From Roseococcus sp. SYP-B2431 (GTDB lineage Bacteria > Pseudomonadota > Alphaproteobacteria > Acetobacterales > Acetobacteraceae), in NCBI RefSeq assembly GCF_004336745.1, contig NZ_SJXD01000011.1, positions 558,001 to 622,000 of the forward strand: a stretch of DNA of 64,000 nt, given 5' to 3'. This document shows positions 1-64,000 of the stretch, in pieces. Numbering within the stretch: position 1 is the first letter of the stretch; each line of letters starts with the position of its first letter. The notes below the pieces were generated by a model. It saw only the letters and a list, made by a program, of their open reading frames with translations. It did not search any database and was not told the DNA's origin. Both the position numbers and the translations under genes were made by a program.

Positions 1-272
1 CCGTGGTGGCGGAGCGCTTCGTCACCAGCGTCGTGCCCGGACCCGGCGGTCGGGCCAGCTACTCGGTCCTGCTGCGCAACCCCCGCGCGCAGAGCCAGAA
101 TTTCCAGCTGGTGGTGACCGGCAGCTTCCTCGGCCGCCCGCCGCCGGCGACGCAGACCCTCCGCCCGGGCGGCACGATGAACGTCGCGCTGGGCTATTCG
201 CCGAACGTGCCGGGCGTGCCGCCGCTGCGCGGCGACCAGCTCGCGCAGGTTACCCGGGTCGCCTGCATGTGA
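1..272 (+). CDS. Small secreted protein of unknown function, first of three tandem paralogs (5' end outside window)
   Basis: The reading frame is open from the window edge (first complete codon at base 3) to a TGA at 270-272, so the N-terminus and any signal peptide are missing. The visible 89 residues align along their length with the next two proteins: an AERF-type segment, SYSVLLRN, a LVVTGSF-like strand, a Pro/Gly turn, PLRGDQLAQVTRVAC and a Cys next to the C-terminus. The stop overlaps the next start by one base (TGATG), so the two are probably translationally coupled. No function is recognised. The strand-rich pattern suggests a small periplasmic beta domain, which is inference. Confidence 0.75.
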   Translation, partial: VVAERFVTSVVPGPGGRASYSVLLRNPRAQSQNFQLVVTGSFLGRPPPATQTLRPGGTMNVALGYSPNVPGVPPLRGDQLAQVTRVACM

Positions 273-634
273 TGCGGCGGCTGGCATTCGGAGCGGCGCT
301 GGCCGTCTGCCTGCCCGGTGCGGCGCCGGCGCAGGAACCGGCCGCGACCTATTGCGGCGGCTCGCTGGTCGCCGAGCGATTCGAGACGCAGGTGGGGCCG
401 CCGCCACGCGGGCTCGTGACCTATTCGGTCGTGCTGCGGAACGGCCTGGATCAGGACCGGAGCTTCGTCCTGGTGGTGACGGCAACCCTCTTCCAGCGCC
501 CTTCCAGCGCGCCCCGGACCATCCCGGCCGGCGGCACGACCACGGTCGAGCTCGGCTACCAGGCCTGGCAGTCCGGCGTGGCGCCCCTGCGCGGCGACCG
601 GCTCGCGCAGGTGACCCGCATCTCCTGCCGCTAG
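272..634 (+). CDS. Small secreted protein, second tandem paralog
   Basis: This 120-residue protein begins at the ATG overlapping the previous stop; a GTG three bases upstream is the alternative. It has a Sec signal peptide (MRRLAFGAALAV...GAAPAQ, cleavage near residue 22). The mature part starts with TYCGG and ends with QVTRISCR, so one Cys sits at each end of the mature domain and could pair in the periplasm. The middle carries VTYSVVLRN and SFVLVVTATL strands. About 90 bp separate it from the third copy. No known domain is recognised. Confidence 0.78.
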   Translation: MRRLAFGAALAVCLPGAAPAQEPAATYCGGSLVAERFETQVGPPPRGLVTYSVVLRNGLDQDRSFVLVVTATLFQRPSSAPRTIPAGGTTTVELGYQAWQSGVAPLRGDRLAQVTRISCR

Positions 635-727
635 GCTCCGGCGGGACGGCGGCACACGAGACGCAGCGCGCGATTGGCGGGGGCCGGACAGAATGTCATG
701 GTCCCCAGACCAAGGGATTCACCGAAG

Positions 728-1084
728 ATGCACCGCCGCCCCGCTTTCGCCGCACTGGTCCTCGTCGCCTTCGCCACCGTGGCGCCGGCGCGCGCGCAGC
801 TGGCGACCTATTGCGGCGGCGTCATTCAGGCGGAAGCCTTCGGCCGGCAGGTCATACCCGGGGTCCAGGCGGCCTATTCGGTCACGCTGCGCAATGCGGG
901 CGGGCAGGCCCGCACGCTCGTGCTCGTGGTGACGGCGCCGTTCACCGACCGGCCGGTGCCCTCGCCGCGCAGCCTCGCGCCCGGCAGCCGGACCACCATC
1001 GGCCTCGGCACGCAGATGCTCCTCGGCCGCTCCCCCCTGCGGGACAACGAGCTCGCCGAGACCGTGCGGATCACCTGCCAGTAG
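728..1084 (+). CDS. Small secreted protein, third tandem paralog
   Basis: A 118-residue protein read from the ATG at 728, where MHRRPAFAALVLVAFATV forms a clean signal peptide with an ARAQ cleavage site. An in-frame GTG or ATG further upstream would add a charged stretch before the signal and is less likely. The mature sequence repeats the layout of its two neighbours: TYCGG, AAYSVTLRN, LVLVVTAPF, PLRDNELAETVRITC. The mature ends again carry one Cys each. The triplet looks like recent tandem duplication followed by divergence. No function is recognised. Confidence 0.78.
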   Translation: MHRRPAFAALVLVAFATVAPARAQLATYCGGVIQAEAFGRQVIPGVQAAYSVTLRNAGGQARTLVLVVTAPFTDRPVPSPRSLAPGSRTTIGLGTQMLLGRSPLRDNELAETVRITCQ

Positions 1085-1099
1085 CGGGACCGGCGAGGT

Positions 1100-2050
1100 T
1101 CAGTCCGCCTGCATGCCGGTGCGCTGGACGACCGGGGCCCAGCGCGCCGCGTCGGCGCGGATCTTTTCCGCCAACGCCTCGGGGCTCCCGTCCACCGGCT
1201 CGATCCCCAGCGCGGCGAGGCGCTCGCGCAGCTCCTGCAGCTTCAGCACCTGGCGGACGGCCTCGTTGATACGCGTCAAGAGCGCGGGATCCGTGCCCTT
1301 CGGCGCCACCAGCCCGTGCCAGCCCGCCACGTCGACGCCGGCCAGACCGGCCTCGATCAGCGTCGGCACCTCGGGCAGCGCGGCCGTGCGCGAGCCGGTG
1401 GAGACGGCGAGGCCCCGCAGCCGGCCGGCCTGCACATGCTGCGTCACCGCGCCGATGTTGATCATCACGCCCTGCAGCGAGCCGCCCAGCAGGTCGTTCA
1501 CCGCCAGCGCGCCGCCGCGATAGGGCGCATGGGTCCAGCGCGTCTCCGTGGCCTGCTGGATCAGCTCGATCAGCAGGTGCGAGAGGCTGCCGTTCCCCGG
1601 CGTGCCGACGGCGGCGGGGTTGGTGCGGCTGAGGGCCACGAAATCGGCGAAGCTGGCCGCGGGGAAGTCGGCGCGGACCACCAGGATCTGCGGCACGGAG
1701 GTCGCCTGGGCGATCGGGGCGAAATCGCCGACGGGGTCGAAGGCGAGGCGGCGGAACAGCGACTTGTTGATCGACAGGCTGTCGGAGCCGGCCAGGAGCG
1801 TCAGCCCGTCCGGCCGGGCGCGGGCGACGAGCTCGTAGCCGATGTTGCTGCCGGCGCCGGGATGGTTCTCCACCACGATCTGCGCGCCGAGGGCCGGGCC
1901 GAGATGGCGGGCGATGAGCCGGCCCACGACGTCCTGGCTGCCTCCCGGCGCCACGGGGACGACCAGTCGGATCGAGCGCTCGGGCTGGGCGAGGGCAGGG
2001 GTGGCCAGGGGGGCGGTGAGAAGCGCGGCGAGGAATTGACGACGAAGCAT
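1100..2050 (-). CDS. Tripartite tricarboxylate transporter solute-binding protein (Bug/TctC family)
   Basis: This 316-residue periplasmic protein begins at the ATG preceded by TGGAG seven bases upstream. The signal peptide reads MLRRQFLAALLTAPLATP with ALAQ cleavage. The mature domain has the Bug hallmarks: RLVVPVAPGGSQDVVGR near the N-terminus, then ENHPGAGSNIGYE, and a late LPEVPTLIEAGL segment. Bug proteins capture carboxylates or related small acids for TctAB permeases. No tctA or tctB lies nearby, so the protein is an orphan receptor whose ligand cannot be read from context. It is convergent with the paralog triplet. Confidence 0.92.
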   Translation of the reverse strand: MLRRQFLAALLTAPLATPALAQPERSIRLVVPVAPGGSQDVVGRLIARHLGPALGAQIVVENHPGAGSNIGYELVARARPDGLTLLAGSDSLSINKSLFRRLAFDPVGDFAPIAQATSVPQILVVRADFPAASFADFVALSRTNPAAVGTPGNGSLSHLLIELIQQATETRWTHAPYRGGALAVNDLLGGSLQGVMINIGAVTQHVQAGRLRGLAVSTGSRTAALPEVPTLIEAGLAGVDVAGWHGLVAPKGTDPALLTRINEAVRQVLKLQELRERLAALGIEPVDGSPEALAEKIRADAARWAPVVQRTGMQAD

Positions 2051-2273
2051 GGTGCTATCTCCAGGCAGGATGTGATGGGGATCGAGGGAGGCCCCCGCCT
2101 GACATCGCGCCGCGCCGTCCACATGAAATACGATCATGTTTCGTGATATGGCGGGATGGACTTTGGACGTCAACGTGGAATTTGCCGCGATCCGGGGTGG
2201 GAATTTGCATCCTCCCCCTGCGCTTCACGCATCGCTCACGGGAAAGCTTCTTGTTCCACGTTCGCGCCGGGCT

Positions 2274-2279
2274 GATATC
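2274..2279 (+). promoter_or_regulatory. Candidate -10 element of cysK
   Basis: GATATC lies eight bases before the cysK ATG, and TTGTTC (2251-2256) lies 17 bp upstream of it, a plausible -35/-10 pair. No Shine-Dalgarno sequence is visible between it and the ATG, so the transcript could be leaderless. This is inference from spacing only. Confidence 0.35.
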
Positions 2280-2287
2280 CTGCGTCC

Positions 2288-3322
2288 ATGAACGCCATGC
2301 ACAGCTCCCCCGTGAACAGCTCCCCCGCCCGCGGCCTGCTCGGCTCCATCGGCAACACGCCGCTCATCCGCCTGGCGCGGGCGAGCGAGGCCACGGGATG
2401 CGAGATCCTGGGCAAGGCGGAATTCATGAACCCCGGCGGCTCGGTGAAGGACCGCGCCGGGCTCGCGATCATCGAGGGCGCCATCGCCAAGGGGCAGCTC
2501 AAGCCGGGCGGCGTCATCGTCGAGGGCACGGCGGGCAATACCGGCATCGGGCTGACGCTGGTGGGCAATGCGCTGGGCTATCGCAGCGTCATCGTCATGC
2601 CGGAGACGCAGAGCCAGGAGAAGATCGATTTTCTCCGGATGATCGGCGCGGATCTGCGGCTCATCCCCGCCAAGCCCTACAAGGATCCGGGCAATTACGT
2701 GCATGTCTCGCGCCGGCTGGCGGAGGAGATGAACGCCGCCCATCCCGGCAGCGCAGTCTGGGCCAACCAGTTCGACAACCTCGACAACCGTGAGGGCCAC
2801 CGCCAGACCACCGGCGCCGAGATCCTGCGCCAGGCGGGCGGGCGCGTGGATGCCTTCACCTGCGCCTGCGGCACCGGCGGCACGCTGGCGGGCGTCGCCT
2901 TTGCCTTGAAGGCGGCCGATCCGGCCACCCGCATCGTGCTGGCAGACCCGATGGGCTCGGCGCTGTATGCCTGGAAGAAGACCGGCGCGCCGGTGATGAG
3001 CGAGGGCGGCTCGGTCACCGAGGGCATCGGCCAGTCGCGCGTGCCGGAGAACCTCGAGGGCGCGCCGATCGACGACGCGCTGCAGGTGACCGACGAGGAG
3101 GCGCTGGAACAGGTCTTCGACCTCACGCTGAACGAGGGGCTTTGCGTGGGTGGCAGCGCGGGCATCAACGTGGCGGCGGCGGTGAAGCTGGCGCGCGAGA
3201 TGGGGCCCGGCCACCGGATCGTGACCATCCTCTGCGACGGCGGGGGGCGGTATCAGTCCAAGCTGTTCAACCCGGATTTCCTCCGGACGAAGGGCCTGCC
3301 CGTGCCGCCCTGGATGGCCTGA
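2288..3322 (+). CDS. cysK: Cysteine synthase A (O-acetylserine sulfhydrylase)
   Basis: A 344-residue fold-type II PLP enzyme that makes L-cysteine from O-acetylserine and sulfide in the cytoplasm. The PLP lysine is K54 in NPGGSVKDRAG. The substrate loop EGTAGNTGIGL and the phosphate-binding GTGGT loop are intact. Compared with classical CysK (about 310 residues) it has a slightly longer C-terminus ending near LPVPPWMA. Cystathionine beta-synthase-type activity is possible for such longer forms, but there is no CBS domain. The ATG at 2300 is an alternative start. Its 3' end overlaps the convergent small gene on the other strand by 56 bp. Confidence 0.93.
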   Translation: MNAMHSSPVNSSPARGLLGSIGNTPLIRLARASEATGCEILGKAEFMNPGGSVKDRAGLAIIEGAIAKGQLKPGGVIVEGTAGNTGIGLTLVGNALGYRSVIVMPETQSQEKIDFLRMIGADLRLIPAKPYKDPGNYVHVSRRLAEEMNAAHPGSAVWANQFDNLDNREGHRQTTGAEILRQAGGRVDAFTCACGTGGTLAGVAFALKAADPATRIVLADPMGSALYAWKKTGAPVMSEGGSVTEGIGQSRVPENLEGAPIDDALQVTDEEALEQVFDLTLNEGLCVGGSAGINVAAAVKLAREMGPGHRIVTILCDGGGRYQSKLFNPDFLRTKGLPVPPWMA

Positions 3323-3572
3323 GCGCGCGGCACAACCGCGCCAGCACACCCGGTTGTTTCGGCATGGGATCCCATTCGCCATGGGCGCGCAGGTCGTCCG
3401 GCAGCGTCGCGATGAGCTCTGCCGGCCCCTCGACATCCCAGGACACCACGCAGCAGCCGCAGCCGAGCTGACCCGAGACATGGGTCAGCCGGTCCTTCGC
3501 CGCCTCCAGCCAGGCTTCGGCCGCTTGGGCCTCACCGGCTGCGTCCACCGAGGCGATGATCGTCGCGCGCAT
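3267..3572 (-). CDS. Hypothetical 101-residue protein coupled to a GST gene
   Basis: The ATG overlaps the stop of the upstream GST gene by one base (TGATG), arguing for a real, translationally coupled gene. The N-terminal 65 residues look folded (RATIIASVDA, then a helix, then GCGCCVVSWDVEG), with a C-G-C-C cluster. The C-terminal third is Arg/Pro/Gly-rich and runs antisense into the last codons of cysK, so only the first part may matter. No family is recognised. Pairing with a GST could hint at thiol or redox chemistry, which is speculation. Confidence 0.55.
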   Translation of the reverse strand: MRATIIASVDAAGEAQAAEAWLEAAKDRLTHVSGQLGCGCCVVSWDVEGPAELIATLPDDLRAHGEWDPMPKQPGVLARLCRALRPSRAARAGPSSGGNPG

Positions 3573-4216
3573 CAGACGTAGCGGCGCATGCGCTGCCCCG
3601 GCAGGAGCTCGTAGGGCGATTTCCAGCCGGGCAGGGCGGCGATGCGGCCGAGCCAGGCCTGGATGGCCGGATGGCTGGCGGCGAAGTCGAAGCCCGCCTC
3701 CTCCCTGGGGAAGGAGAGATAGGCGCACATCGAGATGTCCAGGATCGTCGCGCGCTCGCCGAGCACGAAGGGCCGGTCGGCGACCTGCCGCTCCAGGATG
3801 CCGAGGAAATCCTCCAGCCGCGACTTCAGGAATTCCATCACCGCGGGGTCGCCCGGCGGCAGGAAGGCGCGGCGGAAGCGGTAGGTGGCCATGAAGCCGG
3901 TAAGCTTCTGATTGTCCCAGAAGAGCCAGCGCAGGATCTCGAAGCGCTCCGCCTCGGTCTCCGCGCCGAAGCGGCCGTAGCGCCCGGCGAGGCGCAGCAG
4001 GATGGGCGCGGTCTGGGTGAGCTTTTCCCCGTCCTCCTCCAGCACGGGGATCTCGCCCATGGGGTTCACGGTGCGGCGCCATGCCTCGGTGCGGGTGACG
4101 CCGCCGCCGAAATCGGTCCAGACGGGCTCGAAGGACTGCCCGCAGAGGGTGAGCATCAGCGCCAGTTTGTAGCTGTTGCCGGACTCGGGAAAGTAATGAA
4201 GGCGGTATCGGGTCAT
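3572..4216 (-). CDS. Glutathione S-transferase family protein
   Basis: A 214-residue two-domain GST. The N-terminal thioredoxin-like domain starts YRLHYFPESGNSYKLALML; the conserved cis-Pro turn is MGEIPVLEEDG, followed by LTQTAPILLRLA, which binds the glutathione gamma-glutamyl group. The C-terminal helical domain contains VLGERATILDISMCAYL, the usual N-capping motif. The substrate is unknown. A CCTAACCT box lies just upstream of the ATG without an obvious ribosome binding site. The downstream 101-residue gene overlaps it. Confidence 0.88.
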   Translation of the reverse strand: MTRYRLHYFPESGNSYKLALMLTLCGQSFEPVWTDFGGGVTRTEAWRRTVNPMGEIPVLEEDGEKLTQTAPILLRLAGRYGRFGAETEAERFEILRWLFWDNQKLTGFMATYRFRRAFLPPGDPAVMEFLKSRLEDFLGILERQVADRPFVLGERATILDISMCAYLSFPREEAGFDFAASHPAIQAWLGRIAALPGWKSPYELLPGQRMRRYV

Positions 4217-4284
4217 GGGCCGAGGTTAGGCGGAGGCGGGATGGCATGCCATATCGCGCCTCACGGCCCGCCTGTCCCGCGACG

Positions 4285-5304
4285 TCAGTCGATCGCGATC
4301 ACCAGCTTCCCGAAATTCTTCCCCTTCAGCAGCCCGATGAAGGCTGCCGGCGCATTCTGAAGGCCCTGCACCACGTCCTCCTTCCACACCATCTGCCCGG
4401 ACTTCATCAGCCCCAGCATTTCTGCCCGGAACTCCGGATAGCGCGGCCAGCCCTTGTCACTCACGATGAAGCCCTGGATCCGCAGCCGCTTCCGCACCAC
4501 CGGCCCGAGATTCGGCCCCGGCGGCGCGCCCGCCGCATCGGCGCCCGGGGCCTGGTTGTACTGGGCGATCATCCCGCACATCACCATCCGTCCGAAGTCG
4601 CGGAATCGCGGGAACACCGCCTCCTGCACATGGCCGCCGACATTCTCCCAATAGACGTCGATCCCCTCCGGGCAGGCCGCATCGAGCTGCGCGTTCAGGT
4701 CGCCGCGGTGGTCGAGGCAGGCATCAAAGCCGAGCTCGTCCGTCACGAAGGCGCATTTCGCGGCGCCGCCGGCGATGCCGATCACCCGCGCCCCGCGCGC
4801 CTTGGCGATCTGCCCGGCCACCTGGCCCACCGCGCCGGACGCCGCGCTGATGACCACGGTCTCGCCCGCCTTGGGCTCGCCGATATCCTCCAGGCCGAAC
4901 CAGGCCGTCAGCCCCGGCATGCCCAGCACGCCGAGATTGGCGGAGAGCGGCGCCTCGGCCAGGTCTACCTTGCGGAGCCGCGCGGCATCGACCGCGCAGA
5001 AGCGCTGCCAGCCATATCCGCCCATCACCGTGTCGCCGGGCGCGAAATCCGCGTGGTTCGAGGCCACGACCTCGCCGACCGTCATCCCCTCCATCACCGC
5101 GCCGATCTCCACGGGCTTGGAGTAGCTCTTCGCGTCGCTCATCCGGCCGCGCATATAGGGGTCGAGGCTGAGGAAGCGCGCGCGCACCAGCACCTGGCCC
5201 TCGCCGGGCGCCGGCACCGCCGTCTCGACCACCTGGAAGTCGTCCGGCACCGGCTCGCCCACCGGGCGGCGGCGCAGCAGGACCTGGAGATTCGTCTCGC
5301 TCAT
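4285..5304 (-). CDS. NADP-dependent MDR oxidoreductase (leukotriene B4 dehydrogenase / CurA-like)
   Basis: A 339-residue zinc-independent medium-chain dehydrogenase/reductase. The N-terminal GroES-like half has LSLDPYMRGRMSD, typical of the double-bond-reductase subgroup. The Rossmann half has SAASGAVGQVAGQIAK for nucleotide binding, and DVYWENVGG and GMIAQYN are also family signatures. Such enzymes reduce activated C=C bonds with NADPH. The gene starts inside the aroKB stop (ATGA overlap), so it is co-transcribed with shikimate-pathway genes, though no pathway link is evident. Confidence 0.9.
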   Translation of the reverse strand: MSETNLQVLLRRRPVGEPVPDDFQVVETAVPAPGEGQVLVRARFLSLDPYMRGRMSDAKSYSKPVEIGAVMEGMTVGEVVASNHADFAPGDTVMGGYGWQRFCAVDAARLRKVDLAEAPLSANLGVLGMPGLTAWFGLEDIGEPKAGETVVISAASGAVGQVAGQIAKARGARVIGIAGGAAKCAFVTDELGFDACLDHRGDLNAQLDAACPEGIDVYWENVGGHVQEAVFPRFRDFGRMVMCGMIAQYNQAPGADAAGAPPGPNLGPVVRKRLRIQGFIVSDKGWPRYPEFRAEMLGLMKSGQMVWKEDVVQGLQNAPAAFIGLLKGKNFGKLVIAID

Positions 5305-6986
5305 GGCAGGCAGCCTTCCTCGGTCAGCAGGGCGCGGACCATATCCTCGGTCACGCCGGATTCGGTGAACACGTCGCCGGGCGCGCGCAGCAGCACGAAG
5401 CGCATGGCCCCGTCGCGCGCCTTCTTGTCGGCGCGCATGCGGGCGATCAGCCGCCCGATGGAGAAGGCGCGCGGCAGGTCGGCGATGCGGACCGGCAGCC
5501 CGACCTCGCGCAGATGCTCGCGCACGCGGCCGGGCATCTCCTGCGAGCAGAGGCCAAGGCGCGCGGAGAGCTCCACCGCCAGCCCGAGCCCGATCGCCAC
5601 CGCCTCGCCATGCAGCAGCTGGCCGCTATAGCCGCACTCGGCCTCCAGCGCATGGCCGAAGGTATGGCCGAGGTTGAGCAGCGCGCGGCCGCCCTCGGCC
5701 TTGGTCTCGAACTCGTCCTCGGTGACGACGGCCGATTTCAGCCTGCAGCTCTCCAGCACGGCATGGGCCAGCGCCGCCGGATCGCCCCGCATGGCATTGG
5801 GCCCCTCGGCCTCGCACCAGTCCCAGAGCGGGCCTTGCAGCAGCCCGTGCTTGGCGACCTCGGCCCAGCCGGCGCGCAGCTCGCGGGCGGGCAGGGTGCG
5901 CAGCACGGCCGTGTCGGCCAGCACCAGCCTGGGCTGGTGGAAGGCGCCGACGAGGTTCTTGCCCTGCGCCGTGTTGATCCCCGTCTTGCCGCCGACGGAA
6001 CTGTCCACCTGGGCGAGCAGCGTCGTCGGGCATTGCACGAAGGGCAGCCCGCGCAGCACCGAGGCGGCGCAGTAGCCCGCGAGGTCCCCCACCACGCCCC
6101 CGCCCAGCGCCAGCACGGCGAGGCGCCGGTCCGCCCTGGCGGAAAGGATCTGGTCCACCACGCGCTCGAACTGCGCGAAGGATTTGCTGGCCTCGCCCGG
6201 CGGCACGAGGATCTCCGCCGCGACGGCGAAGCCGGCATCGGCGAGCGATTCGCGCAGAGCGGGCAGATGCAGCGCCGCCACGGACTGGTCGCTGACGATG
6301 ACCACGCGCCGGCCTTCGAGCCGCTGCGCCATCTCCGCCCCGGCGCGGCGCAGCACGCCCTCGCCGATCACGATGTCATAGGCATTGCGCGAGAGCGCCA
6401 CGCGCAGCCGCTCGGGCGGGCGGTGGCCGGTGATGGCGTCGGCCGCCCGGCGGGTGGTGACTTCGGGATGCTCGTCGGAACAGAAGAGGGTCACATCGGC
6501 CTCGGCATAGGCGGGGTGGCGCGCGGCCATCAGGCGCTCCAGCACCTCGCGCGGATCGGTGTTCACGAACATCGGCCGGTGCTCGCGGCCGGCGACGCGG
6601 CGCATGAGGGTGGAGAGCCGGCACTTCAGCCAGACGGAGGTGGCGCCCGAATCGCGCACCGCCTGGCGGGTGCGCGGGTCGGCGAAGGCGCCGCCGCCGG
6701 TCGCCAGCACCACGGGCTCGGCGGAGGCAAGCAGGCGCGCGATGACGCGCCGCTCGCCCTCGCGGAAATGCGCCTCGCCATAGCGGGAGAAGATCTCGGC
6801 CACGGGGATGCCGGCCGCCGCCTCGATCTCCGAATCGGCATCGCGGAAGGGCATGCCCCACCGCGCGGCGAGCCGCCGGCCGATCGAGGATTTCCCGGCA
6901 CCGGGCATGCCCACCAGCACGACACTGCCTTTCGGACGTGGCGTGTGGGTGGATGCGGTTTCGGGCTGGACGAGGTTGCGTGACAC
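5301..6986 (-). CDS. aroKB: Fused shikimate kinase / 3-dehydroquinate synthase
   Basis: One 561-residue chain carries two shikimate-pathway enzymes. Residues about 20-185 are shikimate kinase: Walker A GMPGAGKSS at 26-34, the DADSEIE shikimate/Mg site and ATGGGAF. Residues about 195-555 are dehydroquinate synthase: GGGVVGDLAGY, PTTLLAQVDSSVGGKTGIN and LNLGHTFGHALE with the zinc His residues. I chose GTG 6986, with a GCTACCTTCGC box just upstream and no wasted N-terminus; GTG 7004 would add six residues. Separate aroK and aroB are the rule in most bacteria, although side-by-side and fused forms occur in Acetobacteraceae. It is transcribed divergently from the xerD unit. Confidence 0.93.
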   Translation of the reverse strand: MSRNLVQPETASTHTPRPKGSVVLVGMPGAGKSSIGRRLAARWGMPFRDADSEIEAAAGIPVAEIFSRYGEAHFREGERRVIARLLASAEPVVLATGGGAFADPRTRQAVRDSGATSVWLKCRLSTLMRRVAGREHRPMFVNTDPREVLERLMAARHPAYAEADVTLFCSDEHPEVTTRRAADAITGHRPPERLRVALSRNAYDIVIGEGVLRRAGAEMAQRLEGRRVVIVSDQSVAALHLPALRESLADAGFAVAAEILVPPGEASKSFAQFERVVDQILSARADRRLAVLALGGGVVGDLAGYCAASVLRGLPFVQCPTTLLAQVDSSVGGKTGINTAQGKNLVGAFHQPRLVLADTAVLRTLPARELRAGWAEVAKHGLLQGPLWDWCEAEGPNAMRGDPAALAHAVLESCRLKSAVVTEDEFETKAEGGRALLNLGHTFGHALEAECGYSGQLLHGEAVAIGLGLAVELSARLGLCSQEMPGRVREHLREVGLPVRIADLPRAFSIGRLIARMRADKKARDGAMRFVLLRAPGDVFTESGVTEDMVRALLTEEGCLP

Positions 6987-7040
6987 GGTCCGCGAAGGTA
7001 GCACAGCCTCCCATCCGCGCGAGGGGACGCGTTCTTCGCC

Positions 7041-7187
7041 ATGTTCCGACGGCCATTCCTGACGCTGCTCCTCATCCTGGTTGTGCTCGGCGGGCTCGGG
7101 CTGCTGGCGCTCGGCGCCTTTCCGCCCGCGGTGAACACCGCGCCGGTGGAGCGCAGCCTCCCCAACGACCGCTTCCAGGTGCGGTGA
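7041..7187 (+). CDS. Small single-span membrane protein (48 residues) upstream of xerD
   Basis: An ATG at 7041 opens a 48-codon frame encoding MFRRPFLTLLLILVVL, a hydrophobic helix to about residue 26, then a short tail with PPAVNTAPVERSLPNDRFQ. The positively charged N-terminus and single span suggest an inner-membrane peptide with a periplasmic tail. Its TGA overlaps the GTG of xerD by four bases (GTGA), so it is almost certainly translated and coupled. Function unknown. It falls below common gene-length cutoffs and is easily missed. Confidence 0.65.
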   Translation: MFRRPFLTLLLILVVLGGLGLLALGAFPPAVNTAPVERSLPNDRFQVR

Positions 7188-8071
7188 GCCACCACCTCGA
7201 GGCCTTCCTGGAGATGATGTCCGCCGAGCGCGGCGCCTCTCCCAACACGCTGCTCGCCTATCGCGCCGACCTCGTGGACGCGCTGGCCCATCTCGGCGCC
7301 GGCGCCGCCCGCGTCGGGCCGGATGAACTGCGGGGCTGGCTCGCGACCCAGGCCGGCTTCTCGGCGCGCACCCAGGCGCGGCGGCTGTCCTCGCTGCGGC
7401 AGTTCTACCGCTTCCTCGCCCGCGAGGGCGTCCGGGCCGACGACCCGACCGAGCTGCTCGACAGCCCCAAGGCCCCCGCGCCGCTGCCCAAGGCGCTCAC
7501 CGAGGCGGAGGTGGGCCGGCTCATCGCCGGCGCCAGGACGCTCAAGGCGCCGCAGGACGCCATCGCGACCGCGGCGATCGAGCTGCTCTACGCCTCGGGC
7601 CTGCGCGTGACGGAGCTGGTCACGCTGCCCGCCGGCACGCTGCGCGCCGAGGAGCCGCTGGTCGCCGTGCGGGGCAAGGGCGCGAAGGAGCGGCTGGTCC
7701 CCATTTCGCGCCGCGCCCGGGAAGCCGCCCAGGCGGCGCAGGAGGGGCTGAAGCCGCGCGGGAAGGGGCGGCTCTCGGCGCGGAAATGGCTGCTGCCCTC
7801 GCGCGGCGCCAACGGCCATCTGACGCGGCAGGGGGTGGGGCTGCTGCTGAAGCAGGCCGCGCTGGCGGGGGGGCTCGATCCGGGCAAGGTGAGCCCGCAT
7901 GTGCTGCGGCACTCCTTCGCGACCCATCTCCTGTCTCGCGGCGCGGACCTGCGGGCGTTGCAGACGCTGCTCGGCCATGCGGACATCGCGACGACGCAGA
8001 TCTACACGCGCGTGCTGGAGGAGCGGCTGCGCGCGGTGGTCGAGGAGCACCACCCGCTGGCACGGAGCTAG
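7184..8071 (+). CDS. xerD: Site-specific tyrosine recombinase XerC/XerD
   Basis: A 295-residue chromosome-dimer-resolution recombinase acting at dif in the cytoplasm. The N-terminal SAM-like DNA-binding domain covers about 1-95. The catalytic set is complete: R141 in ASGLRVTEL, K165 in RGKGAKERL, H239/R242 in HVLRHSFATHLL, H265 in LLGHADI, and nucleophile Y274 in TQIYTRV. The GTG start overlaps the stop of the small membrane protein. XerC and XerD cannot be told apart firmly by eye; full length and the aroKB neighbourhood favour a housekeeping XerD over a phage integrase. Confidence 0.9.
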   Translation: MSHHLEAFLEMMSAERGASPNTLLAYRADLVDALAHLGAGAARVGPDELRGWLATQAGFSARTQARRLSSLRQFYRFLAREGVRADDPTELLDSPKAPAPLPKALTEAEVGRLIAGARTLKAPQDAIATAAIELLYASGLRVTELVTLPAGTLRAEEPLVAVRGKGAKERLVPISRRAREAAQAAQEGLKPRGKGRLSARKWLLPSRGANGHLTRQGVGLLLKQAALAGGLDPGKVSPHVLRHSFATHLLSRGADLRALQTLLGHADIATTQIYTRVLEERLRAVVEEHHPLARS

Positions 8072-8112
8072 CTTTCTTGCATCGCGGCCCGGAGAGGGCG
8101 CAGCCTCGCGCC

Positions 8113-8892
8113 ATGCTCCTGCCGCTGCTCCTCGCCTTCGCCGTCACCGCCGTCTCGGCGGGGCTCGGCGTCGTCACCTACCGGTTGGCGCGCGCCTTCT
8201 GGCCCGTGACGGACAAGGACGGCGCCGATCTGGCGGCCATGGTCATCGTGCGGGTCGGCATCCTGCACGCGCTCATCGTCGCGCTCGCCTTCGCGGAGGT
8301 GAAGCAGAACGAGATGCAGACGCGGCAACTCGTCGCGGAAGAGGCGGTGACGATCGCCGACGTCTTCTACGACCTGCAGCGCTACGGGCGGGAGCAGACC
8401 GCGGCGGAGCAGCGGCTGGCCGTGCGCTACGCGCAGCAGGTGATCGGGCGCGACTGGCCCGAACTGGACCGGAGTGGCGCGCTCAGCCTGGAGGCCTGGA
8501 GAACCTGGCGCGAACTCCTCGAGCACGTGCTGGACCTCGATCCGGCCAACCGCCGGCAGGAGCTCGTCCACGCGCGGCTGGTCCGGAACGTCTACCTGGT
8601 GGAGGAGCAGCGGCAGAAGCGGCTCATCGACGCGCATGAGGCGCCGCACCCGTTCTTCTGGTTCGCGGCGGTCGTGGGCCTGATCGTGATCTGCGGCTGC
8701 CTCGCCCCCTATCCGCCGCGGCGTTCGACGCATGCGCTCGTCGCCACCTTCGCGGGCTTCACCGGCGCGGTGCTTTACCTGGCCTACGACGTCACGACGC
8801 CCTTCTCGGGCCTCTCGGTCATCGAGCCGTCGGGTTTCGAGACCTTCCTCCGCCAGTCCGAGCCGGCGGAGATCATCGCCCGGATGCGCTGA
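8113..8892 (+). CDS. DUF4239-type four-helix membrane protein
   Basis: A 259-residue inner-membrane protein with two N-terminal spans (about 5-27 and 43-62), a soluble helical middle section rich in Glu/Arg/Gln (about 65-180), and two C-terminal spans (about 182-202 and 210-232). The last contains the AYDVTTPFSG segment that, with the overall layout, resembles DUF4239 (bestrophin-like) proteins. The function of that family is unsettled. The gene follows xerD by 41 bp and converges on the HTH regulator 10 bp away. Confidence 0.72.
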   Translation: MLLPLLLAFAVTAVSAGLGVVTYRLARAFWPVTDKDGADLAAMVIVRVGILHALIVALAFAEVKQNEMQTRQLVAEEAVTIADVFYDLQRYGREQTAAEQRLAVRYAQQVIGRDWPELDRSGALSLEAWRTWRELLEHVLDLDPANRRQELVHARLVRNVYLVEEQRQKRLIDAHEAPHPFFWFAAVVGLIVICGCLAPYPPRRSTHALVATFAGFTGAVLYLAYDVTTPFSGLSVIEPSGFETFLRQSEPAEIIARMR

Positions 8893-8902
8893 CCCGGCGG
8901 CG

Positions 8903-9778
8903 TCAGCCCCGGCTTGCGCGCACCAGCTCGCGGACGCGGGCGGCCGCCTCGGCGCCCTTGATCGAGTCCCGCCATATCGCCTCGGCGACGCGCTGATGGA
9001 CCGCCACGGCCTCCTCGGCCGCCGTGATGCCGGCCACGCCCGTCGAGACCGAGGGGGGCGTGTCGGCGGGGATGGGCGAGGTCACCACATGCGCGCGGTC
9101 CCGCCCGCGCAGGACCATGAAGGGGGCGGCGGGCTGCGGGCCCGTCGCCAGGCCGATCTGCAGCCCGATCGGCACGCTCTCCATCAGGACGGCCATGGCT
9201 TCCGCCTCCTGCTGGGCGGCGATGCGGGAGCGGGTGCGGGTGGCTTCGGGAATATTGAGGCCGGGCGCCACGCCCTCGGCCAGCATGCCGCGCAGCGCGC
9301 CCTCGCCGAGCACCGCGATCATCGTCGGGCGCTTCTGGGCATAGAGGCGCTTGCGGGCGGTCAGCGCGCCCAGCCCCTGCTCGACCTGCGAGATGGCGGC
9401 CGCGCGCTCGGGCCCGGCCTGGATGGCCTGGGTCCAGGCCTCCGCCAGGGCGCCTTCCAGCGCCTCGCCGGTGATCGGCCAGCAATAGGCTCCGCCGACA
9501 AGCAGGATCTGGTCCGCCTGCTCCTCGAGGCCCCGCAGCCGCTCCTGGAAGGCGGCGGGGCGGGCGAAGTATTCGATGCCGATGCCGAGCAGGGAGAGGG
9601 GAGAGACCTTGAGCAGCTCCGCCAGGCGGCGGATGGTCTCCAGCTTGATGACCTCGCCCTTCTCGTAGCGGTAGAGCGCGGCGCGCGAGACTCCGAGTCG
9701 GGCGGCGATCTCCTCGGCGCGCATGCCGGATTCCATGCGATAGGCCCGGAGCTGCTGCCCAATATCTGCGAATTTCAT
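8903..9778 (-). CDS. XRE-family HTH transcriptional regulator with a long C-terminal domain
   Basis: A 291-residue protein begins at the ATG preceded by GAGG seven bases upstream. Residues 8-58 form a classic XRE helix-turn-helix (AEEIAARLGVSRAALYRYEKGE). The remaining 230 residues, including LLVGGAYCWPITGEAL and SVSTGVAGITAAEEAV, look like a ligand-sensing alpha/beta domain that I do not recognise. It is divergent from the M20 hydrolase, about 160 bp away, and may regulate it; that is inference from orientation. Confidence 0.8.
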   Translation of the reverse strand: MKFADIGQQLRAYRMESGMRAEEIAARLGVSRAALYRYEKGEVIKLETIRRLAELLKVSPLSLLGIGIEYFARPAAFQERLRGLEEQADQILLVGGAYCWPITGEALEGALAEAWTQAIQAGPERAAAISQVEQGLGALTARKRLYAQKRPTMIAVLGEGALRGMLAEGVAPGLNIPEATRTRSRIAAQQEAEAMAVLMESVPIGLQIGLATGPQPAAPFMVLRGRDRAHVVTSPIPADTPPSVSTGVAGITAAEEAVAVHQRVAEAIWRDSIKGAEAAARVRELVRASRG

Positions 9779-9925
9779 GAAATTACCTCGCCGCTCGCAT
9801 TTTCGCAACCATAAGGTGGTATTGCAATAAATACACAACCCAGTCTAGCGAGATGAGCCATCATCCCGCAAGACTTGGATCAAAAATCGTCACGCGGCTT
9901 CGGATACCCGATCGCGCGATTTGGG

Positions 9926-9933
9926 CCTAGTCT
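9926..9933 (+). promoter_or_regulatory. Candidate -10 box of the M20 hydrolase gene, leaderless type
   Basis: CCTAGTCT ends six bases before the ATG at 9940, with no Shine-Dalgarno sequence in between. The same arrangement (CCTAGCCT, then CCGCGCC and ATG) stands before the amidase gene at 21012. A Pribnow-like TA-containing box this near the start would give a leaderless mRNA. Inference from recurrence. Confidence 0.35.
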
Positions 9934-9939
9934 CCGCGC

Positions 9940-11097
9940 ATGAATCCCGACCTCCATGCGGCCGTCACCGGCTGGCGCCGCCACCTCCACCAGAACCCGG
10001 GCCTCACCCTCGACGAGGGCGACACCGCCGCCTTCGTGGTGGAGAAGCTGAAATCGCTGGGCGTCGCCGAGATCGAGTCCGGCATCGGCGGCCATGGGGT
10101 GGTGGCCACGCTCCGCCGCCCGGGCCTTGGCGGCAACCGCAGCGTCGGCCTGCGCGCCGACATGGATGCCCTGCCCATCCAGGAGGCGGATGCGGCCCTG
10201 CCGCATCGCAGCCGGAAGCCCGGCGTGATGCATGCCTGCGGCCATGACGGGCATACCGCCGCGCTGCTCGGTGCGGCCGCCCTGCTGCAGGCCGACACCT
10301 CCTGGTCCGGCACGGTGCGGCTGGTCTTCCAGCCGGCCGAGGAGGGCGGCGGCGGGGCGCTGAAGATGATCGCCGACGGGCTGTTCCAGCGCTTCCCGAT
10401 GGAGCGCATCTTCGGCTGGCACAACTGGCCCGGACTCGCGGCCGGCACCGTCGCCGTGCACGAAGGCGCCGTCATGGCCGCCGGCGCCCGCTTCGACATC
10501 ACCTTCGACGGCCATGCCGGCCACGCCGCCCTGCCGCACATGACCAAGGACCCCATGCTCGGCGCGGGCCACGCCATCGTGGCGCTGCAATCCATCGTCT
10601 CCCGCGAGGTGGACCCGATGAAGGCCGGCGTGGTGAGCATCACCATGGCCACCTCGGGCGAGGCGCAGAACCAGGTGCCGGCCCGCGCCGTGCTGAAGGG
10701 CACCGCCCGTTGGCTCGACACGGCGGTGGGCGACCTGATCGAGGCCCGCATGCGCGAGATCTCCCAGGGCATCGCCATGGCCTTCGGCCTCTCCGCCACG
10801 GTCAACTTCAACCGCGGCGTGCCGGTGACCCGGAACCACCCGGCCGAGCGCGACACTGCCGCGGCCGCGGCCGCGACGGTCACCGAGGTCACGCGCGAGC
10901 TGGGCCCGGCCATGACGGGCGAGGACTTCTCCTGGTATCTGAACGAGGTGCCTGGCGCCTTCGTCTGGATCGGCAACGGCCCGGCCGAGGGCGGCCGCGA
11001 GCTGCACCACCCGTCCTACGACTTCAACGACGCGATCCTGCCCGCCGCCTCCGGCTTCCTGGCCGCCGTGGCGAAGCGGGCGCTTGGAGAGGGGTAG
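9940..11097 (+). CDS. M20 family amidohydrolase (hippurate hydrolase / aminoacylase type)
   Basis: A 385-residue metallopeptidase-fold amidohydrolase that cleaves N-acyl or related amide bonds. The metal-binding motifs are intact: GLRADMDALPI, HACGHDGHTA, FQPAEEGGGG with the catalytic Glu pair, and the dimerisation-domain region GHAGHAALPH. MTGEDFSWYL near the C-terminus is the last metal-binding segment. The substrate is not readable; hippurate, N-acetyl amino acids or IAA conjugates are family options. The next gene starts one base after its stop, so the pair is an operon. Confidence 0.9.
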   Translation: MNPDLHAAVTGWRRHLHQNPGLTLDEGDTAAFVVEKLKSLGVAEIESGIGGHGVVATLRRPGLGGNRSVGLRADMDALPIQEADAALPHRSRKPGVMHACGHDGHTAALLGAAALLQADTSWSGTVRLVFQPAEEGGGGALKMIADGLFQRFPMERIFGWHNWPGLAAGTVAVHEGAVMAAGARFDITFDGHAGHAALPHMTKDPMLGAGHAIVALQSIVSREVDPMKAGVVSITMATSGEAQNQVPARAVLKGTARWLDTAVGDLIEARMREISQGIAMAFGLSATVNFNRGVPVTRNHPAERDTAAAAAATVTEVTRELGPAMTGEDFSWYLNEVPGAFVWIGNGPAEGGRELHHPSYDFNDAILPAASGFLAAVAKRALGEG

Positions 11098-11098
11098 A

Positions 11099-11695
11099 AT
11101 GACGAACATCGCCCGCCTGCGCGGCTTCATCCAGGACATGACCCGGCTGGCCGGGGAACAGCCCTCCGAGGCGCGCTGGCTGGAGGAGGGCGGCGCGCTG
11201 CTGAAGGGCCTCGTCGGGCAGGACGACTGGCTGCCCGAGGCGCTGGCCGAGCCCGGTCCCACCTACCGGCAGTACCTGCTCCATTGCGACCCGCTGGAGC
11301 GCTTCAGCGTGGTCAGCTTCGTCTGGGGCATCGGCCAGCGCACGCCGGTCCACAACCACAAGGTCTGGGGGCTGGTCGGCATGCTGCGGGGCGCCGAGGT
11401 GAGCGTGACCATGCATCCGGAGCCCGGCGGCCCGATGCGCCCGGGCCAGGTGGACCACCTGCGGCCGGGCGAGGTCGTCGGCGTCGGCTCCGGCGAGGAG
11501 GACGTCCATTGGGTGGAGAACGCGATCGCCGACCGGCCGTCGATCTCCATCCATGTCTATGGCGGCAATATCGGCGCGATCGAGCGCCACACCTTCGACC
11601 CGGCGACGAGCGAGCCGAAGCGGTTCGTGTCGGGCTATACCAACGCCGCGGTGCCGAACCTGTGGGACCGCTCGGCGGAGGTGGCGCGGGGCTGA
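11099..11695 (+). CDS. Cysteine dioxygenase-like cupin protein (thiol dioxygenase)
   Basis: A 198-residue cupin. The metal motif is TPVHNHKVWGLVGML, with two His and a downstream ligand, and a third His in SISIHVYGGN, the arrangement of bacterial cysteine or 3-mercaptopropionate dioxygenases. These use O2 to oxidise a thiol to a sulfinate. The start at 11099 lies just after the M20 stop with GGAGAGGGG in front. An amidohydrolase coupled to a thiol dioxygenase suggests release of a thiol compound followed by its oxidation; the exact substrate is unknown. Confidence 0.82.
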   Translation: MTNIARLRGFIQDMTRLAGEQPSEARWLEEGGALLKGLVGQDDWLPEALAEPGPTYRQYLLHCDPLERFSVVSFVWGIGQRTPVHNHKVWGLVGMLRGAEVSVTMHPEPGGPMRPGQVDHLRPGEVVGVGSGEEDVHWVENAIADRPSISIHVYGGNIGAIERHTFDPATSEPKRFVSGYTNAAVPNLWDRSAEVARG

Positions 11696-11717
11696 GCGCC
11701 CGAGGGGGCAAGGGCCC

Positions 11718-12893
11718 TCATCGGCGCAGACCCAGCATCGCCACGCAGCCCAGTGCCGGCCCGATGGCCAGCACCGCGAAGGCGCCGCCCCAGCCCAGCA
11801 TCCCCACCAGCACCGGCATCAGGTGGATGGTCACGAGCGTCAGGGTGAAGCCGAGGCTCGTCTGCAGGGTCAGCATCGTGCCCACCAGCCCGGGCTCGGA
11901 CCCCTCGGCCACGCTGGCCGAGAATTGGGCCGAATCCGCCACCACGGCGAAGCCCCATACCAGGCAGAGCCCGAGCGTCCAGGCCGGGTGGAGCCCGAGG
12001 AAGGCGCCGGCCAGGAGACAGCAGGCGCCAGAGACCGCCATGGCCGCCACGGTCACGGCGACGCGGCCCAGCCGGTCGGCCACGGGCCCGGCCGCCACGC
12101 TGCCCACCGCGCCCGCCAGGATCACCGCGAAGGTCGCGAGCGCGGCCTCGGCCGGATCGGAGTCGGCCTCGCCGCGCCAGAGGGCGAAGCTCGCGGCGAG
12201 GTAGAGCCCGATCCAGCTCCACATCGCGTAGAGCTCCCACATATGGCCGAGATAGCCGAGCGTCGCGAGCCGGGTGCCGCGGTTGCGCCAGAGCTCGAGC
12301 GCCGCGGCCGGCCGGAACGGCGGGGCAGGGGCGTGCCCGGGGCCGAGGCGCACGGCGCCGATCAGGGCAGCGCCCGCCACGGCGGCGGTGGTCGCGAAGC
12401 CCAGCGTCAGCCGCCAGTCGAGCCCGCCCAGCGCGTTCACGAGATGCGGCGAGGCGGAGCCCAGCGTGAGGCCGCCCACCAAGATGCCGACGATCAGCCC
12501 CATGTCCCGGCGGCCGGCCCAGCCCGCCGCCAGCTTCATGCCGACAGGGTAGACCCCGGCCAGCGCCGCGCCCGTCGCGAAGCGAGCCGCGACGATGGCA
12601 TCCGAGCCCGGCGGCAGCGTGAGGATCAGGGCATTCGCCGCGGCGCCCAGCAGGGCGGCGGCGGCAAAGACGCGGCGTGGATCGAAGCGGTCGGGCAAGG
12701 CGAGCGCGGCGCTGGTCAGGGTGCCCGCCACGAAGCCGGCCTGGACGGCGGAGGTCAGCAGGGCCTGGAAGTTCGGCGGCAGCGCCGTCTCGCGGGCCAT
12801 GCCGGGCCCCGCCGCGGTGCCGGAGAACCAGAGCGACAGGACCAGCACCTGCGCGAGCGCGACCAACGCGACATTGCCGGCCTTGCTTGGCAT
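11718..12893 (-). CDS. MFS transporter
   Basis: A 391-residue, roughly 12-span inner-membrane permease. Typical MFS loop features occur at GWAGRRDMGLIVG between helices 4 and 5 and at GPVADRLGRVAVT between helices 8 and 9. The short cytoplasmic N-terminus starts directly before helix 1 (GNVALVALAQVLVLSLWFSGTA). The substrate is unknown. A GATACGCCCC stretch just precedes the ATG, and a strong terminator of the upstream gene separates it from the CHAP gene, so it has its own promoter. Confidence 0.87.
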   Translation of the reverse strand: MPSKAGNVALVALAQVLVLSLWFSGTAAGPGMARETALPPNFQALLTSAVQAGFVAGTLTSAALALPDRFDPRRVFAAAALLGAAANALILTLPPGSDAIVAARFATGAALAGVYPVGMKLAAGWAGRRDMGLIVGILVGGLTLGSASPHLVNALGGLDWRLTLGFATTAAVAGAALIGAVRLGPGHAPAPPFRPAAALELWRNRGTRLATLGYLGHMWELYAMWSWIGLYLAASFALWRGEADSDPAEAALATFAVILAGAVGSVAAGPVADRLGRVAVTVAAMAVSGACCLLAGAFLGLHPAWTLGLCLVWGFAVVADSAQFSASVAEGSEPGLVGTMLTLQTSLGFTLTLVTIHLMPVLVGMLGWGGAFAVLAIGPALGCVAMLGLRR

Positions 12894-12913
12894 GGGGCGT
12901 ATCAGGCAGATAC

Positions 12914-12942
12914 GAAAACGCGGCCGTCAAGGACGGCCGCGT
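12914..12942 (-). terminator. Rho-independent terminator of the CHAP-domain gene
   Basis: A perfect 11-bp inverted repeat (ACGCGGCCGTC / GACGGCCGCGT at 12918-12928 and 12932-12942) with a 3-nt loop is followed, on the minus strand, by a TTTTC run. It sits 45 bp after the stop of the CHAP gene and just before the MFS gene's own start. Confidence 0.8.
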
Positions 12943-12986
12943 CGAAAAATCTGACAGTCCGCCGCAACCGGGGCGGCGGGCCAGGG

Positions 12987-13826
12987 TTATCGGGTGGTGG
13001 GCGCCGAGGCCAGGCGGACGGGCTGGCCGGTGCGGGCGGAGACGGCATTGGCCTGCGTGCGGCGGGCGGTGCGGCTCTCGGACGGACGGGACTGGGCCCG
13101 GGCCTGGCGGGGCTGGGTCGCACGCGCGGCGGAGCGCGTGGAACTGCGGCGTGCCGGGCGTTCGCCCGCTTCGGTGCGCGTCGTGTAGGAAACCGGGCGG
13201 ATCATGTCGTCGACGCCCGCGACATAGCTGTTGGCCGGGCGGTTGTGGATGAAGCCGTCGGTCGGGTACTCGCGGCCGAAGTTCTCGGAGGTCCAGCCCA
13301 CCTGCACGCGCACGCGCGTCCAGGAATTGTCGGGGGACACATCCATCACGCGGACGTTGCGCATGACCGTGCCGCGCCGGATGCCCGGACCACCCCAATT
13401 GGCATGGTCGATCTCGATCATGCGCGGCTGCATGACGCGCGACACCACGGCCACGTGGCCGGAGCGCATGCCGCCCGAGCCCTGGAAGGAGAGGACGGAC
13501 CCGATCTGCGGGCGCTGGCCACGGGCATAGCGGCCCGCGGAATTCTCCCACCAGTCGCGGCCGTTGCCGGAGATCGCCATTCCGGTGACGGAGCGGGCAT
13601 AGGGAACGCAGGAGATGCCGCCGCCGCCGCTCGCCTGGCTGGCGCGCGCGCCACGGCCGGCTCGAGAAGCGCGGTTGCTGAGGGCGGGGGCGGTGGTCCG
13701 GGCGTTGCGGGGCTGCTGCGAGCGGGCTTCGGAACGTGCGTCGCCGCGGGCGGCTTCGGCTTGCTGCGCGAAGGGCGCGGCGCAGAGCAGAAGCCCCATG
13801 GCGATCGTGGCGATCCGAAGTCGCAT
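12987..13826 (-). CDS. Secreted CHAP-domain cysteine peptidase/amidase
   Basis: A 279-residue exported protein, start chosen at the ATG with GGAGAG upstream. The signal peptide is MRLRIATIAMGLLLC...EA. A low-complexity Arg/Ser/Ala linker follows, then a CHAP domain: catalytic Cys in GISCVPYARSV, His in RSGHVAVVSRV, and the third residue near IEIDHANWGG. A long Arg/Ser/Thr-rich tail of about 75 residues ends the protein. CHAP enzymes cut peptidoglycan cross-links or act in cell-wall turnover. The basic tail may bind the wall or the outer-membrane inner face (inference). Confidence 0.85.
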   Translation of the reverse strand: MRLRIATIAMGLLLCAAPFAQQAEAARGDARSEARSQQPRNARTTAPALSNRASRAGRGARASQASGGGGISCVPYARSVTGMAISGNGRDWWENSAGRYARGQRPQIGSVLSFQGSGGMRSGHVAVVSRVMQPRMIEIDHANWGGPGIRRGTVMRNVRVMDVSPDNSWTRVRVQVGWTSENFGREYPTDGFIHNRPANSYVAGVDDMIRPVSYTTRTEAGERPARRSSTRSAARATQPRQARAQSRPSESRTARRTQANAVSARTGQPVRLASAPTTR

Positions 13827-14123
13827 GCGGTACTCTCCTAGTGCGGCAGGCCTCAAAAAAATCCCTCGAGGCGTGCAACCGGGGTATCGGCGGTGTGCCC
13901 TCGCCGCAACCCGCAAAACGACACATCGCGAAACCCGCCGTGATTTGTCGATCCGCGGTCCCTCCTACGGCTGAAATCAGGAGGATGATCCTAGTTTCGG
14001 TACCTACCAGGGGTTGTGCCACAGTGTTGCGGCAGATTAGCCACAGCACGTCCTACGTAGTTTCCCGAGACCGATGCAGTCGCGAAGCGCGATTCCGCAA
14101 TGCTCCTCCAGGAGCAGGCGCAT
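13827..14123. other. Gene-free upstream region of the CHAP gene
   Basis: About 300 bp without a convincing gene. It is less GC-rich than its surroundings, contains a run of seven A (13855-13861), and has a short TGCTCCTCCAGGAGCA inverted repeat at 14100-14115. It must hold the CHAP promoter on the minus strand, but no clear -35/-10 pair was found. Confidence 0.4.
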
Positions 14124-14157
14124 GAAAAAGGCGCCGGGCAGTGCTGCCCGGCGCCTT
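14124..14157 (-). terminator. Rho-independent terminator of the RidA-like gene
   Basis: A perfect 13-bp stem (14128-14140 pairs with 14145-14157) with a GTGC loop is followed on the minus strand by TTTTTC. It lies 41 bp after the stop of the RidA-like gene. Confidence 0.85.
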
Positions 14158-14198
14158 CAGCGGTTCCCCGTCCCGGATTACTGCTCCGGGTCGGCCGA

Positions 14199-14549
14199 TT
14201 ACTTGCAGGCGGTGACCATGATCTCGACCAGGTGGCGAGGGTCGGCCATGTTCGCCTGCACGCAGGCGCGAGCCGGACGGCCGACCTCGCCGAGCCACTC
14301 GACGTAGACCTTGTTCATGGCGTCGCGGTCGCGAATGTCCTTCAGCCAGATCTGCGCCTGGAGAAGGCGCGTGTTGTCCGTGCCGTTGGCCTCCAGCAGC
14401 GCGTTGATCTTGGCGACGACCTGCTTCGTCTGGCCGGTGATGTCCTGGCTCAGGTCGTCGGCGGTGATGCCCGCGCAATAGACGAAGTTGTGGTACTCGA
14501 CCGCGCTGCTGAGGATCTGGTTGCTGCCGGTGCGGTTGATCTTGCTCAT
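14199..14549 (-). CDS. RidA family protein (YjgF/YER057c/UK114)
   Basis: A 116-residue protein of the Rid superfamily. RidA members hydrolyse reactive enamine/imine intermediates released by PLP enzymes and form trimers with inter-subunit clefts. The active-site Arg lies in GRPARACVQANM and the downstream VEIMVTAC carries the usual Glu. VYCAGITADD replaces the standard FVSGQ segment, so it belongs to a RidA-like subgroup whose deaminase activity is not assured. It is followed by a strong terminator and preceded by the Gfo/Idh/MocA gene, 42 bp away, so the two may be co-transcribed. Confidence 0.87.
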   Translation of the reverse strand: MSKINRTGSNQILSSAVEYHNFVYCAGITADDLSQDITGQTKQVVAKINALLEANGTDNTRLLQAQIWLKDIRDRDAMNKVYVEWLGEVGRPARACVQANMADPRHLVEIMVTACK

Positions 14550-14591
14550 CTCTCGGGCTCTCCTGCCGTGGACGGGTTCCGATGTAGCGGC

Positions 14592-15584
14592 TCAGGCGGG
14601 GACCGCATAGGCACTGCCCGAGGCGGCGGCGCCGATCATGGTCTCGAAGACGGCCACGCCATGGACCGCCTCGTCCAGCGGCAGCGGGTAGGCCGGCCCG
14701 CCCGCCACGGCCGCGGCGAAGGCCTCCAGCTCGGCGCGCTCGATATCGACGGGCGCGAAGTCGCGGGTCCACTCCTCGCCGCCCTCGCGGGCCCGGAAGA
14801 AGAGCTGCTCATGCCCGCGCAGCTCCACCAGCCCGTCCGAGCCGAAGAGGGCGCAGCGCCAGTAGCGCGTCGCGGCGCCCAGGGTGGCGAAGGTGCAGGT
14901 GGCGCCGTTCTCGAGCGTGGCCAGCATCGCCGTCGTGTCGTCGATGGTGTCGAGCACCACCGCCTTGCTCAGCACCCGCACGTCGCGGAAGCGGCCGGCC
15001 AGCGAGATGATCAGGTCGATCATGTGGATGCCCATGCCGCCCATGCCGCCGAGCGGGCTTTCCGCACGGTCGGCGCGCCAGGCGCCGGGCTGATAGGTGA
15101 AGCCGCCGGGGCCGCTGAACTGGCCCTCGACATGCAGCAGCGTGCCCAGCTTGCCGGAGGCGAGGATCGACTTCATCTCGGCCACGGCCGGCAGGAAGCG
15201 CCGGTTGTGGCCGAGCGCCATCACCACCCCGGCCTTCCGGCAGGCCGCGACCGCGGCGGCGGCGCTGGCCTGGCTGAGCGTGAAGGGCTTCTCGACGAAG
15301 ACGTGCTTGCCCGCGGCGGCGGCGGCAATCACCTGCTCGGCATGCTGGGCATGCGGCGTGGCCAGTACGATGGCGCCGATGGACCGGTCGGCCAGGATCG
15401 GCGCCAGGCTGTCATGCAGCACGATTCCCTTCTCGGCCGCGTAGCCGGCGGCCTTGGCCGGCGTGCCCGTGCAGCCCGCGACGAAGCGGATGCCGGCCCC
15501 GTGGTTATCCCCCCTTTGGCCCTGCACGCTGTCGACCAGCGTGCGTCCCCAGCGGCCCATACCGATGATGGCGGCGTCGAGCAT
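14592..15584 (-). CDS. Gfo/Idh/MocA family NAD(P)-dependent oxidoreductase
   Basis: A 330-residue dehydrogenase. The N-terminal Rossmann fold starts MLDAAIIGMGRWGRT; the family EKP motif is in HVFVEKPFTLS, which carries the catalytic Lys. The C-terminal alpha/beta domain has GGMGGMGIHMIDLI, with the His/Asp pair expected at the substrate site. Family members oxidise sugars, inositols or related polyols. No sugar-transport genes are nearby; the MFS exporter upstream and the RidA-like protein downstream are the context. Confidence 0.87.
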   Translation of the reverse strand: MLDAAIIGMGRWGRTLVDSVQGQRGDNHGAGIRFVAGCTGTPAKAAGYAAEKGIVLHDSLAPILADRSIGAIVLATPHAQHAEQVIAAAAAGKHVFVEKPFTLSQASAAAAVAACRKAGVVMALGHNRRFLPAVAEMKSILASGKLGTLLHVEGQFSGPGGFTYQPGAWRADRAESPLGGMGGMGIHMIDLIISLAGRFRDVRVLSKAVVLDTIDDTTAMLATLENGATCTFATLGAATRYWRCALFGSDGLVELRGHEQLFFRAREGGEEWTRDFAPVDIERAELEAFAAAVAGGPAYPLPLDEAVHGVAVFETMIGAAASGSAYAVPA

Positions 15585-15656
15585 CGCAACTCTCCTGAAG
15601 GTCGTTGGCGCGCGTGTTGCAGACTTTCGGCGAGCAGCCCCAAGTCGTCACGCGCG

Positions 15657-16892
15657 CTAGGTCGGATTCTCCAGATGTCTGGCCCAGGCGCGCATCCGTG
15701 TCACGCCCCAGGCCGCGACCAGCAAGGCGAGGCCCGCGAAGATCAGCGTCGGCGCCCGCATGCCGAAGACCTCGCCGGTCGAGCCCAGCACCACGGCGCC
15801 GAGCGCGGGGCAGGCGCGGGTGATCAGGCCCCAAAGCGCCAGCGTCCGCCCCCGCATGCGCGTGAGCGAGGCCGACTGCGCCAGGGTCTGCGCCGAGATG
15901 CCGTGGGCCGAGGCGCAGGCGCCGTAGAGCACGCCGCAGACGACCGCCATGGCGAACGAGCCCGTGGCCACGAAGCCCATCACCACGACGGACTGGATCA
16001 GCACCGCGACCACCGTCACGCGCGTCGTGCCCTGCAGCCGGCCGCGCGCCGCGACCGACAGCCCGCCGATCAGCGCCCCCACGCCGATCGCGGCCGTGAG
16101 GAAGGCGAGGCCGCCCGCCCCCTGGTGGAACAGCCGCTCGACGAAGGGCGGCAGCACCTCCTGGACGCCGCGCAACAGGATGGCGCTGACGCCCGCGAAG
16201 GCGAGCACGGGACCGATGCCGGGATGGGAGGCGACGTAGCGGATGCCCTCGCGCATCTCCGACAGCAGCGAGCCCTCGGGAGCATGGCCGCGCAGATGCA
16301 GCGGGTTCACCCGGATCATGACGAGGGTGAGCGAGGCGATCGAATAGGCCAGGGCGTTGCAGAGCATGGCGGGCACCACCCCCCAGGCCGCCACCATCGG
16401 GCCCGCCACGGCCGGCCCCAGGAAGCGCGCCACGTTGAAGCAGAGCGAATTGCAGGCGACGGCCGCCGGCAGGTCGGCCGCCGGGACCAGGCCGGGCATC
16501 AGCGCCTGCCGCGCGGGCTGCGCGAAGCTCTGCGCGATGCCCGAGCCCAGTTCGAAGAGGATGAGCAGGGCGATGGACATATGGCCGAAGCCGGTCAGCA
16601 GGGCGGTGCACAGTGCGGCTGCCGCCACCGCGACCTGCGCGATCATGGTGAGCTTCACCCGATCCATCCGGTCGGCCATGGCACCGGCGATGGGGCTGAA
16701 GATGACGGCCGGCGCCAGGTCCGCGAAGGCGACGACGCCCACCCAGAAGGCCGAGCCCGTCAGCTCCCAGGCCAGCCACATCACCGCGATGCGGTGCATC
16801 CAGAGGCCGGTCCAGGAGGTCAGGCTCGCGGTGAAGAAGATCCGGGCGTCGCGGTGGGACAGGGCGCGCGTGAGCGCGCCGAAGGGCCTCAG
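15657..16892 (-). CDS. MFS transporter (MFS_3 / enterobactin-exporter type)
   Basis: A permease of about 410 residues with 10-12 spans; ADRMDRVKLTMIAQ is the loop 2-3 motif. The first internal ATG (16799) would cut helix 1 in half. The frame is open upstream, where RPFGALTRALSHRDARIFF and SLTSWTGLW look like the normal family N-terminus. No ATG, GTG or TTG occurs there, so I place the start provisionally at a CTG (16892), right after the stop of the lipoprotein gene. The stop is firm; the start is not. Substrate unknown. Confidence 0.75.
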   Translation of the reverse strand: MRPFGALTRALSHRDARIFFTASLTSWTGLWMHRIAVMWLAWELTGSAFWVGVVAFADLAPAVIFSPIAGAMADRMDRVKLTMIAQVAVAAAALCTALLTGFGHMSIALLILFELGSGIAQSFAQPARQALMPGLVPAADLPAAVACNSLCFNVARFLGPAVAGPMVAAWGVVPAMLCNALAYSIASLTLVMIRVNPLHLRGHAPEGSLLSEMREGIRYVASHPGIGPVLAFAGVSAILLRGVQEVLPPFVERLFHQGAGGLAFLTAAIGVGALIGGLSVAARGRLQGTTRVTVVAVLIQSVVVMGFVATGSFAMAVVCGVLYGACASAHGISAQTLAQSASLTRMRGRTLALWGLITRACPALGAVVLGSTGEVFGMRAPTLIFAGLALLVAAWGVTRMRAWARHLENPT

Positions 16893-16893
16893 G

Positions 16894-17283
16894 TCAGGAC
16901 CTCGGGCGGCGGGCGGGCGGCGGGGGAGCGGAGCTGTCGGGCGCGGGCGCGGCGGCCGGGCGCGGCATGCCCTGCTGCGTATTGGCGCGGATGCAGTCGT
17001 CGACCTCGCGGCTGAACTGGAACTGGCGGCCCAGGCGGTCGGTCTGCATGGCCTGGCTGGCGAAGACGGTCTCGGAGCCGAGGCGGCTGTCGCGCTCGTC
17101 CTCGCGCATCAGCTGGCCGCGGTCCTGCCGCTCGATGCGCCGGGCGGTCTGGTCCCGGCAGGCCTGGGCGACCTGCGGGTTGGTTCGCACGGCGTCGCCC
17201 GGCCGGGCGGGCGGGATGAGGGGGGTGTTGCTGCAGGCGGCCAGCAGGAGGACCGGCAGGAGGAGGGCGGCGGCGCGCGGCAT
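16894..17283 (-). CDS. Small putative lipoprotein
   Basis: A 129-residue protein from the ATG at 17283: MPRAAALLLPVLLLAACSN is a lipoprotein signal with an LAAC lipobox, lipid-modified at Cys17. The mature part is Arg/Gln/Asp-rich (QACRDQTARRIERQDRGQL) with a predicted helical centre, and ends in a Pro/Ala-rich tail. Two further Cys residues lie in QACRD and DDCIRAN. No domain is recognised. It sits between a hypothetical protein and the MFS exporter, all on the same strand. Confidence 0.7.
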   Translation of the reverse strand: MPRAAALLLPVLLLAACSNTPLIPPARPGDAVRTNPQVAQACRDQTARRIERQDRGQLMREDERDSRLGSETVFASQAMQTDRLGRQFQFSREVDDCIRANTQQGMPRPAAAPAPDSSAPPPPARRPRS

Positions 17284-17296
17284 GGATCGGCTTTCG

Positions 17297-17776
17297 TCAG
17301 GCGGGCGGGTCGGCCCTGGGAAGTGTGCGCGACAGCATGGCACGCATCGGCGCATCCTCGAAGCGGCCCGTGGCGTCCAGCGGCGCACGGGCGGCGGCGG
17401 CGAGCAAAGCCGGGTGGAATTCCGCGCCCTCCGCGCCGATCGTGAACATACCGCGCGTCCATGCGGCGCGGCCGAGCAGCTCCACCAGCGCCAGGAGGCG
17501 GAGGCAGAGGGCGACGCCCGAAGGCGAATCGAGACCGGAATGACGGGACATGGCCTCGGCCCAGCTCGCGGCGTCGGCGTCGGTCAGCACGATCTCCACG
17601 CCGCCGGGGAAGGCGAGCAGGCGGGCCGGGCCCCAGAGCCCGGCCTCGGCGGCCGCGCGCGCGACCTCCCAGGCGATCTCCAGCGCATTCGGCGAGACGG
17701 CGGGCAAAGCTGCGGCGGCGATGCCGATCTCGTGGCGGAGGGCGCCCGAGGGCAGTTCTGTGGTGGTGACGGTCAC
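17297..17776 (-). CDS. Hypothetical protein (159 residues)
   Basis: A cytoplasmic-looking, Ala/Leu-rich protein ([19 protein letters not shown], then [16 protein letters not shown] and [13 protein letters not shown]) that I do not recognise. It has no signal peptide or membrane helix. The pattern of alternating strands and helices suggests one small alpha/beta domain. It ends 13 bp before the lipoprotein start. The SulP remnant overlaps its first codons by four bases on the same strand, so it may once have been downstream of that transporter. Confidence 0.6.
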
Positions 17777-18000
17777 GGCCCGGATGTTGCGTCGCGGCGG
17801 GCGGATTTACAGGGCTTCCGCCCTACGATGGCCGTGATCACCGCGATCGAGCAGGCGTAGAGGCCGAACTTCGGGTCCACCCCGGCGATCATCGAAAAGG
17901 CGATGGCCTCGGGGATCAGCGCCAGGGCGACGACGGTGCCGGCCAGGAGGTCGCGGGTGACGTTCGGCGCCCATTCGGCCCGCAGGCGGGAGAGGGACAT
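17773..18000 (-). pseudogene. N-terminal remnant of a SulP/SLC26 anion transporter
   Basis: From the ATG at 18000, about 60 residues match the start of SulP transporters: [20 protein letters not shown] and [18 protein letters not shown]. In an intact protein this continues for about 450 residues through helix 3 onward. Here the family sequence stops after VGRKP and runs into 15 unrelated residues and a stop. A two-residue gap also lies within the LYA(SF) stretch. The gene is therefore a truncated remnant, presumably left by a deletion. No other SulP piece is seen downstream. Confidence 0.72.
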
Positions 18001-18222
18001 GGGGAGCTTTCGGGAACGGCCGTCAGCGGCATGGATGGCGGCGAGGCGGGTCAGGGCGGCGCGGCCCTGACGGACGCGGGCGGGATCCTGCGGTCGGTGC
18101 CCCTCAGGGTGGCGTGGGGCGATGGCTTTCACGATCGCCCGGCAAGCCTGGCAGGGCGATGCTGCGGCGCACCTCGCCCGGGACCGGGCGCGGGTGTAGA
18201 GGCCCGGGGAGAGGAGAATGCC

Positions 18223-19068
18223 ATGTCCCATTCCTTGTCCCGTCGCGGCCTGGCCGCGGCCGGGGTGCTCGCCGCCACGCCCGCGCTCGCGGCCGAGGCT
18301 CCGCTCGCCGCGCTGGAGCGGCGGGAGGGCGGGCGGCTCCACGTCTTCGCGCTCGACACAGGGTCCGGCCGCAGCCTGGCGCACCGGGCGGACGGGCGCG
18401 TGCTGATGTGCAGCACCTTCAAGGCGCTGCTGGGCGCCGCCGTGCTCGCCCGGGTGGATGCCGGGCAGGAATCGCTGGACCGGCGCGTCGCGATCCGCGG
18501 GGAGGACCTGCTGGCCTACGCGCCGGTCGCGCGGGCGCATGCCGGCGCGGGCCGCGCCTCCGTCGCGGTGCTGGCCGAGGGCATGGTCGGTCTCAGCGAC
18601 AACACGGCCGCCAACCTGCTGCTGCCCGGGGTCGGCGGGCCGGCCGGGCTGACGCGCTGGCTGCGCGGGATCGGCGATCCGCTGACCCGGCTGGACCGCG
18701 ACGAGCCCGGGCTGAACCGCCCCTCGGGCGAGATGGACACGAGCACGCCCCGGCAGATGGCGATGACGCTGCGGCGCATCCTGCTGGGCGAGGTGCTGGC
18801 CCCGGCCTCGCGGGAGCGGCTGGAGGGCTGGATGGCCGCCAGCCCGACCGGGCGTGCGCGGCTTCGCGCCGGCTTCCCGCCGGGCTGGCCGGTCGCCGAC
18901 AAGACCGGGACCGGCGAGAGCTGGGCCAATGTGATCGCGCTGGTCCGGCCGCCGGGGCGGGCGCCGGCGGTGGTGGCGTCGTTCTACGATCTGGCGAATG
19001 CCGCCGGCGCGAAGCGCGACAGCGTGCATCGCGAGGTGGGGCGGATCGTCGGCGAGTGGCTTGGGTAG
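18223..19068 (+). CDS. Class A beta-lactamase
   Basis: A 281-residue exported serine beta-lactamase that hydrolyses beta-lactams in the periplasm. All active-site motifs are present: S64-T-F-K67 (Ambler S70xxK), S125-D-N (SDN loop), E161-P-G-L-N165 (E166xxxN170 omega loop) and K227-T-G. The N-terminus [19 protein letters not shown] resembles a twin-arginine signal. A purine-rich GGAGAGGAG precedes the ATG. No blaI/blaR or ampR regulator lies beside it, suggesting constitutive, possibly intrinsic resistance. The spectrum cannot be read by eye. It lies next to a decayed SulP gene. Confidence 0.92.
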
Positions 19069-19096
19069 AGGCGGGGCTTCGCGCGATCCTTAATTC

Positions 19097-19630
19097 TCAG
19101 CCCGGCAGCCGCCGGGCGTATTCCTCGCGCAGCCGCACCCAAGCGTCCCAGAAGGGCGCCGGCTCCGCGCCGCTGACGCGGGCGACCAGGACGTCGAGAT
19201 GCGCGTGCCAGCCGGCGCCGACCATCAGCAGGGTCTCGCGGTCCGGCAGGCGGCGGTGGGTGATGGAGAGCAGAACCTTCGGGCCTCGGGCCTCCAGCTC
19301 GAAGGTCACGCCGCCGCTGCGGCCCCAGGTGATCGAAAGGCGGCGGGGCGGCTCGAACTCGACGATCTCGCAGGTCATGCCGTGCTCCGCGGAATGGCCT
19401 TCCGGGCGCCGGCTGGGCGGGTCGTTGAGCTCGTCGTTGCGCCAGGTGAACTCGACGCTGGCGCCGGGCGTCGCGCCCATCTCGCCTGCCGCCAGCCATT
19501 TCCGCCGCAGCTCGCTCTCCGTGAGATGGGCCCAGATGCGCTCGACGGGCCCGGGCAGGAGGCGCTGGATCGTCAGCGTCATGGGCTCCGTCAGCCGGCC
19601 ATAGGAATCCGGGGTCGCGAACTCGTTCAT
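19097..19630 (-). CDS. SRPBCC (Aha1/START-fold) domain protein
   Basis: A 177-residue protein of the activator-of-Hsp90-ATPase-1-like SRPBCC group. The fold is seen in TIQRLLPGPVERIWAHLTE, RRKWLAAGEMGATPGA and the closing helix HAHLDVLVARV. Such proteins bind hydrophobic ligands in a deep cavity. Its ATG sits in the stop of the ArsR gene (ATGA), a very common pair in bacteria in which the ArsR protein represses both genes. The ligand is unknown. Confidence 0.87.
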   Translation of the reverse strand: MNEFATPDSYGRLTEPMTLTIQRLLPGPVERIWAHLTESELRRKWLAAGEMGATPGASVEFTWRNDELNDPPSRRPEGHSAEHGMTCEIVEFEPPRRLSITWGRSGGVTFELEARGPKVLLSITHRRLPDRETLLMVGAGWHAHLDVLVARVSGAEPAPFWDAWVRLREEYARRLPG

Positions 19631-19992
19631 GAATCGTCTCCTTCGGGGGGGTGGGGCTTTGCGGCGTCCTCCTCGCGGAGGAGCCGGTCGAGAACGTCGA
19701 GGCGGCTGGTCCAGAAGCGCTCGTAGAAGCCCAGCCATTCGCTGGCGGTGGCGAGCGGGCCGGGCTCGAGGCGGCAGAGGTGGGTACGGCCTTGGATCTC
19801 GCGGCGGACCAGGCCGGCCTGCTCCAGCACCTTGATGTGCTTGGAGGCAGCGGCGAGCGAGATGGAGAAGGGCTTCGCCAGCTCGCCGACCCTGCGCTCG
19901 CCGGCCGCGAGGTCGCGGAGCATCCGGCGACGCGTGGCGTCGCCGAGGGCGTGGAAGGTGGCGTTCAACCGCAGGGGCTCTGATTCAACCAT
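19627..19992 (-). CDS. ArsR-family winged-helix repressor
   Basis: A 121-residue ArsR/SmtB-type regulator: ALGDATRRRMLRDLAAGERRVGELAKPF followed by the recognition helix SLAAASKHIKVLEQAGLV and the wing REIQGRTHLCRLE. It lacks the ELCVCDL metal motif of ArsR/SmtB metal sensors, so it probably responds to an organic signal or to its SRPBCC partner. Its start codon lies inside a perfect palindrome, and a second copy lies 39 bp further upstream, indicating tight autoregulation. Confidence 0.9.
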   Translation of the reverse strand: MVESEPLRLNATFHALGDATRRRMLRDLAAGERRVGELAKPFSISLAAASKHIKVLEQAGLVRREIQGRTHLCRLEPGPLATASEWLGFYERFWTSRLDVLDRLLREEDAAKPHPPEGDDS

Positions 19993-20001
19993 TTGGTTGA
20001 A
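19984..20001. promoter_or_regulatory. ArsR operator 1, overlapping the arsR start codon
   Basis: A perfect 18-bp inverted repeat, TTCAACCA-TT-TGGTTGAA. The ATG of the ArsR gene (minus strand, 19992-19990) lies in its centre. It is the first of two copies that occur only here in the window as far as I can see. Binding would block the translation start region as well as transcription. Confidence 0.8.
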
Positions 20002-20023
20002 TTAAGATGCGTCGCCGGAAATG

Positions 20024-20039
20024 TCAACCATTTGGTTGA
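20024..20039. promoter_or_regulatory. ArsR operator 2
   Basis: A second perfect copy, TCAACCA-TT-TGGTTGA, is centred 39 bp from the first, just under four helical turns. It sits where the -35/-10 region of the arsR promoter should be, fitting repression by occlusion. Confidence 0.78.
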
Positions 20040-20051
20040 ATGATGGGGCGG

Positions 20052-20654
20052 TCAGTCGTCTTCGTCCGTCTCGCTGCCCAGCTTCTCGCCCCGGGTGTCG
20101 AAGTGGACGAAATTGCTCTTGGCATAGGACTTCCACCAGCCCTTGAACTGGAAGGCGCAGGCGGGGAGCAGCCCCCAGGCCGTGAAGCCGCCCAGCGAAT
20201 AGACCTGGGGCATCACGCCGATCCGGATCACCGCCCCGGAGGGCAGGTTGGCGTTCTTCCGGGCGAAGCCGACCGGAGAGGTGAACCACTTGCTCTTGTT
20301 CCAGGACTGCAGGGTCTTCACCAGGTCGTCCTTCTTGACGCCCTCCATCCGGAAATCGAAGGCGGAATAGGCCTGGTGGTAGCTGAGCTTCGCGCGGCCG
20401 GGGTTGTTGGACGCCTCCGGGTCGTTATAGGCCTCCGAGCGGTATCCGCTGATGAGCTGGACGCTGCCGCCATGCTTCTCGCGCAGCGCGTCCAGCACGA
20501 TGATGGTGGGCACCATGTTGCACCACAGCTCTTCGGGCGGCGGGTGGTTGCGCTTGCGGTACTGCCCGACCAGCAGCTCGCCGGACGTGAAATGCTTCAG
20601 TTCGAGAGCCGCCACGAACCGGTCGAACCGCCCTCTGTCGAAATTGAAAGCCAT
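20052..20654 (-). CDS. M15-type D-Ala-D-Ala carboxypeptidase-like protein
   Basis: A 200-residue protein starts at an ATG preceded by GGGAGGCAGGAC. It has the M15/LAS zinc-site layout: ISGYRSEAYND, then SYHQAYSAFDFR (first His and Asp) and late FVHFDTRGE (H-x-D-like). LAS enzymes cleave D-Ala-containing peptidoglycan peptides. No signal peptide is visible, which is unusual for a wall enzyme and resembles phage-type M15 endolysins, though no phage genes are nearby. The tail is acidic (ETDEDD). Confidence 0.75.
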   Translation of the reverse strand: MAFNFDRGRFDRFVAALELKHFTSGELLVGQYRKRNHPPPEELWCNMVPTIIVLDALREKHGGSVQLISGYRSEAYNDPEASNNPGRAKLSYHQAYSAFDFRMEGVKKDDLVKTLQSWNKSKWFTSPVGFARKNANLPSGAVIRIGVMPQVYSLGGFTAWGLLPACAFQFKGWWKSYAKSNFVHFDTRGEKLGSETDEDD

Positions 20655-20996
20655 GTCCTGCCTCCCTGGGCCTTGTTGGGGGGCAGACCGACGGCGCCTT
20701 GAATGGCGGCGGCGACATGCGCCCGTCAGGCATTGGTAAGGTCCTGCGGTCGCGGTGCGATCCCGCCGGGCGGGCGGCCGTGTCGCATCGGTCGCGCTCG
20801 CCCACCTATGGGTGCAGCGAGGGGCCCTTCGTCGCCTTGTCGACATCCTTTCGCGGCCCGCGCAGCGCCAGCCGGAAGCGGGCGCGGAGGGCCTCCACGC
20901 CGGTGGCGGCGTCATGCGTCAGGTCGAGGCGGTATGGCGGCGGCACGGACCTCCATACCGCGTGCTTCGGGCCGGTTCCAACATGCCGCGTTCCGC
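20655..20996. other. Gene-free region between the M15 gene and the amidase
   Basis: About 340 bp of GC-rich sequence between divergent genes. Frames here are Arg/Ala/Pro-rich and look like non-coding translation. Apart from the probable promoters at each end I see nothing specific. Confidence 0.4.
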
Positions 20997-21004
20997 CCTA
21001 GCCT
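20997..21004 (+). promoter_or_regulatory. Candidate -10 box of the amidase gene, leaderless type
   Basis: CCTAGCCT ends seven bases before the ATG at 21012, in nearly the same sequence as before the M20 gene at 9940 (CCTAGTCT). No ribosome binding site separates box and start. Confidence 0.35.
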
Positions 21005-21011
21005 CCGCGCC

Positions 21012-22295
21012 ATGCCCGATCCCTCGACCCTCTCCGCCTCCGAAGCCGCCGCCCAGATCGCCGCCGGCACGCTCAGCGCCAGCGCCCTCGCCGAGGCCAT
21101 GCTCGCCCGCATCGCCAAGCGGGAGAAGGTGCTGCAAGCCTTCGCCTGGCTGAAGCCCGCGCAGATCCGCAAGCAGGCCGCCGATGTGGACGCGGCGCTC
21201 AAGGCGGGCCGGAAGCTGCCGCTGGCCGGGCTCTTCCTCGGCGTGAAGGACGTGCTGGACACCTGTGACCATCCCTCGCAATACGGCTCGCCCATCTGGG
21301 CCGGCCACAAGCCGAGGAACGACGCGGCCAGCGTCGCGCTGGCGCGGCGCGCGGGCGCCGTCATCTCCAAGACCGTGACGACCGAATTCGCCACGCGCCA
21401 TCCGGGGCCGACCACCAATCCGCACAATCCGGCGCATTCGCCGGGCGGCTCCTCCTCGGGCTCGGCGGCGGGCGTGGGGGCGGGGCTGCTGCACCTGGCC
21501 TATGGCACTCAGACCGGCGGCTCCATCGTCCGGCCCGCGGCCTATTGCGGCATCGTGGGCTTCAAGCCGAGCTGGGGCACCTTCCACCGCGCCGGCATGA
21601 AGGTGATGAGCGAGAGCCTGGACACGATCGGCCTCATGGCCGGCAGCCTGGCCGACATCGCCTTCGCCATGACGGCGCTGACCGGCGTGGACCACGCGCT
21701 GCCGCAACCCGGCAAGGCGCCGCGTCTCGCGCTCGTGATGGGGCCTTCCGCGAAGCTCGCCGCGCCCGAGACGCTGGAGCTGATGGACAAGGTCGCCTAC
21801 GCCGCCCGGGCCAAGGGCGCGACCGTGACGCCGCTCGAGCTCGGCGCGCCCTTCGCCACGGCCTATGAGCTGCACCCGCATGTGATGAACATGGAGAGCG
21901 CCGAGGCCATGGGCTGGGAGCTCGACCATGCGCGCGAGGGCCTCAGCGCGGTGCTGCGCGAGCGGCTGGACTGGGCGATGGGCGAGCCGCGCGCGAAGCT
22001 CGCCGAGGGGCGCGCGGCCTTCCAGGCGGCGCAGGACGGCTTCGCTGCCGCGATCTCCGGCTACGATGCGGTGCTGACGCCCTCGGCGCCGGGCGAGGCG
22101 CCGGAGGGCCTCGCCTCCACGGGGGATGCCGCCTTCAACTCGCTCTGGACGCTGCTGCATGTGCCGGCCGTGACCATTCCCGCCGGAAAGGGGCCGAAGG
22201 GCCTGCCGCTCGGCGCGCAGATCGTGACGCCGCGCGGCCAGGACGCGGCGGCGCTGATGTGGGCGGAATGGCTGCGCGGCGCCCTGCATGGCTAG
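21012..22295 (+). CDS. Amidase (amidase signature family)
   Basis: A 427-residue amidase-signature enzyme with the Ser-cisSer-Lys triad: Lys in LGVKDVLDT, the GGSSSGSAAGVGAG cis-Ser loop, and the nucleophile Ser in TQTGGSIVRPA. These hydrolyse carboxamides; the physiological substrate is not evident. The stop overlaps the start of the FAD monooxygenase by eight bases, so they form an operon and may act on one aromatic or amide compound in sequence (hydrolysis, then hydroxylation). Confidence 0.9.
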   Translation: MPDPSTLSASEAAAQIAAGTLSASALAEAMLARIAKREKVLQAFAWLKPAQIRKQAADVDAALKAGRKLPLAGLFLGVKDVLDTCDHPSQYGSPIWAGHKPRNDAASVALARRAGAVISKTVTTEFATRHPGPTTNPHNPAHSPGGSSSGSAAGVGAGLLHLAYGTQTGGSIVRPAAYCGIVGFKPSWGTFHRAGMKVMSESLDTIGLMAGSLADIAFAMTALTGVDHALPQPGKAPRLALVMGPSAKLAAPETLELMDKVAYAARAKGATVTPLELGAPFATAYELHPHVMNMESAEAMGWELDHAREGLSAVLRERLDWAMGEPRAKLAEGRAAFQAAQDGFAAAISGYDAVLTPSAPGEAPEGLASTGDAAFNSLWTLLHVPAVTIPAGKGPKGLPLGAQIVTPRGQDAAALMWAEWLRGALHG

Positions 22296-23517
22296 GATCC
22301 TCGTCGCCGGCGGCGGCATCGGCGGGCTGACCGCCGCGCTGTCGCTGCACGCCGCCGGCTTCGAGCCCGTGGTCTTCGAGGCCGTGCCGGAGCTGCGGCC
22401 GCTCGGCGTCGGCATCAACCTGCTGCCGCATGCGGTGCGCGAGCTGACCGAGCTGGGCCTGGGCGAGGCCCTGGCCGGGATCGGCGTCGCCACGCGCGAG
22501 CTGCGCTATGTCAGCGCGCATGGGCAGGAGATCTGGCGCGAGGATCGCGGGCTGGCCGCCGGCTATCGCTGGCCGCAATACAGCCTGCATCGCGGGGCCC
22601 TGCAGATGCTGCTGGCCGAGACCTGCCGGCAGCGCGGTATCGCCGTCCATGCCGGACACCGCCTGCTGCGCTTCGGGCAGGATTCGGAGGGCGTCACGGC
22701 GCATTTCGCGAATGCGAGCTCCGCGAAGGGCGATGCGCTGATCGGGGCGGACGGCATCCATTCCGCGGTGCGCGCGCATTTCGCGCCGGGCGAGGGGCCA
22801 CCCTCCTGGCAAGGCGCGCTGCTCTGGCGCGCGACGACGGTGGCCGCGCCCTTCCTGACCGGCGCGACCATGGTGCAGGCCGGGCATCATTCGCAGAAGT
22901 TCGTCTGCTACCCGATCCGGCACCTGCCGGACGGGCGCGTGCTGACCAACTGGATCGCCGAGATGAAGGTCGATCCCGCGCAGGGCTTCGACCGCGAGGA
23001 CTGGAACCGCGAGGCCGACCGCGACCGCTTCCTGCCCGCCTATGAATCCTGGGACTGGGGCTGGCTCGACGTGCCCGGACTGATCCGCGGCGCCGAGCGC
23101 GTGCTGGAATATCCGATGGTGGACCGCGACCCGCTGGAGCGCTGGACGGAGGGCCGCGTCACGCTGCTGGGCGATGCGGCGCATCCGATGTACCCGATCG
23201 GCTCCAATGGCGCGTCGCAGGCGATCCTGGACGCACGGCAGCTCGCCTTGCATCTCGCGCGCGAGGGCATTCCCGAGGGGCTGCTGGCCTACGAGGCGGC
23301 GCGGCGCCCGCCCACGGCGAAGCTCACGCTGGCCAATCGCGCGCTGGGGCCGGACCTCATCCTGGAGGAGGTGTACCGCCGCGCGCCGGAGGGCTTCACC
23401 GACCTGCATGCGGTGATCAGCCGGCAGGAGCTGGAGGAGGTCTCGGCCAACTACAAGAAGCTGGCGGGCTTCGACCCGGCGCTGCTCAACGAGCGGGAGA
23501 GCTGGTCGGTGAACTGA
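22288..23517 (+). CDS. FAD-dependent aromatic monooxygenase (salicylate/3-hydroxybenzoate hydroxylase type)
   Basis: A 409-residue group A flavoprotein monooxygenase. The dinucleotide-binding motif is VAGGGIGGLTAALSL; the second motif LIGADGIHSAVR (DG) and the third LLGDAAHPMYPIGSNGASQ (GD) are intact. Such enzymes use NAD(P)H and O2 to hydroxylate phenolic acids in the cytoplasm. It is coupled to the amidase gene. Its last 32 bp overlap the 3' end of the convergent udgX gene. Confidence 0.9.
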   Translation: MARILVAGGGIGGLTAALSLHAAGFEPVVFEAVPELRPLGVGINLLPHAVRELTELGLGEALAGIGVATRELRYVSAHGQEIWREDRGLAAGYRWPQYSLHRGALQMLLAETCRQRGIAVHAGHRLLRFGQDSEGVTAHFANASSAKGDALIGADGIHSAVRAHFAPGEGPPSWQGALLWRATTVAAPFLTGATMVQAGHHSQKFVCYPIRHLPDGRVLTNWIAEMKVDPAQGFDREDWNREADRDRFLPAYESWDWGWLDVPGLIRGAERVLEYPMVDRDPLERWTEGRVTLLGDAAHPMYPIGSNGASQAILDARQLALHLAREGIPEGLLAYEAARRPPTAKLTLANRALGPDLILEEVYRRAPEGFTDLHAVISRQELEEVSANYKKLAGFDPALLNERESWSVN

Positions 23518-24940
23518 GCCAGTCGCGCGCGGCCTCCAGATCCTCGCGGAAGCGGATCGCCTCCCGGCCCCGGGCCCGTGCGTCGGGCAGGCGCAGCAGA
23601 TAGGAGGGGTGGACCGTCACGATCATCGCGCGGCCAGCGTCCAGCGCATGCAGCCGCCCACGGAGGTCCGCCAGCTTCGGCACCTTTCCCGTCAGCGCCG
23701 AAACGGCGGTGCGGCCCATCGCCACCACCAGCTTGGGCCGGATCAGCGCCATCTCGCGATCCAGCCACCAGCGGCATTGCTCCACCTCGCCGCTGCTCGG
23801 CGACTGGTGGATGCGGCGCTTGCCGCGCAGCTCGTATTTGAAGTGCTTCACGGCATTGGTGACGTAGGCCGCCGAGCGGTCGAGGCCGGCCTGGCGCATC
23901 GTGTCGTCCAAGATCCGGCCGGCCGGGCCGACGAAGGGGCGGCCCTCCAAATCCTCCTCGTCGCCGGGCTGCTCGCCCAGGAACATGAGGGACGCGTGCT
24001 CGGGCCCCTCGCCGAAGACGGTCTGCGTCGCCTGGCAATGCAGCGGGCATCGCGTGCAGCCCCGCGCCTCCGCGCGCAGGCCGGCGAGACCTTCCATGGG
24101 CGGCAGCGGCTCGGCCGGCGCGCGCGCCTGGATCCGGTCATGGAAGGCGGGCGGCCGGCGCGCCGCCTGCTCCGCCATCGCCGCGACCCGCGCCGGCGCC
24201 TGGGCGATGAGATCGGGGATCAGCGCCGCCTCGGGCAGGTTGGCCCAGTACTTCTTCGGCATCTCGGCCATCATCGCCTTCACCTTCAGCCGGGCCGGGT
24301 TGAAGATGTTGCGGTAATAGGTGAGCCACAGCGCATCCGTGGGGTCGGCAAGGTCGGGCTTCTGCGCGGGCGCCTCGCTGACGCGCAGCGCCCCGTCGGT
24401 CAGCGAGGCGGAGCCCTTCGGCGTCAGGATCATCCAGTCCATGTCGGCGAAGCGACGCGCGAAGAAGGGCGCGGTGCGCCCGACGATGTGGTGGTCCGGC
24501 TCGAACCAGGCGACGAAGCGCCGGCGCGCGCCCTCGGCGGGGACTTCGCGGAAGCGGAGGAAGGCCGTCATCTTGTGCGCGTCGCGGCGGACCGCCTTCT
24601 CCAGCCGCCGCGCGGCCACGACGTCGCGGTCCATCCTGTCGGAGAGCAGCTGCCGGTCGACCTGGAGCCGCGCGATCATCCGGTAGAGCAGTTCGAAGCG
24701 CGCCGGATCGGAGTGGCAGATCACCGCCTCCGCCAATTCGAGGAAGGAGGGCGGGACGCGCGGCAGCGGCGTGACCGGAGGCGAGGCGGTCGCGCGCGGC
24801 GCCGGCTCCTCCGCGAACAGCCCTTCCTCGCCGAGCCGCCAATCCACCTCGTGCGGCGCGACGCCGCCCAGCAGCAGCATGCGCGCGGCGTCGCGCCATT
24901 CGGGGAAGTCGGCCGCGTGGCGGAGGCGGACGGTGCGCAT
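23486..24940 (-). CDS. udgX: UdgX-family uracil-DNA cross-linking protein with N-terminal DUF4130 domain
   Basis: A 484-residue two-domain protein. Residues about 1-275 match the DUF4130 domain that accompanies this radical SAM partner (RDAHKMTAFLRFREV, WMILTPKGS, WLTYYRNIFNPARL). Residues 290-484 are a family-4-like uracil-DNA glycosylase: CTRCPL with Fe-S cysteines, GEQPGDEEDLEGRPFVGP (motif A) and HPSYLLR (motif B). The KRRIHQ loop (374-379) contains the His that makes UdgX bind uracil-DNA covalently rather than release uracil. The start overlaps the radical SAM stop by one base. Both are behind a LexA box. Confidence 0.9.
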   Translation of the reverse strand: MRTVRLRHAADFPEWRDAARMLLLGGVAPHEVDWRLGEEGLFAEEPAPRATASPPVTPLPRVPPSFLELAEAVICHSDPARFELLYRMIARLQVDRQLLSDRMDRDVVAARRLEKAVRRDAHKMTAFLRFREVPAEGARRRFVAWFEPDHHIVGRTAPFFARRFADMDWMILTPKGSASLTDGALRVSEAPAQKPDLADPTDALWLTYYRNIFNPARLKVKAMMAEMPKKYWANLPEAALIPDLIAQAPARVAAMAEQAARRPPAFHDRIQARAPAEPLPPMEGLAGLRAEARGCTRCPLHCQATQTVFGEGPEHASLMFLGEQPGDEEDLEGRPFVGPAGRILDDTMRQAGLDRSAAYVTNAVKHFKYELRGKRRIHQSPSSGEVEQCRWWLDREMALIRPKLVVAMGRTAVSALTGKVPKLADLRGRLHALDAGRAMIVTVHPSYLLRLPDARARGREAIRFREDLEAARDWLSSPTSSPAR

Positions 24941-26172
24941 CACAGCAGCGCCATCTGCTCGGGCGCGGGCCGGAACAGGGCGCCCAGATCCAGCCGGTCG
25001 ATCAGCCGCAGCGGCGTCCAGTCGGCGGTCGCGATGAAGGGCCGCACCTTGCGCAGCGAGACGCGCAGCCGCCCGAGATCCTCCAGCCGGACGCGGCGAT
25101 GCCGCCGCGCGGCCAGGATCGCCTGCACCACCTTCACGCCGAAGCCCGGCACGCGCAGCAGCATCTCGCGCGGGGCGCGGTTCACGTCCACCGGGAAGCG
25201 CTCGCGATGCGCCAGCGCCCAGGCGAGCTTGGGATCGAGGTCGAGGTCCAGCATGCCGTCGGGCCGCGCCGCGGTGATCTCCTCGATGCCGAAGCCGTAG
25301 AAGCGGAACAGCCAGTCCGCCTGGTAGAGCCGGTGCTCGCGCATCAGCGGCGGCTTTTGCGGCGGCAGGCGCGAGGAGGCATCGGGGATGGGGCTGAAGC
25401 CCGAATAATAGACGCGCCGCAGCCCGTAGCTGCCATAGAGCCGGCCGCTGGTGGAGAGGATGGTCGCATCGCTGGCGGCATCCGCGCCCACGATCACCTG
25501 CGTGGACTGGCCGGCGGGGGCGAAGCGCCGCCGCGCCTTGGTGCGCAGCGTCGGCTCGCCCATCTCCTCGATCTTGGTCCGCAGCCCGGCCATGGCGCGC
25601 CGGATGCCGGCCGGGCGCTTCTCGGGCGCCAGGCTGGCGAGGCCCGCATCGGTCGGCATCTCGATGTTGATGGAGAGCCGGTCGGCGTAGAGCCCCGCCT
25701 CCTCGATCAAGGCGGGCGAGGCCTCGGGGATGGTCTTGAGGTGGATATAGCCGCGGAACCCATGGGTCGTGCGCAGCTCGCGCGCCACGCGGACCATCTG
25801 CTCCATCGTGTGGTCGGAGGAGCGGATGATGCCGGAGGAGAGGAACAGCCCCTCGATGTAGTTGCGCCGGTAGAATTCCAGGGTCAGCCAGATCACCTCC
25901 TCCGCCGTGAAGCGGGCGCGCGCGACGTTGCTGGAGGAGCGGTTGATGCAATAGGCGCAGTCATAGATGCAGAAATTCGTCAGCAGGATCTTCAGCAGCG
26001 AGATGCAGCGCCCGTCCGGCGCATAGGCGTGGCAGATGCCGGAGCCCTCGGTCGAGCCCAGGCCCCCGGAGCGCGCGGAATCGCGCTTCTCCGTGCCGCT
26101 CGAGGCGCAGGAGGCGTCGTATTTGGCCGCGTCCGAAAGGATCGCGAGCCGTTCCGTGAGCGTGCGTTGCAT
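24940..26172 (-). CDS. Radical SAM protein of the UdgX-linked DNA modification/repair family
   Basis: A 410-residue protein with the radical SAM cluster motif C68-IYD-C72-AY-C75 near the N-terminus and a helix-hairpin-helix DNA-binding element toward the C-terminus (VNRAPREMLLRVPGFGVKVVQ, cut here at its core RVPGFGVKVV). It corresponds to the putative DNA modification/repair radical SAM family that occurs beside UdgX/DUF4130 proteins; its reaction is not established. It heads a two-gene operon coupled at TGATG. A GTTC-N7-GTTC LexA box lies eight bases upstream of its ATG, so expression should rise in the SOS response. Confidence 0.9.
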   Translation of the reverse strand: MQRTLTERLAILSDAAKYDASCASSGTEKRDSARSGGLGSTEGSGICHAYAPDGRCISLLKILLTNFCIYDCAYCINRSSSNVARARFTAEEVIWLTLEFYRRNYIEGLFLSSGIIRSSDHTMEQMVRVARELRTTHGFRGYIHLKTIPEASPALIEEAGLYADRLSINIEMPTDAGLASLAPEKRPAGIRRAMAGLRTKIEEMGEPTLRTKARRRFAPAGQSTQVIVGADAASDATILSTSGRLYGSYGLRRVYYSGFSPIPDASSRLPPQKPPLMREHRLYQADWLFRFYGFGIEEITAARPDGMLDLDLDPKLAWALAHRERFPVDVNRAPREMLLRVPGFGVKVVQAILAARRHRRVRLEDLGRLRVSLRKVRPFIATADWTPLRLIDRLDLGALFRPAPEQMALL

Positions 26173-26179
26173 GATGCAT

Positions 26180-26194
26180 GTTCACTAAATGTTC
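26180..26194. promoter_or_regulatory. LexA (SOS) box of the radical SAM-udgX operon
   Basis: GTTC-ACTAAAT-GTTC is an exact match to the direct-repeat LexA site GTTC-N7-GTTC described for alphaproteobacteria (Rhizobium, Rhodobacter, Caulobacter). It ends eight bases before the operon's start codon, where LexA would cover the promoter or transcription start. Confidence 0.82.
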
Positions 26195-26240
26195 TGGACG
26201 CGGAATTCAAGCCCTGAGGCTGTTCCGCCGGGCGGTCCCG

Positions 26241-26927
26241 CTATCCCGTGAACTTCCCCGTCTTCTCGTTGTAGGGAAACACCCCCAGGTTCCGGGTCGC
26301 GTAAAAGCCGCGGCAGGCCGCGGCTCCGGCCAGGAACTCGGAATCGCCGTCCCAGAAGCCGGCGAAGGGGTCGTCCTTGTCCACGCCGCGATTGTCCTTG
26401 GAGACCCAGTCGTCCTGGCAGCCGTGCTGGATCTTCGTGACCAGCGTGCGGTTCATCCGCTTCAGGATTTCCGTCGCCTGGGTGCCGTAGCCGCCGCGCT
26501 TGCCGCCGTTCTGCGCGGTGACGCGGACGCGCTGGAACTCGCCCTGCCACTTCTGCCAGATGCCCATGAGGTCGTAATCCGAGACGTAGAGCGCGGAATC
26601 GATAATCGGCTCGCCGTTTCGGAACAGCGGCGCCCCGTTTCCGTCGCGCCGGACCTTGTGGATGGAGACCACCCCGGAATCCCCGGTCTTCTTGTACAGC
26701 GCGCCGATCTTGGCCGGCAGCATGCCCTGCCACGCATAGGCGGCGGCCTTGGGGCAGCGCACGACGATGCAGAAGCCGGGCCGGCTCGCCGTGAAGGCGC
26801 GGATCGCCGCGACGTCGGCCGGCAGCATGCCGGCCTGCCGCCCCAGCTCGATGTCCCGCTCCGATACGCCGCCGGCCCGCGCCTCATGGTCGCGGGCCAG
26901 GGTCATGATCTCCCCGAGTGTGATCAT
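26241..26927 (-). CDS. Putative edema factor/ExoY-like (Anthrax_toxA) nucleotidyl cyclase-fold protein
   Basis: A 228-residue protein without signal peptide. The N-terminal half reads like ExoY/edema factor: a DVAAIRAFTASRPGFCIVVR strand-helix, R57 in VRCPK, then K73 and K80 seven residues apart as K346/K353 are in edema factor. D117-Y-D119 (VSDYDLMGIW) matches the metal-binding DxD (D491/D493). KIQHGCQDD (H168) matches the HGTE-like nucleotide loop. Differences: the catalytic His between the two Lys is Tyr78, and the Asn of the last loop is Trp174. So activity may be altered or lost. The assignment rests on motifs read by eye. Confidence 0.55.
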   Translation of the reverse strand: MITLGEIMTLARDHEARAGGVSERDIELGRQAGMLPADVAAIRAFTASRPGFCIVVRCPKAAAYAWQGMLPAKIGALYKKTGDSGVVSIHKVRRDGNGAPLFRNGEPIIDSALYVSDYDLMGIWQKWQGEFQRVRVTAQNGGKRGGYGTQATEILKRMNRTLVTKIQHGCQDDWVSKDNRGVDKDDPFAGFWDGDSEFLAGAAACRGFYATRNLGVFPYNEKTGKFTG

Positions 26928-27056
26928 CGCGCGCCACCTCTTCTCTGTGCGCGATGTTTGTGGGAGCGCGCGAGGGAATGGAATATCCGCAACTGTCGCG
27001 TGTGTCGCGTCGGCGGCCGGCTTCCGGGAATCGTGGGCGGATGGCATAGGGGGCCC

Positions 27057-27725
27057 GTGCGAATCCTTTACCACCTGCCGCTTTCGCCGTTCTCACGGAA
27101 GGTCCGCCTGGCGCTGGCCGAAAAGCGTATTCCCTTCGAGCTCCGAGTCGAAAAGGTCTGGGAACGAAGGCCGGAATTCGTCGCCATGAATCCGGCCTGC
27201 ACGGTGCCGGTCCTGGTGGAGGAGAACGGCCTCGTCCTCTGCGAGAGCTACGCCATCTGCGAGTACCTGGACGAGGCCTATCCCGACGTCCCGCTCATCG
27301 GCCGCACCCATGCCGAGCGGGCCGAGGTGCGGCGGCTGATCGCCTGGTTCGACAATCACTTCGGCCAGCAGGTCTACCGGAACCTGCTCTGGGAGCGGCA
27401 CATGAAGCGCCAGCTCGGGCAGGGCAATCCGGACGGCGCGGCGATCCGCGCGGGCTATGCGCATCTCAAGACGCATATGGAGGTGATCGGCTGGCTGGCC
27501 GAGCGGCGGAGCTGGCTGGCCGGCGCGCAGCTCAGCCTCGCCGATTTCGCGGCCGCCGCGCACCTCTCCGCGCTGGACTACGCCAACGACGTCGACTGGA
27601 CGCTGAACACGGCGGCACGGGACTGGTACAGCCGCGTGAAGTCGCGCCCCTCCTTCCGGACCCTGCTGGCCGACCGCGTCACCGGCATGGAGCCGCCGCC
27701 GCACTACGCCGACCTGGATTTCTGA
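27057..27725 (+). CDS. Glutathione S-transferase family protein
   Basis: A 222-residue GST starting at GTG. The thioredoxin-like domain begins RILYHLPLSPFSRKVRLALAE, with the catalytic Ser/Cys position at SPFSRK. The cis-Pro turn is CTVPVLVEENG, followed by ESYAICEYLDE. The C-terminal domain has WLAGAQLSLADFAAAAHLS. The sequence resembles the alphaproteobacterial GSTs of unknown substrate. Twenty base pairs separate it from the next gene on the same strand. Confidence 0.87.
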   Translation: MRILYHLPLSPFSRKVRLALAEKRIPFELRVEKVWERRPEFVAMNPACTVPVLVEENGLVLCESYAICEYLDEAYPDVPLIGRTHAERAEVRRLIAWFDNHFGQQVYRNLLWERHMKRQLGQGNPDGAAIRAGYAHLKTHMEVIGWLAERRSWLAGAQLSLADFAAAAHLSALDYANDVDWTLNTAARDWYSRVKSRPSFRTLLADRVTGMEPPPHYADLDF

Positions 27726-27744
27726 CCGGGCACAAAGCCCCTAT

Positions 27745-28806
27745 ATGGCGCCCATCGACAGCGCCAGGGCCCGTGACATTCCCGACGATCAGCCACTGAC
27801 GCCGCCCGGGGAGGCGGCCCAAGGGGAGGCACCTGCCGCGCCCCCCGTGCAGCGAGGGCTGCGCAACGGCCTGGTGCTGGGCGGCCTCGCGCTCGTCGGC
27901 ATCGTGGCGCTGAATGCGCGCGACCTGGCGGGGCTGGGAACGGTGCTGGCGGCCTTTCCGCTGGCGCTGGCGGCCTCGCTGACCTCGCATCTGCCGCAGC
28001 TGGTCTTCACGGGCCTTGCCTGGCTGGCCCTGCTGCCGCGGGCGGAACGGCCGGGCTTCGGGCGCATCTTCCTTCTCCGCTGGTATCGCGAGGCCTGCGA
28101 CTCGCTCGTGCCGGCCGGCGCCGTGGTGGGGCAGGCGGCGGTGACGCGGCTGATGATCCGCGACGGCATGCCGGGGGATCTCGCCGCCGGGACGGCGACG
28201 CTGGGCATCACGCTCGAGGCGGTCTCGCAGACGCTCTTCACGCTGATCGGGCTGGCGACCTTCCTGGCCCTGGGCCACGGGACGCAGGCGGGGGGATTCT
28301 GGGTGGGGGCTGCGGTCGCCGCCTTCACGGCCTTCGCGCTGGTGGCGCTGCAGCGGCCCTGGGCGCTGGGCCTGCTGCGCCGGGTGCTGGAGCGCCTGGC
28401 GCGGCGCTGGCCGCGGCTGCAGCCCGTCTGGCTGGACCGCTTCCAGGCCTCGATCCTGCGCCTGCACGAGGACCGCCGGGCGCTGGCGCTCTCCACCCTC
28501 GCGCATCTCGGCTCCTGGATGATGGGCGCGGTCGAGATGTTCCTGCTGCTGCACATCATCGGTTTTCCGGTCACCTTCGCCGAGGCGCTGGTGATCGAGA
28601 GCTTCGCGCAGGTGATCCGCAGCGCGGGATTTCTCCTCCCGGGCGCCGCGCTGATCCAGGAAGGCGCGATCGTCGCGGCCGGCGCGCTGATCGGCGTGCC
28701 GCCGGCGACCGCGCTCAACGCGGCGCTGATCCGGCGGACGCGGGAGATCCTGGTCGGGCTCAGCGGCCTCGTCGCCTGGCGGCGGGACGAGGCGCGTCAG
28801 GCGTAG
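27745..28806 (+). CDS. Lysylphosphatidylglycerol synthase TM region / HpnL-like membrane protein
   Basis: A 353-residue polytopic protein: a Pro/Ala-rich cytoplasmic N-terminus of about 38 residues, then roughly seven or eight spans. The LPG-synthase/UPF0104 pattern is seen in WYREACDSLVPAGAVVGQA and FAQVIRSAGFLLPGAALIQEG, where the GGxG-like loops and charged residues in membranes are typical. Related proteins include HpnL of hopanoid clusters and LPS-related flippases. No hpn genes are nearby, so the lipid substrate is unknown. The last 10 bases overlap the convergent flavoprotein gene. Confidence 0.78.
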   Translation: MAPIDSARARDIPDDQPLTPPGEAAQGEAPAAPPVQRGLRNGLVLGGLALVGIVALNARDLAGLGTVLAAFPLALAASLTSHLPQLVFTGLAWLALLPRAERPGFGRIFLLRWYREACDSLVPAGAVVGQAAVTRLMIRDGMPGDLAAGTATLGITLEAVSQTLFTLIGLATFLALGHGTQAGGFWVGAAVAAFTAFALVALQRPWALGLLRRVLERLARRWPRLQPVWLDRFQASILRLHEDRRALALSTLAHLGSWMMGAVEMFLLLHIIGFPVTFAEALVIESFAQVIRSAGFLLPGAALIQEGAIVAAGALIGVPPATALNAALIRRTREILVGLSGLVAWRRDEARQA

Positions 28807-30449
28807 GGCACGCTGCTCTCGCCCTGCCGGCCACTGCTGCGCACGGGGCCGCCATCGGTCATCGCCAGCGCCACCGCCTCGGCCACGCGGATCCCGTCCA
28901 CGCCCGCCGAGAGGATCCCGCCCGCATAGCCGGCGCCCTCCCCGGCGGGGAAGAGGCCCTTCACGTTGACGCTCTGGCAATCCTCGCCGCGCTCGATGCG
29001 CAGCGGCGAGGAGGTGCGCGTCTCCACCCCGGTCATCACCGCATCGGCCAGGGCGAAGCCTGGCAGGTCCCGGTCGAAGGCCGGCAGGGCCTCGCGGATC
29101 GCAGCGACGGCGAAATCCGGCAGGCAGGTCGAGAGGTCGGCGGGCGTCACGCCCGGCCGGTAGGAGGGCGCCACCTCGCCGAGATGCGTCGAGGGCCGGC
29201 CCGCCAGGAAGTCGCCCACGCGCTGCGCCGGCGCGGCATAGGTGCCCCCGCCCGCCGCGAAGGCCCGCTCCTCCCAATGGCGCTGGAACGCGATGCCGGC
29301 GAGGGGGCCCGCCAGCGGCCCGCCCGGATAGTCCGCGGGCGTGACGCCGACGACGATGCCGGCATTCGCGTTGCGCTCGTTGCGCGAGTACTGGCTCATC
29401 CCGTTGGTCACCAGCCGGCCCGGCTCGGAGGCGGCGGCGACCACGGTCCCGCCCGGGCACATGCAGAAGGAATAGACCGAGCGGCCGTTGGCCGCGTGGT
29501 GCACCAGCCGGTAGTCGGCCGCGCCGAGCAGCGGATGCCCGGCATGGGGCCCGAATCGCTGCCGGTCGATGAGGGATTGCGGATGCTCGATGCGCACGCC
29601 GATGGAGAAGGGCTTGGCCGTCATCGCGATGCCCTGGCCGTGCAGCATGGCGAAGGTGTCGCGCGCCGAATGGCCGATGGCCAGCACCACGTGCCGCGTG
29701 GCGATGCGCTCGCCCGTGTGCAGGATCACGCCGGCCAGGCGCCGCGCCGCGTCGATCTCCAGCCCATCCACGCGGCTCCCGAAGCGGTACTCGCCGCCCA
29801 GCCCCTCGATGGTCGCGCGCATGGCCTCGACCATCTGCACCAGCCGGAACGTGCCGATATGCGGCTTGCTGACATAGAGGATCTCCTCCGGCGCGCCGGC
29901 CTTCACGAACTCCTCCAGCACCTTGCGGCCGAAGTGGAAGGGGTCGCGGATCTGCGAATGCAGCTTGCCGTCCGAGAAGGTGCCCGCGCCGCCCTCGCCG
30001 AACTGCACGTTGCTCTCCGGATGCAGGATGCCGCGGCGCCAGAGGTCCCAGGTGTCCTTGGTCCGCTCGCGGACCTGCTTGCCGCGGTCGAGGATGATCG
30101 GCCGGAAGCCGGACTGCGCCAGGATCAGCGCGGCGAAGAGCCCGCAGGGGCCGGTGCCGACCACGACCGGGCGCTCTTCCAGCCGCTCCGGCGCCCGGGC
30201 GACGTGGCGGTACCGCATGTCCGGCGCGGCCCGGAGCATGGACCCGCCGCGCCCCAGCAGCGCGGCCTCGTCCGCCACCGCCACGTCGAGCGTATAGGAC
30301 AGCATGATGCGACTGGGGTTCCGCGCGTCGTAGCCGCGGCGCACCACCGTGAAGCCCAGCGCCGGCGCGCCGAGCCGCTCGGCCAGCGCCGCGTGCAGCG
30401 CCTCGGGCGGGTGGTCGAGTGGCAGGCGGATTTCATGAAGGCGCAACAT
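28797..30449 (-). CDS. Large FAD-dependent dehydrogenase (COG2509 type)
   Basis: A 550-residue flavoprotein. An N-terminal alpha/beta domain of about 90 residues (RLHEIRLPLDH, FTVVRRGYDARNP) precedes the FAD Rossmann motif VVGTGPCGLFAALILAQSG. Conserved family segments follow: FGEGGAGTFSDGKL, SKPHIGTFRL, FCMCPGGTVVAAASE and, at the end, FPAGEGAGYAGGILSAGVDG. The substrate is not known for the family. No ribosome binding site is clear; the downstream end overlaps the membrane protein gene by 10 bp. Confidence 0.87.
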   Translation of the reverse strand: MLRLHEIRLPLDHPPEALHAALAERLGAPALGFTVVRRGYDARNPSRIMLSYTLDVAVADEAALLGRGGSMLRAAPDMRYRHVARAPERLEERPVVVGTGPCGLFAALILAQSGFRPIILDRGKQVRERTKDTWDLWRRGILHPESNVQFGEGGAGTFSDGKLHSQIRDPFHFGRKVLEEFVKAGAPEEILYVSKPHIGTFRLVQMVEAMRATIEGLGGEYRFGSRVDGLEIDAARRLAGVILHTGERIATRHVVLAIGHSARDTFAMLHGQGIAMTAKPFSIGVRIEHPQSLIDRQRFGPHAGHPLLGAADYRLVHHAANGRSVYSFCMCPGGTVVAAASEPGRLVTNGMSQYSRNERNANAGIVVGVTPADYPGGPLAGPLAGIAFQRHWEERAFAAGGGTYAAPAQRVGDFLAGRPSTHLGEVAPSYRPGVTPADLSTCLPDFAVAAIREALPAFDRDLPGFALADAVMTGVETRTSSPLRIERGEDCQSVNVKGLFPAGEGAGYAGGILSAGVDGIRVAEAVALAMTDGGPVRSSGRQGESSVPYA

Positions 30450-30545
30450 CGCCGTTCACTCGTCCCGGGCCATGCTCCGCGTCAAGAGACGCCATGCATT
30501 TCCGCCCTCTCCCAACCCGCCAAAAGCTTTGCTAGGAGGCGCCGC

Positions 30546-30911
30546 ATGGCTGCCCGCAAAGACACATTCGACGAACGCCGCACGGACGCCGCTGCCGCGC
30601 GCCAGAAGCTCCTCGAGCGATTCAAGGCCCGGCCGCCGGCCGATGCCCCCGAGGTGATCGCCCGGCTCGAGGCCCAGAAGGCCCAGGGCGAGGCCCGCCG
30701 CCAGCGCGAGGCCGCCGCGGCCCAGCGCGCCGCGGAGAAGGCCGCCGCCCTCGCCGCCGAGAAGGCCGCCGAGGAGGCCGCGAAGAAGGCCGCCGCCCTG
30801 GCCGCCGCGGCCAATGCCGCGCAGGAGGCCCGTCGCCGCACCGCGGCCATGCTCGCGGCCCAGAAGGCCGAGCGCGACGCCCGCATCGCCGAGAAGAAGA
30901 AGCGCCGCTAA
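30546..30911 (+). CDS. DUF6481-type Ala/Lys/Glu-rich coiled protein
   Basis: A 121-residue, highly charged, almost wholly helical protein. The N-terminal segment DTFDERRTDAAAARQKLLER is the recognisable part; the centre is a run of Ala/Glu/Lys heptad-like repeats and the C-terminus ends AEKKKRR. It has no signal peptide. AGGAGG stands a few bases before the ATG, so it is probably well translated. Similar proteins are widespread in alphaproteobacteria with no known role; nucleic-acid or envelope interaction has been guessed only from charge. Confidence 0.75.
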   Translation: MAARKDTFDERRTDAAAARQKLLERFKARPPADAPEVIARLEAQKAQGEARRQREAAAAQRAAEKAAALAAEKAAEEAAKKAAALAAAANAAQEARRRTAAMLAAQKAERDARIAEKKKRR

Positions 30912-30971
30912 GGCAGCCGCTTCGTCACGCGGGCATCCCCGCCCGGGACAGCAGGAGCGGGCAGGGCCGCG

Positions 30972-32270
30972 TCAAAGGTCCAGCTGGGTCGCCAGCTCCG
31001 AGCACAGGAAGGCGCCCAGCCGCGCATCGCCCCCGGGCGCCGCGCAGAGCAGGGCCCCCACCGGCATCCCGCTCTCCGCCTCCAACCCGGCCCGCAGCGT
31101 GGCGACCGGCCCGCCGAGCGCCGTGAAGGGGATCACGAAGGACGGGTCGCCCGTCGTCCCGTCCATTGGCGCCACATCAGGCGCCGCCGGCAGCAGCAGC
31201 AGGTCGTCCGGCCCGACGCCGCGCCAGAAGTCCTGCCGGAACCGCCCGAGCTCGCGCAGCGCCGCGTGATACGCTTCTTCCGGAATGGCCAGTCCCTCCT
31301 CGATATCGGCCGCCAGCCGGGGAGAAATCAGCTCCTTCGGCAGGCGCGCGTGGGTGCGCCCGGCCTCGGCCAGCAGCACGCGGCGATGGGTGAGCAGCAC
31401 CGCCTCTAGCGAGACCGGCGATCCGGCGCGGCTGACCCGCAGCCCCGCCCCGCGCAGCCTCTCGGCGAAGCCCGCGAGCTGCGCCGCCGTGCCGGGCTGC
31501 GTCAGCCGCGCGATCAGCGCGTCCTCCAGCACCAGGATGCGCGGCGGCGGCGCCGTCGCCTCGCCCAGCCGCAGATGCGCGGCCGCATAGCCCGCCGCCA
31601 GCAGCGCCGCATCCTGCGCCGAGGCGCCGAAGGCGCCGACCGTGTCGAAGGAGGGCGCCAGCGGCACGATGCCGACGCCACCGATCGCCAGCGTCGAGGG
31701 CTTGAAGGCGCAGGTGCCGGTATAGGCCGCCGGCCGGTTCACGCTGCCCGCCGTCTGCGTGCCCAGCGCCAGCGGCACCGTGCCCGCGGCGATGGCCGCC
31801 CCCGATCCGGCCGAGGAGCCGCCCGGCGTGCGCCGCAGGTCCCAGGGATTGCGCGTCGGCGGGGCAGGGGAGAAGTAGGCATATTCCGTCGTGTGCACCT
31901 TGCCCAGCACGACGGCGCCGGCCGCCCGCAGATGCGCCACCACCGTCGCATCCGCCGTGGCCGGCGGCAGCCCGGCGCGCGAGGGGCTGAAGGCTCGGGT
32001 GGGCAGGCCGCGGACGTCGATCACGTCCTTCACCGCGAGGGGGATGCCGTGCAGGGGGCCGCGCCGCGCGCCCTCGGCGTCCAGCGCGCGGGCCGCGGCG
32101 AGCGCCTCGTCCACCAGCACATGGACCCAGGCCTGTACGGCCCCGTCGACGGCCGCGATCCGATCCAGGCAGCGCCGCACCAGCGCCTCGGAGGTGAGCT
32201 CGCCGGAGCGCATCGCGGCGGCGAGGTCGCGCAGGCGCCCGGCATCTGACACGTATTCACTCACGGGCAT
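30972..32270 (-). CDS. Amidase (amidase signature family)
   Basis: A 432-residue amidase with a complete Ser-cisSer-Lys triad: Lys in LAVKDVIDV, GGSSAGSGAAIAAG, and nucleophile Ser in TQTAGSVNRPA. The overall layout (SGELTSEALVRRCLDRI start) follows GatA-like amidases, but there are no gatB/gatC genes near, so it is a catabolic hydrolase rather than part of the tRNA amidotransferase. Substrate unknown. A decayed cysteine hydrolase and a DUF1028 gene lie upstream. Confidence 0.88.
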   Translation of the reverse strand: MPVSEYVSDAGRLRDLAAAMRSGELTSEALVRRCLDRIAAVDGAVQAWVHVLVDEALAAARALDAEGARRGPLHGIPLAVKDVIDVRGLPTRAFSPSRAGLPPATADATVVAHLRAAGAVVLGKVHTTEYAYFSPAPPTRNPWDLRRTPGGSSAGSGAAIAAGTVPLALGTQTAGSVNRPAAYTGTCAFKPSTLAIGGVGIVPLAPSFDTVGAFGASAQDAALLAAGYAAAHLRLGEATAPPPRILVLEDALIARLTQPGTAAQLAGFAERLRGAGLRVSRAGSPVSLEAVLLTHRRVLLAEAGRTHARLPKELISPRLAADIEEGLAIPEEAYHAALRELGRFRQDFWRGVGPDDLLLLPAAPDVAPMDGTTGDPSFVIPFTALGGPVATLRAGLEAESGMPVGALLCAAPGGDARLGAFLCSELATQLDL

Positions 32271-32387
32271 CTCCTGGCCAGGGAAGCGCGCAGCGTCTCA
32301 CCCCCGCCTTGCGCCGTGAAGTACGGCCGCGCGCATCGGACCCGGATGTTGCAACTCTCCGGGCGAGGCGGCGTCGGGGAAGGGTTC

Positions 32388-32585
32388 ATGGAACAGGACA
32401 TCCACGCGACGCGCGGCCATGGGGCGACGAGATCGGCTTCGGCGAGAAGCCGGGCCTCGTGGTCATCGGCTTCCAGGCCGGCTTCCCCGACCCGGGATCT
32501 CCGCTGGGCGGGGCCCGGCGAAGCGGGCGGCATCCGCGCCATCAAGCCCTATCGGGTGCGCAACACGCCGCAGCTTCGTGCCTAG
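32388..32585 (+). pseudogene. Remnant of an isochorismatase-type cysteine hydrolase
   Basis: The ATG at 32388 starts MEQDIHATRGHG. After a one-base shift the other frame continues DEIGFGEKPGLVVIGFQAGF and DPGSPLGG, the N-terminal strand of isochorismatase/N-carbamoylsarcosine amidase-like hydrolases, in which the catalytic Asp of VIDFQ-like segments is replaced by Gly. The rest of the roughly 200-residue domain is missing. A further 18 codons in the first frame end at 32585, overlapping the DUF1028 stop. This looks like a frameshifted, deleted gene. Confidence 0.5.
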
Positions 32586-33301
32586 CGGCGGAACTTCAGG
32601 TCCAGGCCCTGGCGGCGCCAGGCCGCCTCCATCGCATCCAGATCCGTGCTGCCCGAGGGATTGGCCCGGCGCGGGGCCAGCCGCAACCCCGGCGCCCGCC
32701 CGACCCGCCAGAGCTTCAGCAGCCGCTGCAGCTCGTCCAGCGGCGCGGCGTGGTCGTCCACGCGCAGGTCGATGTCGGGGAAATCCTCGGTGGTCACGAG
32801 CTTCAGCGCCGCCGACTGCCGCCCGCGCTTGTCGCCTCCCGCACCCTCGCCGGCCTGCAGCGCATTGAGCATCCGATCGGGCAGCGCCAGGTCCTGACGC
32901 GCGATGAAGCTCGCCACCGTGTCGGCGATCACCTCCTCGCCTAACAGCATGTTCCCCGCCACCGACCACCCCGTGCCCGAGCGGGAGCTGCACCACTCCA
33001 CGCAGTTCTTTCCCGTCCAGGCCGCGCTGCGGCCATGGCTGTCGATCGCGTGGACCTGCCGCAGGTGCCTGCCCTCGTCGCCCACCAGCGCGCCCTCGAT
33101 GGCGGCCGTCGGCGAGAGGCCGCGCGCCATGGCGTCCAGCACGGCCGGCCCGAGATAGCGGTTGGTGATCGACTGGGTGGAGACCGCGCCCACCCCCGTC
33201 CGCACGAAGGGGCAGGAGGCGCCCACCGCCAGGGCGCAGGTGGTCACCGCCACGGCGAAGCTGCCCGTTTCGGGCTCATGGGCGAGCAGGGACCAGGTCA
33301 C
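32582..33301 (-). CDS. DUF1028 family protein
   Basis: A 239-residue protein from a GTG start: TWSLLAHEPETGSFAVAVTT is the family N-terminus, with GVGAVSTQSITNRYLGP and SVAGNMLLGEEV as further signatures. DUF1028 has an Ntn-hydrolase-like fold and often lies beside amidases or in peptide/pyrimidine catabolic clusters; its activity is unproven. The C-terminal 60 residues (APLDELQRLLKLWRVG) resemble the peptidoglycan-binding-like tail found in part of the family. Here an amidase lies downstream on the same strand. Confidence 0.85.
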   Translation of the reverse strand: MTWSLLAHEPETGSFAVAVTTCALAVGASCPFVRTGVGAVSTQSITNRYLGPAVLDAMARGLSPTAAIEGALVGDEGRHLRQVHAIDSHGRSAAWTGKNCVEWCSSRSGTGWSVAGNMLLGEEVIADTVASFIARQDLALPDRMLNALQAGEGAGGDKRGRQSAALKLVTTEDFPDIDLRVDDHAAPLDELQRLLKLWRVGRAPGLRLAPRRANPSGSTDLDAMEAAWRRQGLDLKFRR

Positions 33302-33411
33302 GGCGAATCCTCTCCGGGCGCGCGGCGGCCGCGCATCCGAACCTTGCACCCGGAGCCCGGGCAGGGCAAAGCCGGTTGCAAGAACACAACGAGGCTTTCG
33401 GGAGAAGCTCC

Positions 33412-34395
33412 ATGATGTCCAGCCCATTGACGCGCCGCGGCCTGCTTGCCGGAGGGGCCGCGCTCCTTGCCGCGCCCGCTTTCGCGCAGAGCCCCTGGCC
33501 CGACCGGGCCATCCGCCTGATCGTGCCCTTCGGCGCGGGCGGCGCCATCGACACGCTGAGCCGCACCGTCGCCGCGCGCTTCGCCGAGCATGCCAACGGG
33601 CAGACCCTCGTGGTGGAGAACCGCCCGGGCGCGGGCGGCGCCATCGCCGGGGCCTATACCGCCCAGCAGCGGCCCGATGGGCTGACCCTCATGATGGCCG
33701 ATGTGGGCGCCAACTGCATCGCGAAGGAGATGAATCCGGGGCTGAGCTACGACCCGATGACCGCCTTCACGCCCATCATCCATCTCGTGAAGCTTCCGGG
33801 CGGGCTGATCGCCCATCCGGACGTGCCCCATCGCACCGTGCCGGACATCATCGCCGCGGCGAAGGCGCGGCCGGAGGGCTTCACCTTCTCCTCCGCCGGC
33901 AACGGCAATGGCAGCCATCTCTTCATGGAGCTCTTCCTGAAGCGGGCCGGCATCCGCATGGTCCATGTGCCCTACCGCTCGGGCGCCGAGATGGTGACCG
34001 CGCTGGTGCGCGGCGACGCGCAGTTCGGCTTCCCGACCGTCTCCTCGGCGCTGAACATGGTCCGGGACGGAAGGGCGAGGGCGGTCGCGGTCAGCTGGCC
34101 GGACGGGACACCGCTGCTGCCGGGCGTGCCGCCGGTCGCGCGGGACCTGCCGGGCTTCGACACCTCGGTCTGGCACGGGATCGTGGCGCCGGCGGGGATG
34201 GAGCGCGGCCTGGTGCTGCGGATCAACGAGGTCTTCGGCAAGATCGCGGCCATGCCGGAGGTGGCGGAGGCGGTCTATCGCCAGCAGGCCGGCCGCATCG
34301 TGGGCGGCACGCCGGAGGAGTTCTCCGACTTCATTCGCCGCGACCACGACACCTGGGCGCCGATCATCCGGGAAGGAAACATCCGCTCGGAGTAG
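33412..34395 (+). CDS. Tripartite tricarboxylate transporter solute-binding protein (Bug/TctC family)
   Basis: A 327-residue periplasmic binding protein. GGGAGAAG precedes two tandem ATGs (33412, 33415). The signal is twin-arginine-like: LTRRGLLAGGAALLAAPAFA. The Bug pattern follows: IRLIVPFGAGGAIDTLSRT, VENRPGAGGAIAG, and the late LPGVPPVARDLPG region. It is the second of three such proteins in the window and, like the others, has no tctA/tctB neighbour. It is divergent from DUF1028; the ligand is unknown. Confidence 0.92.
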   Translation: MMSSPLTRRGLLAGGAALLAAPAFAQSPWPDRAIRLIVPFGAGGAIDTLSRTVAARFAEHANGQTLVVENRPGAGGAIAGAYTAQQRPDGLTLMMADVGANCIAKEMNPGLSYDPMTAFTPIIHLVKLPGGLIAHPDVPHRTVPDIIAAAKARPEGFTFSSAGNGNGSHLFMELFLKRAGIRMVHVPYRSGAEMVTALVRGDAQFGFPTVSSALNMVRDGRARAVAVSWPDGTPLLPGVPPVARDLPGFDTSVWHGIVAPAGMERGLVLRINEVFGKIAAMPEVAEAVYRQQAGRIVGGTPEEFSDFIRRDHDTWAPIIREGNIRSE

Positions 34396-34428
34396 CCGGG
34401 ACTCGCGCGCTGGGCTTCACTGCGCGCC

Positions 34429-35202
34429 ATGAGCATCCCCGTCACGCCCCGCCCCGCCGCCGCCATCCTCCTCCTGCGCGACGGCGCCCCCCATGGACAC
34501 GAGGGGGGGCTGGAAGTGCTGATGATCTGCCGGGCCAAGGCGATGAACTTCGCCGGCGGAGCGATGGCCTTCCCGGGCGGGCGCGTCGACGAGGCGGATG
34601 CGCTGCTGGCCCCGGAGGGCGATCCGCTCGGGGCCTTCCGCATCGGCGCGATCCGCGAGGCCTGGGAGGAGACCGGCATGCTGCTGGCCCGCCCCTCGGG
34701 CCCGGCCGCCACCGGCGAGAGCGAGTTCCACGCGCATCTTCGCGAGAAGGGCGTGGCGCCCGACCATGCCGCGCTGACCCATTTCGCCCATTGGGTCACG
34801 CCGGAGCAGAGCCCCAAGCGCTTCGACACCCATTTCTTCCTGGCCGAGGCGCCCGAGGGGCAGGAGCCCGTGCATGACGGCAGCGAGACCGAGGAGGCCG
34901 TCTGGATGCGCCCAGCGCAGGTCATCGAGGAGGCCGAGGCCGGCCGCCGCACGCTGGTCTTCCCGACGCGGCTGAACCTTCTTCGTCTCTCGCGCCACGC
35001 GACCGCGGGCGAGGCGATCGCGGCGGCCCGGGCGACGCCGGTCGTGACCGTGATGCCCCGGCCCGAGCCGGATGGCGCCGGCGGCACCAACCTGCGCATC
35101 CCCGAGGCGGCCGGCTACGGCGCGGCCCTCTGGCCGGCGAAGGACCGCCCCTCCTTCGGCGGGACCTGGCCGGGCCAAGAGGGGAGCAATCCGCCCAGGT
35201 AA
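34429..35202 (+). CDS. Nudix hydrolase (NUDT19-like)
   Basis: A 257-residue Nudix protein. The domain starts AAAILLLRDG; MAFPGGRVDEAD leads to the Nudix box, whose core IREAWEETGMLL (REx2EE) is intact but separated from the glycine by an insertion, as in the NUDT19/RNase-type subgroup. The C-terminal half (HWVTPEQSPKRFDTHFFLAE, EEAVWMRPAQVIEEAE) is typical of CoA-diphosphatase-like members. The likely reaction is hydrolysis of a nucleoside diphosphate derivative, perhaps CoA or its esters; not certain. Confidence 0.87.
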   Translation: MSIPVTPRPAAAILLLRDGAPHGHEGGLEVLMICRAKAMNFAGGAMAFPGGRVDEADALLAPEGDPLGAFRIGAIREAWEETGMLLARPSGPAATGESEFHAHLREKGVAPDHAALTHFAHWVTPEQSPKRFDTHFFLAEAPEGQEPVHDGSETEEAVWMRPAQVIEEAEAGRRTLVFPTRLNLLRLSRHATAGEAIAAARATPVVTVMPRPEPDGAGGTNLRIPEAAGYGAALWPAKDRPSFGGTWPGQEGSNPPR

Positions 35203-35245
35203 TCCGTCACTGGATTTCCGCGGCGCGGCTTCCCATGCTGGGGGC

Positions 35246-36160
35246 ATGGACAACGCACCCCTCCCGCCCTCGATCGAGACCCTGATCCTGCCGCGCGCCC
35301 ATGACGTGGGCGGCTTCGAGGTCCGCCGCGCGCTCCCGACCAAGGAGCGGCAGATGATCGGCCCCTTCATCTTCTTCGACCAGATGGGGCCCGGGGAGTT
35401 CCTGACAGGCAAGGGACTCGACGTGCGGCCGCATCCGCATATCGGTCTCTCCACCGTAACCTACCTCTTCGAGGGCGAGGTTTATCATCGCGACACCCTG
35501 GGCAGCTCCCAGCCGATCCGGCCGGGCGCGCTGAACTGGATGACGGCCGGACAGGGGATCGCCCATTCCGAGCGGACCGACCCGGCGCTGCGCGGCCATT
35601 CCAACAAGCTCTTCGGCATCCAGTCCTGGGCGGCGCTGCCCCGGGATCGCGAGGAGACGCCGCCCGCCTTCACCCACTATCCGGCCGAGGCTCTGCCCAT
35701 CCTGGAGGATTGCGGGGCGCGCGTCCGGCTGGTCGCCGGCGAGGCCTGGGGCGCGCGGGCGCCGGTCGAGACCCATTGGCCGCTCTTCTATGCCGACGTG
35801 GAACTGGCGCCGGGCGCCGCCTTGCCGCTGCCGGACGTGCATGAGGAGCGCGGCGCCTATGTGGTCTCCGGCGCCGTGGAGGTCGCGGGCCAGCGCTTCG
35901 AGGCCGGGCGGATGCTGGTTTTTCGCCAGGGCGACGCGCTGGCGATCCGGGCCGTCGAGGAGGCCGGCCAGGGGGCTGGGCCGGGGGCCCGGCTCCTGCT
36001 GCTGGGCGGCGCCGTCATGGACGGGCCGCGGCACATCTTCTGGAACTTCGTCTCCTCCAGCCGGGAGCGGATCAACCAGGCGAAGGACGACTGGGAGGCC
36101 GGCCGCTTCGGCAAGGTGCCGGGCGACGACAAGGAATTTATCCCGTTGCCTCGTATCTAG
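35246..36160 (+). CDS. Pirin family protein
   Basis: A 304-residue bicupin. The N-terminal cupin carries the iron ligands in VRPHPHIGLSTVTYL and the distal His/Glu in GQGIAHSERTD. The second cupin (YVVSGAVEVAGQRFEAG) is degenerate, as in all pirins. Bacterial pirins can act as quercetin 2,3-dioxygenases or as redox regulators; context does not decide. The C-terminus contains the family's SSSRERINQAKDDWEAGRFG. It converges on mazG across an AT-rich 33-bp gap with a small TAGGC/GCCTA hairpin (36175-36190). Confidence 0.9.
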   Translation: MDNAPLPPSIETLILPRAHDVGGFEVRRALPTKERQMIGPFIFFDQMGPGEFLTGKGLDVRPHPHIGLSTVTYLFEGEVYHRDTLGSSQPIRPGALNWMTAGQGIAHSERTDPALRGHSNKLFGIQSWAALPRDREETPPAFTHYPAEALPILEDCGARVRLVAGEAWGARAPVETHWPLFYADVELAPGAALPLPDVHEERGAYVVSGAVEVAGQRFEAGRMLVFRQGDALAIRAVEEAGQGAGPGARLLLLGGAVMDGPRHIFWNFVSSSRERINQAKDDWEAGRFGKVPGDDKEFIPLPRI

Positions 36161-36193
36161 GATTATTTTCTATATAGGCGAAATAGCCTAGGT

Positions 36194-36988
36194 TTACAAG
36201 CCCTGGCGTTTTGCCTCGCGCCAGGCCTCCTCCATCGCGTCCAGCGTGGCGTCGGCCGGTGTCAGGCCCTCGGCGGCCAGGGACGCCTCGACGGCCCCGA
36301 AGCGACGCTCGAACTTCCGGTTGGCGCCGTCGAGGCAGGTCTCGGGATCCAGGTCGAGCTTCCGGGCCAGGTTGGCCAGGACGAAGAGCAGGTCGCCGAC
36401 CTCGTCGGCCAGCCGTGCACGATCCGCCCGCGGCAGCTCGGCCCGGAGCTCGGTGGCCTCTTCCTCCAGCTTGTCCAGCACGGCCGCCGCATCCGGCCAG
36501 TCGAAGCCGACCCGGGCGGCGCGGCGGGTGATCTTGGCGGCGCGGGTGAGGGCCGGCAGGCCGGTCGCGATCCCGGCCAGGACGCCGGTCTCGGCCCGGG
36601 CGGCGCGCTCGGCATCCTTGCGCTGCTCCCAGAGATCTTCCGTGGCCGTGGCGGAATCGGCCTCGCCGAAGACATGGGGGTGCCGCCGAATCATCTTGGC
36701 CGTGATGGCGGCCGCCACGTCCTCGAAGCGGAACCAGCCGCGCTCCTCGGCCATGCGGGCGTGATAGACGGTCTGGAGCAGCAGGTCGCCCAGTTCGTCC
36801 ATCAGCATCGCGGGCTCCGGGCCGCGGCGGATGGCATCCGCGACCTCATAGGCTTCCTCCACCGTATAGGGCGCGATCGTCGCGAAATCCTGGGCGATGT
36901 CCCAGGGGCATCCCGTGTCCTTGTCGCGCAGGCGGGCCATGACCGCGAGGAGGGCATCGATCGAGGGGGCGTCGGTCACTTTGTCCAA
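36194..36988 (-). CDS. mazG: Nucleoside triphosphate pyrophosphohydrolase MazG
   Basis: A 264-residue house-cleaning NTPase that hydrolyses (d)NTPs to monophosphates. Two MazG helical domains are visible; the first has GCPWDIAQDFATIAPYTVEEAYEVADAI with ExxE metal ligands and ELGDLLLQTVYHARM, the second ELPRADRARLADEVGDLLFVLANLA. The start is a TTG with GGAGAAG six bases upstream; the in-frame GTG nine bases later is too far from that site. It is the last gene of the leftward train, about 100 bp after the mbl gene. Confidence 0.92.
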   Translation of the reverse strand: MDKVTDAPSIDALLAVMARLRDKDTGCPWDIAQDFATIAPYTVEEAYEVADAIRRGPEPAMLMDELGDLLLQTVYHARMAEERGWFRFEDVAAAITAKMIRRHPHVFGEADSATATEDLWEQRKDAERAARAETGVLAGIATGLPALTRAAKITRRAARVGFDWPDAAAVLDKLEEEATELRAELPRADRARLADEVGDLLFVLANLARKLDLDPETCLDGANRKFERRFGAVEASLAAEGLTPADATLDAMEEAWREAKRQGL

Positions 36989-37003
36989 GGCGGGCTTCTC
37001 CGG

Positions 37004-37075
37004 TTGTCCACAGGCATAGTTACCGCATAAGATTTATTATGGAAATAATCGACATGGGGAAAAGCCTGTGGATTC
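37004..37075. promoter_or_regulatory. AT-rich spacer flanked by DnaA-box-like inverted repeats
   Basis: TTGTCCACA at 37004-37012 and TGTGGATTC at 37067-37075 face each other as a 9-bp inverted repeat (TCCACAGGC / GCCTGTGGA), with an AT-rich stretch of about 48 bp between. This is the most AT-rich spot of the mbl-mazG region and probably contains the mazG promoter. DnaA binding is possible but unproven. Confidence 0.35.
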
Positions 37076-37085
37076 AGGCTTCCGA

Positions 37086-37880
37086 TCAGGCCGGCGCCTC
37101 CAGGACGAGGCCGTCGACGCCCATCTCCACCCCGGCCGGCAGACGTACCGAGACCTTGCCGAAATCCATGGTGTCGCCCTGATGCGTCAGGATCGTCCGG
37201 CGCGGCCGCAGCTCGGCGACCCAGTCGAGCACCTCGTCGAGATTGGCATGCACCGGGTTCGTGCCGGTCGTCATGCAGCCCACGACCCAGGTGTCGAGGC
37301 CGCGCAGCCGCTCGAAGGTCTCGGGCGGAAAACGCAGCACGTCGGTCGTATAGGCGAAGCCGCCGATCCGCAGGCCCAGCGTCCGCATCACCACATGGTC
37401 CTGGTCGAGGAGCTCGACGGCCATGGGGCCGATCCGGACCGTCTCCCCGGCCGCCACGGCCTGGCCCTCAAGCGCCGGCCGGAAGAAGCCCTGGGTGGCG
37501 GGCCGGAAGGCATAGCCGAAGCGCTCCCGCACCTCGCGGAGGGTCGTTTCGGACGCGAAGACCGGCAGGATGCGGCCCGTGGAGCGGTTCACCCCCCGCA
37601 ATTCGTCGATCCCGGCGATGTGGTCGGCATGGGCGTGCGTCAGCAGCACCGCATCGAAGCCGGCGATCCGGTTGTCCAGGAGCTGCATCCGCAGGTCCGG
37701 CCCGGCATCGATCAGCAGCCGCGTGCCGTCCTCCGCCTCGATCAGGGCCGAGGTCCGCCGGCGGCGGTTGCGCGGCTCGGCGGGGTCGCACTGGCCCCAG
37801 TTTCCGCTGCCATCCGCTCCCCCGACCGCCGGAACGCCCTGGGACGGACCGGTGCCCAGCAGCGTGATCCGCAGCGTCAT
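37086..37880 (-). CDS. MBL-fold metallohydrolase (PhnP/YcbJ-like)
   Basis: A 264-residue metallo-beta-lactamase-fold hydrolase. Metal motif LLTHAHADHIAGIDELR is canonical, followed by downstream ligands in LDQDHVVMRTLGLRIG, AYTTDVLRF and the final ILTHQGDTMDF. The N-terminus LRITLLGTGPSQGVPAVGG and CDPAEPRNRRRRTSALIE are typical of the PhnP-like cyclic-phosphodiesterase group that sits beside tatD in alphaproteobacteria. It overlaps tatD by four bases (ATGA). Confidence 0.9.
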   Translation of the reverse strand: MTLRITLLGTGPSQGVPAVGGADGSGNWGQCDPAEPRNRRRRTSALIEAEDGTRLLIDAGPDLRMQLLDNRIAGFDAVLLTHAHADHIAGIDELRGVNRSTGRILPVFASETTLREVRERFGYAFRPATQGFFRPALEGQAVAAGETVRIGPMAVELLDQDHVVMRTLGLRIGGFAYTTDVLRFPPETFERLRGLDTWVVGCMTTGTNPVHANLDEVLDWVAELRPRRTILTHQGDTMDFGKVSVRLPAGVEMGVDGLVLEAPA

Positions 37881-38647
37881 GCCGCCTTGGCGAACAGACG
37901 GTGGAAGTTCGCGGTGGTGATCTCGCTAATGCGCTCGAGGCTCACGCCGCGGCATTCGGCCAGGACCTTGGCCGTATGGGCGGTATAGGCCGGCTCGCAG
38001 CGCTTGCCGCGCAGCGGCACGGGCGCGAGATAGGGCGAATCCGTCTCCAGCAGCAGCCGGTCCTCCGGCAGCCGGGCCGCGACCTCGCGCAGCTCCGTGG
38101 ACCTCGGAAAGGTCAGGATGCCCGAGAAGGAGATATAGCCACCCATCTCGACGGCCCGGTCGGCCAGCCAGGCGGAGGAGCTGAAGCAGTGCAGGAGAAA
38201 GGGGAAGGCGCCCCCTGCCCGCTCCTCGGCCAGGATCCGCGCGATGTCGGTGTCGGCGTCGCGGGCATGGATGGCCAGCGGCAGGCCGGCCTCGCGGGCC
38301 GCGCGGCAGTGGCGGCGAAAGCCTTCCTGCTGCACGTCGCGCGGCGACTTGTCGTAGAAATAATCGAGCCCGCTCTCGCCGATGCCGATGACCTTCGGGT
38401 GCCGGGCCAGCGCCACCAGCTCCTCGACGCTCGGCATGGTGCCCTCGGCCGCGCGGTGCGGATGGACGCCGACCGTGCCCCAGACCTGCGGGAAGCGGTC
38501 CACCAGCCGGACCACCGCCTCGGCCTGCGGCACGGAGGTGCCGATGGTGACCATCCGCTCGACGCCGGCCTCGGCCGCTCGCTTGAGGATCTCCTCGACT
38601 TCGGCGTCGGAGAAATAGTCGAGATGGCAGTGGCTATCGACGATCAC
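37877..38647 (-). CDS. tatD: TatD family metal-dependent DNase
   Basis: A 256-residue TIM-barrel hydrolase. Metal ligands are seen in DSHCHLDYF (HxH), GESGLDYFYD, HARDADTD, LHCFSSS and the late LLLETDSPYLAP. TatD/YcfH-type enzymes act as 3'-5' exonucleases or quality-control DNases. It sits between metG and the MBL gene with four-base overlaps at both junctions, the common order in alphaproteobacteria. Confidence 0.92.
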   Translation of the reverse strand: MIVDSHCHLDYFSDAEVEEILKRAAEAGVERMVTIGTSVPQAEAVVRLVDRFPQVWGTVGVHPHRAAEGTMPSVEELVALARHPKVIGIGESGLDYFYDKSPRDVQQEGFRRHCRAAREAGLPLAIHARDADTDIARILAEERAGGAFPFLLHCFSSSAWLADRAVEMGGYISFSGILTFPRSTELREVAARLPEDRLLLETDSPYLAPVPLRGKRCEPAYTAHTAKVLAECRGVSLERISEITTANFHRLFAKAA

Positions 38648-40167
38648 GCGGCGATCTCAATCTTGCGGAAGAGCGGCGACGGCGGCGGCAGGTCGATGCC
38701 GTCGGGCAGCGGCGTGGCGAGCGCGGCGAGGTCGCGGGAGCCGGCCGGGACGCCGAGCTGGTCGAGCAGCGCGGCCATGGTGGCGGGCATGAAGGGCTGT
38801 AGCACCGTCGCATAGGCGCGCAAGGCGGTGTGCAGGTGGCGCAGCACCTCCATCATGCGAGTGGGATCGGTCTTCTTCAGGGCCCAGGGCGCCTGGACGG
38901 TGATATAGCCATTGGCGCCGCGGACCTGCCGGAAGACCTCTTCCAGGGCGATATGATATTCCTGTGATTCCAGCAGCTTGTCAACCGACTCTACGAGCGT
39001 GTCGAGCGGCGCCAGCAATGTCGTGTCCATGTCGCGGACCGGCGGCAGCGAGGGCAGCTTGCCTTCGCAGTTCCGCTGGATCAGGGAGAGCGTGCGATTG
39101 GCGAGGTTGCCCAGCACATCCGCCAGCTCCCCATTGAGCCGGTTGACCAGGGCCGAACGGGAGAAGTCGCCATCCTGCCCGAAGGGCACCTCGCGGAGCA
39201 GGAAGTAGCGGATCGGGTCCAGGCCGAACTCCTCCACCAGCGCGACCGGATCAATCACATTCCCCAGGGACTTGCTGATCTTCTGCCCCTCATTGGTCCA
39301 CCAGCCATGGGCGAAGATGCGCGCCGGCGGCAGGAGGTCGGCCGCCATGAGGAAGGCCGGCCAGTAGATGGCGTGGAAACGCAGGATGTCCTTGCCGACG
39401 ACATGCACATTGGCCGGCCAGAAGCGCCAGTTCTCCGCCTTCGGGTCGGGATAGCCCAGCGCGGTGATGTAGTTCGTCAGCGCATCCAGCCAGACGTACA
39501 TCACATGCGCGTCGTCGCCCGGCACCGGCACGCCCCATTTGAAGGAGGTGCGCGAAATGGAGAGGTCCGACAGGCCGGACTTCACGAAGCTGATCACCTC
39601 GTTCCGGCGGCTCTGCGGCGCGATGAAATCGGGATTGGCTTCGTAGAATTCCAGGAGCTTGTCGCCCCATTCGGAGAGCTTGAAGAAGTAGGAAGGCTCC
39701 CTCACCCACTCGACCGGCGCGCCGGACGGCGCGTATTTCACGCCGTCGCGCTCGGTAAGCTCGTCCGGGCCGTAGAAGGCCTCGTCGCGGACGGCGTACC
39801 AGCCCTCGTAGGCGCCGAGATAGATGTGGCCGCGCTCCTCCAACCGCTTCCACAGCGCCTGGCAGGCTTCGTAATGCCGCTTCTCCGTCGTGCGGATGAA
39901 GGCGTCGTTGGAGAAGCCCATGGTGACCGTGAGGTCGCGAAAGGCCTGGCTCACGCGGTCGGTGAAGGCCCGCGGATCCTCGCCGGCATCCTGCGCGGCC
40001 TTCTCCACCTTCTGGCCGTGCTCGTCCGTGCCGGTGAGGAAATAGACCTCGCGGCCGGCCAGCCGGTGCCAGCGGGCGAGCACATCGGTCGCCAGGCTCG
40101 TATAGGCGTGGCCGATATGCGGCTTGTCGTTCACGTAATAGATGGGCGTGGTGAGGTAGATCGGCAT
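38644..40167 (-). CDS. metG: Methionyl-tRNA synthetase
   Basis: A 507-residue class I aminoacyl-tRNA synthetase charging tRNA-Met. The HIGH-type signature is PHIGHAYTSLATDV and the KMSKS loop is KISKSLGNVIDP. The zinc-knuckle Cys residues of the E. coli long form are missing and there is no C-terminal tRNA-binding/dimerisation domain, so it belongs to the shorter MetG type usual for alphaproteobacteria. It overlaps tatD by four bases and follows holB by 21 bp. Confidence 0.95.
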   Translation of the reverse strand: MPIYLTTPIYYVNDKPHIGHAYTSLATDVLARWHRLAGREVYFLTGTDEHGQKVEKAAQDAGEDPRAFTDRVSQAFRDLTVTMGFSNDAFIRTTEKRHYEACQALWKRLEERGHIYLGAYEGWYAVRDEAFYGPDELTERDGVKYAPSGAPVEWVREPSYFFKLSEWGDKLLEFYEANPDFIAPQSRRNEVISFVKSGLSDLSISRTSFKWGVPVPGDDAHVMYVWLDALTNYITALGYPDPKAENWRFWPANVHVVGKDILRFHAIYWPAFLMAADLLPPARIFAHGWWTNEGQKISKSLGNVIDPVALVEEFGLDPIRYFLLREVPFGQDGDFSRSALVNRLNGELADVLGNLANRTLSLIQRNCEGKLPSLPPVRDMDTTLLAPLDTLVESVDKLLESQEYHIALEEVFRQVRGANGYITVQAPWALKKTDPTRMMEVLRHLHTALRAYATVLQPFMPATMAALLDQLGVPAGSRDLAALATPLPDGIDLPPPSPLFRKIEIAA

Positions 40168-40188
40168 GATCCGACCTATGGGCTGCCT

Positions 40189-41193
40189 CTAGCGCCCTCG
40201 CAAGGTGTCCATTGCGACCAGCACGGCCTGCCGGCGATCGAGCGACAGGCGCTCGGTGTCCTGGACCAGCTTCCGCACGGCTGCCGAGGCCTCGACCCAG
40301 CCGGCCAGCGGCCGGGCGGCGAGCCAGCCGGGCGCGGCGCCGCCCCGCGCGGCCTCGCGGAGGGCCTGGGAGAGGTAGCGCAGCAGCAGGTTGAAGAAGG
40401 CCGGGAAGGCCAGCGCCGCCTCCCGGCCGCCGATGCGGTCCGCGAGGGCATAGGCGCCCTGGGCGCCGGGCAGGTTCTTCAGCGTCGCCTCGGCCAGGCG
40501 GGCCAGCTCCACCCCCTCGCCCGCCGCCAGCTCCAGCGCCCGCCCCGGCGAGCCCTCGGCCAGGACGGCCAGGGCGTCGCGCTCGCCGCGCGGCATCTCG
40601 GGCAGCCAGTCGGCCAGGAGCGTGTCCATCACCGGCCGTTCGAGCCCGACGAGCTCCAACCGGCGGCAGCGGCTGCGGATGGTGGGCAGCAGCCGGCCGG
40701 GCGCGGAAGTGACCAGCAGCAGCACGGTCCGCGGCGGCGGCTCCTCGAGGGTCTTCAGGATCGTATTGGCCGAGGCCGCTTCCATGGCCTCCACCTCGTC
40801 CATCACCACGACGCGCCAGCCACCCTCGGCCGCCGTGAAGTTGAGGAAGGTGCGCGCGGCCCGGGCCTCCTCCACCTTGATGATGTGACGCTTGCCCGGC
40901 TCCTGCTGCGGCTCCAGCACCATGAGGTCCGCATGGCTGCCTGCGGCCACCCGGCGCAGGATAGGATCGTTGTCCGGAAGCTGCAGCGGCGGCGCGCCTT
41001 CCGCCTCGCGCGGCTGCCCCGCGAGCAGCCAGCGGGCGAAGCGATAGGCCAGCGTCGCCTTGCCGATCCCGGGCGGGCCGGTGAAGAGCCAGGCATGCGC
41101 CAGACGACCGGAGCGCGCAGCGGCCGCGAGGCCGGCGGCGGCCTCAGCATGGCCGAAGAGGGTAGGATTGGCGCGGGGCGGCGGCGGCGTCAC
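40189..41193 (-). CDS. holB: DNA polymerase III subunit delta'
   Basis: A 334-residue clamp-loader subunit. The N-terminal AAA+ domain has the P-loop FTGPPGIGKATLAYRFA, a Walker B-like VVVMDEVEAM segment, and the SRC-like sensor region SRCRRLEL; the C-terminal region forms the collar. Delta' is part of the tau/gamma complex loading the beta clamp at forks. The start overlaps the tmk stop by four bases, an arrangement conserved in many bacteria. Confidence 0.92.
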   Translation of the reverse strand: MTPPPPRANPTLFGHAEAAAGLAAAARSGRLAHAWLFTGPPGIGKATLAYRFARWLLAGQPREAEGAPPLQLPDNDPILRRVAAGSHADLMVLEPQQEPGKRHIIKVEEARAARTFLNFTAAEGGWRVVVMDEVEAMEAASANTILKTLEEPPPRTVLLLVTSAPGRLLPTIRSRCRRLELVGLERPVMDTLLADWLPEMPRGERDALAVLAEGSPGRALELAAGEGVELARLAEATLKNLPGAQGAYALADRIGGREAALAFPAFFNLLLRYLSQALREAARGGAAPGWLAARPLAGWVEASAAVRKLVQDTERLSLDRRQAVLVAMDTLRGR

Positions 41194-41807
41194 GACAGGC
41201 CCAGCCTCTCGCGGCAGACGGCCAGGATGGCCGCGCTCACGACCTCCCGCGGCTGCGTGGCGTCGATCACCGCGAAGCGGGCCGGCTCGGCCTCCGCCTG
41301 CCGCAGGAATGTCTGCCTGACGCGGGCATGGAACTCCGGCCCGAGCGTCTCGTAGCGGTTGGTTTCGCCCCGCGCGCCGGCCCGGGCCAGCCCGGCCTCG
41401 ACGGGCAGGTCCAGCAGCAGGGTCAGGTCGGGCGCGACGTCGCCCAGCAGCGTGGCGCGCAGCTGCGTCCAGACCTCCCGGGGGGCGCCCTGCCCACCCA
41501 CCTGATAGGCGAGCGTGCTGTCGAAGAAGCGGTCGCAGACCACCCAGCTCCCGGCATCGAGGCTGGGCCGGAGGCTGCGGGCCCAGTGCTCGCGGCGGGC
41601 GGCGAAGTGCAGGGCCATCTCGGCAAGCGGATCCCAGGGGCGGGAGAGCAGCAATCCGCGCACGGCCTCGGCACCGGCGGATCCTCCGGGCTCCCGGGTT
41701 CTTAGGACCGGATGCCCTAGTGACGCTAAGGCAGAGCTAAGAATTCTAACCTGGGTAGATTTACCTGCGCCCTCGCCGCCCTCGAAGCTGATGAAGCGAG
41801 GAATCAA
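41190..41807 (-). CDS. tmk: Thymidylate kinase
   Basis: A 205-residue dTMP kinase, catalysing dTMP + ATP to dTDP + ADP. Motifs: P-loop FEGGEGAGKSTQ, REPGGSAGAEAVR (DRX/dTMP-binding), the VVCDRFFDSTLAYQ stretch and a LID near RGETNRYE. It starts with TTG (41807), which overlaps the stop of the upstream carboxypeptidase gene in a TTGA junction, so translation relies on coupling. The first ATG-like site would remove the P-loop, which confirms the TTG start. Confidence 0.92.
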   Translation of the reverse strand: MIPRFISFEGGEGAGKSTQVRILSSALASLGHPVLRTREPGGSAGAEAVRGLLLSRPWDPLAEMALHFAARREHWARSLRPSLDAGSWVVCDRFFDSTLAYQVGGQGAPREVWTQLRATLLGDVAPDLTLLLDLPVEAGLARAGARGETNRYETLGPEFHARVRQTFLRQAEAEPARFAVIDATQPREVVSAAILAVCRERLGLS

Positions 41808-43015
41808 GTCCCGCCGCCGATCATGCGCGAGATCACCGCCGGAATCCGCGCCACCACGCCCAGCCGCTCCACATCCGCCCCGGCGTAGAGCGGCAGCGTC
41901 ATCGGCGGCACGCCGCGGCCGGACACCTCGATCCGCCCCAGCTCCTGCCCCTTCACGACGGGCGCGGGCACCGGCGCGTCGAAGCGCACCTTGGCCTGCA
42001 GCGTCTCGCGCCAGCCGCGCGGGACCGTCGCCACCACCTCGCGCCCGCCGACCAGCGGCACGGTCGGGCGGTCACCAAGATAGACCGGCACCTGGTCGAT
42101 GGTGTCGGCGGCCCGGAACAGCACGACATTGTCGAACTCCCGGAATCCCCATTCGATGAGCCGCTCCGATTCCTCCGCGCGGGCACGCATGGTCGGCAGC
42201 CCGCCCACCACCAGGATCAGCCGCCTCTCGCCCCGCTTCACGCTGGCGGTCAGGCAGTAGCCCGCCTCCTCGGTATGCCCGGTCTTCAGCCCGTCGGCGC
42301 CGTTCACCTTGCCGAGCAGCGGGTTGCGGTTCTCCTGGGTGATGTTGTTCCAGCGGAAGCTGCGCTCGCTGTAGAGCCGGTAGGAATCCGGATGGTCGAG
42401 GATCACCCGCCGGGCGAGCGTCGCGAGATCCCGCGGCGTCATCCGGTGCTCGGGATCGGGCCAGCCGGTGGCATTGCGGAAGGTGCTGGAGGTGAGCCCG
42501 ATCTCCCGGGCCATGTTCTGCATGACCTCGGTGAAGGCGCGCTCCGAGCCGGAGATCCCTTCGGCCAGCGTGATGCAGGCGTCGTTGCCCGACTGGATGA
42601 TGACGCCGCGCGAGAGATCGTCGACGGAGACGCTGGAGGCGCGGTCCAGGAACATGCGCGAGCCGCCCATGCGCCAGGCCGTGTCGCTGACCTGCATCAT
42701 CTGGTCGGCCCGGATCCGGCCATTCCTGATGTACTCGAAGACCACATACATGGTCATCAGCTTGGACATGGAGGCGGGCGGCATGCGCTCGTCGCCGCCC
42801 TTGTTCATCAGCGTCGCCCCGGTCTCGAAGTCGATCAGCACGACATTGCGCGCGATCGTCTCCACGGGGCCGATCGGCGAATTGGCCGGAGGCGCGGACG
42901 GCGCGGCGGGGGCACGGGCCTGCGGACGGGGCGCGGGCGTGTGGCGAGGCTGCGCGACGGCGGGGGCGGCGAGGCCGAGGGTGGCGGAAGCCCCGATCAG
43001 GGAGCGGCGGAGCAT
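41804..43015 (-). CDS. dacC: D-alanyl-D-alanine carboxypeptidase (PBP5/6 type)
   Basis: A 403-residue periplasmic penicillin-binding protein. The signal peptide is MLRRSLIGASATLGLAAPAVA, followed by a Pro/Ala-rich linker. Active-site motifs: SMSKL (SxxK nucleophile), SGN (SxN) and KTGHT (KTG). The C-terminal beta domain (from about residue 310) resembles PBP5 domain II, ending with an amphipathic segment (RIPAVISRMIGGG) that may anchor it to the membrane. It trims D-Ala from stem peptides. Gene symbol is by family, not ortholog-proven. Confidence 0.92.
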   Translation of the reverse strand: MLRRSLIGASATLGLAAPAVAQPRHTPAPRPQARAPAAPSAPPANSPIGPVETIARNVVLIDFETGATLMNKGGDERMPPASMSKLMTMYVVFEYIRNGRIRADQMMQVSDTAWRMGGSRMFLDRASSVSVDDLSRGVIIQSGNDACITLAEGISGSERAFTEVMQNMAREIGLTSSTFRNATGWPDPEHRMTPRDLATLARRVILDHPDSYRLYSERSFRWNNITQENRNPLLGKVNGADGLKTGHTEEAGYCLTASVKRGERRLILVVGGLPTMRARAEESERLIEWGFREFDNVVLFRAADTIDQVPVYLGDRPTVPLVGGREVVATVPRGWRETLQAKVRFDAPVPAPVVKGQELGRIEVSGRGVPPMTLPLYAGADVERLGVVARIPAVISRMIGGGT

Positions 43016-43064
43016 GTGGGAATCCCCCTGGGAAACGGGCACGGATGGGCCATACGCCCGGGCG

Positions 43065-43931
43065 CTATTCCACCGCAAGCCGCAGGTCGGGCTGACCTGC
43101 GGCGAGCGCGCGGGCCAGGGCCGCATCCGCCTCCGGAATGGTCGAATATGGGCCTGAACGGACGCGCCATTGCTGCTGGTGCCCCGGCGGGCCGAAGGGC
43201 TCGGCGCGGCCGCCGATGCGGGCGGCCTGGGCCTGAGCGAGGTCGCGGCGGAAGAACCGGCCCGCCTCCAGCCAGATCGAGCCGGCATAGGTCACCGGCC
43301 CCTGCACGACCTGCTCCGGCAGGCGCTCGGGCTCACGCGCCGCCGCCGGTGCCTCGGCGTCGCGCACCGGCGTCGCGGCGGCGGCCGGGCCGGCCGAGCC
43401 TCGGGCGCCGGTCGGCGGCGCCAGCCCTTCCCGCTCCACCCGGCCGACGGGCGCGGCCTGGATTGGCAGCACGTCCTGCCCGGACAGCCCCTCCATCGCG
43501 GCCCGCGAGGCCTGTCCGTCGATCACCACCCGCGCCCGGAACGGGCCGCGCGCGCCCAGCAGTTCGGCGGCGCGGGGCGTCACGCCGATCACCCGGCCGG
43601 CCATCTGCGGGCCGCGATCGTTCACCCGCAGCCGGATCGAGCGGCCGTTCTCCAGATGGGTGACGGTGACGATGGCCGGGAGCTGCAGGGTGCGGTGGGC
43701 GGCGAACATCCCGCGGCTGTCGCGCAGCTCGCCATTGGCCGTGAGTCCCGGCCCGGCCGAGGGAAGGATGGCGGCGATGCCGCTTTCGTCGAGCTCGAAT
43801 TCCTCGCGCGGATAGGACCAGATCCCGCCGCTGCGATAGCCCTCGCCCAATGCGTAGCGCGGCTGCGGCACGACGGCCGGTGTCCGCGCGCAGCCGGCCA
43901 GCAGAAGGACCGCCAGGAAGGCGTGCCTCAC
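43065..43931 (-). CDS. rlpA: RlpA-like septal lipoprotein with SPOR-type C-terminus
   Basis: A 288-residue lipoprotein. The GTG start overlaps the mltB stop (GTGA); AFLAVLLLAGC is the lipobox. The double-psi beta-barrel domain has GLTANGELRDSRGMFAAHRTL and IRLRVNDRGP. The last 80 residues (WLEAGRFFRRDLAQAQAARIGG, WRVRSGPYSTIPEADAALA) resemble a SPOR domain that binds denuded septal glycan. RlpA proteins act as, or with, septal lytic transglycosylases. The location between mltB and dac fits wall remodelling. Confidence 0.9.
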   Translation of the reverse strand: MRHAFLAVLLLAGCARTPAVVPQPRYALGEGYRSGGIWSYPREEFELDESGIAAILPSAGPGLTANGELRDSRGMFAAHRTLQLPAIVTVTHLENGRSIRLRVNDRGPQMAGRVIGVTPRAAELLGARGPFRARVVIDGQASRAAMEGLSGQDVLPIQAAPVGRVEREGLAPPTGARGSAGPAAAATPVRDAEAPAAAREPERLPEQVVQGPVTYAGSIWLEAGRFFRRDLAQAQAARIGGRAEPFGPPGHQQQWRVRSGPYSTIPEADAALARALAAGQPDLRLAVE

Positions 43932-44914
43932 GCGACCCTGTCCGAGAGCAGCCCGACCGCCGTCGCGTAGAAGTTCGACGGGTTGTAGCGCCGGATCTGC
44001 ATGAAGTTCTGGCCGACCATGAAGGCCTGCGTGTCGCCGCGCGAGAGGCCGGGGATCACGACCGCCCAGTCGCCGCCATGGCCGGGAAGGCCCCCGCCGC
44101 TGGCCCGCGCCACGCCCATGCGCGCCCATTCGGCCATCGCCCTGGTCTGGCGATGATCGGCAAGCGTCGTGTCGAAGCCCGCCGGCAGCAGCACCTCGAA
44201 GCCCCAGATCTCGCCTTCGCGCCAGCCGGGGCCGGAGCGGCCGAGGTAATTGGCGATGGAGGCCAGCGCGTCGGCCTTGTTGTCCCAGATGTCGCGCCGG
44301 CCGTCGCCGTCGAAGTCCACGGCCAGCCGCTCGAAACTCGTCGGCATGAACTGGGGATTGCCCATGGCCCCGGCATAGCTGCCGCGCATGCGCTCGAATC
44401 GGACATGGCCGGCGTCGAGAATTCGCAGCGCGGCCATCAGTTCGGCGCGGAAGAAGGTGGCGCGCCGGCCCTCCCAGGCCAGCGTGGCCAGCGCTTCAAC
44501 CACGTTGAAATTACCCGTGAATCCGCCGTAATTCGTCTCCATCCCCCAAATGGCGACCACGATCCGCGCGGAGACGCGGTAGCGCGCCTCGATGGCCTGC
44601 AGGAGGGCGCGGTTCTCGGCGAAGGCGCGGCGGCCGGCATCGATCCGGGTCTGGGACAGGCGGGCGTCTCGGTATTGCGGCCAGGTCTGCGTGAACTCGG
44701 CCTGGCGGCGGTCGAGCTCCAGCACGCGATCGTTCGGCTGGAGGCCGTTCAGCGCGCGGTTGAGCGTGTTGGCGCTGACGCCGGCGCGGCGGGCCTCGGT
44801 GCGGACGCCGTCCAGGAAGGCGGAGAAGCTCCCCTGCCCGCGTGCGTTCCGGGCGAAGGCCGGGGTCGCCGCCAATGCAGATGCATAGGCTGGCAGGAAA
44901 CGTCGCGTGAACAT
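43928..44914 (-). CDS. mltB: Lytic murein transglycosylase (MltB / SLT_2 family)
   Basis: A 328-residue exported enzyme cleaving the MurNAc-GlcNAc bond with 1,6-anhydro product. The signal is MFTRRFLPAYASALAATPAFA. The catalytic Glu lies in WGMETNYGGFTG; further family marks are RMRGSYAGAMGNPQFMPTSF and DFDGDGRRDIWDNKADALASIA. No lipobox is present, so it is soluble, unlike E. coli MltB. It heads the leftward train; a TTAGGG box just before the ATG may be the promoter -10. Confidence 0.92.
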   Translation of the reverse strand: MFTRRFLPAYASALAATPAFARNARGQGSFSAFLDGVRTEARRAGVSANTLNRALNGLQPNDRVLELDRRQAEFTQTWPQYRDARLSQTRIDAGRRAFAENRALLQAIEARYRVSARIVVAIWGMETNYGGFTGNFNVVEALATLAWEGRRATFFRAELMAALRILDAGHVRFERMRGSYAGAMGNPQFMPTSFERLAVDFDGDGRRDIWDNKADALASIANYLGRSGPGWREGEIWGFEVLLPAGFDTTLADHRQTRAMAEWARMGVARASGGGLPGHGGDWAVVIPGLSRGDTQAFMVGQNFMQIRRYNPSNFYATAVGLLSDRVA

Positions 44915-45042
44915 GGCGCCCTAAGTGGCACTTCCGGCGCGCCGCTGCAACGCGAATGGGCGCGGCCATGCTGGCGTGACGCGGACGGCTCTGGTTTACT
45001 GCGCGAAATCCCCAGCGGAAATCCCTCAAGGAGGTCGCGTCC

Positions 45043-46443
45043 ATGACCGATGTCACCGCCCAGTTCGCGCGCTATGCCGCGGCGATTCGTCACCAGGACC
45101 TGCCGGCCGAGGTCGAGACCCGGACCCGCTTCCTGATCCTGGACCTCGTCGGCAACATCGTCCGCGGCCGGCACGACGCCGAGAGCAGCGCGCCCCTGAT
45201 GGCCGCCGCCCGGACCATGGGCCTGGCGCATGGCAACCACGCCGTCCTGGGCGAGGCGAGCCGCTGGTCCCCGGCGGGTGCGGCCCTGCTGAACGGCGCC
45301 TTTGCCCACAGCCTCGACTTCGACGACACCCATGCCGCCGGCACGCTGCACCCAGGGGCGCCGGTGATCCCGGCCGCGCTCGCCGCGGCCGAGCTGACCG
45401 GCGCCTCGGGCAAGGACGTGATCGCGGCCATCGTGGCCGGCTACGAGGTGACGAACCGCCTCGCCGTAGCGCTGCCGGGCGGCGACCACTACGACCGCGG
45501 CTACCACCCGACCGCCACCTGCGGCGTCTTCGGCGGCGCTGCCGCGGCGGCGCGGATCATGGGCCTCTCGGCCGCGCAGATCGAGGACGCCTTCGGCATC
45601 GCGCTCAGCCAGTCGGCCGGCAGCCTGCAATTCCTCAAGAACGGCGCCTGGACGAAGCGCTTCCAGGTGGGCTGGGCGGCGATGGCCGGCCTCTCCGCCG
45701 CGCTGCTGGCCCGCGAGGCCTTCCGCGGCGCCGGGGAGGCGCTGGAGGGCAAGGCCGGCTTCCTGCGCGCCTATGCGCCCAACCCCGTGCCGGAGCGCGC
45801 GGTGCGCGGCCTGGGCCAGGAGTTCGAGCTGATGGAGACGGCGGTGAAGCCCTATCCCTCTTGCCGCTACGGCCATGCCAATGTGGACGCGGCGCTGGCG
45901 CTCCGGGCCGAGCACGGCCTCAAGGTCGAGGAGATCGAGTCGGTCACCATGGGCCTGCCCAACAAGGGCATGCTTTTGGTGGGCGCCCCCCTCGCCTACA
46001 AGCAGAACCCGCAGAACGTCGTGGACGGCCAGTTCAGCGGACCCTTCGTCGTCGCCTGCGCGCTGGCGCACGGGCATTTCGGCTGGGACAGCTACCCCAG
46101 GATGAACGCGCCCGAGCTGCGCGCGCTCATGCCGAAGATCGAATGCGTGGAGGATCCCGAGGTGCAGGCCGAGTTCCCGGCCTATATGTCGGGCAAGCTG
46201 ACGATCCGCGCCCGCGGCCAGGTCTTCACGAAGAAGGTGGTGATCCCGAAGGGCGAGCCGGCGAACTTCCTCACCGAGGCGGAACTGCGGGCCAAGTTCC
46301 ACGGCCTGGCGGATGCGGTGCTGGGCGCCCCCCAGGCCACCCAGCTGGCCGATGCCGTGATCGGGCTGGCGGGAGCCGCCGACGTGAATGCGCTGACCCG
46401 CCTCGGCGTGCCGCGCATGGAGACGCGGCTCGCCGGCGAATAG
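45043..46443 (+). CDS. MmgE/PrpD family protein
   Basis: A 466-residue protein of the MmgE/PrpD (2-methylcitrate dehydratase-like) family: all-helical domain with SLDFDDTHAAGTLHPGAPVIPAAL and HPTATCGVFGGAAAAARI, then LAREAFRGAGEALEGKAGF and the PYPSCRYGHANVDA loop. Activities in the family include 2-methylcitrate and cis-aconitate-related dehydration or isomerisation. No prpB/prpC is nearby, so methylcitrate metabolism is not implied. AAGGAGG precedes the ATG. It is co-transcribed with the SDR gene four bases later. Confidence 0.88.
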   Translation: MTDVTAQFARYAAAIRHQDLPAEVETRTRFLILDLVGNIVRGRHDAESSAPLMAAARTMGLAHGNHAVLGEASRWSPAGAALLNGAFAHSLDFDDTHAAGTLHPGAPVIPAALAAAELTGASGKDVIAAIVAGYEVTNRLAVALPGGDHYDRGYHPTATCGVFGGAAAAARIMGLSAAQIEDAFGIALSQSAGSLQFLKNGAWTKRFQVGWAAMAGLSAALLAREAFRGAGEALEGKAGFLRAYAPNPVPERAVRGLGQEFELMETAVKPYPSCRYGHANVDAALALRAEHGLKVEEIESVTMGLPNKGMLLVGAPLAYKQNPQNVVDGQFSGPFVVACALAHGHFGWDSYPRMNAPELRALMPKIECVEDPEVQAEFPAYMSGKLTIRARGQVFTKKVVIPKGEPANFLTEAELRAKFHGLADAVLGAPQATQLADAVIGLAGAADVNALTRLGVPRMETRLAGE

Positions 46444-46447
46444 GGCC

Positions 46448-47221
46448 GTGACCGATCGCGTCGCGGTGGTGACCGGCGCCGGCCGCGGCATCGGCCTCGC
46501 CACCGCGCGGCGCTTCCTGGCCGAGGGCTGGCGCGTCGCGCTGCTCGATATCGACCTGGAGCTCGTGACGGCGGCCGCCGCCGGTCTCGCCGGCGACGCG
46601 CTCGCGCTCCGTTGCGACGTGGCCGATGCGACGGAGGTCGGCGCCGTCATCCGACGGGCCGCGGACCATTTCGGCCGGCTCGACGCGCTGGTGAACAATG
46701 CCGGCACAGCCGTCTTCAAGCCCATGCTCGAGACCACGCCCGAGGAATGGGCGCGGGTGCTGGCCGTGAACCTGACCGGGCCCTTCCTCGCGGTGCAGGC
46801 CGCCGCGCCGCTGATGGCCGCGACGGGCGGCGGCGCGGTGGTGAACGTCACCTCCATCTCGGGGCTGCGCGCCTCGACGCTCCGGGTGGCCTATGGGACG
46901 AGCAAGGCGGCGCTGGCCCATCTGACCAAGCAGCAGGCGGTGGAGCTGGCCGGGCTCGGCATCCGGGTGAACGCGGTGGCGCCCGGCCCGGTCGACACGG
47001 CCATGGCCAAGGCGGTCCACACGCCGGAGATCCGCGCGGATTACCACGATGCCATCCCGCTCAACCGCTATGGGCTGGAGGGCGAGCTGGCCGAGGCCAT
47101 CTTCTTCCTCTGCAGCGAGGCCTCGAGCTACGTCACCGGGCAGGTCCTGGCGGTGGATGGCGGCTTCGAGGCGGCCGGGATCGGGCTTCCGACGCTGCGG
47201 AACACCCGGCGCAACCTTTGA
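46448..47221 (+). CDS. Short-chain dehydrogenase/reductase (SDR)
   Basis: A 257-residue classical SDR from a GTG start. Cofactor motif VTGAGRGIGLAT; NNAG at VNNAGTAVF; catalytic Ser in VNVTSISGLRA; Tyr/Lys in VAYGTSKAAL. Asp in LLDIDLEL suggests NAD preference. It follows the MmgE/PrpD gene by four bases, so both probably act on one hydroxy or keto acid. Substrate unknown. It is followed 43 bp later by a tRNA gene. Confidence 0.9.
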   Translation: MTDRVAVVTGAGRGIGLATARRFLAEGWRVALLDIDLELVTAAAAGLAGDALALRCDVADATEVGAVIRRAADHFGRLDALVNNAGTAVFKPMLETTPEEWARVLAVNLTGPFLAVQAAAPLMAATGGGAVVNVTSISGLRASTLRVAYGTSKAALAHLTKQQAVELAGLGIRVNAVAPGPVDTAMAKAVHTPEIRADYHDAIPLNRYGLEGELAEAIFFLCSEASSYVTGQVLAVDGGFEAAGIGLPTLRNTRRNL

Positions 47222-47264
47222 GGGCTTGCGCAGCCGCGATTGTTTCGCGACATGCAGGGCACGG

Positions 47265-47354
47265 GGACAGGTGGCCGAGCGGTTTAAGGCTCCGGTCTTG
47301 AAAACCGGCGTGGGGGCAACCCCACCGTGGGTTCGAATCCCACCCTGTCCGCCA
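47265..47354 (+). tRNA. tRNA-Ser (anticodon TGA)
   Basis: A 90-nt type II tRNA. The acceptor stem pairs GGACAGG with CCTGTCC; the discriminator is G and CCA is encoded. The D-arm has GCCGAGCGGTTTAAGGC. The anticodon arm CCGGT-CTTGAAA-ACCGG gives anticodon TGA, reading UCN codons. The long variable arm GTGGGGGCAACCCCAC and the T-arm GTGGG-TTCGAAT-CCCAC are intact. It directly precedes an accessory-looking region. Confidence 0.95.
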
Positions 47355-47519
47355 GTCCACAGAATTCCGCTCCGCCACGCGCCTTCGCGCTCCACAACGG
47401 AAGGAACGTGCTCTCCCTGACAGGAAAACCCGTCTTGGTCGGCCCTGCGCTCTTGATGTCGCAGGGCGTCCCCTCGCTTGCGGCCGATCGGTTGCGCGGT
47501 CCCGCATTGGTCGGTTGCC

Positions 47520-47942
47520 CTACGCCTGCGCCTCGTCGAACGGGTTCAACGTCCGCACGCCGAGCCCACTGACATCGGCTGTATTGCGCGTGACGAGAAC
47601 GAGGTCGTGGACCTGCGCTGTCGCGGCAAGCAGGGCATCAATGACCGGGACGGATCGTGCTGCCGACATCCGCCCCCATGCGTCGGCCACCGCTGGATTC
47701 ACGCCGATGACGCGAGCGCCAAATACGTCGGACACTTCGCGAAGCCAGCGCTCCAGCGCTCCCGCCTTCACCGGATCACGAGGGCGGACGCTCTCGATTC
47801 CCTTTCGGACCTCGCCGAGCGTCAACGCGCTGAGGAACAGGTCGCGATCCTCGACCGCCGCCCACCAGGAGGCGACGCTCGCATGGCATCGCGGCCCCTT
47901 CCGGATCTCCGAGATGACGCTGGTGTCGACGAGCCAGGTCAT
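47520..47942 (-). CDS. vapC: VapC-type PIN-domain toxin
   Basis: A 140-residue PIN-domain ribonuclease of a type II toxin-antitoxin pair. The acidic site is visible: D6 in LVDTSVISE, E44 in LGEVRKGIE, D102 in VIDALLAAT and D123 in the C-terminal NTADV. VapC toxins cleave tRNA-fMet or 23S rRNA and stop translation. It is preceded by its antitoxin with a four-base overlap (ATGA), the typical order, and lies 165 bp from the tRNA-Ser gene. Confidence 0.9.
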   Translation of the reverse strand: MTWLVDTSVISEIRKGPRCHASVASWWAAVEDRDLFLSALTLGEVRKGIESVRPRDPVKAGALERWLREVSDVFGARVIGVNPAVADAWGRMSAARSVPVIDALLAATAQVHDLVLVTRNTADVSGLGVRTLNPFDEAQA

Positions 47943-48235
47943 AGGTCGATCGCACGTCCGGTATCGCGGGATCGGGTGAGATCGATGTCGTCCAGCGGCG
48001 CCGCGGCGAGCAGGTCCTTCAGGCTGCGCGTCGGCTCCGGCCCAAAGCGGCGACGGAGGAGGGCCCGCGCCTCGCCGGCCTGGTCGGGGTCGGCCAGCGC
48101 CGCTGCCACCGCCCGGACGAGAGGCGCATCCTCGCCGCGTACCTGCACCTCAACGCGCTGCAGGCCGCGGCTGCGCAGGCGGCGCCGATGCTCGGCGACG
48201 GCAGACGGCGGCTTGGCTGTGGATTTCGCAGGCAT
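47939..48235 (-). CDS. vapB: VapB-type antitoxin
   Basis: A 98-residue antitoxin from the ATG at 48235. The basic N-terminal stretch EHRRRLRSRGLQRVEVQVRGED resembles the DNA-binding half (ribbon-helix-helix-like) of antitoxins of this class. The C-terminal tail LAAAPLDDIDLTRSRDTGRAIDL, quoted here in its core DDIDLTRSRD, should wrap the toxin. It starts the operon; an imperfect GTTGCCGGTAAC palindrome upstream may be its operator. Confidence 0.75.
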   Translation of the reverse strand: MPAKSTAKPPSAVAEHRRRLRSRGLQRVEVQVRGEDAPLVRAVAAALADPDQAGEARALLRRRFGPEPTRSLKDLLAAAPLDDIDLTRSRDTGRAIDL

Positions 48236-48252
48236 GGGGGTGTTCTCAACGT

Positions 48253-48264
48253 GTTGCCGGTAAC
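48253..48264. promoter_or_regulatory. Candidate VapB operator
   Basis: GTTGCCGGTAAC is a 12-bp near-palindrome (one mismatched pair) 17 bp upstream of the vapB ATG, and near to ATATCCGGAAATA. Type II antitoxins usually bind such sites to repress their own operon; assignment is positional. Confidence 0.35.
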
Positions 48265-48481
48265 ATATCCGGAAATACAGGCCGATCTCAAGGGAAACGC
48301 TGGCATCCCTCCGCCAGCCGCCGCCATCCGCACCGGAAGCGCAACGATGCCGGGGAGCTTTACACCTCCACTCGCCAGGGCGCGACGTTGCTTGCCGGCC
48401 TCTCCCCTCCTCCTGTTCAGTGAGGCGGCGCCAGACGCAGGCTCGCGCATGGCGCTCCGACGATCGAGGAGGAGCAGGCGA

Positions 48482-49162
48482 ATGCCCATCGGCAAGACCG
48501 ACGTTCTCGCGGCCCTGAACGACCCCACGCTTCAACGGCTGAAATTCAGCATCGGGCAGACGATGATCGGCCCCGACGGCTTCCGTGATGTTCACGGCGC
48601 GATCGCGAACGACCGGATCGCGGTGGTGCCCAGCGGGTCTCAGAACCAGGACATCGCCTTCTACAACATGAAGACCAATGCGATCGAGGTTCCTCGGAAA
48701 AATCCGCCGCTCAACCTGAGCGATCGGGCACAGCTGGTCCACGAATGCGTCCATGCGATGAACGACCTGCACATGGTCAACGAGGTCACCCTGGTGGAGG
48801 AAGCCGCGGCCTACCTGGCGCAGCTGAGCTTCATGACGCTCAACATGCCGCCGCCGATTGTCCCTCGGCCGTCGCCGCTGGATCCGCGGCTCGGCCCTCT
48901 CATGCGGCTGATGGTCGCCTGCAACGATGTCGCCGCGCGGTACCGTCTGACGGAGGCGGCAGGATTCGGCGCCAGCATCTCGGCCGTCGATGCCTTCTTC
49001 CTGGCCCTCAGGGTGCGTGGCGTCCCCGCCTATGCGAGGCTGGGCATCTACGAGAGGAGCAACGACTGGCCCGGCGTGCCGGGCGGTGGAATGGAGGACC
49101 TGCGGAGGGTGCTCAGGGGCGCCCGGCATCAAGGCCGCGGCCAGGGGCCGGCCATATTCTAG
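48482..49162 (+). CDS. Hypothetical protein with HExxH metallopeptidase-like motif
   Basis: A 226-residue protein with GGAGGAGCAGGCG before the ATG. Its only recognisable motif is LVHECVHAMNDLH (HExxH at 87-91), with EVTLVEEAAAYLA about 16 residues later supplying a possible third ligand (E106/E107), the gluzincin arrangement. No signal peptide or membrane helix is seen. Pro-rich PPPIVPRPSPLDPRLG follows. Substrate and role unknown; a proteolytic effector or stress peptidase is conceivable. It is divergent from vapBC in a region less GC-rich than its surroundings. Confidence 0.6.
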   Translation: MPIGKTDVLAALNDPTLQRLKFSIGQTMIGPDGFRDVHGAIANDRIAVVPSGSQNQDIAFYNMKTNAIEVPRKNPPLNLSDRAQLVHECVHAMNDLHMVNEVTLVEEAAAYLAQLSFMTLNMPPPIVPRPSPLDPRLGPLMRLMVACNDVAARYRLTEAAGFGASISAVDAFFLALRVRGVPAYARLGIYERSNDWPGVPGGGMEDLRRVLRGARHQGRGQGPAIF

Positions 49163-49315
49163 CGTCTTGGCCGCCGAGTTCGCCGCTCTCGCGGCGGGAG
49201 CCGGGTATGGCCGCTGAAACAAGGCGAGGGTCCGTGCCGGGTCGAAGCCGAGGAAGGCGCGGCCTCCGCCGTCAGTCGGAAAATGTGACAGCAGGCGCGC
49301 CACGAGAATGTCTGT

Positions 49316-49346
49316 GTTGGAAGGGTTCAACAACATACGCAAGTTG
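49316..49346. promoter_or_regulatory. Candidate enhancer-binding-protein site upstream of the sigma-54 promoter
   Basis: Two inverted repeats with the same spacing share a base: GTTG-N8-CAAC (49316-49331) and CAAC-N8-GTTG (49331-49346). They end 25 bp before the -24 element. Sigma-54 promoters need an activator bound upstream, and such dyads are the usual form, though at 25 bp this one is unusually close. Inference. Confidence 0.4.
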
Positions 49347-49371
49347 CTCGCTAATTTCTTCCCCTGCGCCG

Positions 49372-49387
49372 TGGCACACCGATTGCT
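49372..49387 (+). promoter_or_regulatory. Sigma-54 (RpoN) promoter of the PEP-CTERM gene
   Basis: TGGCAC-ACCGA-TTGCT fits the -24/-12 consensus TGGCAC-N5-TTGCW exactly, with 12 bp between the GG and GC dinucleotides. The start codon lies about 50 bp downstream, giving a 5' leader near 40 nt that contains a GGGAGAG ribosome binding site. PEP-CTERM genes in several bacteria are known to be RpoN-dependent through PrsK/PrsR, which supports this reading. Confidence 0.78.
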
Positions 49388-49439
49388 TTATGAGAGCCGA
49401 GGCGCTGAACGGCAGCGAATCAAGCAGGGAGAGTCTTCC

Positions 49440-50030
49440 ATGAAGTTTTCATTCGCGGCCCTGACCACCTCGGCCCTAGCCCTTCTCGCCGTCATGGTCG
49501 GCACCGTCCCCGCGCGGGCCGCCTTCATCGACGCCGAGATGACAGCGTCCTATCAGTACCCGACCCTCGGAAGCATTTACGGATCGGCCACCTGGACGCC
49601 GGTGACCTTCCTGGTCGGGGGCGGGGTTGAAACCCAGGCCAACATCGAGGGCGTGACCGGCATCGCCGTCAATTTCTCGGCCAGCGCCCTGTCGCTTCTC
49701 CTCACGACGATACTCGACGGCCCGACCTGGGCCTCCGTTCCCTTCAACGGCCCGGTGTTCACGGCCACGGCGCCACTCGGCATCTCCGGCGTTTCCGTCA
49801 ACGCCACGACCACCATGGCCGGCTTCGATGCCAGCAGGGTCGCCTTCACCGGCAGTGACATCCGCATCGACTGGGGTGGCCTCAGCTACACCAATGGCAC
49901 CGTCGTAGCCCTGGACTTCACCTTCGTCCCGGTCCCCGAGCCGGCCACCATCGCGTTGCTGGGCTTCGGGTTGCTGGCCCTCGGCGCCGCGGCGCGCGGA
50001 CGCGCGGCGCCCCAAGGCTCGCCAGGCTGA
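49440..50030 (+). CDS. PEP-CTERM sorting domain protein
   Basis: A 196-residue exported protein. The signal peptide MKFSFAALTTSALALLAV ends near ARA. The mature domain is Thr/Ser/Gly/Val-rich and beta-stranded (YQYPTLGSIYGSATWTPVT, IRIDWGGLSYTNGTVVALD). At the end lies the complete tripartite sorting tag: VPEPAT (PEP at about 166-168), hydrophobic IALLGFGLLALGA and a short basic tail AARGRAA. Exosortase (EpsH/XrtA) removes such tags during export of surface proteins linked to exopolysaccharide. No exosortase is in the window. Expression is probably RpoN-driven. Confidence 0.9.
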   Translation: MKFSFAALTTSALALLAVMVGTVPARAAFIDAEMTASYQYPTLGSIYGSATWTPVTFLVGGGVETQANIEGVTGIAVNFSASALSLLLTTILDGPTWASVPFNGPVFTATAPLGISGVSVNATTTMAGFDASRVAFTGSDIRIDWGGLSYTNGTVVALDFTFVPVPEPATIALLGFGLLALGAAARGRAAPQGSPG

Positions 50031-50143
50031 GGCGCGGCGCCATGCTGCCTTCATGACCGTCCGCCCCAACACCCCGGCCGAAGGCCGCGCCCTCCTCGCC
50101 GGGGAGATGCAGCGCAGAGGCACGGTGGTGCGCGAGGCCCGGA

Positions 50144-51685
50144 TCACGCCCGGCTGAGGGCGGCCGCGTCGAGGTAGATGGCCTCCAGCTCGCGGCACAG
50201 CGCCACCGGGTCGCAGGCCGGGCTGGCGGCGAGCGCGGCGCGCTGACCGGCACGGCGCTGGGCGAGACCTTCCGGCTCCCGCGCCAGGCGCGCCGCCAGC
50301 TCGACGAAGCCCGCCCCATCCGCCGCGACATACTCGCCCAGCCCGGCCGCCATGAGGATCGAGCGGCTCGTGCGCCCGGCCCAGCGGTCGCCGATCGTGG
50401 TCAGCACCGGAACGCCCTGCCACAGCGCCTCGGCCGTGGTGGTGCCGCCATTATAGGGAAAGCTGTCGAGGGCGACGTCGAGGCGGGCATAGGTCCGCAG
50501 GAAGTCGTCATGCGTGCCGCTGCCTTCGAGCGCGATGCGGTCGTCCGATACGCCCCGGGCGGCAAGGCGCGACAGCAGGTCCGCCCGGTTCGAGGCCTGG
50601 TCGAGCGCGCGGTTGCGCAGCAGCAGCCGTGCATCGGGTACGGCCCGCAGCACGGCCGACCAGGCCGCGATCGTTGGATCCGTCAGCTTGTAGGCCGAGT
50701 TCAGGCTGCCGAAGGTGATGTGGCCGGCCTCCAGGCAGGGCGGCGGGGCGACCGGCGGGGTCGGGTAGAAGACGTCGAAGGGCAGATAGGTCTGGGCGAC
50801 GCGGCGGATGGGCTCGCTGCAGAACGCCTCCTCCTCGGGCGGGATGCTCCAGCGATCGCCGACCAGGGCGTCGAGATGGGGCAGGCCGGTCGTGCCGTAC
50901 ATGCCGTTCCAGGCGACCTGCACCGGCGCCGCGCGGTGCAGCAGGAGCGACAGCCGCGCCTGATGGCTATAGCCGTTGAGGTCCACGAGCACGTCGATCC
51001 CGGCCTCGGCGAGGAGCCGCGCCAGCTCGGCATTGGGCAGGCCCCCGACCTCCCATATGCGGTCGTCGGGATGGTCGCGATAGCCGGCCTCGGCACAGGG
51101 CGGCGGGCCGTCGGCGATGAGGTGGAGCTCGAAACGGTCGCGGTCATGTGCGTTGAGCACGCCCATGTACATCTTCATCCAGTTCCGCTCGTGGAAGAAG
51201 GCGCCGTAATAGGCGAGGCGCAGCTTCGCGCCGGGCCGATGCGCCGGCGCGAGCGGCGTGACGCCGGCCGCCTCGGCCTCCGCCCAGTGGCGCCGGATCT
51301 CCAGGATCGCGGCATTGCCAAGCTCCGGGTCGCCGGGCACGATCACGGCGAGGCTGCGCAGCGCCGCGGCGCGGGTGGTCGCGTCGCCCTCCCGCCACGC
51401 CCGGGCGTATTCGCGCACGGCCTCCGAGACATGGCCGATGGCGAAGAGCGCCTTGGCGAGGTTGACGCGCAACCGCGCCTGCTCCGGCCGCAGCCGCAGG
51501 GCGCGCCGCCAGGCCGGGACGGCTTGCCCGTATTCCAGGCGCGAGGCCGCGGCATGGCCCAGCCCGTACCAAGCGTCGAAGCTCTCCGGCTCCGTGGCGA
51601 GGATGGCCTCATAGGCCAGGATGGCCTCGCGCGTGCGGCCCGCGAGATGGTGCTGGTCGGCCTCGGCGAGGCTGGTCTGGTCCAT
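50144..51685 (-). CDS. TPR-containing O-GlcNAc transferase-like (SPINDLY/GT41) protein
   Basis: A 513-residue cytoplasmic protein. Residues 1-110 form about three TPR repeats (YEAILATEPESFDAWYGLGHAA, quoted in core as SFDAWYGLGHAA; ARLRVNLAKALFAIGHVSEA). The rest is a GT41 catalytic region: LRLAYYGAFFHERNW, DVLVDLNGYSHQARL, VQVAWNGMYGTTGLPHLD, FGSLNSAYKLTDPTI and DVALDSFPYNGGTTTAEALWQGVPV. Such enzymes add a sugar from a nucleotide donor to Ser/Thr of proteins, often flagellins or adhesins. No flagellar or adhesin gene is adjacent, so the target is unknown. Confidence 0.88.
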   Translation of the reverse strand: MDQTSLAEADQHHLAGRTREAILAYEAILATEPESFDAWYGLGHAAASRLEYGQAVPAWRRALRLRPEQARLRVNLAKALFAIGHVSEAVREYARAWREGDATTRAAALRSLAVIVPGDPELGNAAILEIRRHWAEAEAAGVTPLAPAHRPGAKLRLAYYGAFFHERNWMKMYMGVLNAHDRDRFELHLIADGPPPCAEAGYRDHPDDRIWEVGGLPNAELARLLAEAGIDVLVDLNGYSHQARLSLLLHRAAPVQVAWNGMYGTTGLPHLDALVGDRWSIPPEEEAFCSEPIRRVAQTYLPFDVFYPTPPVAPPPCLEAGHITFGSLNSAYKLTDPTIAAWSAVLRAVPDARLLLRNRALDQASNRADLLSRLAARGVSDDRIALEGSGTHDDFLRTYARLDVALDSFPYNGGTTTAEALWQGVPVLTTIGDRWAGRTSRSILMAAGLGEYVAADGAGFVELAARLAREPEGLAQRRAGQRAALAASPACDPVALCRELEAIYLDAAALSRA

Positions 51686-51734
51686 GGAGGCAGCATAGCG
51701 GCGGGCGGCGTAGGCCGGAATCCCGGGGCCTCGC

Positions 51735-52280
51735 TCAGCCTGGGAAGGGGTACTTCTCCAGGTACTTCTGGTACTCGGGCTCCACATCGATGGCGAGGCT
51801 CGCCAGCGTGCGCACCACCGCGCAGTAGAAGGCCGCCGTGACCGTCAGGTCCACCATCGCCTCGTTGTCGAAATGCTTCTGCAATTCGGCGAAGGTCTCC
51901 GGCGACATGCCGCCCGCATAGACCTCGCGCGCGCCCTTCAGCACGAGCTTCGCCAGCGGCTCCAGCCCGTTCGGCCGGCCCTCCGTCTCGGCGATCAGCG
52001 CCGCGATGTCCTCGTCGGTGACGCCGAAATCGTAGCCGATCTTCACATGGTGCGACCATTCATAGGGGGAGCGCGCCAGCCAGCCCACCTGCAGGATCGC
52101 GAGCTCGCGCAGCCGCGCATCGAGCTTCATGCCGTAGCGGATATACTGCCCGAGCCCGCTGAAGGCGCGCGCCGCGCCGGGGCTGTTCACCAGGCAGCGG
52201 TGCAGCGTGATCATGCGCTTGAGCAGCGGGCGATCCGCCTCGGCGAGGTCTTTCGGATCGAGATAAGGCAGGCGGGCCAT
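51735..52280 (-). CDS. Carboxymuconolactone decarboxylase family protein
   Basis: A 181-residue all-helical protein of the CMD/AhpD-like family. RLRELAILQVGWLARSPYEWSHHV is the conserved core (read here as RELAILQVGWLARSPYEW). This form keeps the His pair of the ExxH site region but lacks the CxxC of AhpD, so decarboxylase-like or unknown chemistry is likelier than peroxidase support. Two tandem ATGs exist; GGGAGG spacing fits the second (52280). It is divergent from the Bug gene and may belong to the same degradative unit. Confidence 0.82.
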   Translation of the reverse strand: MARLPYLDPKDLAEADRPLLKRMITLHRCLVNSPGAARAFSGLGQYIRYGMKLDARLRELAILQVGWLARSPYEWSHHVKIGYDFGVTDEDIAALIAETEGRPNGLEPLAKLVLKGAREVYAGGMSPETFAELQKHFDNEAMVDLTVTAAFYCAVVRTLASLAIDVEPEYQKYLEKYPFPG

Positions 52281-52413
52281 CATAACCTCCCAAGGATTCT
52301 TGCCGCCCAGCCTGCGGGTTCCGCGCCGGCTTGAACAGCCGCCCGCGGCACTTTGACCGATGCCGATTTCCGGCACAGATTGCTCTCCAAAGACAATCCC
52401 GAGGAAACATCCG

Positions 52414-53400
52414 ATGAGCCATCGCGACTTCCGCGCCTCACGCCGCATGGCCCTGGGCGGCGCCCTGGCCCTGGCCGCGCCGGGCCCCGCGCGCGCCGCC
52501 TATCCGGAACGCGGAATCCGGCTGATCGTCCCCTATGGCGGCGGCGGCCAGACCGACATCGTCTCGCGCGTCACGGCCGACGCGCTGCAGCAGCGGCTCG
52601 GCCAGCCCGTGCTGGTGGACAACCGCCCCGGCGGCGCCGGCAACACCGCGGCCGAGGCGGTCGTGCGCGCGCCGGCGGACGGCTACACGCTGATGATCGC
52701 GACCATGGGCACGAATAGCGGGCTCAACGCCCTGCTCTACCGCAACCTCCCCTACGACTGGGAAAAGGACTTTCTGCCCGTCGGCCAGTTCTGCTCCACG
52801 GCGCATGCGGTCGTCGTGCACCGCTCCATCCCGGCCGAGAATTTCTCCGAGCTCGTGGGCTGGATCCGCGCCAACCCCGGAAAGTTCAACTTCGCCTCGG
52901 CCGGCGTCGGCGCCAGCACGCACCTCCTGATGGAGGATATCGGCGCGCATCTCGGGCTCGACATGGTGCATGTCCCCTATCGGCAGAGCACCCAGGCCAT
53001 GACGGACCTGCTCTCCGGCCGCATCCACGCCCGCTGCATGGGGTTGCCCGAGGCCGAGACGGTGCGCAACGTGGCCAGCGTCCGCCCGCTCGCCATCACC
53101 AGCGCCGAGCGGCGCGACGCCTGGCCTGGCGTGCCCACGGTCGCCGAGAGCATCCCGGGCTTCACGGGGCTGGCGTATTTCGGGATCACCGCGCGCACCG
53201 GCACGCCGCCGGAGGCCGTCGCGCGCATCTCGGCGGCGCTGAACGAGGCGCTGGAGGATCCGCGCGTGCAGGCGGGCTATGCCCGCGTCGGCGCCGATGC
53301 CGCGCCCCGCAACACGCCCGAGGACTTCTACCGCGTCACTCGCGCCGATGCCGGCCGCTGGGGGCCCCTCATCCGACGCCTCAACCTGGTGGCCGACTGA
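52414..53400 (+). CDS. Tripartite tricarboxylate transporter solute-binding protein (Bug/TctC family)
   Basis: A 328-residue periplasmic receptor from the ATG at 52414, with GAGGAAAC upstream. The signal RASRRMALGGALALAAPGPARA looks twin-arginine-like. The Bug pattern includes IRLIVPYGGGGQTDIVSRV, DNRPGGAGNTAAE and VAESIPGFTGLAYFG. It is the first gene of a plausible catabolic operon (dehydratase, CoA transferase), two bases before the next gene. The likely ligand is therefore the dicarboxylate or branched acid those enzymes handle. Confidence 0.92.
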   Translation: MSHRDFRASRRMALGGALALAAPGPARAAYPERGIRLIVPYGGGGQTDIVSRVTADALQQRLGQPVLVDNRPGGAGNTAAEAVVRAPADGYTLMIATMGTNSGLNALLYRNLPYDWEKDFLPVGQFCSTAHAVVVHRSIPAENFSELVGWIRANPGKFNFASAGVGASTHLLMEDIGAHLGLDMVHVPYRQSTQAMTDLLSGRIHARCMGLPEAETVRNVASVRPLAITSAERRDAWPGVPTVAESIPGFTGLAYFGITARTGTPPEAVARISAALNEALEDPRVQAGYARVGADAAPRNTPEDFYRVTRADAGRWGPLIRRLNLVAD

Positions 53401-53402
53401 CC

Positions 53403-54269
53403 ATGGACTTCTTCGAGGCGATCAAGCCGGTGCAGCGCGAGTGGCTGGGCCATGTGCGCGTCACCCAGGACGACGTGTCGCCCAGCATGCTGCGGCGGAT
53501 CGCGGCCATGCTGGACCTGGATCCCGACAGCTTTCCCCGCGGCGCCGTGCTGCCGCCGCACTGGTTCGGCATGTTCTGCTGCGAGAGCGCGCGGCAGTCC
53601 GACCTCGGCCCCGACGGCCATCCCAACAAGGGCGTGATCCTGCCGCCCATTCCCCTGCCCCGCCGCATGGGCGCCGGCCGTCGCGTCCGCATCCCGGGCG
53701 AGCTTCGCGTCGGCGACGCGCTGGTGAAGAAATCCGAGGTGGCGGCCATCGAGCCCAAGCAGGCGCGCACCGGCATCCTCTGCGTGCTCACCTTGCGCAA
53801 CACCTTCGAGGTGGAGGGCCAGGTGATCGCGGTCGACGAGTTCGACGCGGTTTATCGCGAGGCCGTTCCCGCCGGCACGAAATCCCCGGTGAACCCAGGC
53901 ACGCCAGCGCCGACCGATGCGGCATGGTCGGAAGAAAAGCACCTCCCGCCCACGTTGATCTTCCGCTACTCGGCCGTGACCTGGAACGCCCACCGCATCC
54001 ATTACGACGCCGACTACGCCCGCGCCGAGGAGGGCTATCCCGCCACGGTGGAGAATGGCGGGCTGACCATGCAGCTCCTCCTCGACGCCGCGGTGAAGAA
54101 TGCGCCCGGACATCGCCTCACGGGTTTCGACGCTCGGCTGACGCGGCCGATCTATGTGGGCGACACCATCACCCTGAACGGCTCAGCCGTGCAGGATGGA
54201 AAGATGACCGCCTGGGTCGCCGACGCGGGCCAAAAGCTCTGCGCGCAGATGGAGCTGGAATTCGCATGA
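53403..54269 (+). CDS. FAS1-like/MaoC-type dehydratase (itaconyl- or mesaconyl-CoA hydratase-like)
   Basis: A 288-residue double hot-dog protein. The N-terminal hot-dog covers about 10-150; the C-terminal hot-dog holds the catalytic FRYSAVTWNAHRIHYDADYA, with the conserved Asp/His in NAHRIHYD. This matches mesaconyl-C4-CoA hydratase (Meh) and itaconyl-CoA hydratase (Ich)-type enzymes, which hydrate an enoyl-CoA to citramalyl-CoA or a related product. It overlaps the CoA-transferase gene by four bases (ATGA), so they work on the same CoA ester. Confidence 0.85.
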   Translation: MDFFEAIKPVQREWLGHVRVTQDDVSPSMLRRIAAMLDLDPDSFPRGAVLPPHWFGMFCCESARQSDLGPDGHPNKGVILPPIPLPRRMGAGRRVRIPGELRVGDALVKKSEVAAIEPKQARTGILCVLTLRNTFEVEGQVIAVDEFDAVYREAVPAGTKSPVNPGTPAPTDAAWSEEKHLPPTLIFRYSAVTWNAHRIHYDADYARAEEGYPATVENGGLTMQLLLDAAVKNAPGHRLTGFDARLTRPIYVGDTITLNGSAVQDGKMTAWVADAGQKLCAQMELEFA

Positions 54270-55468
54270 GCGGCCCGCTTGCCGGCGTGAAGGTGGTGGA
54301 CCTCACCACCGTCGTCGTCGGCCCCATCTGCACCCGCACCCTGGCCGACCAGGGCGCCGAGGTCATCAAGGTCGAGGCGCCGGGCGGCGACATCCTGCGC
54401 TACCTGGCCGCCGGGAGCCGCACGCCGGCGATGAGCGGCAAGTTCATCAACTTCAACCGCAACAAGCGCAGCATCGGCCTCGACATCAAGCAGCCCGAGG
54501 GGCTCGCGGCCATGAAGGCGCTGATCGCAAAGGCCGATGTCTTCGTCACCAATGTCCGTCCCCAGGGGCTGGAGCGGGCGGGGCTCGACTTCGCCTCGCT
54601 GTCCAAGATCAATCCGCGGCTGATCCATTGCGGCATCGTCGCCTTCGGCCGCGGCGGGCCCTACTACAACCGCCCGGCCTATGACCCGATCATCCAGTCG
54701 CTCTCGGGCGTGGCCGGCACCTTCGAGCGCGCGACCGGCGAGCCGCGCTTCGTGCCCATGGTGATGACCGACCACACCACCGGCCTCATCGCCGCGCAGA
54801 GCGTGGGCTTCGCCCTCTACCGCCGCGAGAAGACCGGTGTCGGCGAGGCCATCGAGGTGCCGATGTTCGAGAACATGGCGAGCTTCGTCATGAGCGAGCA
54901 TCTGGGCGCCTCCACCTTCGATCCGCCCGAGGGCCCCACCGGCGACATGCGCCTCCTCTCGCCCGACTACCGCCCGCTGCCGACGCTGGACGGCCACATC
55001 ACCGTGCGGCCGAACAACAACAAGCAGGCCTTCGCCTTCTTCGACGCGATCGGCCGGCCGGAGCTGAAGGACGACCCGCGCTTCCGCACCGCGCTCACCC
55101 GCACGGAGAATGCGGCCGACTACTTCACCATACAGGTCGAGGCGCTGGCCACGCGGACCACCGCCGACTGGCTGGAGATCTTCGCGAAGGCCGATGTCCC
55201 TGCCGGCCCCTACAACACCATCGACGACCTGATGGACGACCCCCACCTGAACGAGGTCGGCTTCTGGCATTTCGACGAGCATCCGACCGAGGGCCGCATC
55301 CGCCGCACCCGCGTCGCCAACACCTTCAGCGGCGGGATGCGCGAGGAGACCCTGCCCGCGCCGCAGCTCGGCCGGAACACGCGCGAGATCCTGGCGCAGA
55401 TGGGCTACGACGAGGCGCGGATCGCCGCGATGCTGGAGACCGGCGCCGCCTTCGAAGGCGCGTCCTGA
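54266..55468 (+). CDS. CaiB/BaiF family CoA transferase
   Basis: A 400-residue class III CoA transferase. The N-terminus LAGVKVVDLTTVVVGPICTRTLADQGAEVIKVE, seen here by its core VDLTTVVVGPICTRTLADQG, is typical. NFNRNKRSIGLDIK and YDPIIQSLSGVAGTFERATGEP follow; the catalytic Asp is in the PAYDPIIQ region. These move CoA between acyl-CoA and an acid. With the dehydratase and CitE-like lyase it resembles the itaconate degradation set ict-ich-ccl. It converges on a secreted Cys-rich gene with no gap. Confidence 0.9.
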   Translation: MSGPLAGVKVVDLTTVVVGPICTRTLADQGAEVIKVEAPGGDILRYLAAGSRTPAMSGKFINFNRNKRSIGLDIKQPEGLAAMKALIAKADVFVTNVRPQGLERAGLDFASLSKINPRLIHCGIVAFGRGGPYYNRPAYDPIIQSLSGVAGTFERATGEPRFVPMVMTDHTTGLIAAQSVGFALYRREKTGVGEAIEVPMFENMASFVMSEHLGASTFDPPEGPTGDMRLLSPDYRPLPTLDGHITVRPNNNKQAFAFFDAIGRPELKDDPRFRTALTRTENAADYFTIQVEALATRTTADWLEIFAKADVPAGPYNTIDDLMDDPHLNEVGFWHFDEHPTEGRIRRTRVANTFSGGMREETLPAPQLGRNTREILAQMGYDEARIAAMLETGAAFEGAS

Positions 55469-55783
55469 TCACCAGCAGCCATAGGTCCGCAGGCAGCTCG
55501 ACCGGCTCATGAGGCAGCGTTGCAGGCAGGCGGCGCGGTTCGTGGGCGTGAAGGCCGGCGCGCCGGGATTCGTGCTCCACATCGGCGGGCAGGCGAGCTG
55601 ACAGGAGCCGTGCATCGCTTCGCAGCCGGCGCGCAGCGGCGCGGCGCAGGAGCGCGGGCGGCCCGGCGCCGGCGCTCCGGCCGGCGCCTTCGCGGCGGGG
55701 CTCTCCTTCCCCTGCGCCCAGACCTCCCCCGGCCCGGGAAGCATCAGGCCCAGCAGCAGCATTCCCGCCGATCTCCATCGCAT
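55469..55783 (-). CDS. Small secreted cysteine-rich protein
   Basis: A 104-residue protein from the ATG at 55783. The signal MRWRSAGMLLLGLMLPGPGEVWA is followed by a Pro/Ala/Lys linker and a 55-residue domain with eight Cys residues (RSC, AGC, GSC, LAC, AAC, QRC, SSC, YGC), spaced mainly C-x3-C to C-x6-C. Four disulfides would fit a compact helical, stable periplasmic protein. No family is recognised. It begins on the opposite strand inside an otherwise catabolic cluster and its stop abuts the CoA-transferase stop. Confidence 0.65.
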   Translation of the reverse strand: MRWRSAGMLLLGLMLPGPGEVWAQGKESPAAKAPAGAPAPGRPRSCAAPLRAGCEAMHGSCQLACPPMWSTNPGAPAFTPTNRAACLQRCLMSRSSCLRTYGCW

Positions 55784-55885
55784 GGTCCGGCCTCCAACCC
55801 TTCCGCCCGCGGGATCGAAAGCTAGGATGGCCGGCAAGACGCGGCCATGCCCCAGCCCGCCGTCGCCATCACCGGAGTGAAGCCG

Positions 55886-56746
55886 ATGTCCACGCCCAAC
55901 TGGCGTTCCCTGCTCTTCGTCCCCGCCACCGCCGAGCGCTTCGTCGCCAAGGCGCATACCCGCGGCGCGGACGTCATCATCCTCGACCTCGAAGACAGCA
56001 TCCCGCCCGGCGAGAAGCAGGCCGCGCGCGACGCCCTGCCCGCCGCCGCGAAGACGGTGAGCCAGGCCGGCGCGCAGGTCTGCGTGCGCATTAACCGGCC
56101 CATGGAGATGTCCGTCCTGGACATCGCGGCCGCCGTGATGCCGGAGGTCTCGGTCCTCATGCTGCCCAAGCTCATGGGCGCCGAGCATGTGAAGCTGCTG
56201 AGCGAGGTGGTCGCGTCGCGCGAGGCGCTGCTGGACCTGCCGCGCGGCCACACCCGCTTCATCGGCGTGGTCGAGACGCCCCAGGCCCTGCCGCAGCTGC
56301 ACGCCATCGCCCATGCCGATCCGCGCATGGCCGCCCTCGGGGTCGGCAGCGAGGATCTCTGCACCGAGATGGAGGCGGTGCCCGGCGGGGACAGCATGTA
56401 TGTTTTCGGGATGATGGTCGTGGCCGCGGCGCGCGGCGCGGGCATCCTGCCCATGGGCTCGGTCGGCGCCTTCGCCGATTTCTCGGACCTGGACGGCTAC
56501 CGCGCCTCGCTGCGGCGCTCGCGCGGGCTGGGCTTCGGCTGCACGGCCTGCATCCATCCGCTCCACGTGCCCATCATCAACGAGGAATACGGCCCCTCGC
56601 CCGCCGAGGTGGACCGCGCGCGCAGGCTCGTCGCGGCCTTCGAGGAGGCGCTGGCCCAGGGGCTGGGCGCGGTGGCCTTCGAGGGCGCGATGATCGACCT
56701 GCCGGTGGTGGACCGCGCGCGGAAGGTGTTGGCCCGCGCGCGATGA
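55886..56746 (+). CDS. HpcH/HpaI aldolase / CitE-like CoA ester lyase
   Basis: A 286-residue TIM-barrel lyase; start chosen at the ATG with GGAG eight bases upstream, since 55847 has none. Signature LLFVPATAERFVAKAHTRGADVIILDLEDSI (core LDLEDSIPPGEK) with the metal-binding Asp/Glu, VRINRPMEM, LMLPKLMGAEHV and GVGSEDLCTEM are CitE/citramalyl-CoA lyase features. It would split (S)-citramalyl-CoA or malyl-CoA to acetyl-CoA/glyoxylate or pyruvate. It completes the CoA-transferase/hydratase/lyase set. It overlaps the next gene by four bases. Confidence 0.87.
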   Translation: MSTPNWRSLLFVPATAERFVAKAHTRGADVIILDLEDSIPPGEKQAARDALPAAAKTVSQAGAQVCVRINRPMEMSVLDIAAAVMPEVSVLMLPKLMGAEHVKLLSEVVASREALLDLPRGHTRFIGVVETPQALPQLHAIAHADPRMAALGVGSEDLCTEMEAVPGGDSMYVFGMMVVAAARGAGILPMGSVGAFADFSDLDGYRASLRRSRGLGFGCTACIHPLHVPIINEEYGPSPAEVDRARRLVAAFEEALAQGLGAVAFEGAMIDLPVVDRARKVLARAR

Positions 56747-57657
56747 CGCGCCATGCAACGGGACGCTCGCCGCCCCGTTGCTCCCCCATGGCCCAGGGCG
56801 ACATCCGCATCGGCATCTCGGGCTGGACCTATGGCGGCTGGCGCGGCGTCTTCTATCCCGAGCGCCTCGCGCAGAAGCGGGAACTCGCCTATGCGGCCGG
56901 GAAGTTCCGGACCATCGAGATCAACGGGACCTTCTACGGGCTGCAGAGGCCCAAAGCCTTCGGCCGCTGGCGCGAGGAGACGCCCGAGGGCTTCCTCTTC
57001 GCCGTGAAGGGCTCGCGCTACATCACCCATATGCTCCGGCTGCGCGACATCGAGATCCCGCTCGCCAACTTCCTGGCCTCGGGCGTGCTGCGGCTCGGGC
57101 CGAAGCTCGGCCCCTTCCTCTGGCAGTTCCCGCCGCGGATGAAGTTCGACCCGGAGCGCTTCGGGGCCTTCCTCGCCCTGCTGCCCAAGGACACGGAGGA
57201 AGCGGCCGCGCTGGCCGGGCGCCACGACGCGCGGCTCGACGGCCGGAGCTGGCTCGCGACGGAGGGCCATCGCCGGCTGCGCCATGGGATCGAGATCCGG
57301 CACGAAAGCTTCTGCACGCCGGAGTTCGTCGAGCTGCTGCGGAAGCATCAGGTGGCTCTGGTCTGCGCGGACACGGTGGAGTGGCCGCTGCTGATGGATG
57401 TCACCGCCGACTTCGTCTACGTCCGGCTGCACGGCTCGGAGCAGCTCTATACCAGCGGCTACGACGCGGCGGCGCTGGACGCCTGGGCGAAGCGGGTGCG
57501 CGCCTGGTCCGAGGGCCGGGACTCGCCGGACGGCACGCGCGCCGGCAGGCCAGCACGCGTGCGCAAGTCCGGCCGCGACGTCTTCGTCTTCTTCGACAAC
57601 GACGCCAAGGTGCGTGCCCCGGCCGATGCGGCCGAGCTGGCGCGCCGCCTGGCCTGA
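56743..57657 (+). CDS. DUF72 family protein (YecE-like)
   Basis: A 304-residue TIM-barrel-like protein of the DUF72 family. IRIGISGWTYGGWRGVFYPERL is the family start (core ISGWTYGGW), followed by EINGTFYGLQRPKAFGRW, FAVKGSRYITHMLRL, FLWQFPPRMKFDP and FVYVRLHGSEQLY. The role is unknown. The upstream ATG (56743) overlaps the previous stop in ATGA; an internal ATG at 56788 gives the usual N-terminus MAQGDIRIG but lacks a ribosome binding site. Which is used is undecided. Confidence 0.87.
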   Translation: MTRHATGRSPPRCSPMAQGDIRIGISGWTYGGWRGVFYPERLAQKRELAYAAGKFRTIEINGTFYGLQRPKAFGRWREETPEGFLFAVKGSRYITHMLRLRDIEIPLANFLASGVLRLGPKLGPFLWQFPPRMKFDPERFGAFLALLPKDTEEAAALAGRHDARLDGRSWLATEGHRRLRHGIEIRHESFCTPEFVELLRKHQVALVCADTVEWPLLMDVTADFVYVRLHGSEQLYTSGYDAAALDAWAKRVRAWSEGRDSPDGTRAGRPARVRKSGRDVFVFFDNDAKVRAPADAAELARRLA

Positions 57658-57669
57658 CCCGGAGGACGC

Positions 57670-58617
57670 ATGCTCGCCACCGCCCTGCCCTTCGGCCATC
57701 GGCTGGACGCCGCCGCCCGGGCGATGGTCCAGCCGCCCGGCCGTCCCGCGATCGACTTTTCCCAGCCGCGCGGCGAGGCCGCCCTGGTACCGCCGGACTC
57801 CGTCTCCTGGCAGGTCTTCAAGAATCCCGTGGCACTCTTCATCGGCGGCGTGACGGCCGTGATCCTGGAGCTGGCCGAGCCCGGCGTGCGCACCGGCGTC
57901 TGGGAGCATTCCTCCTTCCGCACCGATCCGGTGCCGCGCCTCCAGCGCACCGGCCTGGCCGCCATGGTGACGGTCTTTGGCCCGCGCGGCCTCGCGGAAT
58001 CCATGATCGGGGGCGTGGTCCGGATGCACGACAAGGTGGCGGGGCACACGCCGGCCGGCGAGGCCTACCGCGCCAACGACGTGAAGCTGCTGAGCTGGGT
58101 GCAGGCAACGGCGGGCTTCGGCTTCGTCGAGGCCTGGCATCGCTTCGTGCGCCCGTTGAGCCCGGCCGAGCTGGACCGGCTCTATGCCGAGGGCGCGCCG
58201 GCCGCGCGCCTCTACGGCGCCCTGGAGGCGCCGGCCAGCCAGGCGGAGCTGGAGGCGCTCTTCGAGCAGATGCGCGGCCGGCTGGAGCCCTCGCCGATCG
58301 TGCACGAGTTCCTCGACATCATGCGGCGCGCGCCCGCCCTGCCCGCCGCGGCGCGACCCATGCAGCGCATGCTGGTGCGGGCAGGGGTGGAGCTCGTGCC
58401 GGGATGGGTGCGCGAAAGGCTCGGCCTGGAGGCCCGTCAGGGATTGCGCGGCTGGGAATGGCCGGTCGTCCGCGCCGTCGCGCGCCTCGCCGACCGGCTC
58501 ATGCTGCCCTCCAGCCCGGCCGTGCAGTCCTGCCTCCGGCTCGGGCTGCCGGCCGACTACCTCTACCTTCGCCGCTGGAGCGGGATGACCGGAGGCGCGA
58601 AGGCGCCGCAGGCCTGA
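57670..58617 (+). CDS. MpaB/DUF2236 family oxygenase-like protein
   Basis: A 315-residue, mostly helical protein. The DUF2236/rubber-oxygenase (Lcp)-like signature is seen in SWQVFKNPVALFIGGVTAVILEL, with HDKVAGHTPAGEAYRANDVKLLSWV and RMHDKVAG as conserved heme-binding-region segments. Family members are heme b oxygenases (Lcp, MpaB); a substrate here is not evident. It lies 12 bp after the DUF72 gene on the same strand. A GGAGG precedes the ATG. Confidence 0.82.
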   Translation: MLATALPFGHRLDAAARAMVQPPGRPAIDFSQPRGEAALVPPDSVSWQVFKNPVALFIGGVTAVILELAEPGVRTGVWEHSSFRTDPVPRLQRTGLAAMVTVFGPRGLAESMIGGVVRMHDKVAGHTPAGEAYRANDVKLLSWVQATAGFGFVEAWHRFVRPLSPAELDRLYAEGAPAARLYGALEAPASQAELEALFEQMRGRLEPSPIVHEFLDIMRRAPALPAAARPMQRMLVRAGVELVPGWVRERLGLEARQGLRGWEWPVVRAVARLADRLMLPSSPAVQSCLRLGLPADYLYLRRWSGMTGGAKAPQA

Positions 58618-58692
58618 ATCCCTCGACAAAACAGAAGACTGGAGCGTGATGCGTGAGCGAAGGCGAACGCATCAGGCGCCAAGCGCAGCGTC

Positions 58693-64000: not shown

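Follow-up and report, generated by a model that had tools for sequence, protein, structure and literature searches.

What does an operon that pairs a radical SAM protein with a covalent uracil trap do, and is it switched on by DNA damage? This question is raised by a locus in a 64,000-nt stretch of Roseococcus sp. SYP-B2431 DNA (the whole stretch analysed, referred to as the window). Judging from sequence comparisons, the locus very probably represents a genuine repair operon that DNA damage switches on (SOS control), and operons of its type are already in print.

Domain composition of the operon

The genes and promoter features described here lie on the reverse (-) strand. The first gene (24940..26172) encodes a protein of 410 aa that an earlier note on this DNA had called a radical SAM protein. 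This is borne out by its score of 559.8 bits against TIGR03916 (putative DNA modification/repair radical SAM protein, cut-off 343.5) and by its CX3CX2C motif (C68/C72/C75, 25948..25971), the site of the SAM-binding iron-sulphur cluster. This motif and three further cysteines in the stretch 26005..26109 (C22, 26107-26109; C47, 26032-26034; C56, 26005-26007) are invariant in 163/163 alignment rows, in which the window is present twice, as itself and as locus L068. The three further cysteines may form a second metal site. The DNA-binding helix-hairpin-helix element that had also been proposed is likely present at residues 328-357 (25102..25191), although its score against Pfam HHH_3, 19 bits, is under the cut-off of 27; profile comparison paired it weakly with chains of ComEA and RuvA (E 0.066-0.46).

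The second gene (23486..24940), whose start overlaps the stop of the first in TGATG at 24940, encodes a fusion protein of 484 aa. Residues 8-238 (24227..24919) form a DUF4130 domain (TIGR03915, 199.3 bits, cut-off 112.25; Pfam DUF4130, 138.6 bits, cut-off 27) in which H122, R129, E147, R163, Y208, R217, W232 and E237 are identical in all aligned rows (159 or 160). Residues 240-470 (23531..24223) form a UdgX domain (TIGR03914, 332.6 bits, cut-off 189.95) that matches the structures 6iod and 6ail with an E of about 1e-47. The earlier identification of DUF4130 and of UdgX with a KRRIHQ loop was therefore correct, as both models score over cut-off and alignment to the UdgX structures of M. smegmatis places H378 of the loop (23804..23821) at the covalent H109. 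Motif A (GEQPG, 23963..23977; E323/Q324 at M. smegmatis E52/Q53) and motif B (HPSYLLR, 23591..23611) were located by the same alignment; the M. smegmatis residue numbers are from the available portion of PMC10359453. Like the domain found here, M. smegmatis UdgX (6ail, 6iod) has GEQPG, KRRIH and HPS..LR, aligned residue by residue, but in the present locus it makes up the C-terminal part of a fusion with DUF4130, encoded in a predicted SOS operon. The H378 position is H in 123/127 rows with a UDG domain in the same frame, the rest being two gaps, one D and one P. From the partner-protein rows, 3/162 loci with a partner translation shorter than 200 aa were left out, and L068 duplicates the window. 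Alignments were also made of the radical SAM protein from 41 and the fusion from 38 loci of an 80-locus set, each with the window added, and one further comparison covered 77 chosen loci and the window. Neither in that comparison nor in the 163 cysteine rows did the length limits remove any of the rows chosen.

A conserved LexA-type box precedes the operon

An exact GTTC-N7-GTTC box, which we take to be the alphaproteobacterial LexA (SOS) motif, is found at 26180..26194 ahead of the two genes, as described earlier (GTTCACTAAATGTTC on the + strand, GAACATTTAGTGAAC on the operon strand). It is separated by 7 nt from the radical SAM ATG at 26172. A -35-like TTGAAT (26205..26210) and a -10-like TTTAGT within the box spacer (26184..26189) form a candidate promoter with a short spacing of 15 nt. 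The commonest version of the -10-like hexamer in relatives is TATAGT (45/125 boxes), and among 107 dereplicated box regions the best-conserved upstream feature is a TTGAC-like element at -18 or -16 from the box.

The window contains 2 exact box matches versus 0.78 expected, and 21/100 shuffles reach 2, so the motif alone is weak evidence. The genome contains 55 exact boxes versus 25 matches to the reversed pattern that served as a control (Poisson P 1.5e-7), which means that perhaps half of its boxes are chance matches. For any given start, the probability that a box ends by chance no more than 40 nt away is ~5e-4. When the 55 boxes were ranked by a profile of the spacer, derived from 12 other box-linked sites, the operon box came 8/55 and the other match in the window (8501-8515) 30/55. 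Boxes of the same type are found in this genome at lexA (its own promoter), recA, uvrA/ssb, radA and parE. Further boxes accompany an error-prone polymerase gene with an SRAP gene, an imuA-like gene, a ligase-associated exonuclease gene and an AlkB-type oxygenase gene.

The box is conserved at related radical SAM loci, which settles it as real. Within a promoter window from 250 nt before to 30 nt after the aligned radical SAM start, the exact box was present at 99/109 related loci (100/110 with L068, the window's own locus, and absent from 10/110), whereas the reversed control was present at 2/110. In a phylum sample it was found in 35/35 same-class genomes (control 2/35); the genome sets behind these two counts may share species and are not wholly independent. 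In the 80-locus set, the promoter window contains a box at 76 loci; these windows together contain 81 boxes, where the frequency in the remainder of this DNA would predict 0.45. Outside the class, GTTC-N7-GTTC was found at 0/17 loci and CTGT-N8-ACAG, the E. coli-type LexA box, at 15/17 (12 exact, 3 with one mismatch), with neither kind of box at the remaining 2/17. CTGT-N8-ACAG with one mismatch was found in 2/35 same-class genomes. Chance alone would give ~0.8 sites with no more than one mismatch across the 17 outside-class promoter windows, so the three one-mismatch sites are singly weak.

Because the genome's own repair genes are box-linked, the box is conserved and another LexA motif replaces it outside the class, the SOS control proposed in the earlier note is strongly supported, and LexA control of the operon is very probable. 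That the box arose by chance, or serves another regulator, is scarcely credible: about 0.8 matches are expected per window and the reversed pattern is itself frequent in the genome, but this reading was rejected on the genome counts, the boxes at other repair genes, the conservation across related loci and the motif swap.

DUF4130 is the constant partner of the radical SAM protein

Among 299 genomes, the 53 with the radical SAM gene all have DUF4130 (53/53), whereas UdgX is found in 40/53 and no over-cut-off UdgX in 13/53; the radical SAM gene is in turn absent from 12/52 UdgX genomes. As DUF4130 always accompanies the radical SAM protein but UdgX does not, the constant core is the radical SAM-DUF4130 pair, and UdgX is an optional add-on. 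The 'uracil/DNA-modification module' of the earlier note was thus too UdgX-centred. The SOS boxes track the same pair and not UdgX: they are present at 12/13 UdgX-less radical SAM-DUF4130 operons and at 1/14 UdgX genes located away from the radical SAM gene, where the search covered 300 nt before each open frame onwards. One genome (G435) has DUF4130 alone. All three family models have matches in the control genome Caulobacter vibrioides. In Asticcacaulis, UdgX is missing next to the radical SAM gene at 5/5 loci inspected. At 24 UdgX-less loci, the 2.2 kb beyond DUF4130 was checked for a replacement third gene by reading its two top-scoring frames by eye, and downstream neighbours were common only to a few similar loci. 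Another locus on the UdgX-less list, L238, is outside the database of that reading; in its annotation, a 'probable DNA metabolism protein' adjoins the radical SAM gene.

How do the radical SAM protein and UdgX relate to each other? They may act in a linear pathway, in which radical SAM-DUF4130 would produce, from a lesion, a uracil-like base for UdgX to remove and cap. The fusion of UdgX to DUF4130 in many operons and the retention of active-site residues (the H378 position above) are consistent with such a pathway, but about a quarter of the sampled radical SAM genomes (13/53) have no over-cut-off UdgX, which makes it unlikely.

UdgX could also be the main function, as an SOS uracil/base-excision system to which the radical SAM protein is auxiliary. 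The TIGR03916 family presumably corresponds to COG4277. A two-gene COG1573-COG4277 'UDG base excision repair' operon, SOS-regulated, has been described in Bacteroidetes and cited for Verrucomicrobia and Alphaproteobacteria (PMC8565304, available portion); SOS control of such an operon is not new. Like the operon studied here, it combines a UDG gene with a COG4277 gene under predicted LexA control, but the available portion of that paper treats it as a UDG system and leaves DUF4130 unnamed, whereas here DUF4130 is constant and UdgX optional. Two genomes (G348, G365) have no radical SAM match, yet keep the box and DUF4130-UdgX, which agrees with the published reading and means that DUF4130-UdgX may also work without the radical SAM protein. 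However, the boxes follow radical SAM-DUF4130 rather than UdgX genes located elsewhere, and the control genome Bacteroides ihuae matches the radical SAM and DUF4130 models but is not among the UdgX-model matches. A UdgX-centred function is therefore improbable.

The suggestion of the earlier note that the radical SAM protein acts on the covalent UdgX-DNA adduct, to resolve or process it, is unsupported and was rejected on the co-occurrence counts as very improbable: one SOS operon encodes both proteins, most radical SAM genomes have UdgX and UdgX adducts require some resolution (RecA-dependent pathways or proteases have been proposed in print), but each protein occurs without the other (13/53 and 12/52) and UdgX-less operons keep their LexA boxes (12/13).

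Comparison with known systems

Spore photoproduct lyase (SplB) is likewise a radical SAM protein tied to DNA repair, and SplB is reported to be SOS-regulated in several species (PMC8565304, available portion). Unlike SplB, the radical SAM protein of the operon has three additional invariant cysteines, an HhH-like tail and a constant DUF4130 partner, and the SplB and spore photoproduct lyase models gave no match to it at E up to 0.01 or, in a second search, 0.1. In the portions of the literature searched, neither TIGR03916 nor DUF4130 had been shown to have an activity. The genome also encodes a different radical SAM protein, of the PA0069 family (L049), whose gene has a separate box. According to published abstracts, SRAP (YedK/HMCES) is an SOS-linked protein that becomes covalently attached to an abasic site; in this genome, a gene with a partial match to SRAP and the error-prone polymerase gene flank a box (L023). 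Unlike SRAP, UdgX creates its own site from uracil, and it showed no reaction with an abasic site made beforehand (PMC10776899, available portion).

A phage origin of the operon was rejected after a search of a phage collection (10 matches). The 240-kb 'Acinetobacter phage MD-2021a' record, one of two sister records, looks like a bacterial contig because it carries glyS/glyQ and other bacterial genes. The other eight matches are unannotated 'Bacteriophage sp.' records, and the two that were inspected are both marked UNVERIFIED. In IMG/VR, 2 loci matched. The palindrome searched for at the Acinetobacter locus, presumably of the UmuDAb type, was no commoner than chance would make it: it had 5 matches where 3.68 were expected, and the 500 nt preceding the radical SAM gene contained none.

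Proposed mechanism and implications

We consider it probable that this LexA-repressed operon combines a radical SAM-DUF4130 lesion-repair core with UdgX as an accessory uracil trap. LexA would occupy the GTTC-N7-GTTC box and cover the likely -10 element close to the start codon. Upon DNA damage, RecA-stimulated cleavage would remove LexA from the box, and derepression would yield a leaderless or nearly leaderless mRNA. Its products would be a radical SAM enzyme, whose HhH-like tail would bind DNA and which probably has a second metal site; its constant partner DUF4130; and UdgX, here fused to DUF4130. The radical SAM-DUF4130 pair would most likely use radical chemistry to reverse or remodel a base lesion, DUF4130 being a substrate-handling or second catalytic subunit. 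UdgX, with the chemistry known from the literature, would excise uracil and cap the resulting site covalently while damage persists.

More tentatively, radical SAM-DUF4130 might be an uncharacterised two-part SOS enzyme, in which an auxiliary-cluster radical SAM protein and a catalytic DUF4130 reverse a lesion outside known pathways. Its SOS control would have been kept in Pseudomonadota across the change of LexA motif, and UdgX would have been added as a covalent uracil shield parallel to SRAP.

The physiological role of UdgX has been termed largely unknown (PMC10359453, available portion), and the operon offers a context for it, as an optional SOS-induced covalent uracil trap. If SOS control tracks radical SAM-DUF4130 and not UdgX, the substrate to seek is that of the radical SAM-DUF4130 pair, and hosts that naturally have no UdgX would be a clean place for testing.

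The rSAM operon and its LexA box

The operon comprises two minus-strand genes: the radical SAM gene (rSAM; 26172-24940, 410 aa, TIGR03916, 559.8 bits) and a gene for a fusion of DUF4130 (TIGR03915) and UdgX (TIGR03914; 24940-23486, 484 aa), joined by a TGATG overlap. An earlier note had placed an exact LexA-type box before this operon, and rightly so: the box (GAACATTTAGTGAAC on the operon strand) lies at 26194-26180 on the minus strand, 7 nt upstream of the rSAM ATG. The upstream gene (26241-27074, minus strand, encoding 277 aa with no Pfam match) is co-directional with the operon, and 46 nt separate its end from the box, which therefore most likely belongs to the operon. The two exact boxes within the window, against 0.78 expected, are not significant taken alone. 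The other exact match, at 8501-8515, has a GC-rich spacer (spacer rank 30/55) and is probably a chance match.

The box is conserved: between 250 nt upstream and 30 nt downstream of the aligned rSAM start, an exact box was found in 100 of 110 loci, compared with 2 of 110 for the reversed control. Of these loci, 30 came from the family search (the window's own is one of these) and 80 are named loci of GTDB genomes. The box is carried by 76 of the named loci, whose promoter regions contain 81 boxes in total, where the remainder of this DNA would predict 0.45. SOS regulation of the rSAM operon, as the note had proposed, is very probably real. No exact box was found in L059, L060, L071, L076, L077, L086, L118, L121, L122 and L163; in L121, from Roseococcus, a box with one mismatch is present (GAACATATAGTAAAC).

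In a phylum sample of 299 genomes, rSAM exceeded the model cut-off in 53, that is, in 52 besides the window's own. All 35 of these from the same class, which we infer from named relatives to be the Alphaproteobacteria, carried the box (reversed control 2/35), compared with none of the 17 from outside the class. There, 15 of 17 had CTGT-N8-ACAG near the rSAM start (12 exact and three with one mismatch), which we take to be the E. coli-type LexA box. Twelve of the 14 exact sites in these 17 loci are at promoters; the three one-mismatch cases are weaker, because sites are commoner when one mismatch is allowed (29 in 79 kb, of which 16 fall inside promoter regions). Two loci of the sample, L167 and L188, had neither type of LexA box near the rSAM start. 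As one motif is found within the class and the other outside it, the LexA motif appears to have changed while SOS control of the operon stayed. In an unannotated gut contig (L239:5925-5975), two imperfect CGAAC-N4-GTTCG-like sites surround a TATAAT in the rSAM promoter, a pattern reminiscent of the Gram-positive LexA box.

Promoter architecture was examined at 125 boxes in the GAAC orientation whose end lies no more than 40 nt from the start (107 after dereplication). The commonest gaps between box and start codon were 6 nt (39 boxes), 2 nt (28), 4 nt (12) and 5 nt (10), suggesting that the mRNA would be leaderless or almost so. The strongest upstream conservation among the dereplicated boxes was a TTGAC-like element at -18 or -16, and the most frequent box, accounting for 45 of the 125, has TATAGT in its spacer. 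In the window, TTGAAT and TTTAGT are separated by 15 nt, a short spacing. With this layout of box and promoter, LexA would cover the -10 element.

Other boxed genes in the genome

Genome-wide, 55 exact boxes were found, compared with 25 for the reversed control. They form 54 loci, and we read the neighbours at 30, picked by eye as intergenic or AT-rich. Family searches with 18 proteins adjoining boxes assigned a family to 15 and were empty for L036:1956-2390, L023:1531-1773 and L006:1324-1506. Boxes lie upstream of the starts of lexA (77 nt), recA (56 nt) and radA (7 nt), overlap the start of parE, and lie 87 nt from an S24 peptidase gene. One box is flanked by uvrA (24 nt) and ssb (110 nt), and another by an error-prone polymerase gene (258 nt) and an SRAP gene (100 nt). 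A further box has a ligase-associated exonuclease gene 51 nt away and a DEAD/Lhr-type helicase gene on its other side; an imuA-like gene (92.8 bits, under the cut-off of 150) is also box-linked. The genome contains five SRAP-family matches (among contigs C1, C4 and C10), with one full-length on C1 and a partial match on C4 (L023) that adjoins a LexA-type box.

An AlkB-type 2OG-Fe(II) oxygenase gene (L001:836-1480) starts 20 nt past a LexA-type box. A PA0069-family radical SAM gene (L049:848-1945), which starts 6 nt past a box of spacer rank 20/55, possibly encodes a second SOS-controlled radical SAM protein. A LigT-like phosphoesterase gene (L014:1523-2179), matching the RNA 2',3'-cyclic phosphodiesterase model below its cut-off, starts 7 nt past a high-scoring LexA-type box and is an unusual candidate for SOS control. 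The box of the rSAM operon ranked 8/55 by a spacer profile trained on 12 box-linked sites with the target left out; as the training genes were chosen for having a box, this rank speaks for the spacer only.

The box follows rSAM and DUF4130

In the phylum sample, rSAM, DUF4130 and UdgX exceeded their cut-offs in 53, 56 and 52 genomes, respectively. DUF4130 was present in 53 of 53 rSAM genomes and UdgX in 40, whereas UdgX occurred without rSAM in 12 of 52 genomes and DUF4130 in three. All 110 loci of the conservation set had a DUF4130 match. Of the 77 named loci whose sequence extends 1,500 nt or more beyond rSAM, 11 had no UdgX match, and nine of these carry the box (exceptions L118 and L122). 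Similarly, leaving the window's own genome uncounted, a LexA box was found at 12 of 13 UdgX-less operons versus 38 of 39 with UdgX in the phylum sample. Only one of 14 UdgX genes distant from an rSAM gene (10 from rSAM-less genomes and four second copies) had a box, and this locus (L221) is a decayed operon in which the box precedes UdgX and only the end of DUF4130 remains. Two genomes of one genus (G348 and G365) speak against a strict view of the rSAM-DUF4130 core, as they have no rSAM match but retain a box directly before DUF4130-UdgX (L233 and L235). On inspection by eye of 24 UdgX-less loci, no third gene was conspicuous apart from neighbours common to a few similar loci. The window's genome has a second UdgX-like gene (L232; C29:224607-225221) with an in-frame TAG in the match and no LexA box or rSAM gene seen nearby.

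Alignment with the solved M. smegmatis UdgX bore out the covalent KRRIHQ loop described in the note: the KRRIH loop aligned, as did motif A (GEQPG) and motif B, and the covalent H109 (numbering as in PMC10359453) corresponds to H378 of the fusion. In rSAM, all 163 rows share the CX3CX2C cysteines as well as C22, C47 and C56; the invariance of the latter three suggests a second metal site. Many polar residues of DUF4130 are also invariant (H122, R129, E147, R163, Y208, R217). The DUF4130 part matched no PDB chain at E up to 0.001, and the rSAM profile gave only weak matches to HhH proteins and HydE/HydG-like enzymes (E 0.066 or more).

Distribution and probable transfer of the rSAM gene

The protein from the window shares 90% identity with its Roseococcus pinisoli counterpart, and both cluster with 16 Rhizobiaceae rows (support 89/94, not starred). 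The family to which the window belongs has 29 further rows in the tree: six fall into the neighbouring group within this 33-row clade, and 23 are more distant. An rSAM match was found in 61 of 150 genomes of the family sample, in which no other genome of the window's genus contained the gene (two were listed without a match). Horizontal transfer of the rSAM gene together with its promoter is likely, if not proven. Among 72,556 plasmid records, 158 carry a relative of rSAM, including 58 from Phaeobacter; 142 of the 158 were called non-mobilizable, nine mobilizable and seven conjugative. In the record 'Acinetobacter phage MD-2021a' (L238), rSAM adjoins a 'probable DNA metabolism protein' and is surrounded by bacterial genes such as glyS/glyQ; this record is probably a mislabelled bacterial contig.

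Relation to previous work

SOS regulation of this operon type is of an already known kind. One study (NAR 2021, PMC8565304) predicts LexA regulation of a COG1573-COG4277 operon in Bacteroidetes, and states, with reference to Erill 2016 and da Rocha 2008, that such a UDG system was reported as SOS-regulated in Verrucomicrobia and Alphaproteobacteria. Two studies of UdgX (PMC10359453 and PMC10776899) describe the covalent chemistry of UdgX on single- and double-stranded uracil DNA, with a pre-made abasic site not a substrate, and call its role largely unknown. In searches of an open-access library, we found no paper linking UdgX with radical SAM or with LexA, and no mention of DUF4130 as the constant partner or of SOS boxes tracking DUF4130 rather than UdgX. 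What our analysis adds is to move attention from UdgX to the rSAM-DUF4130 core.
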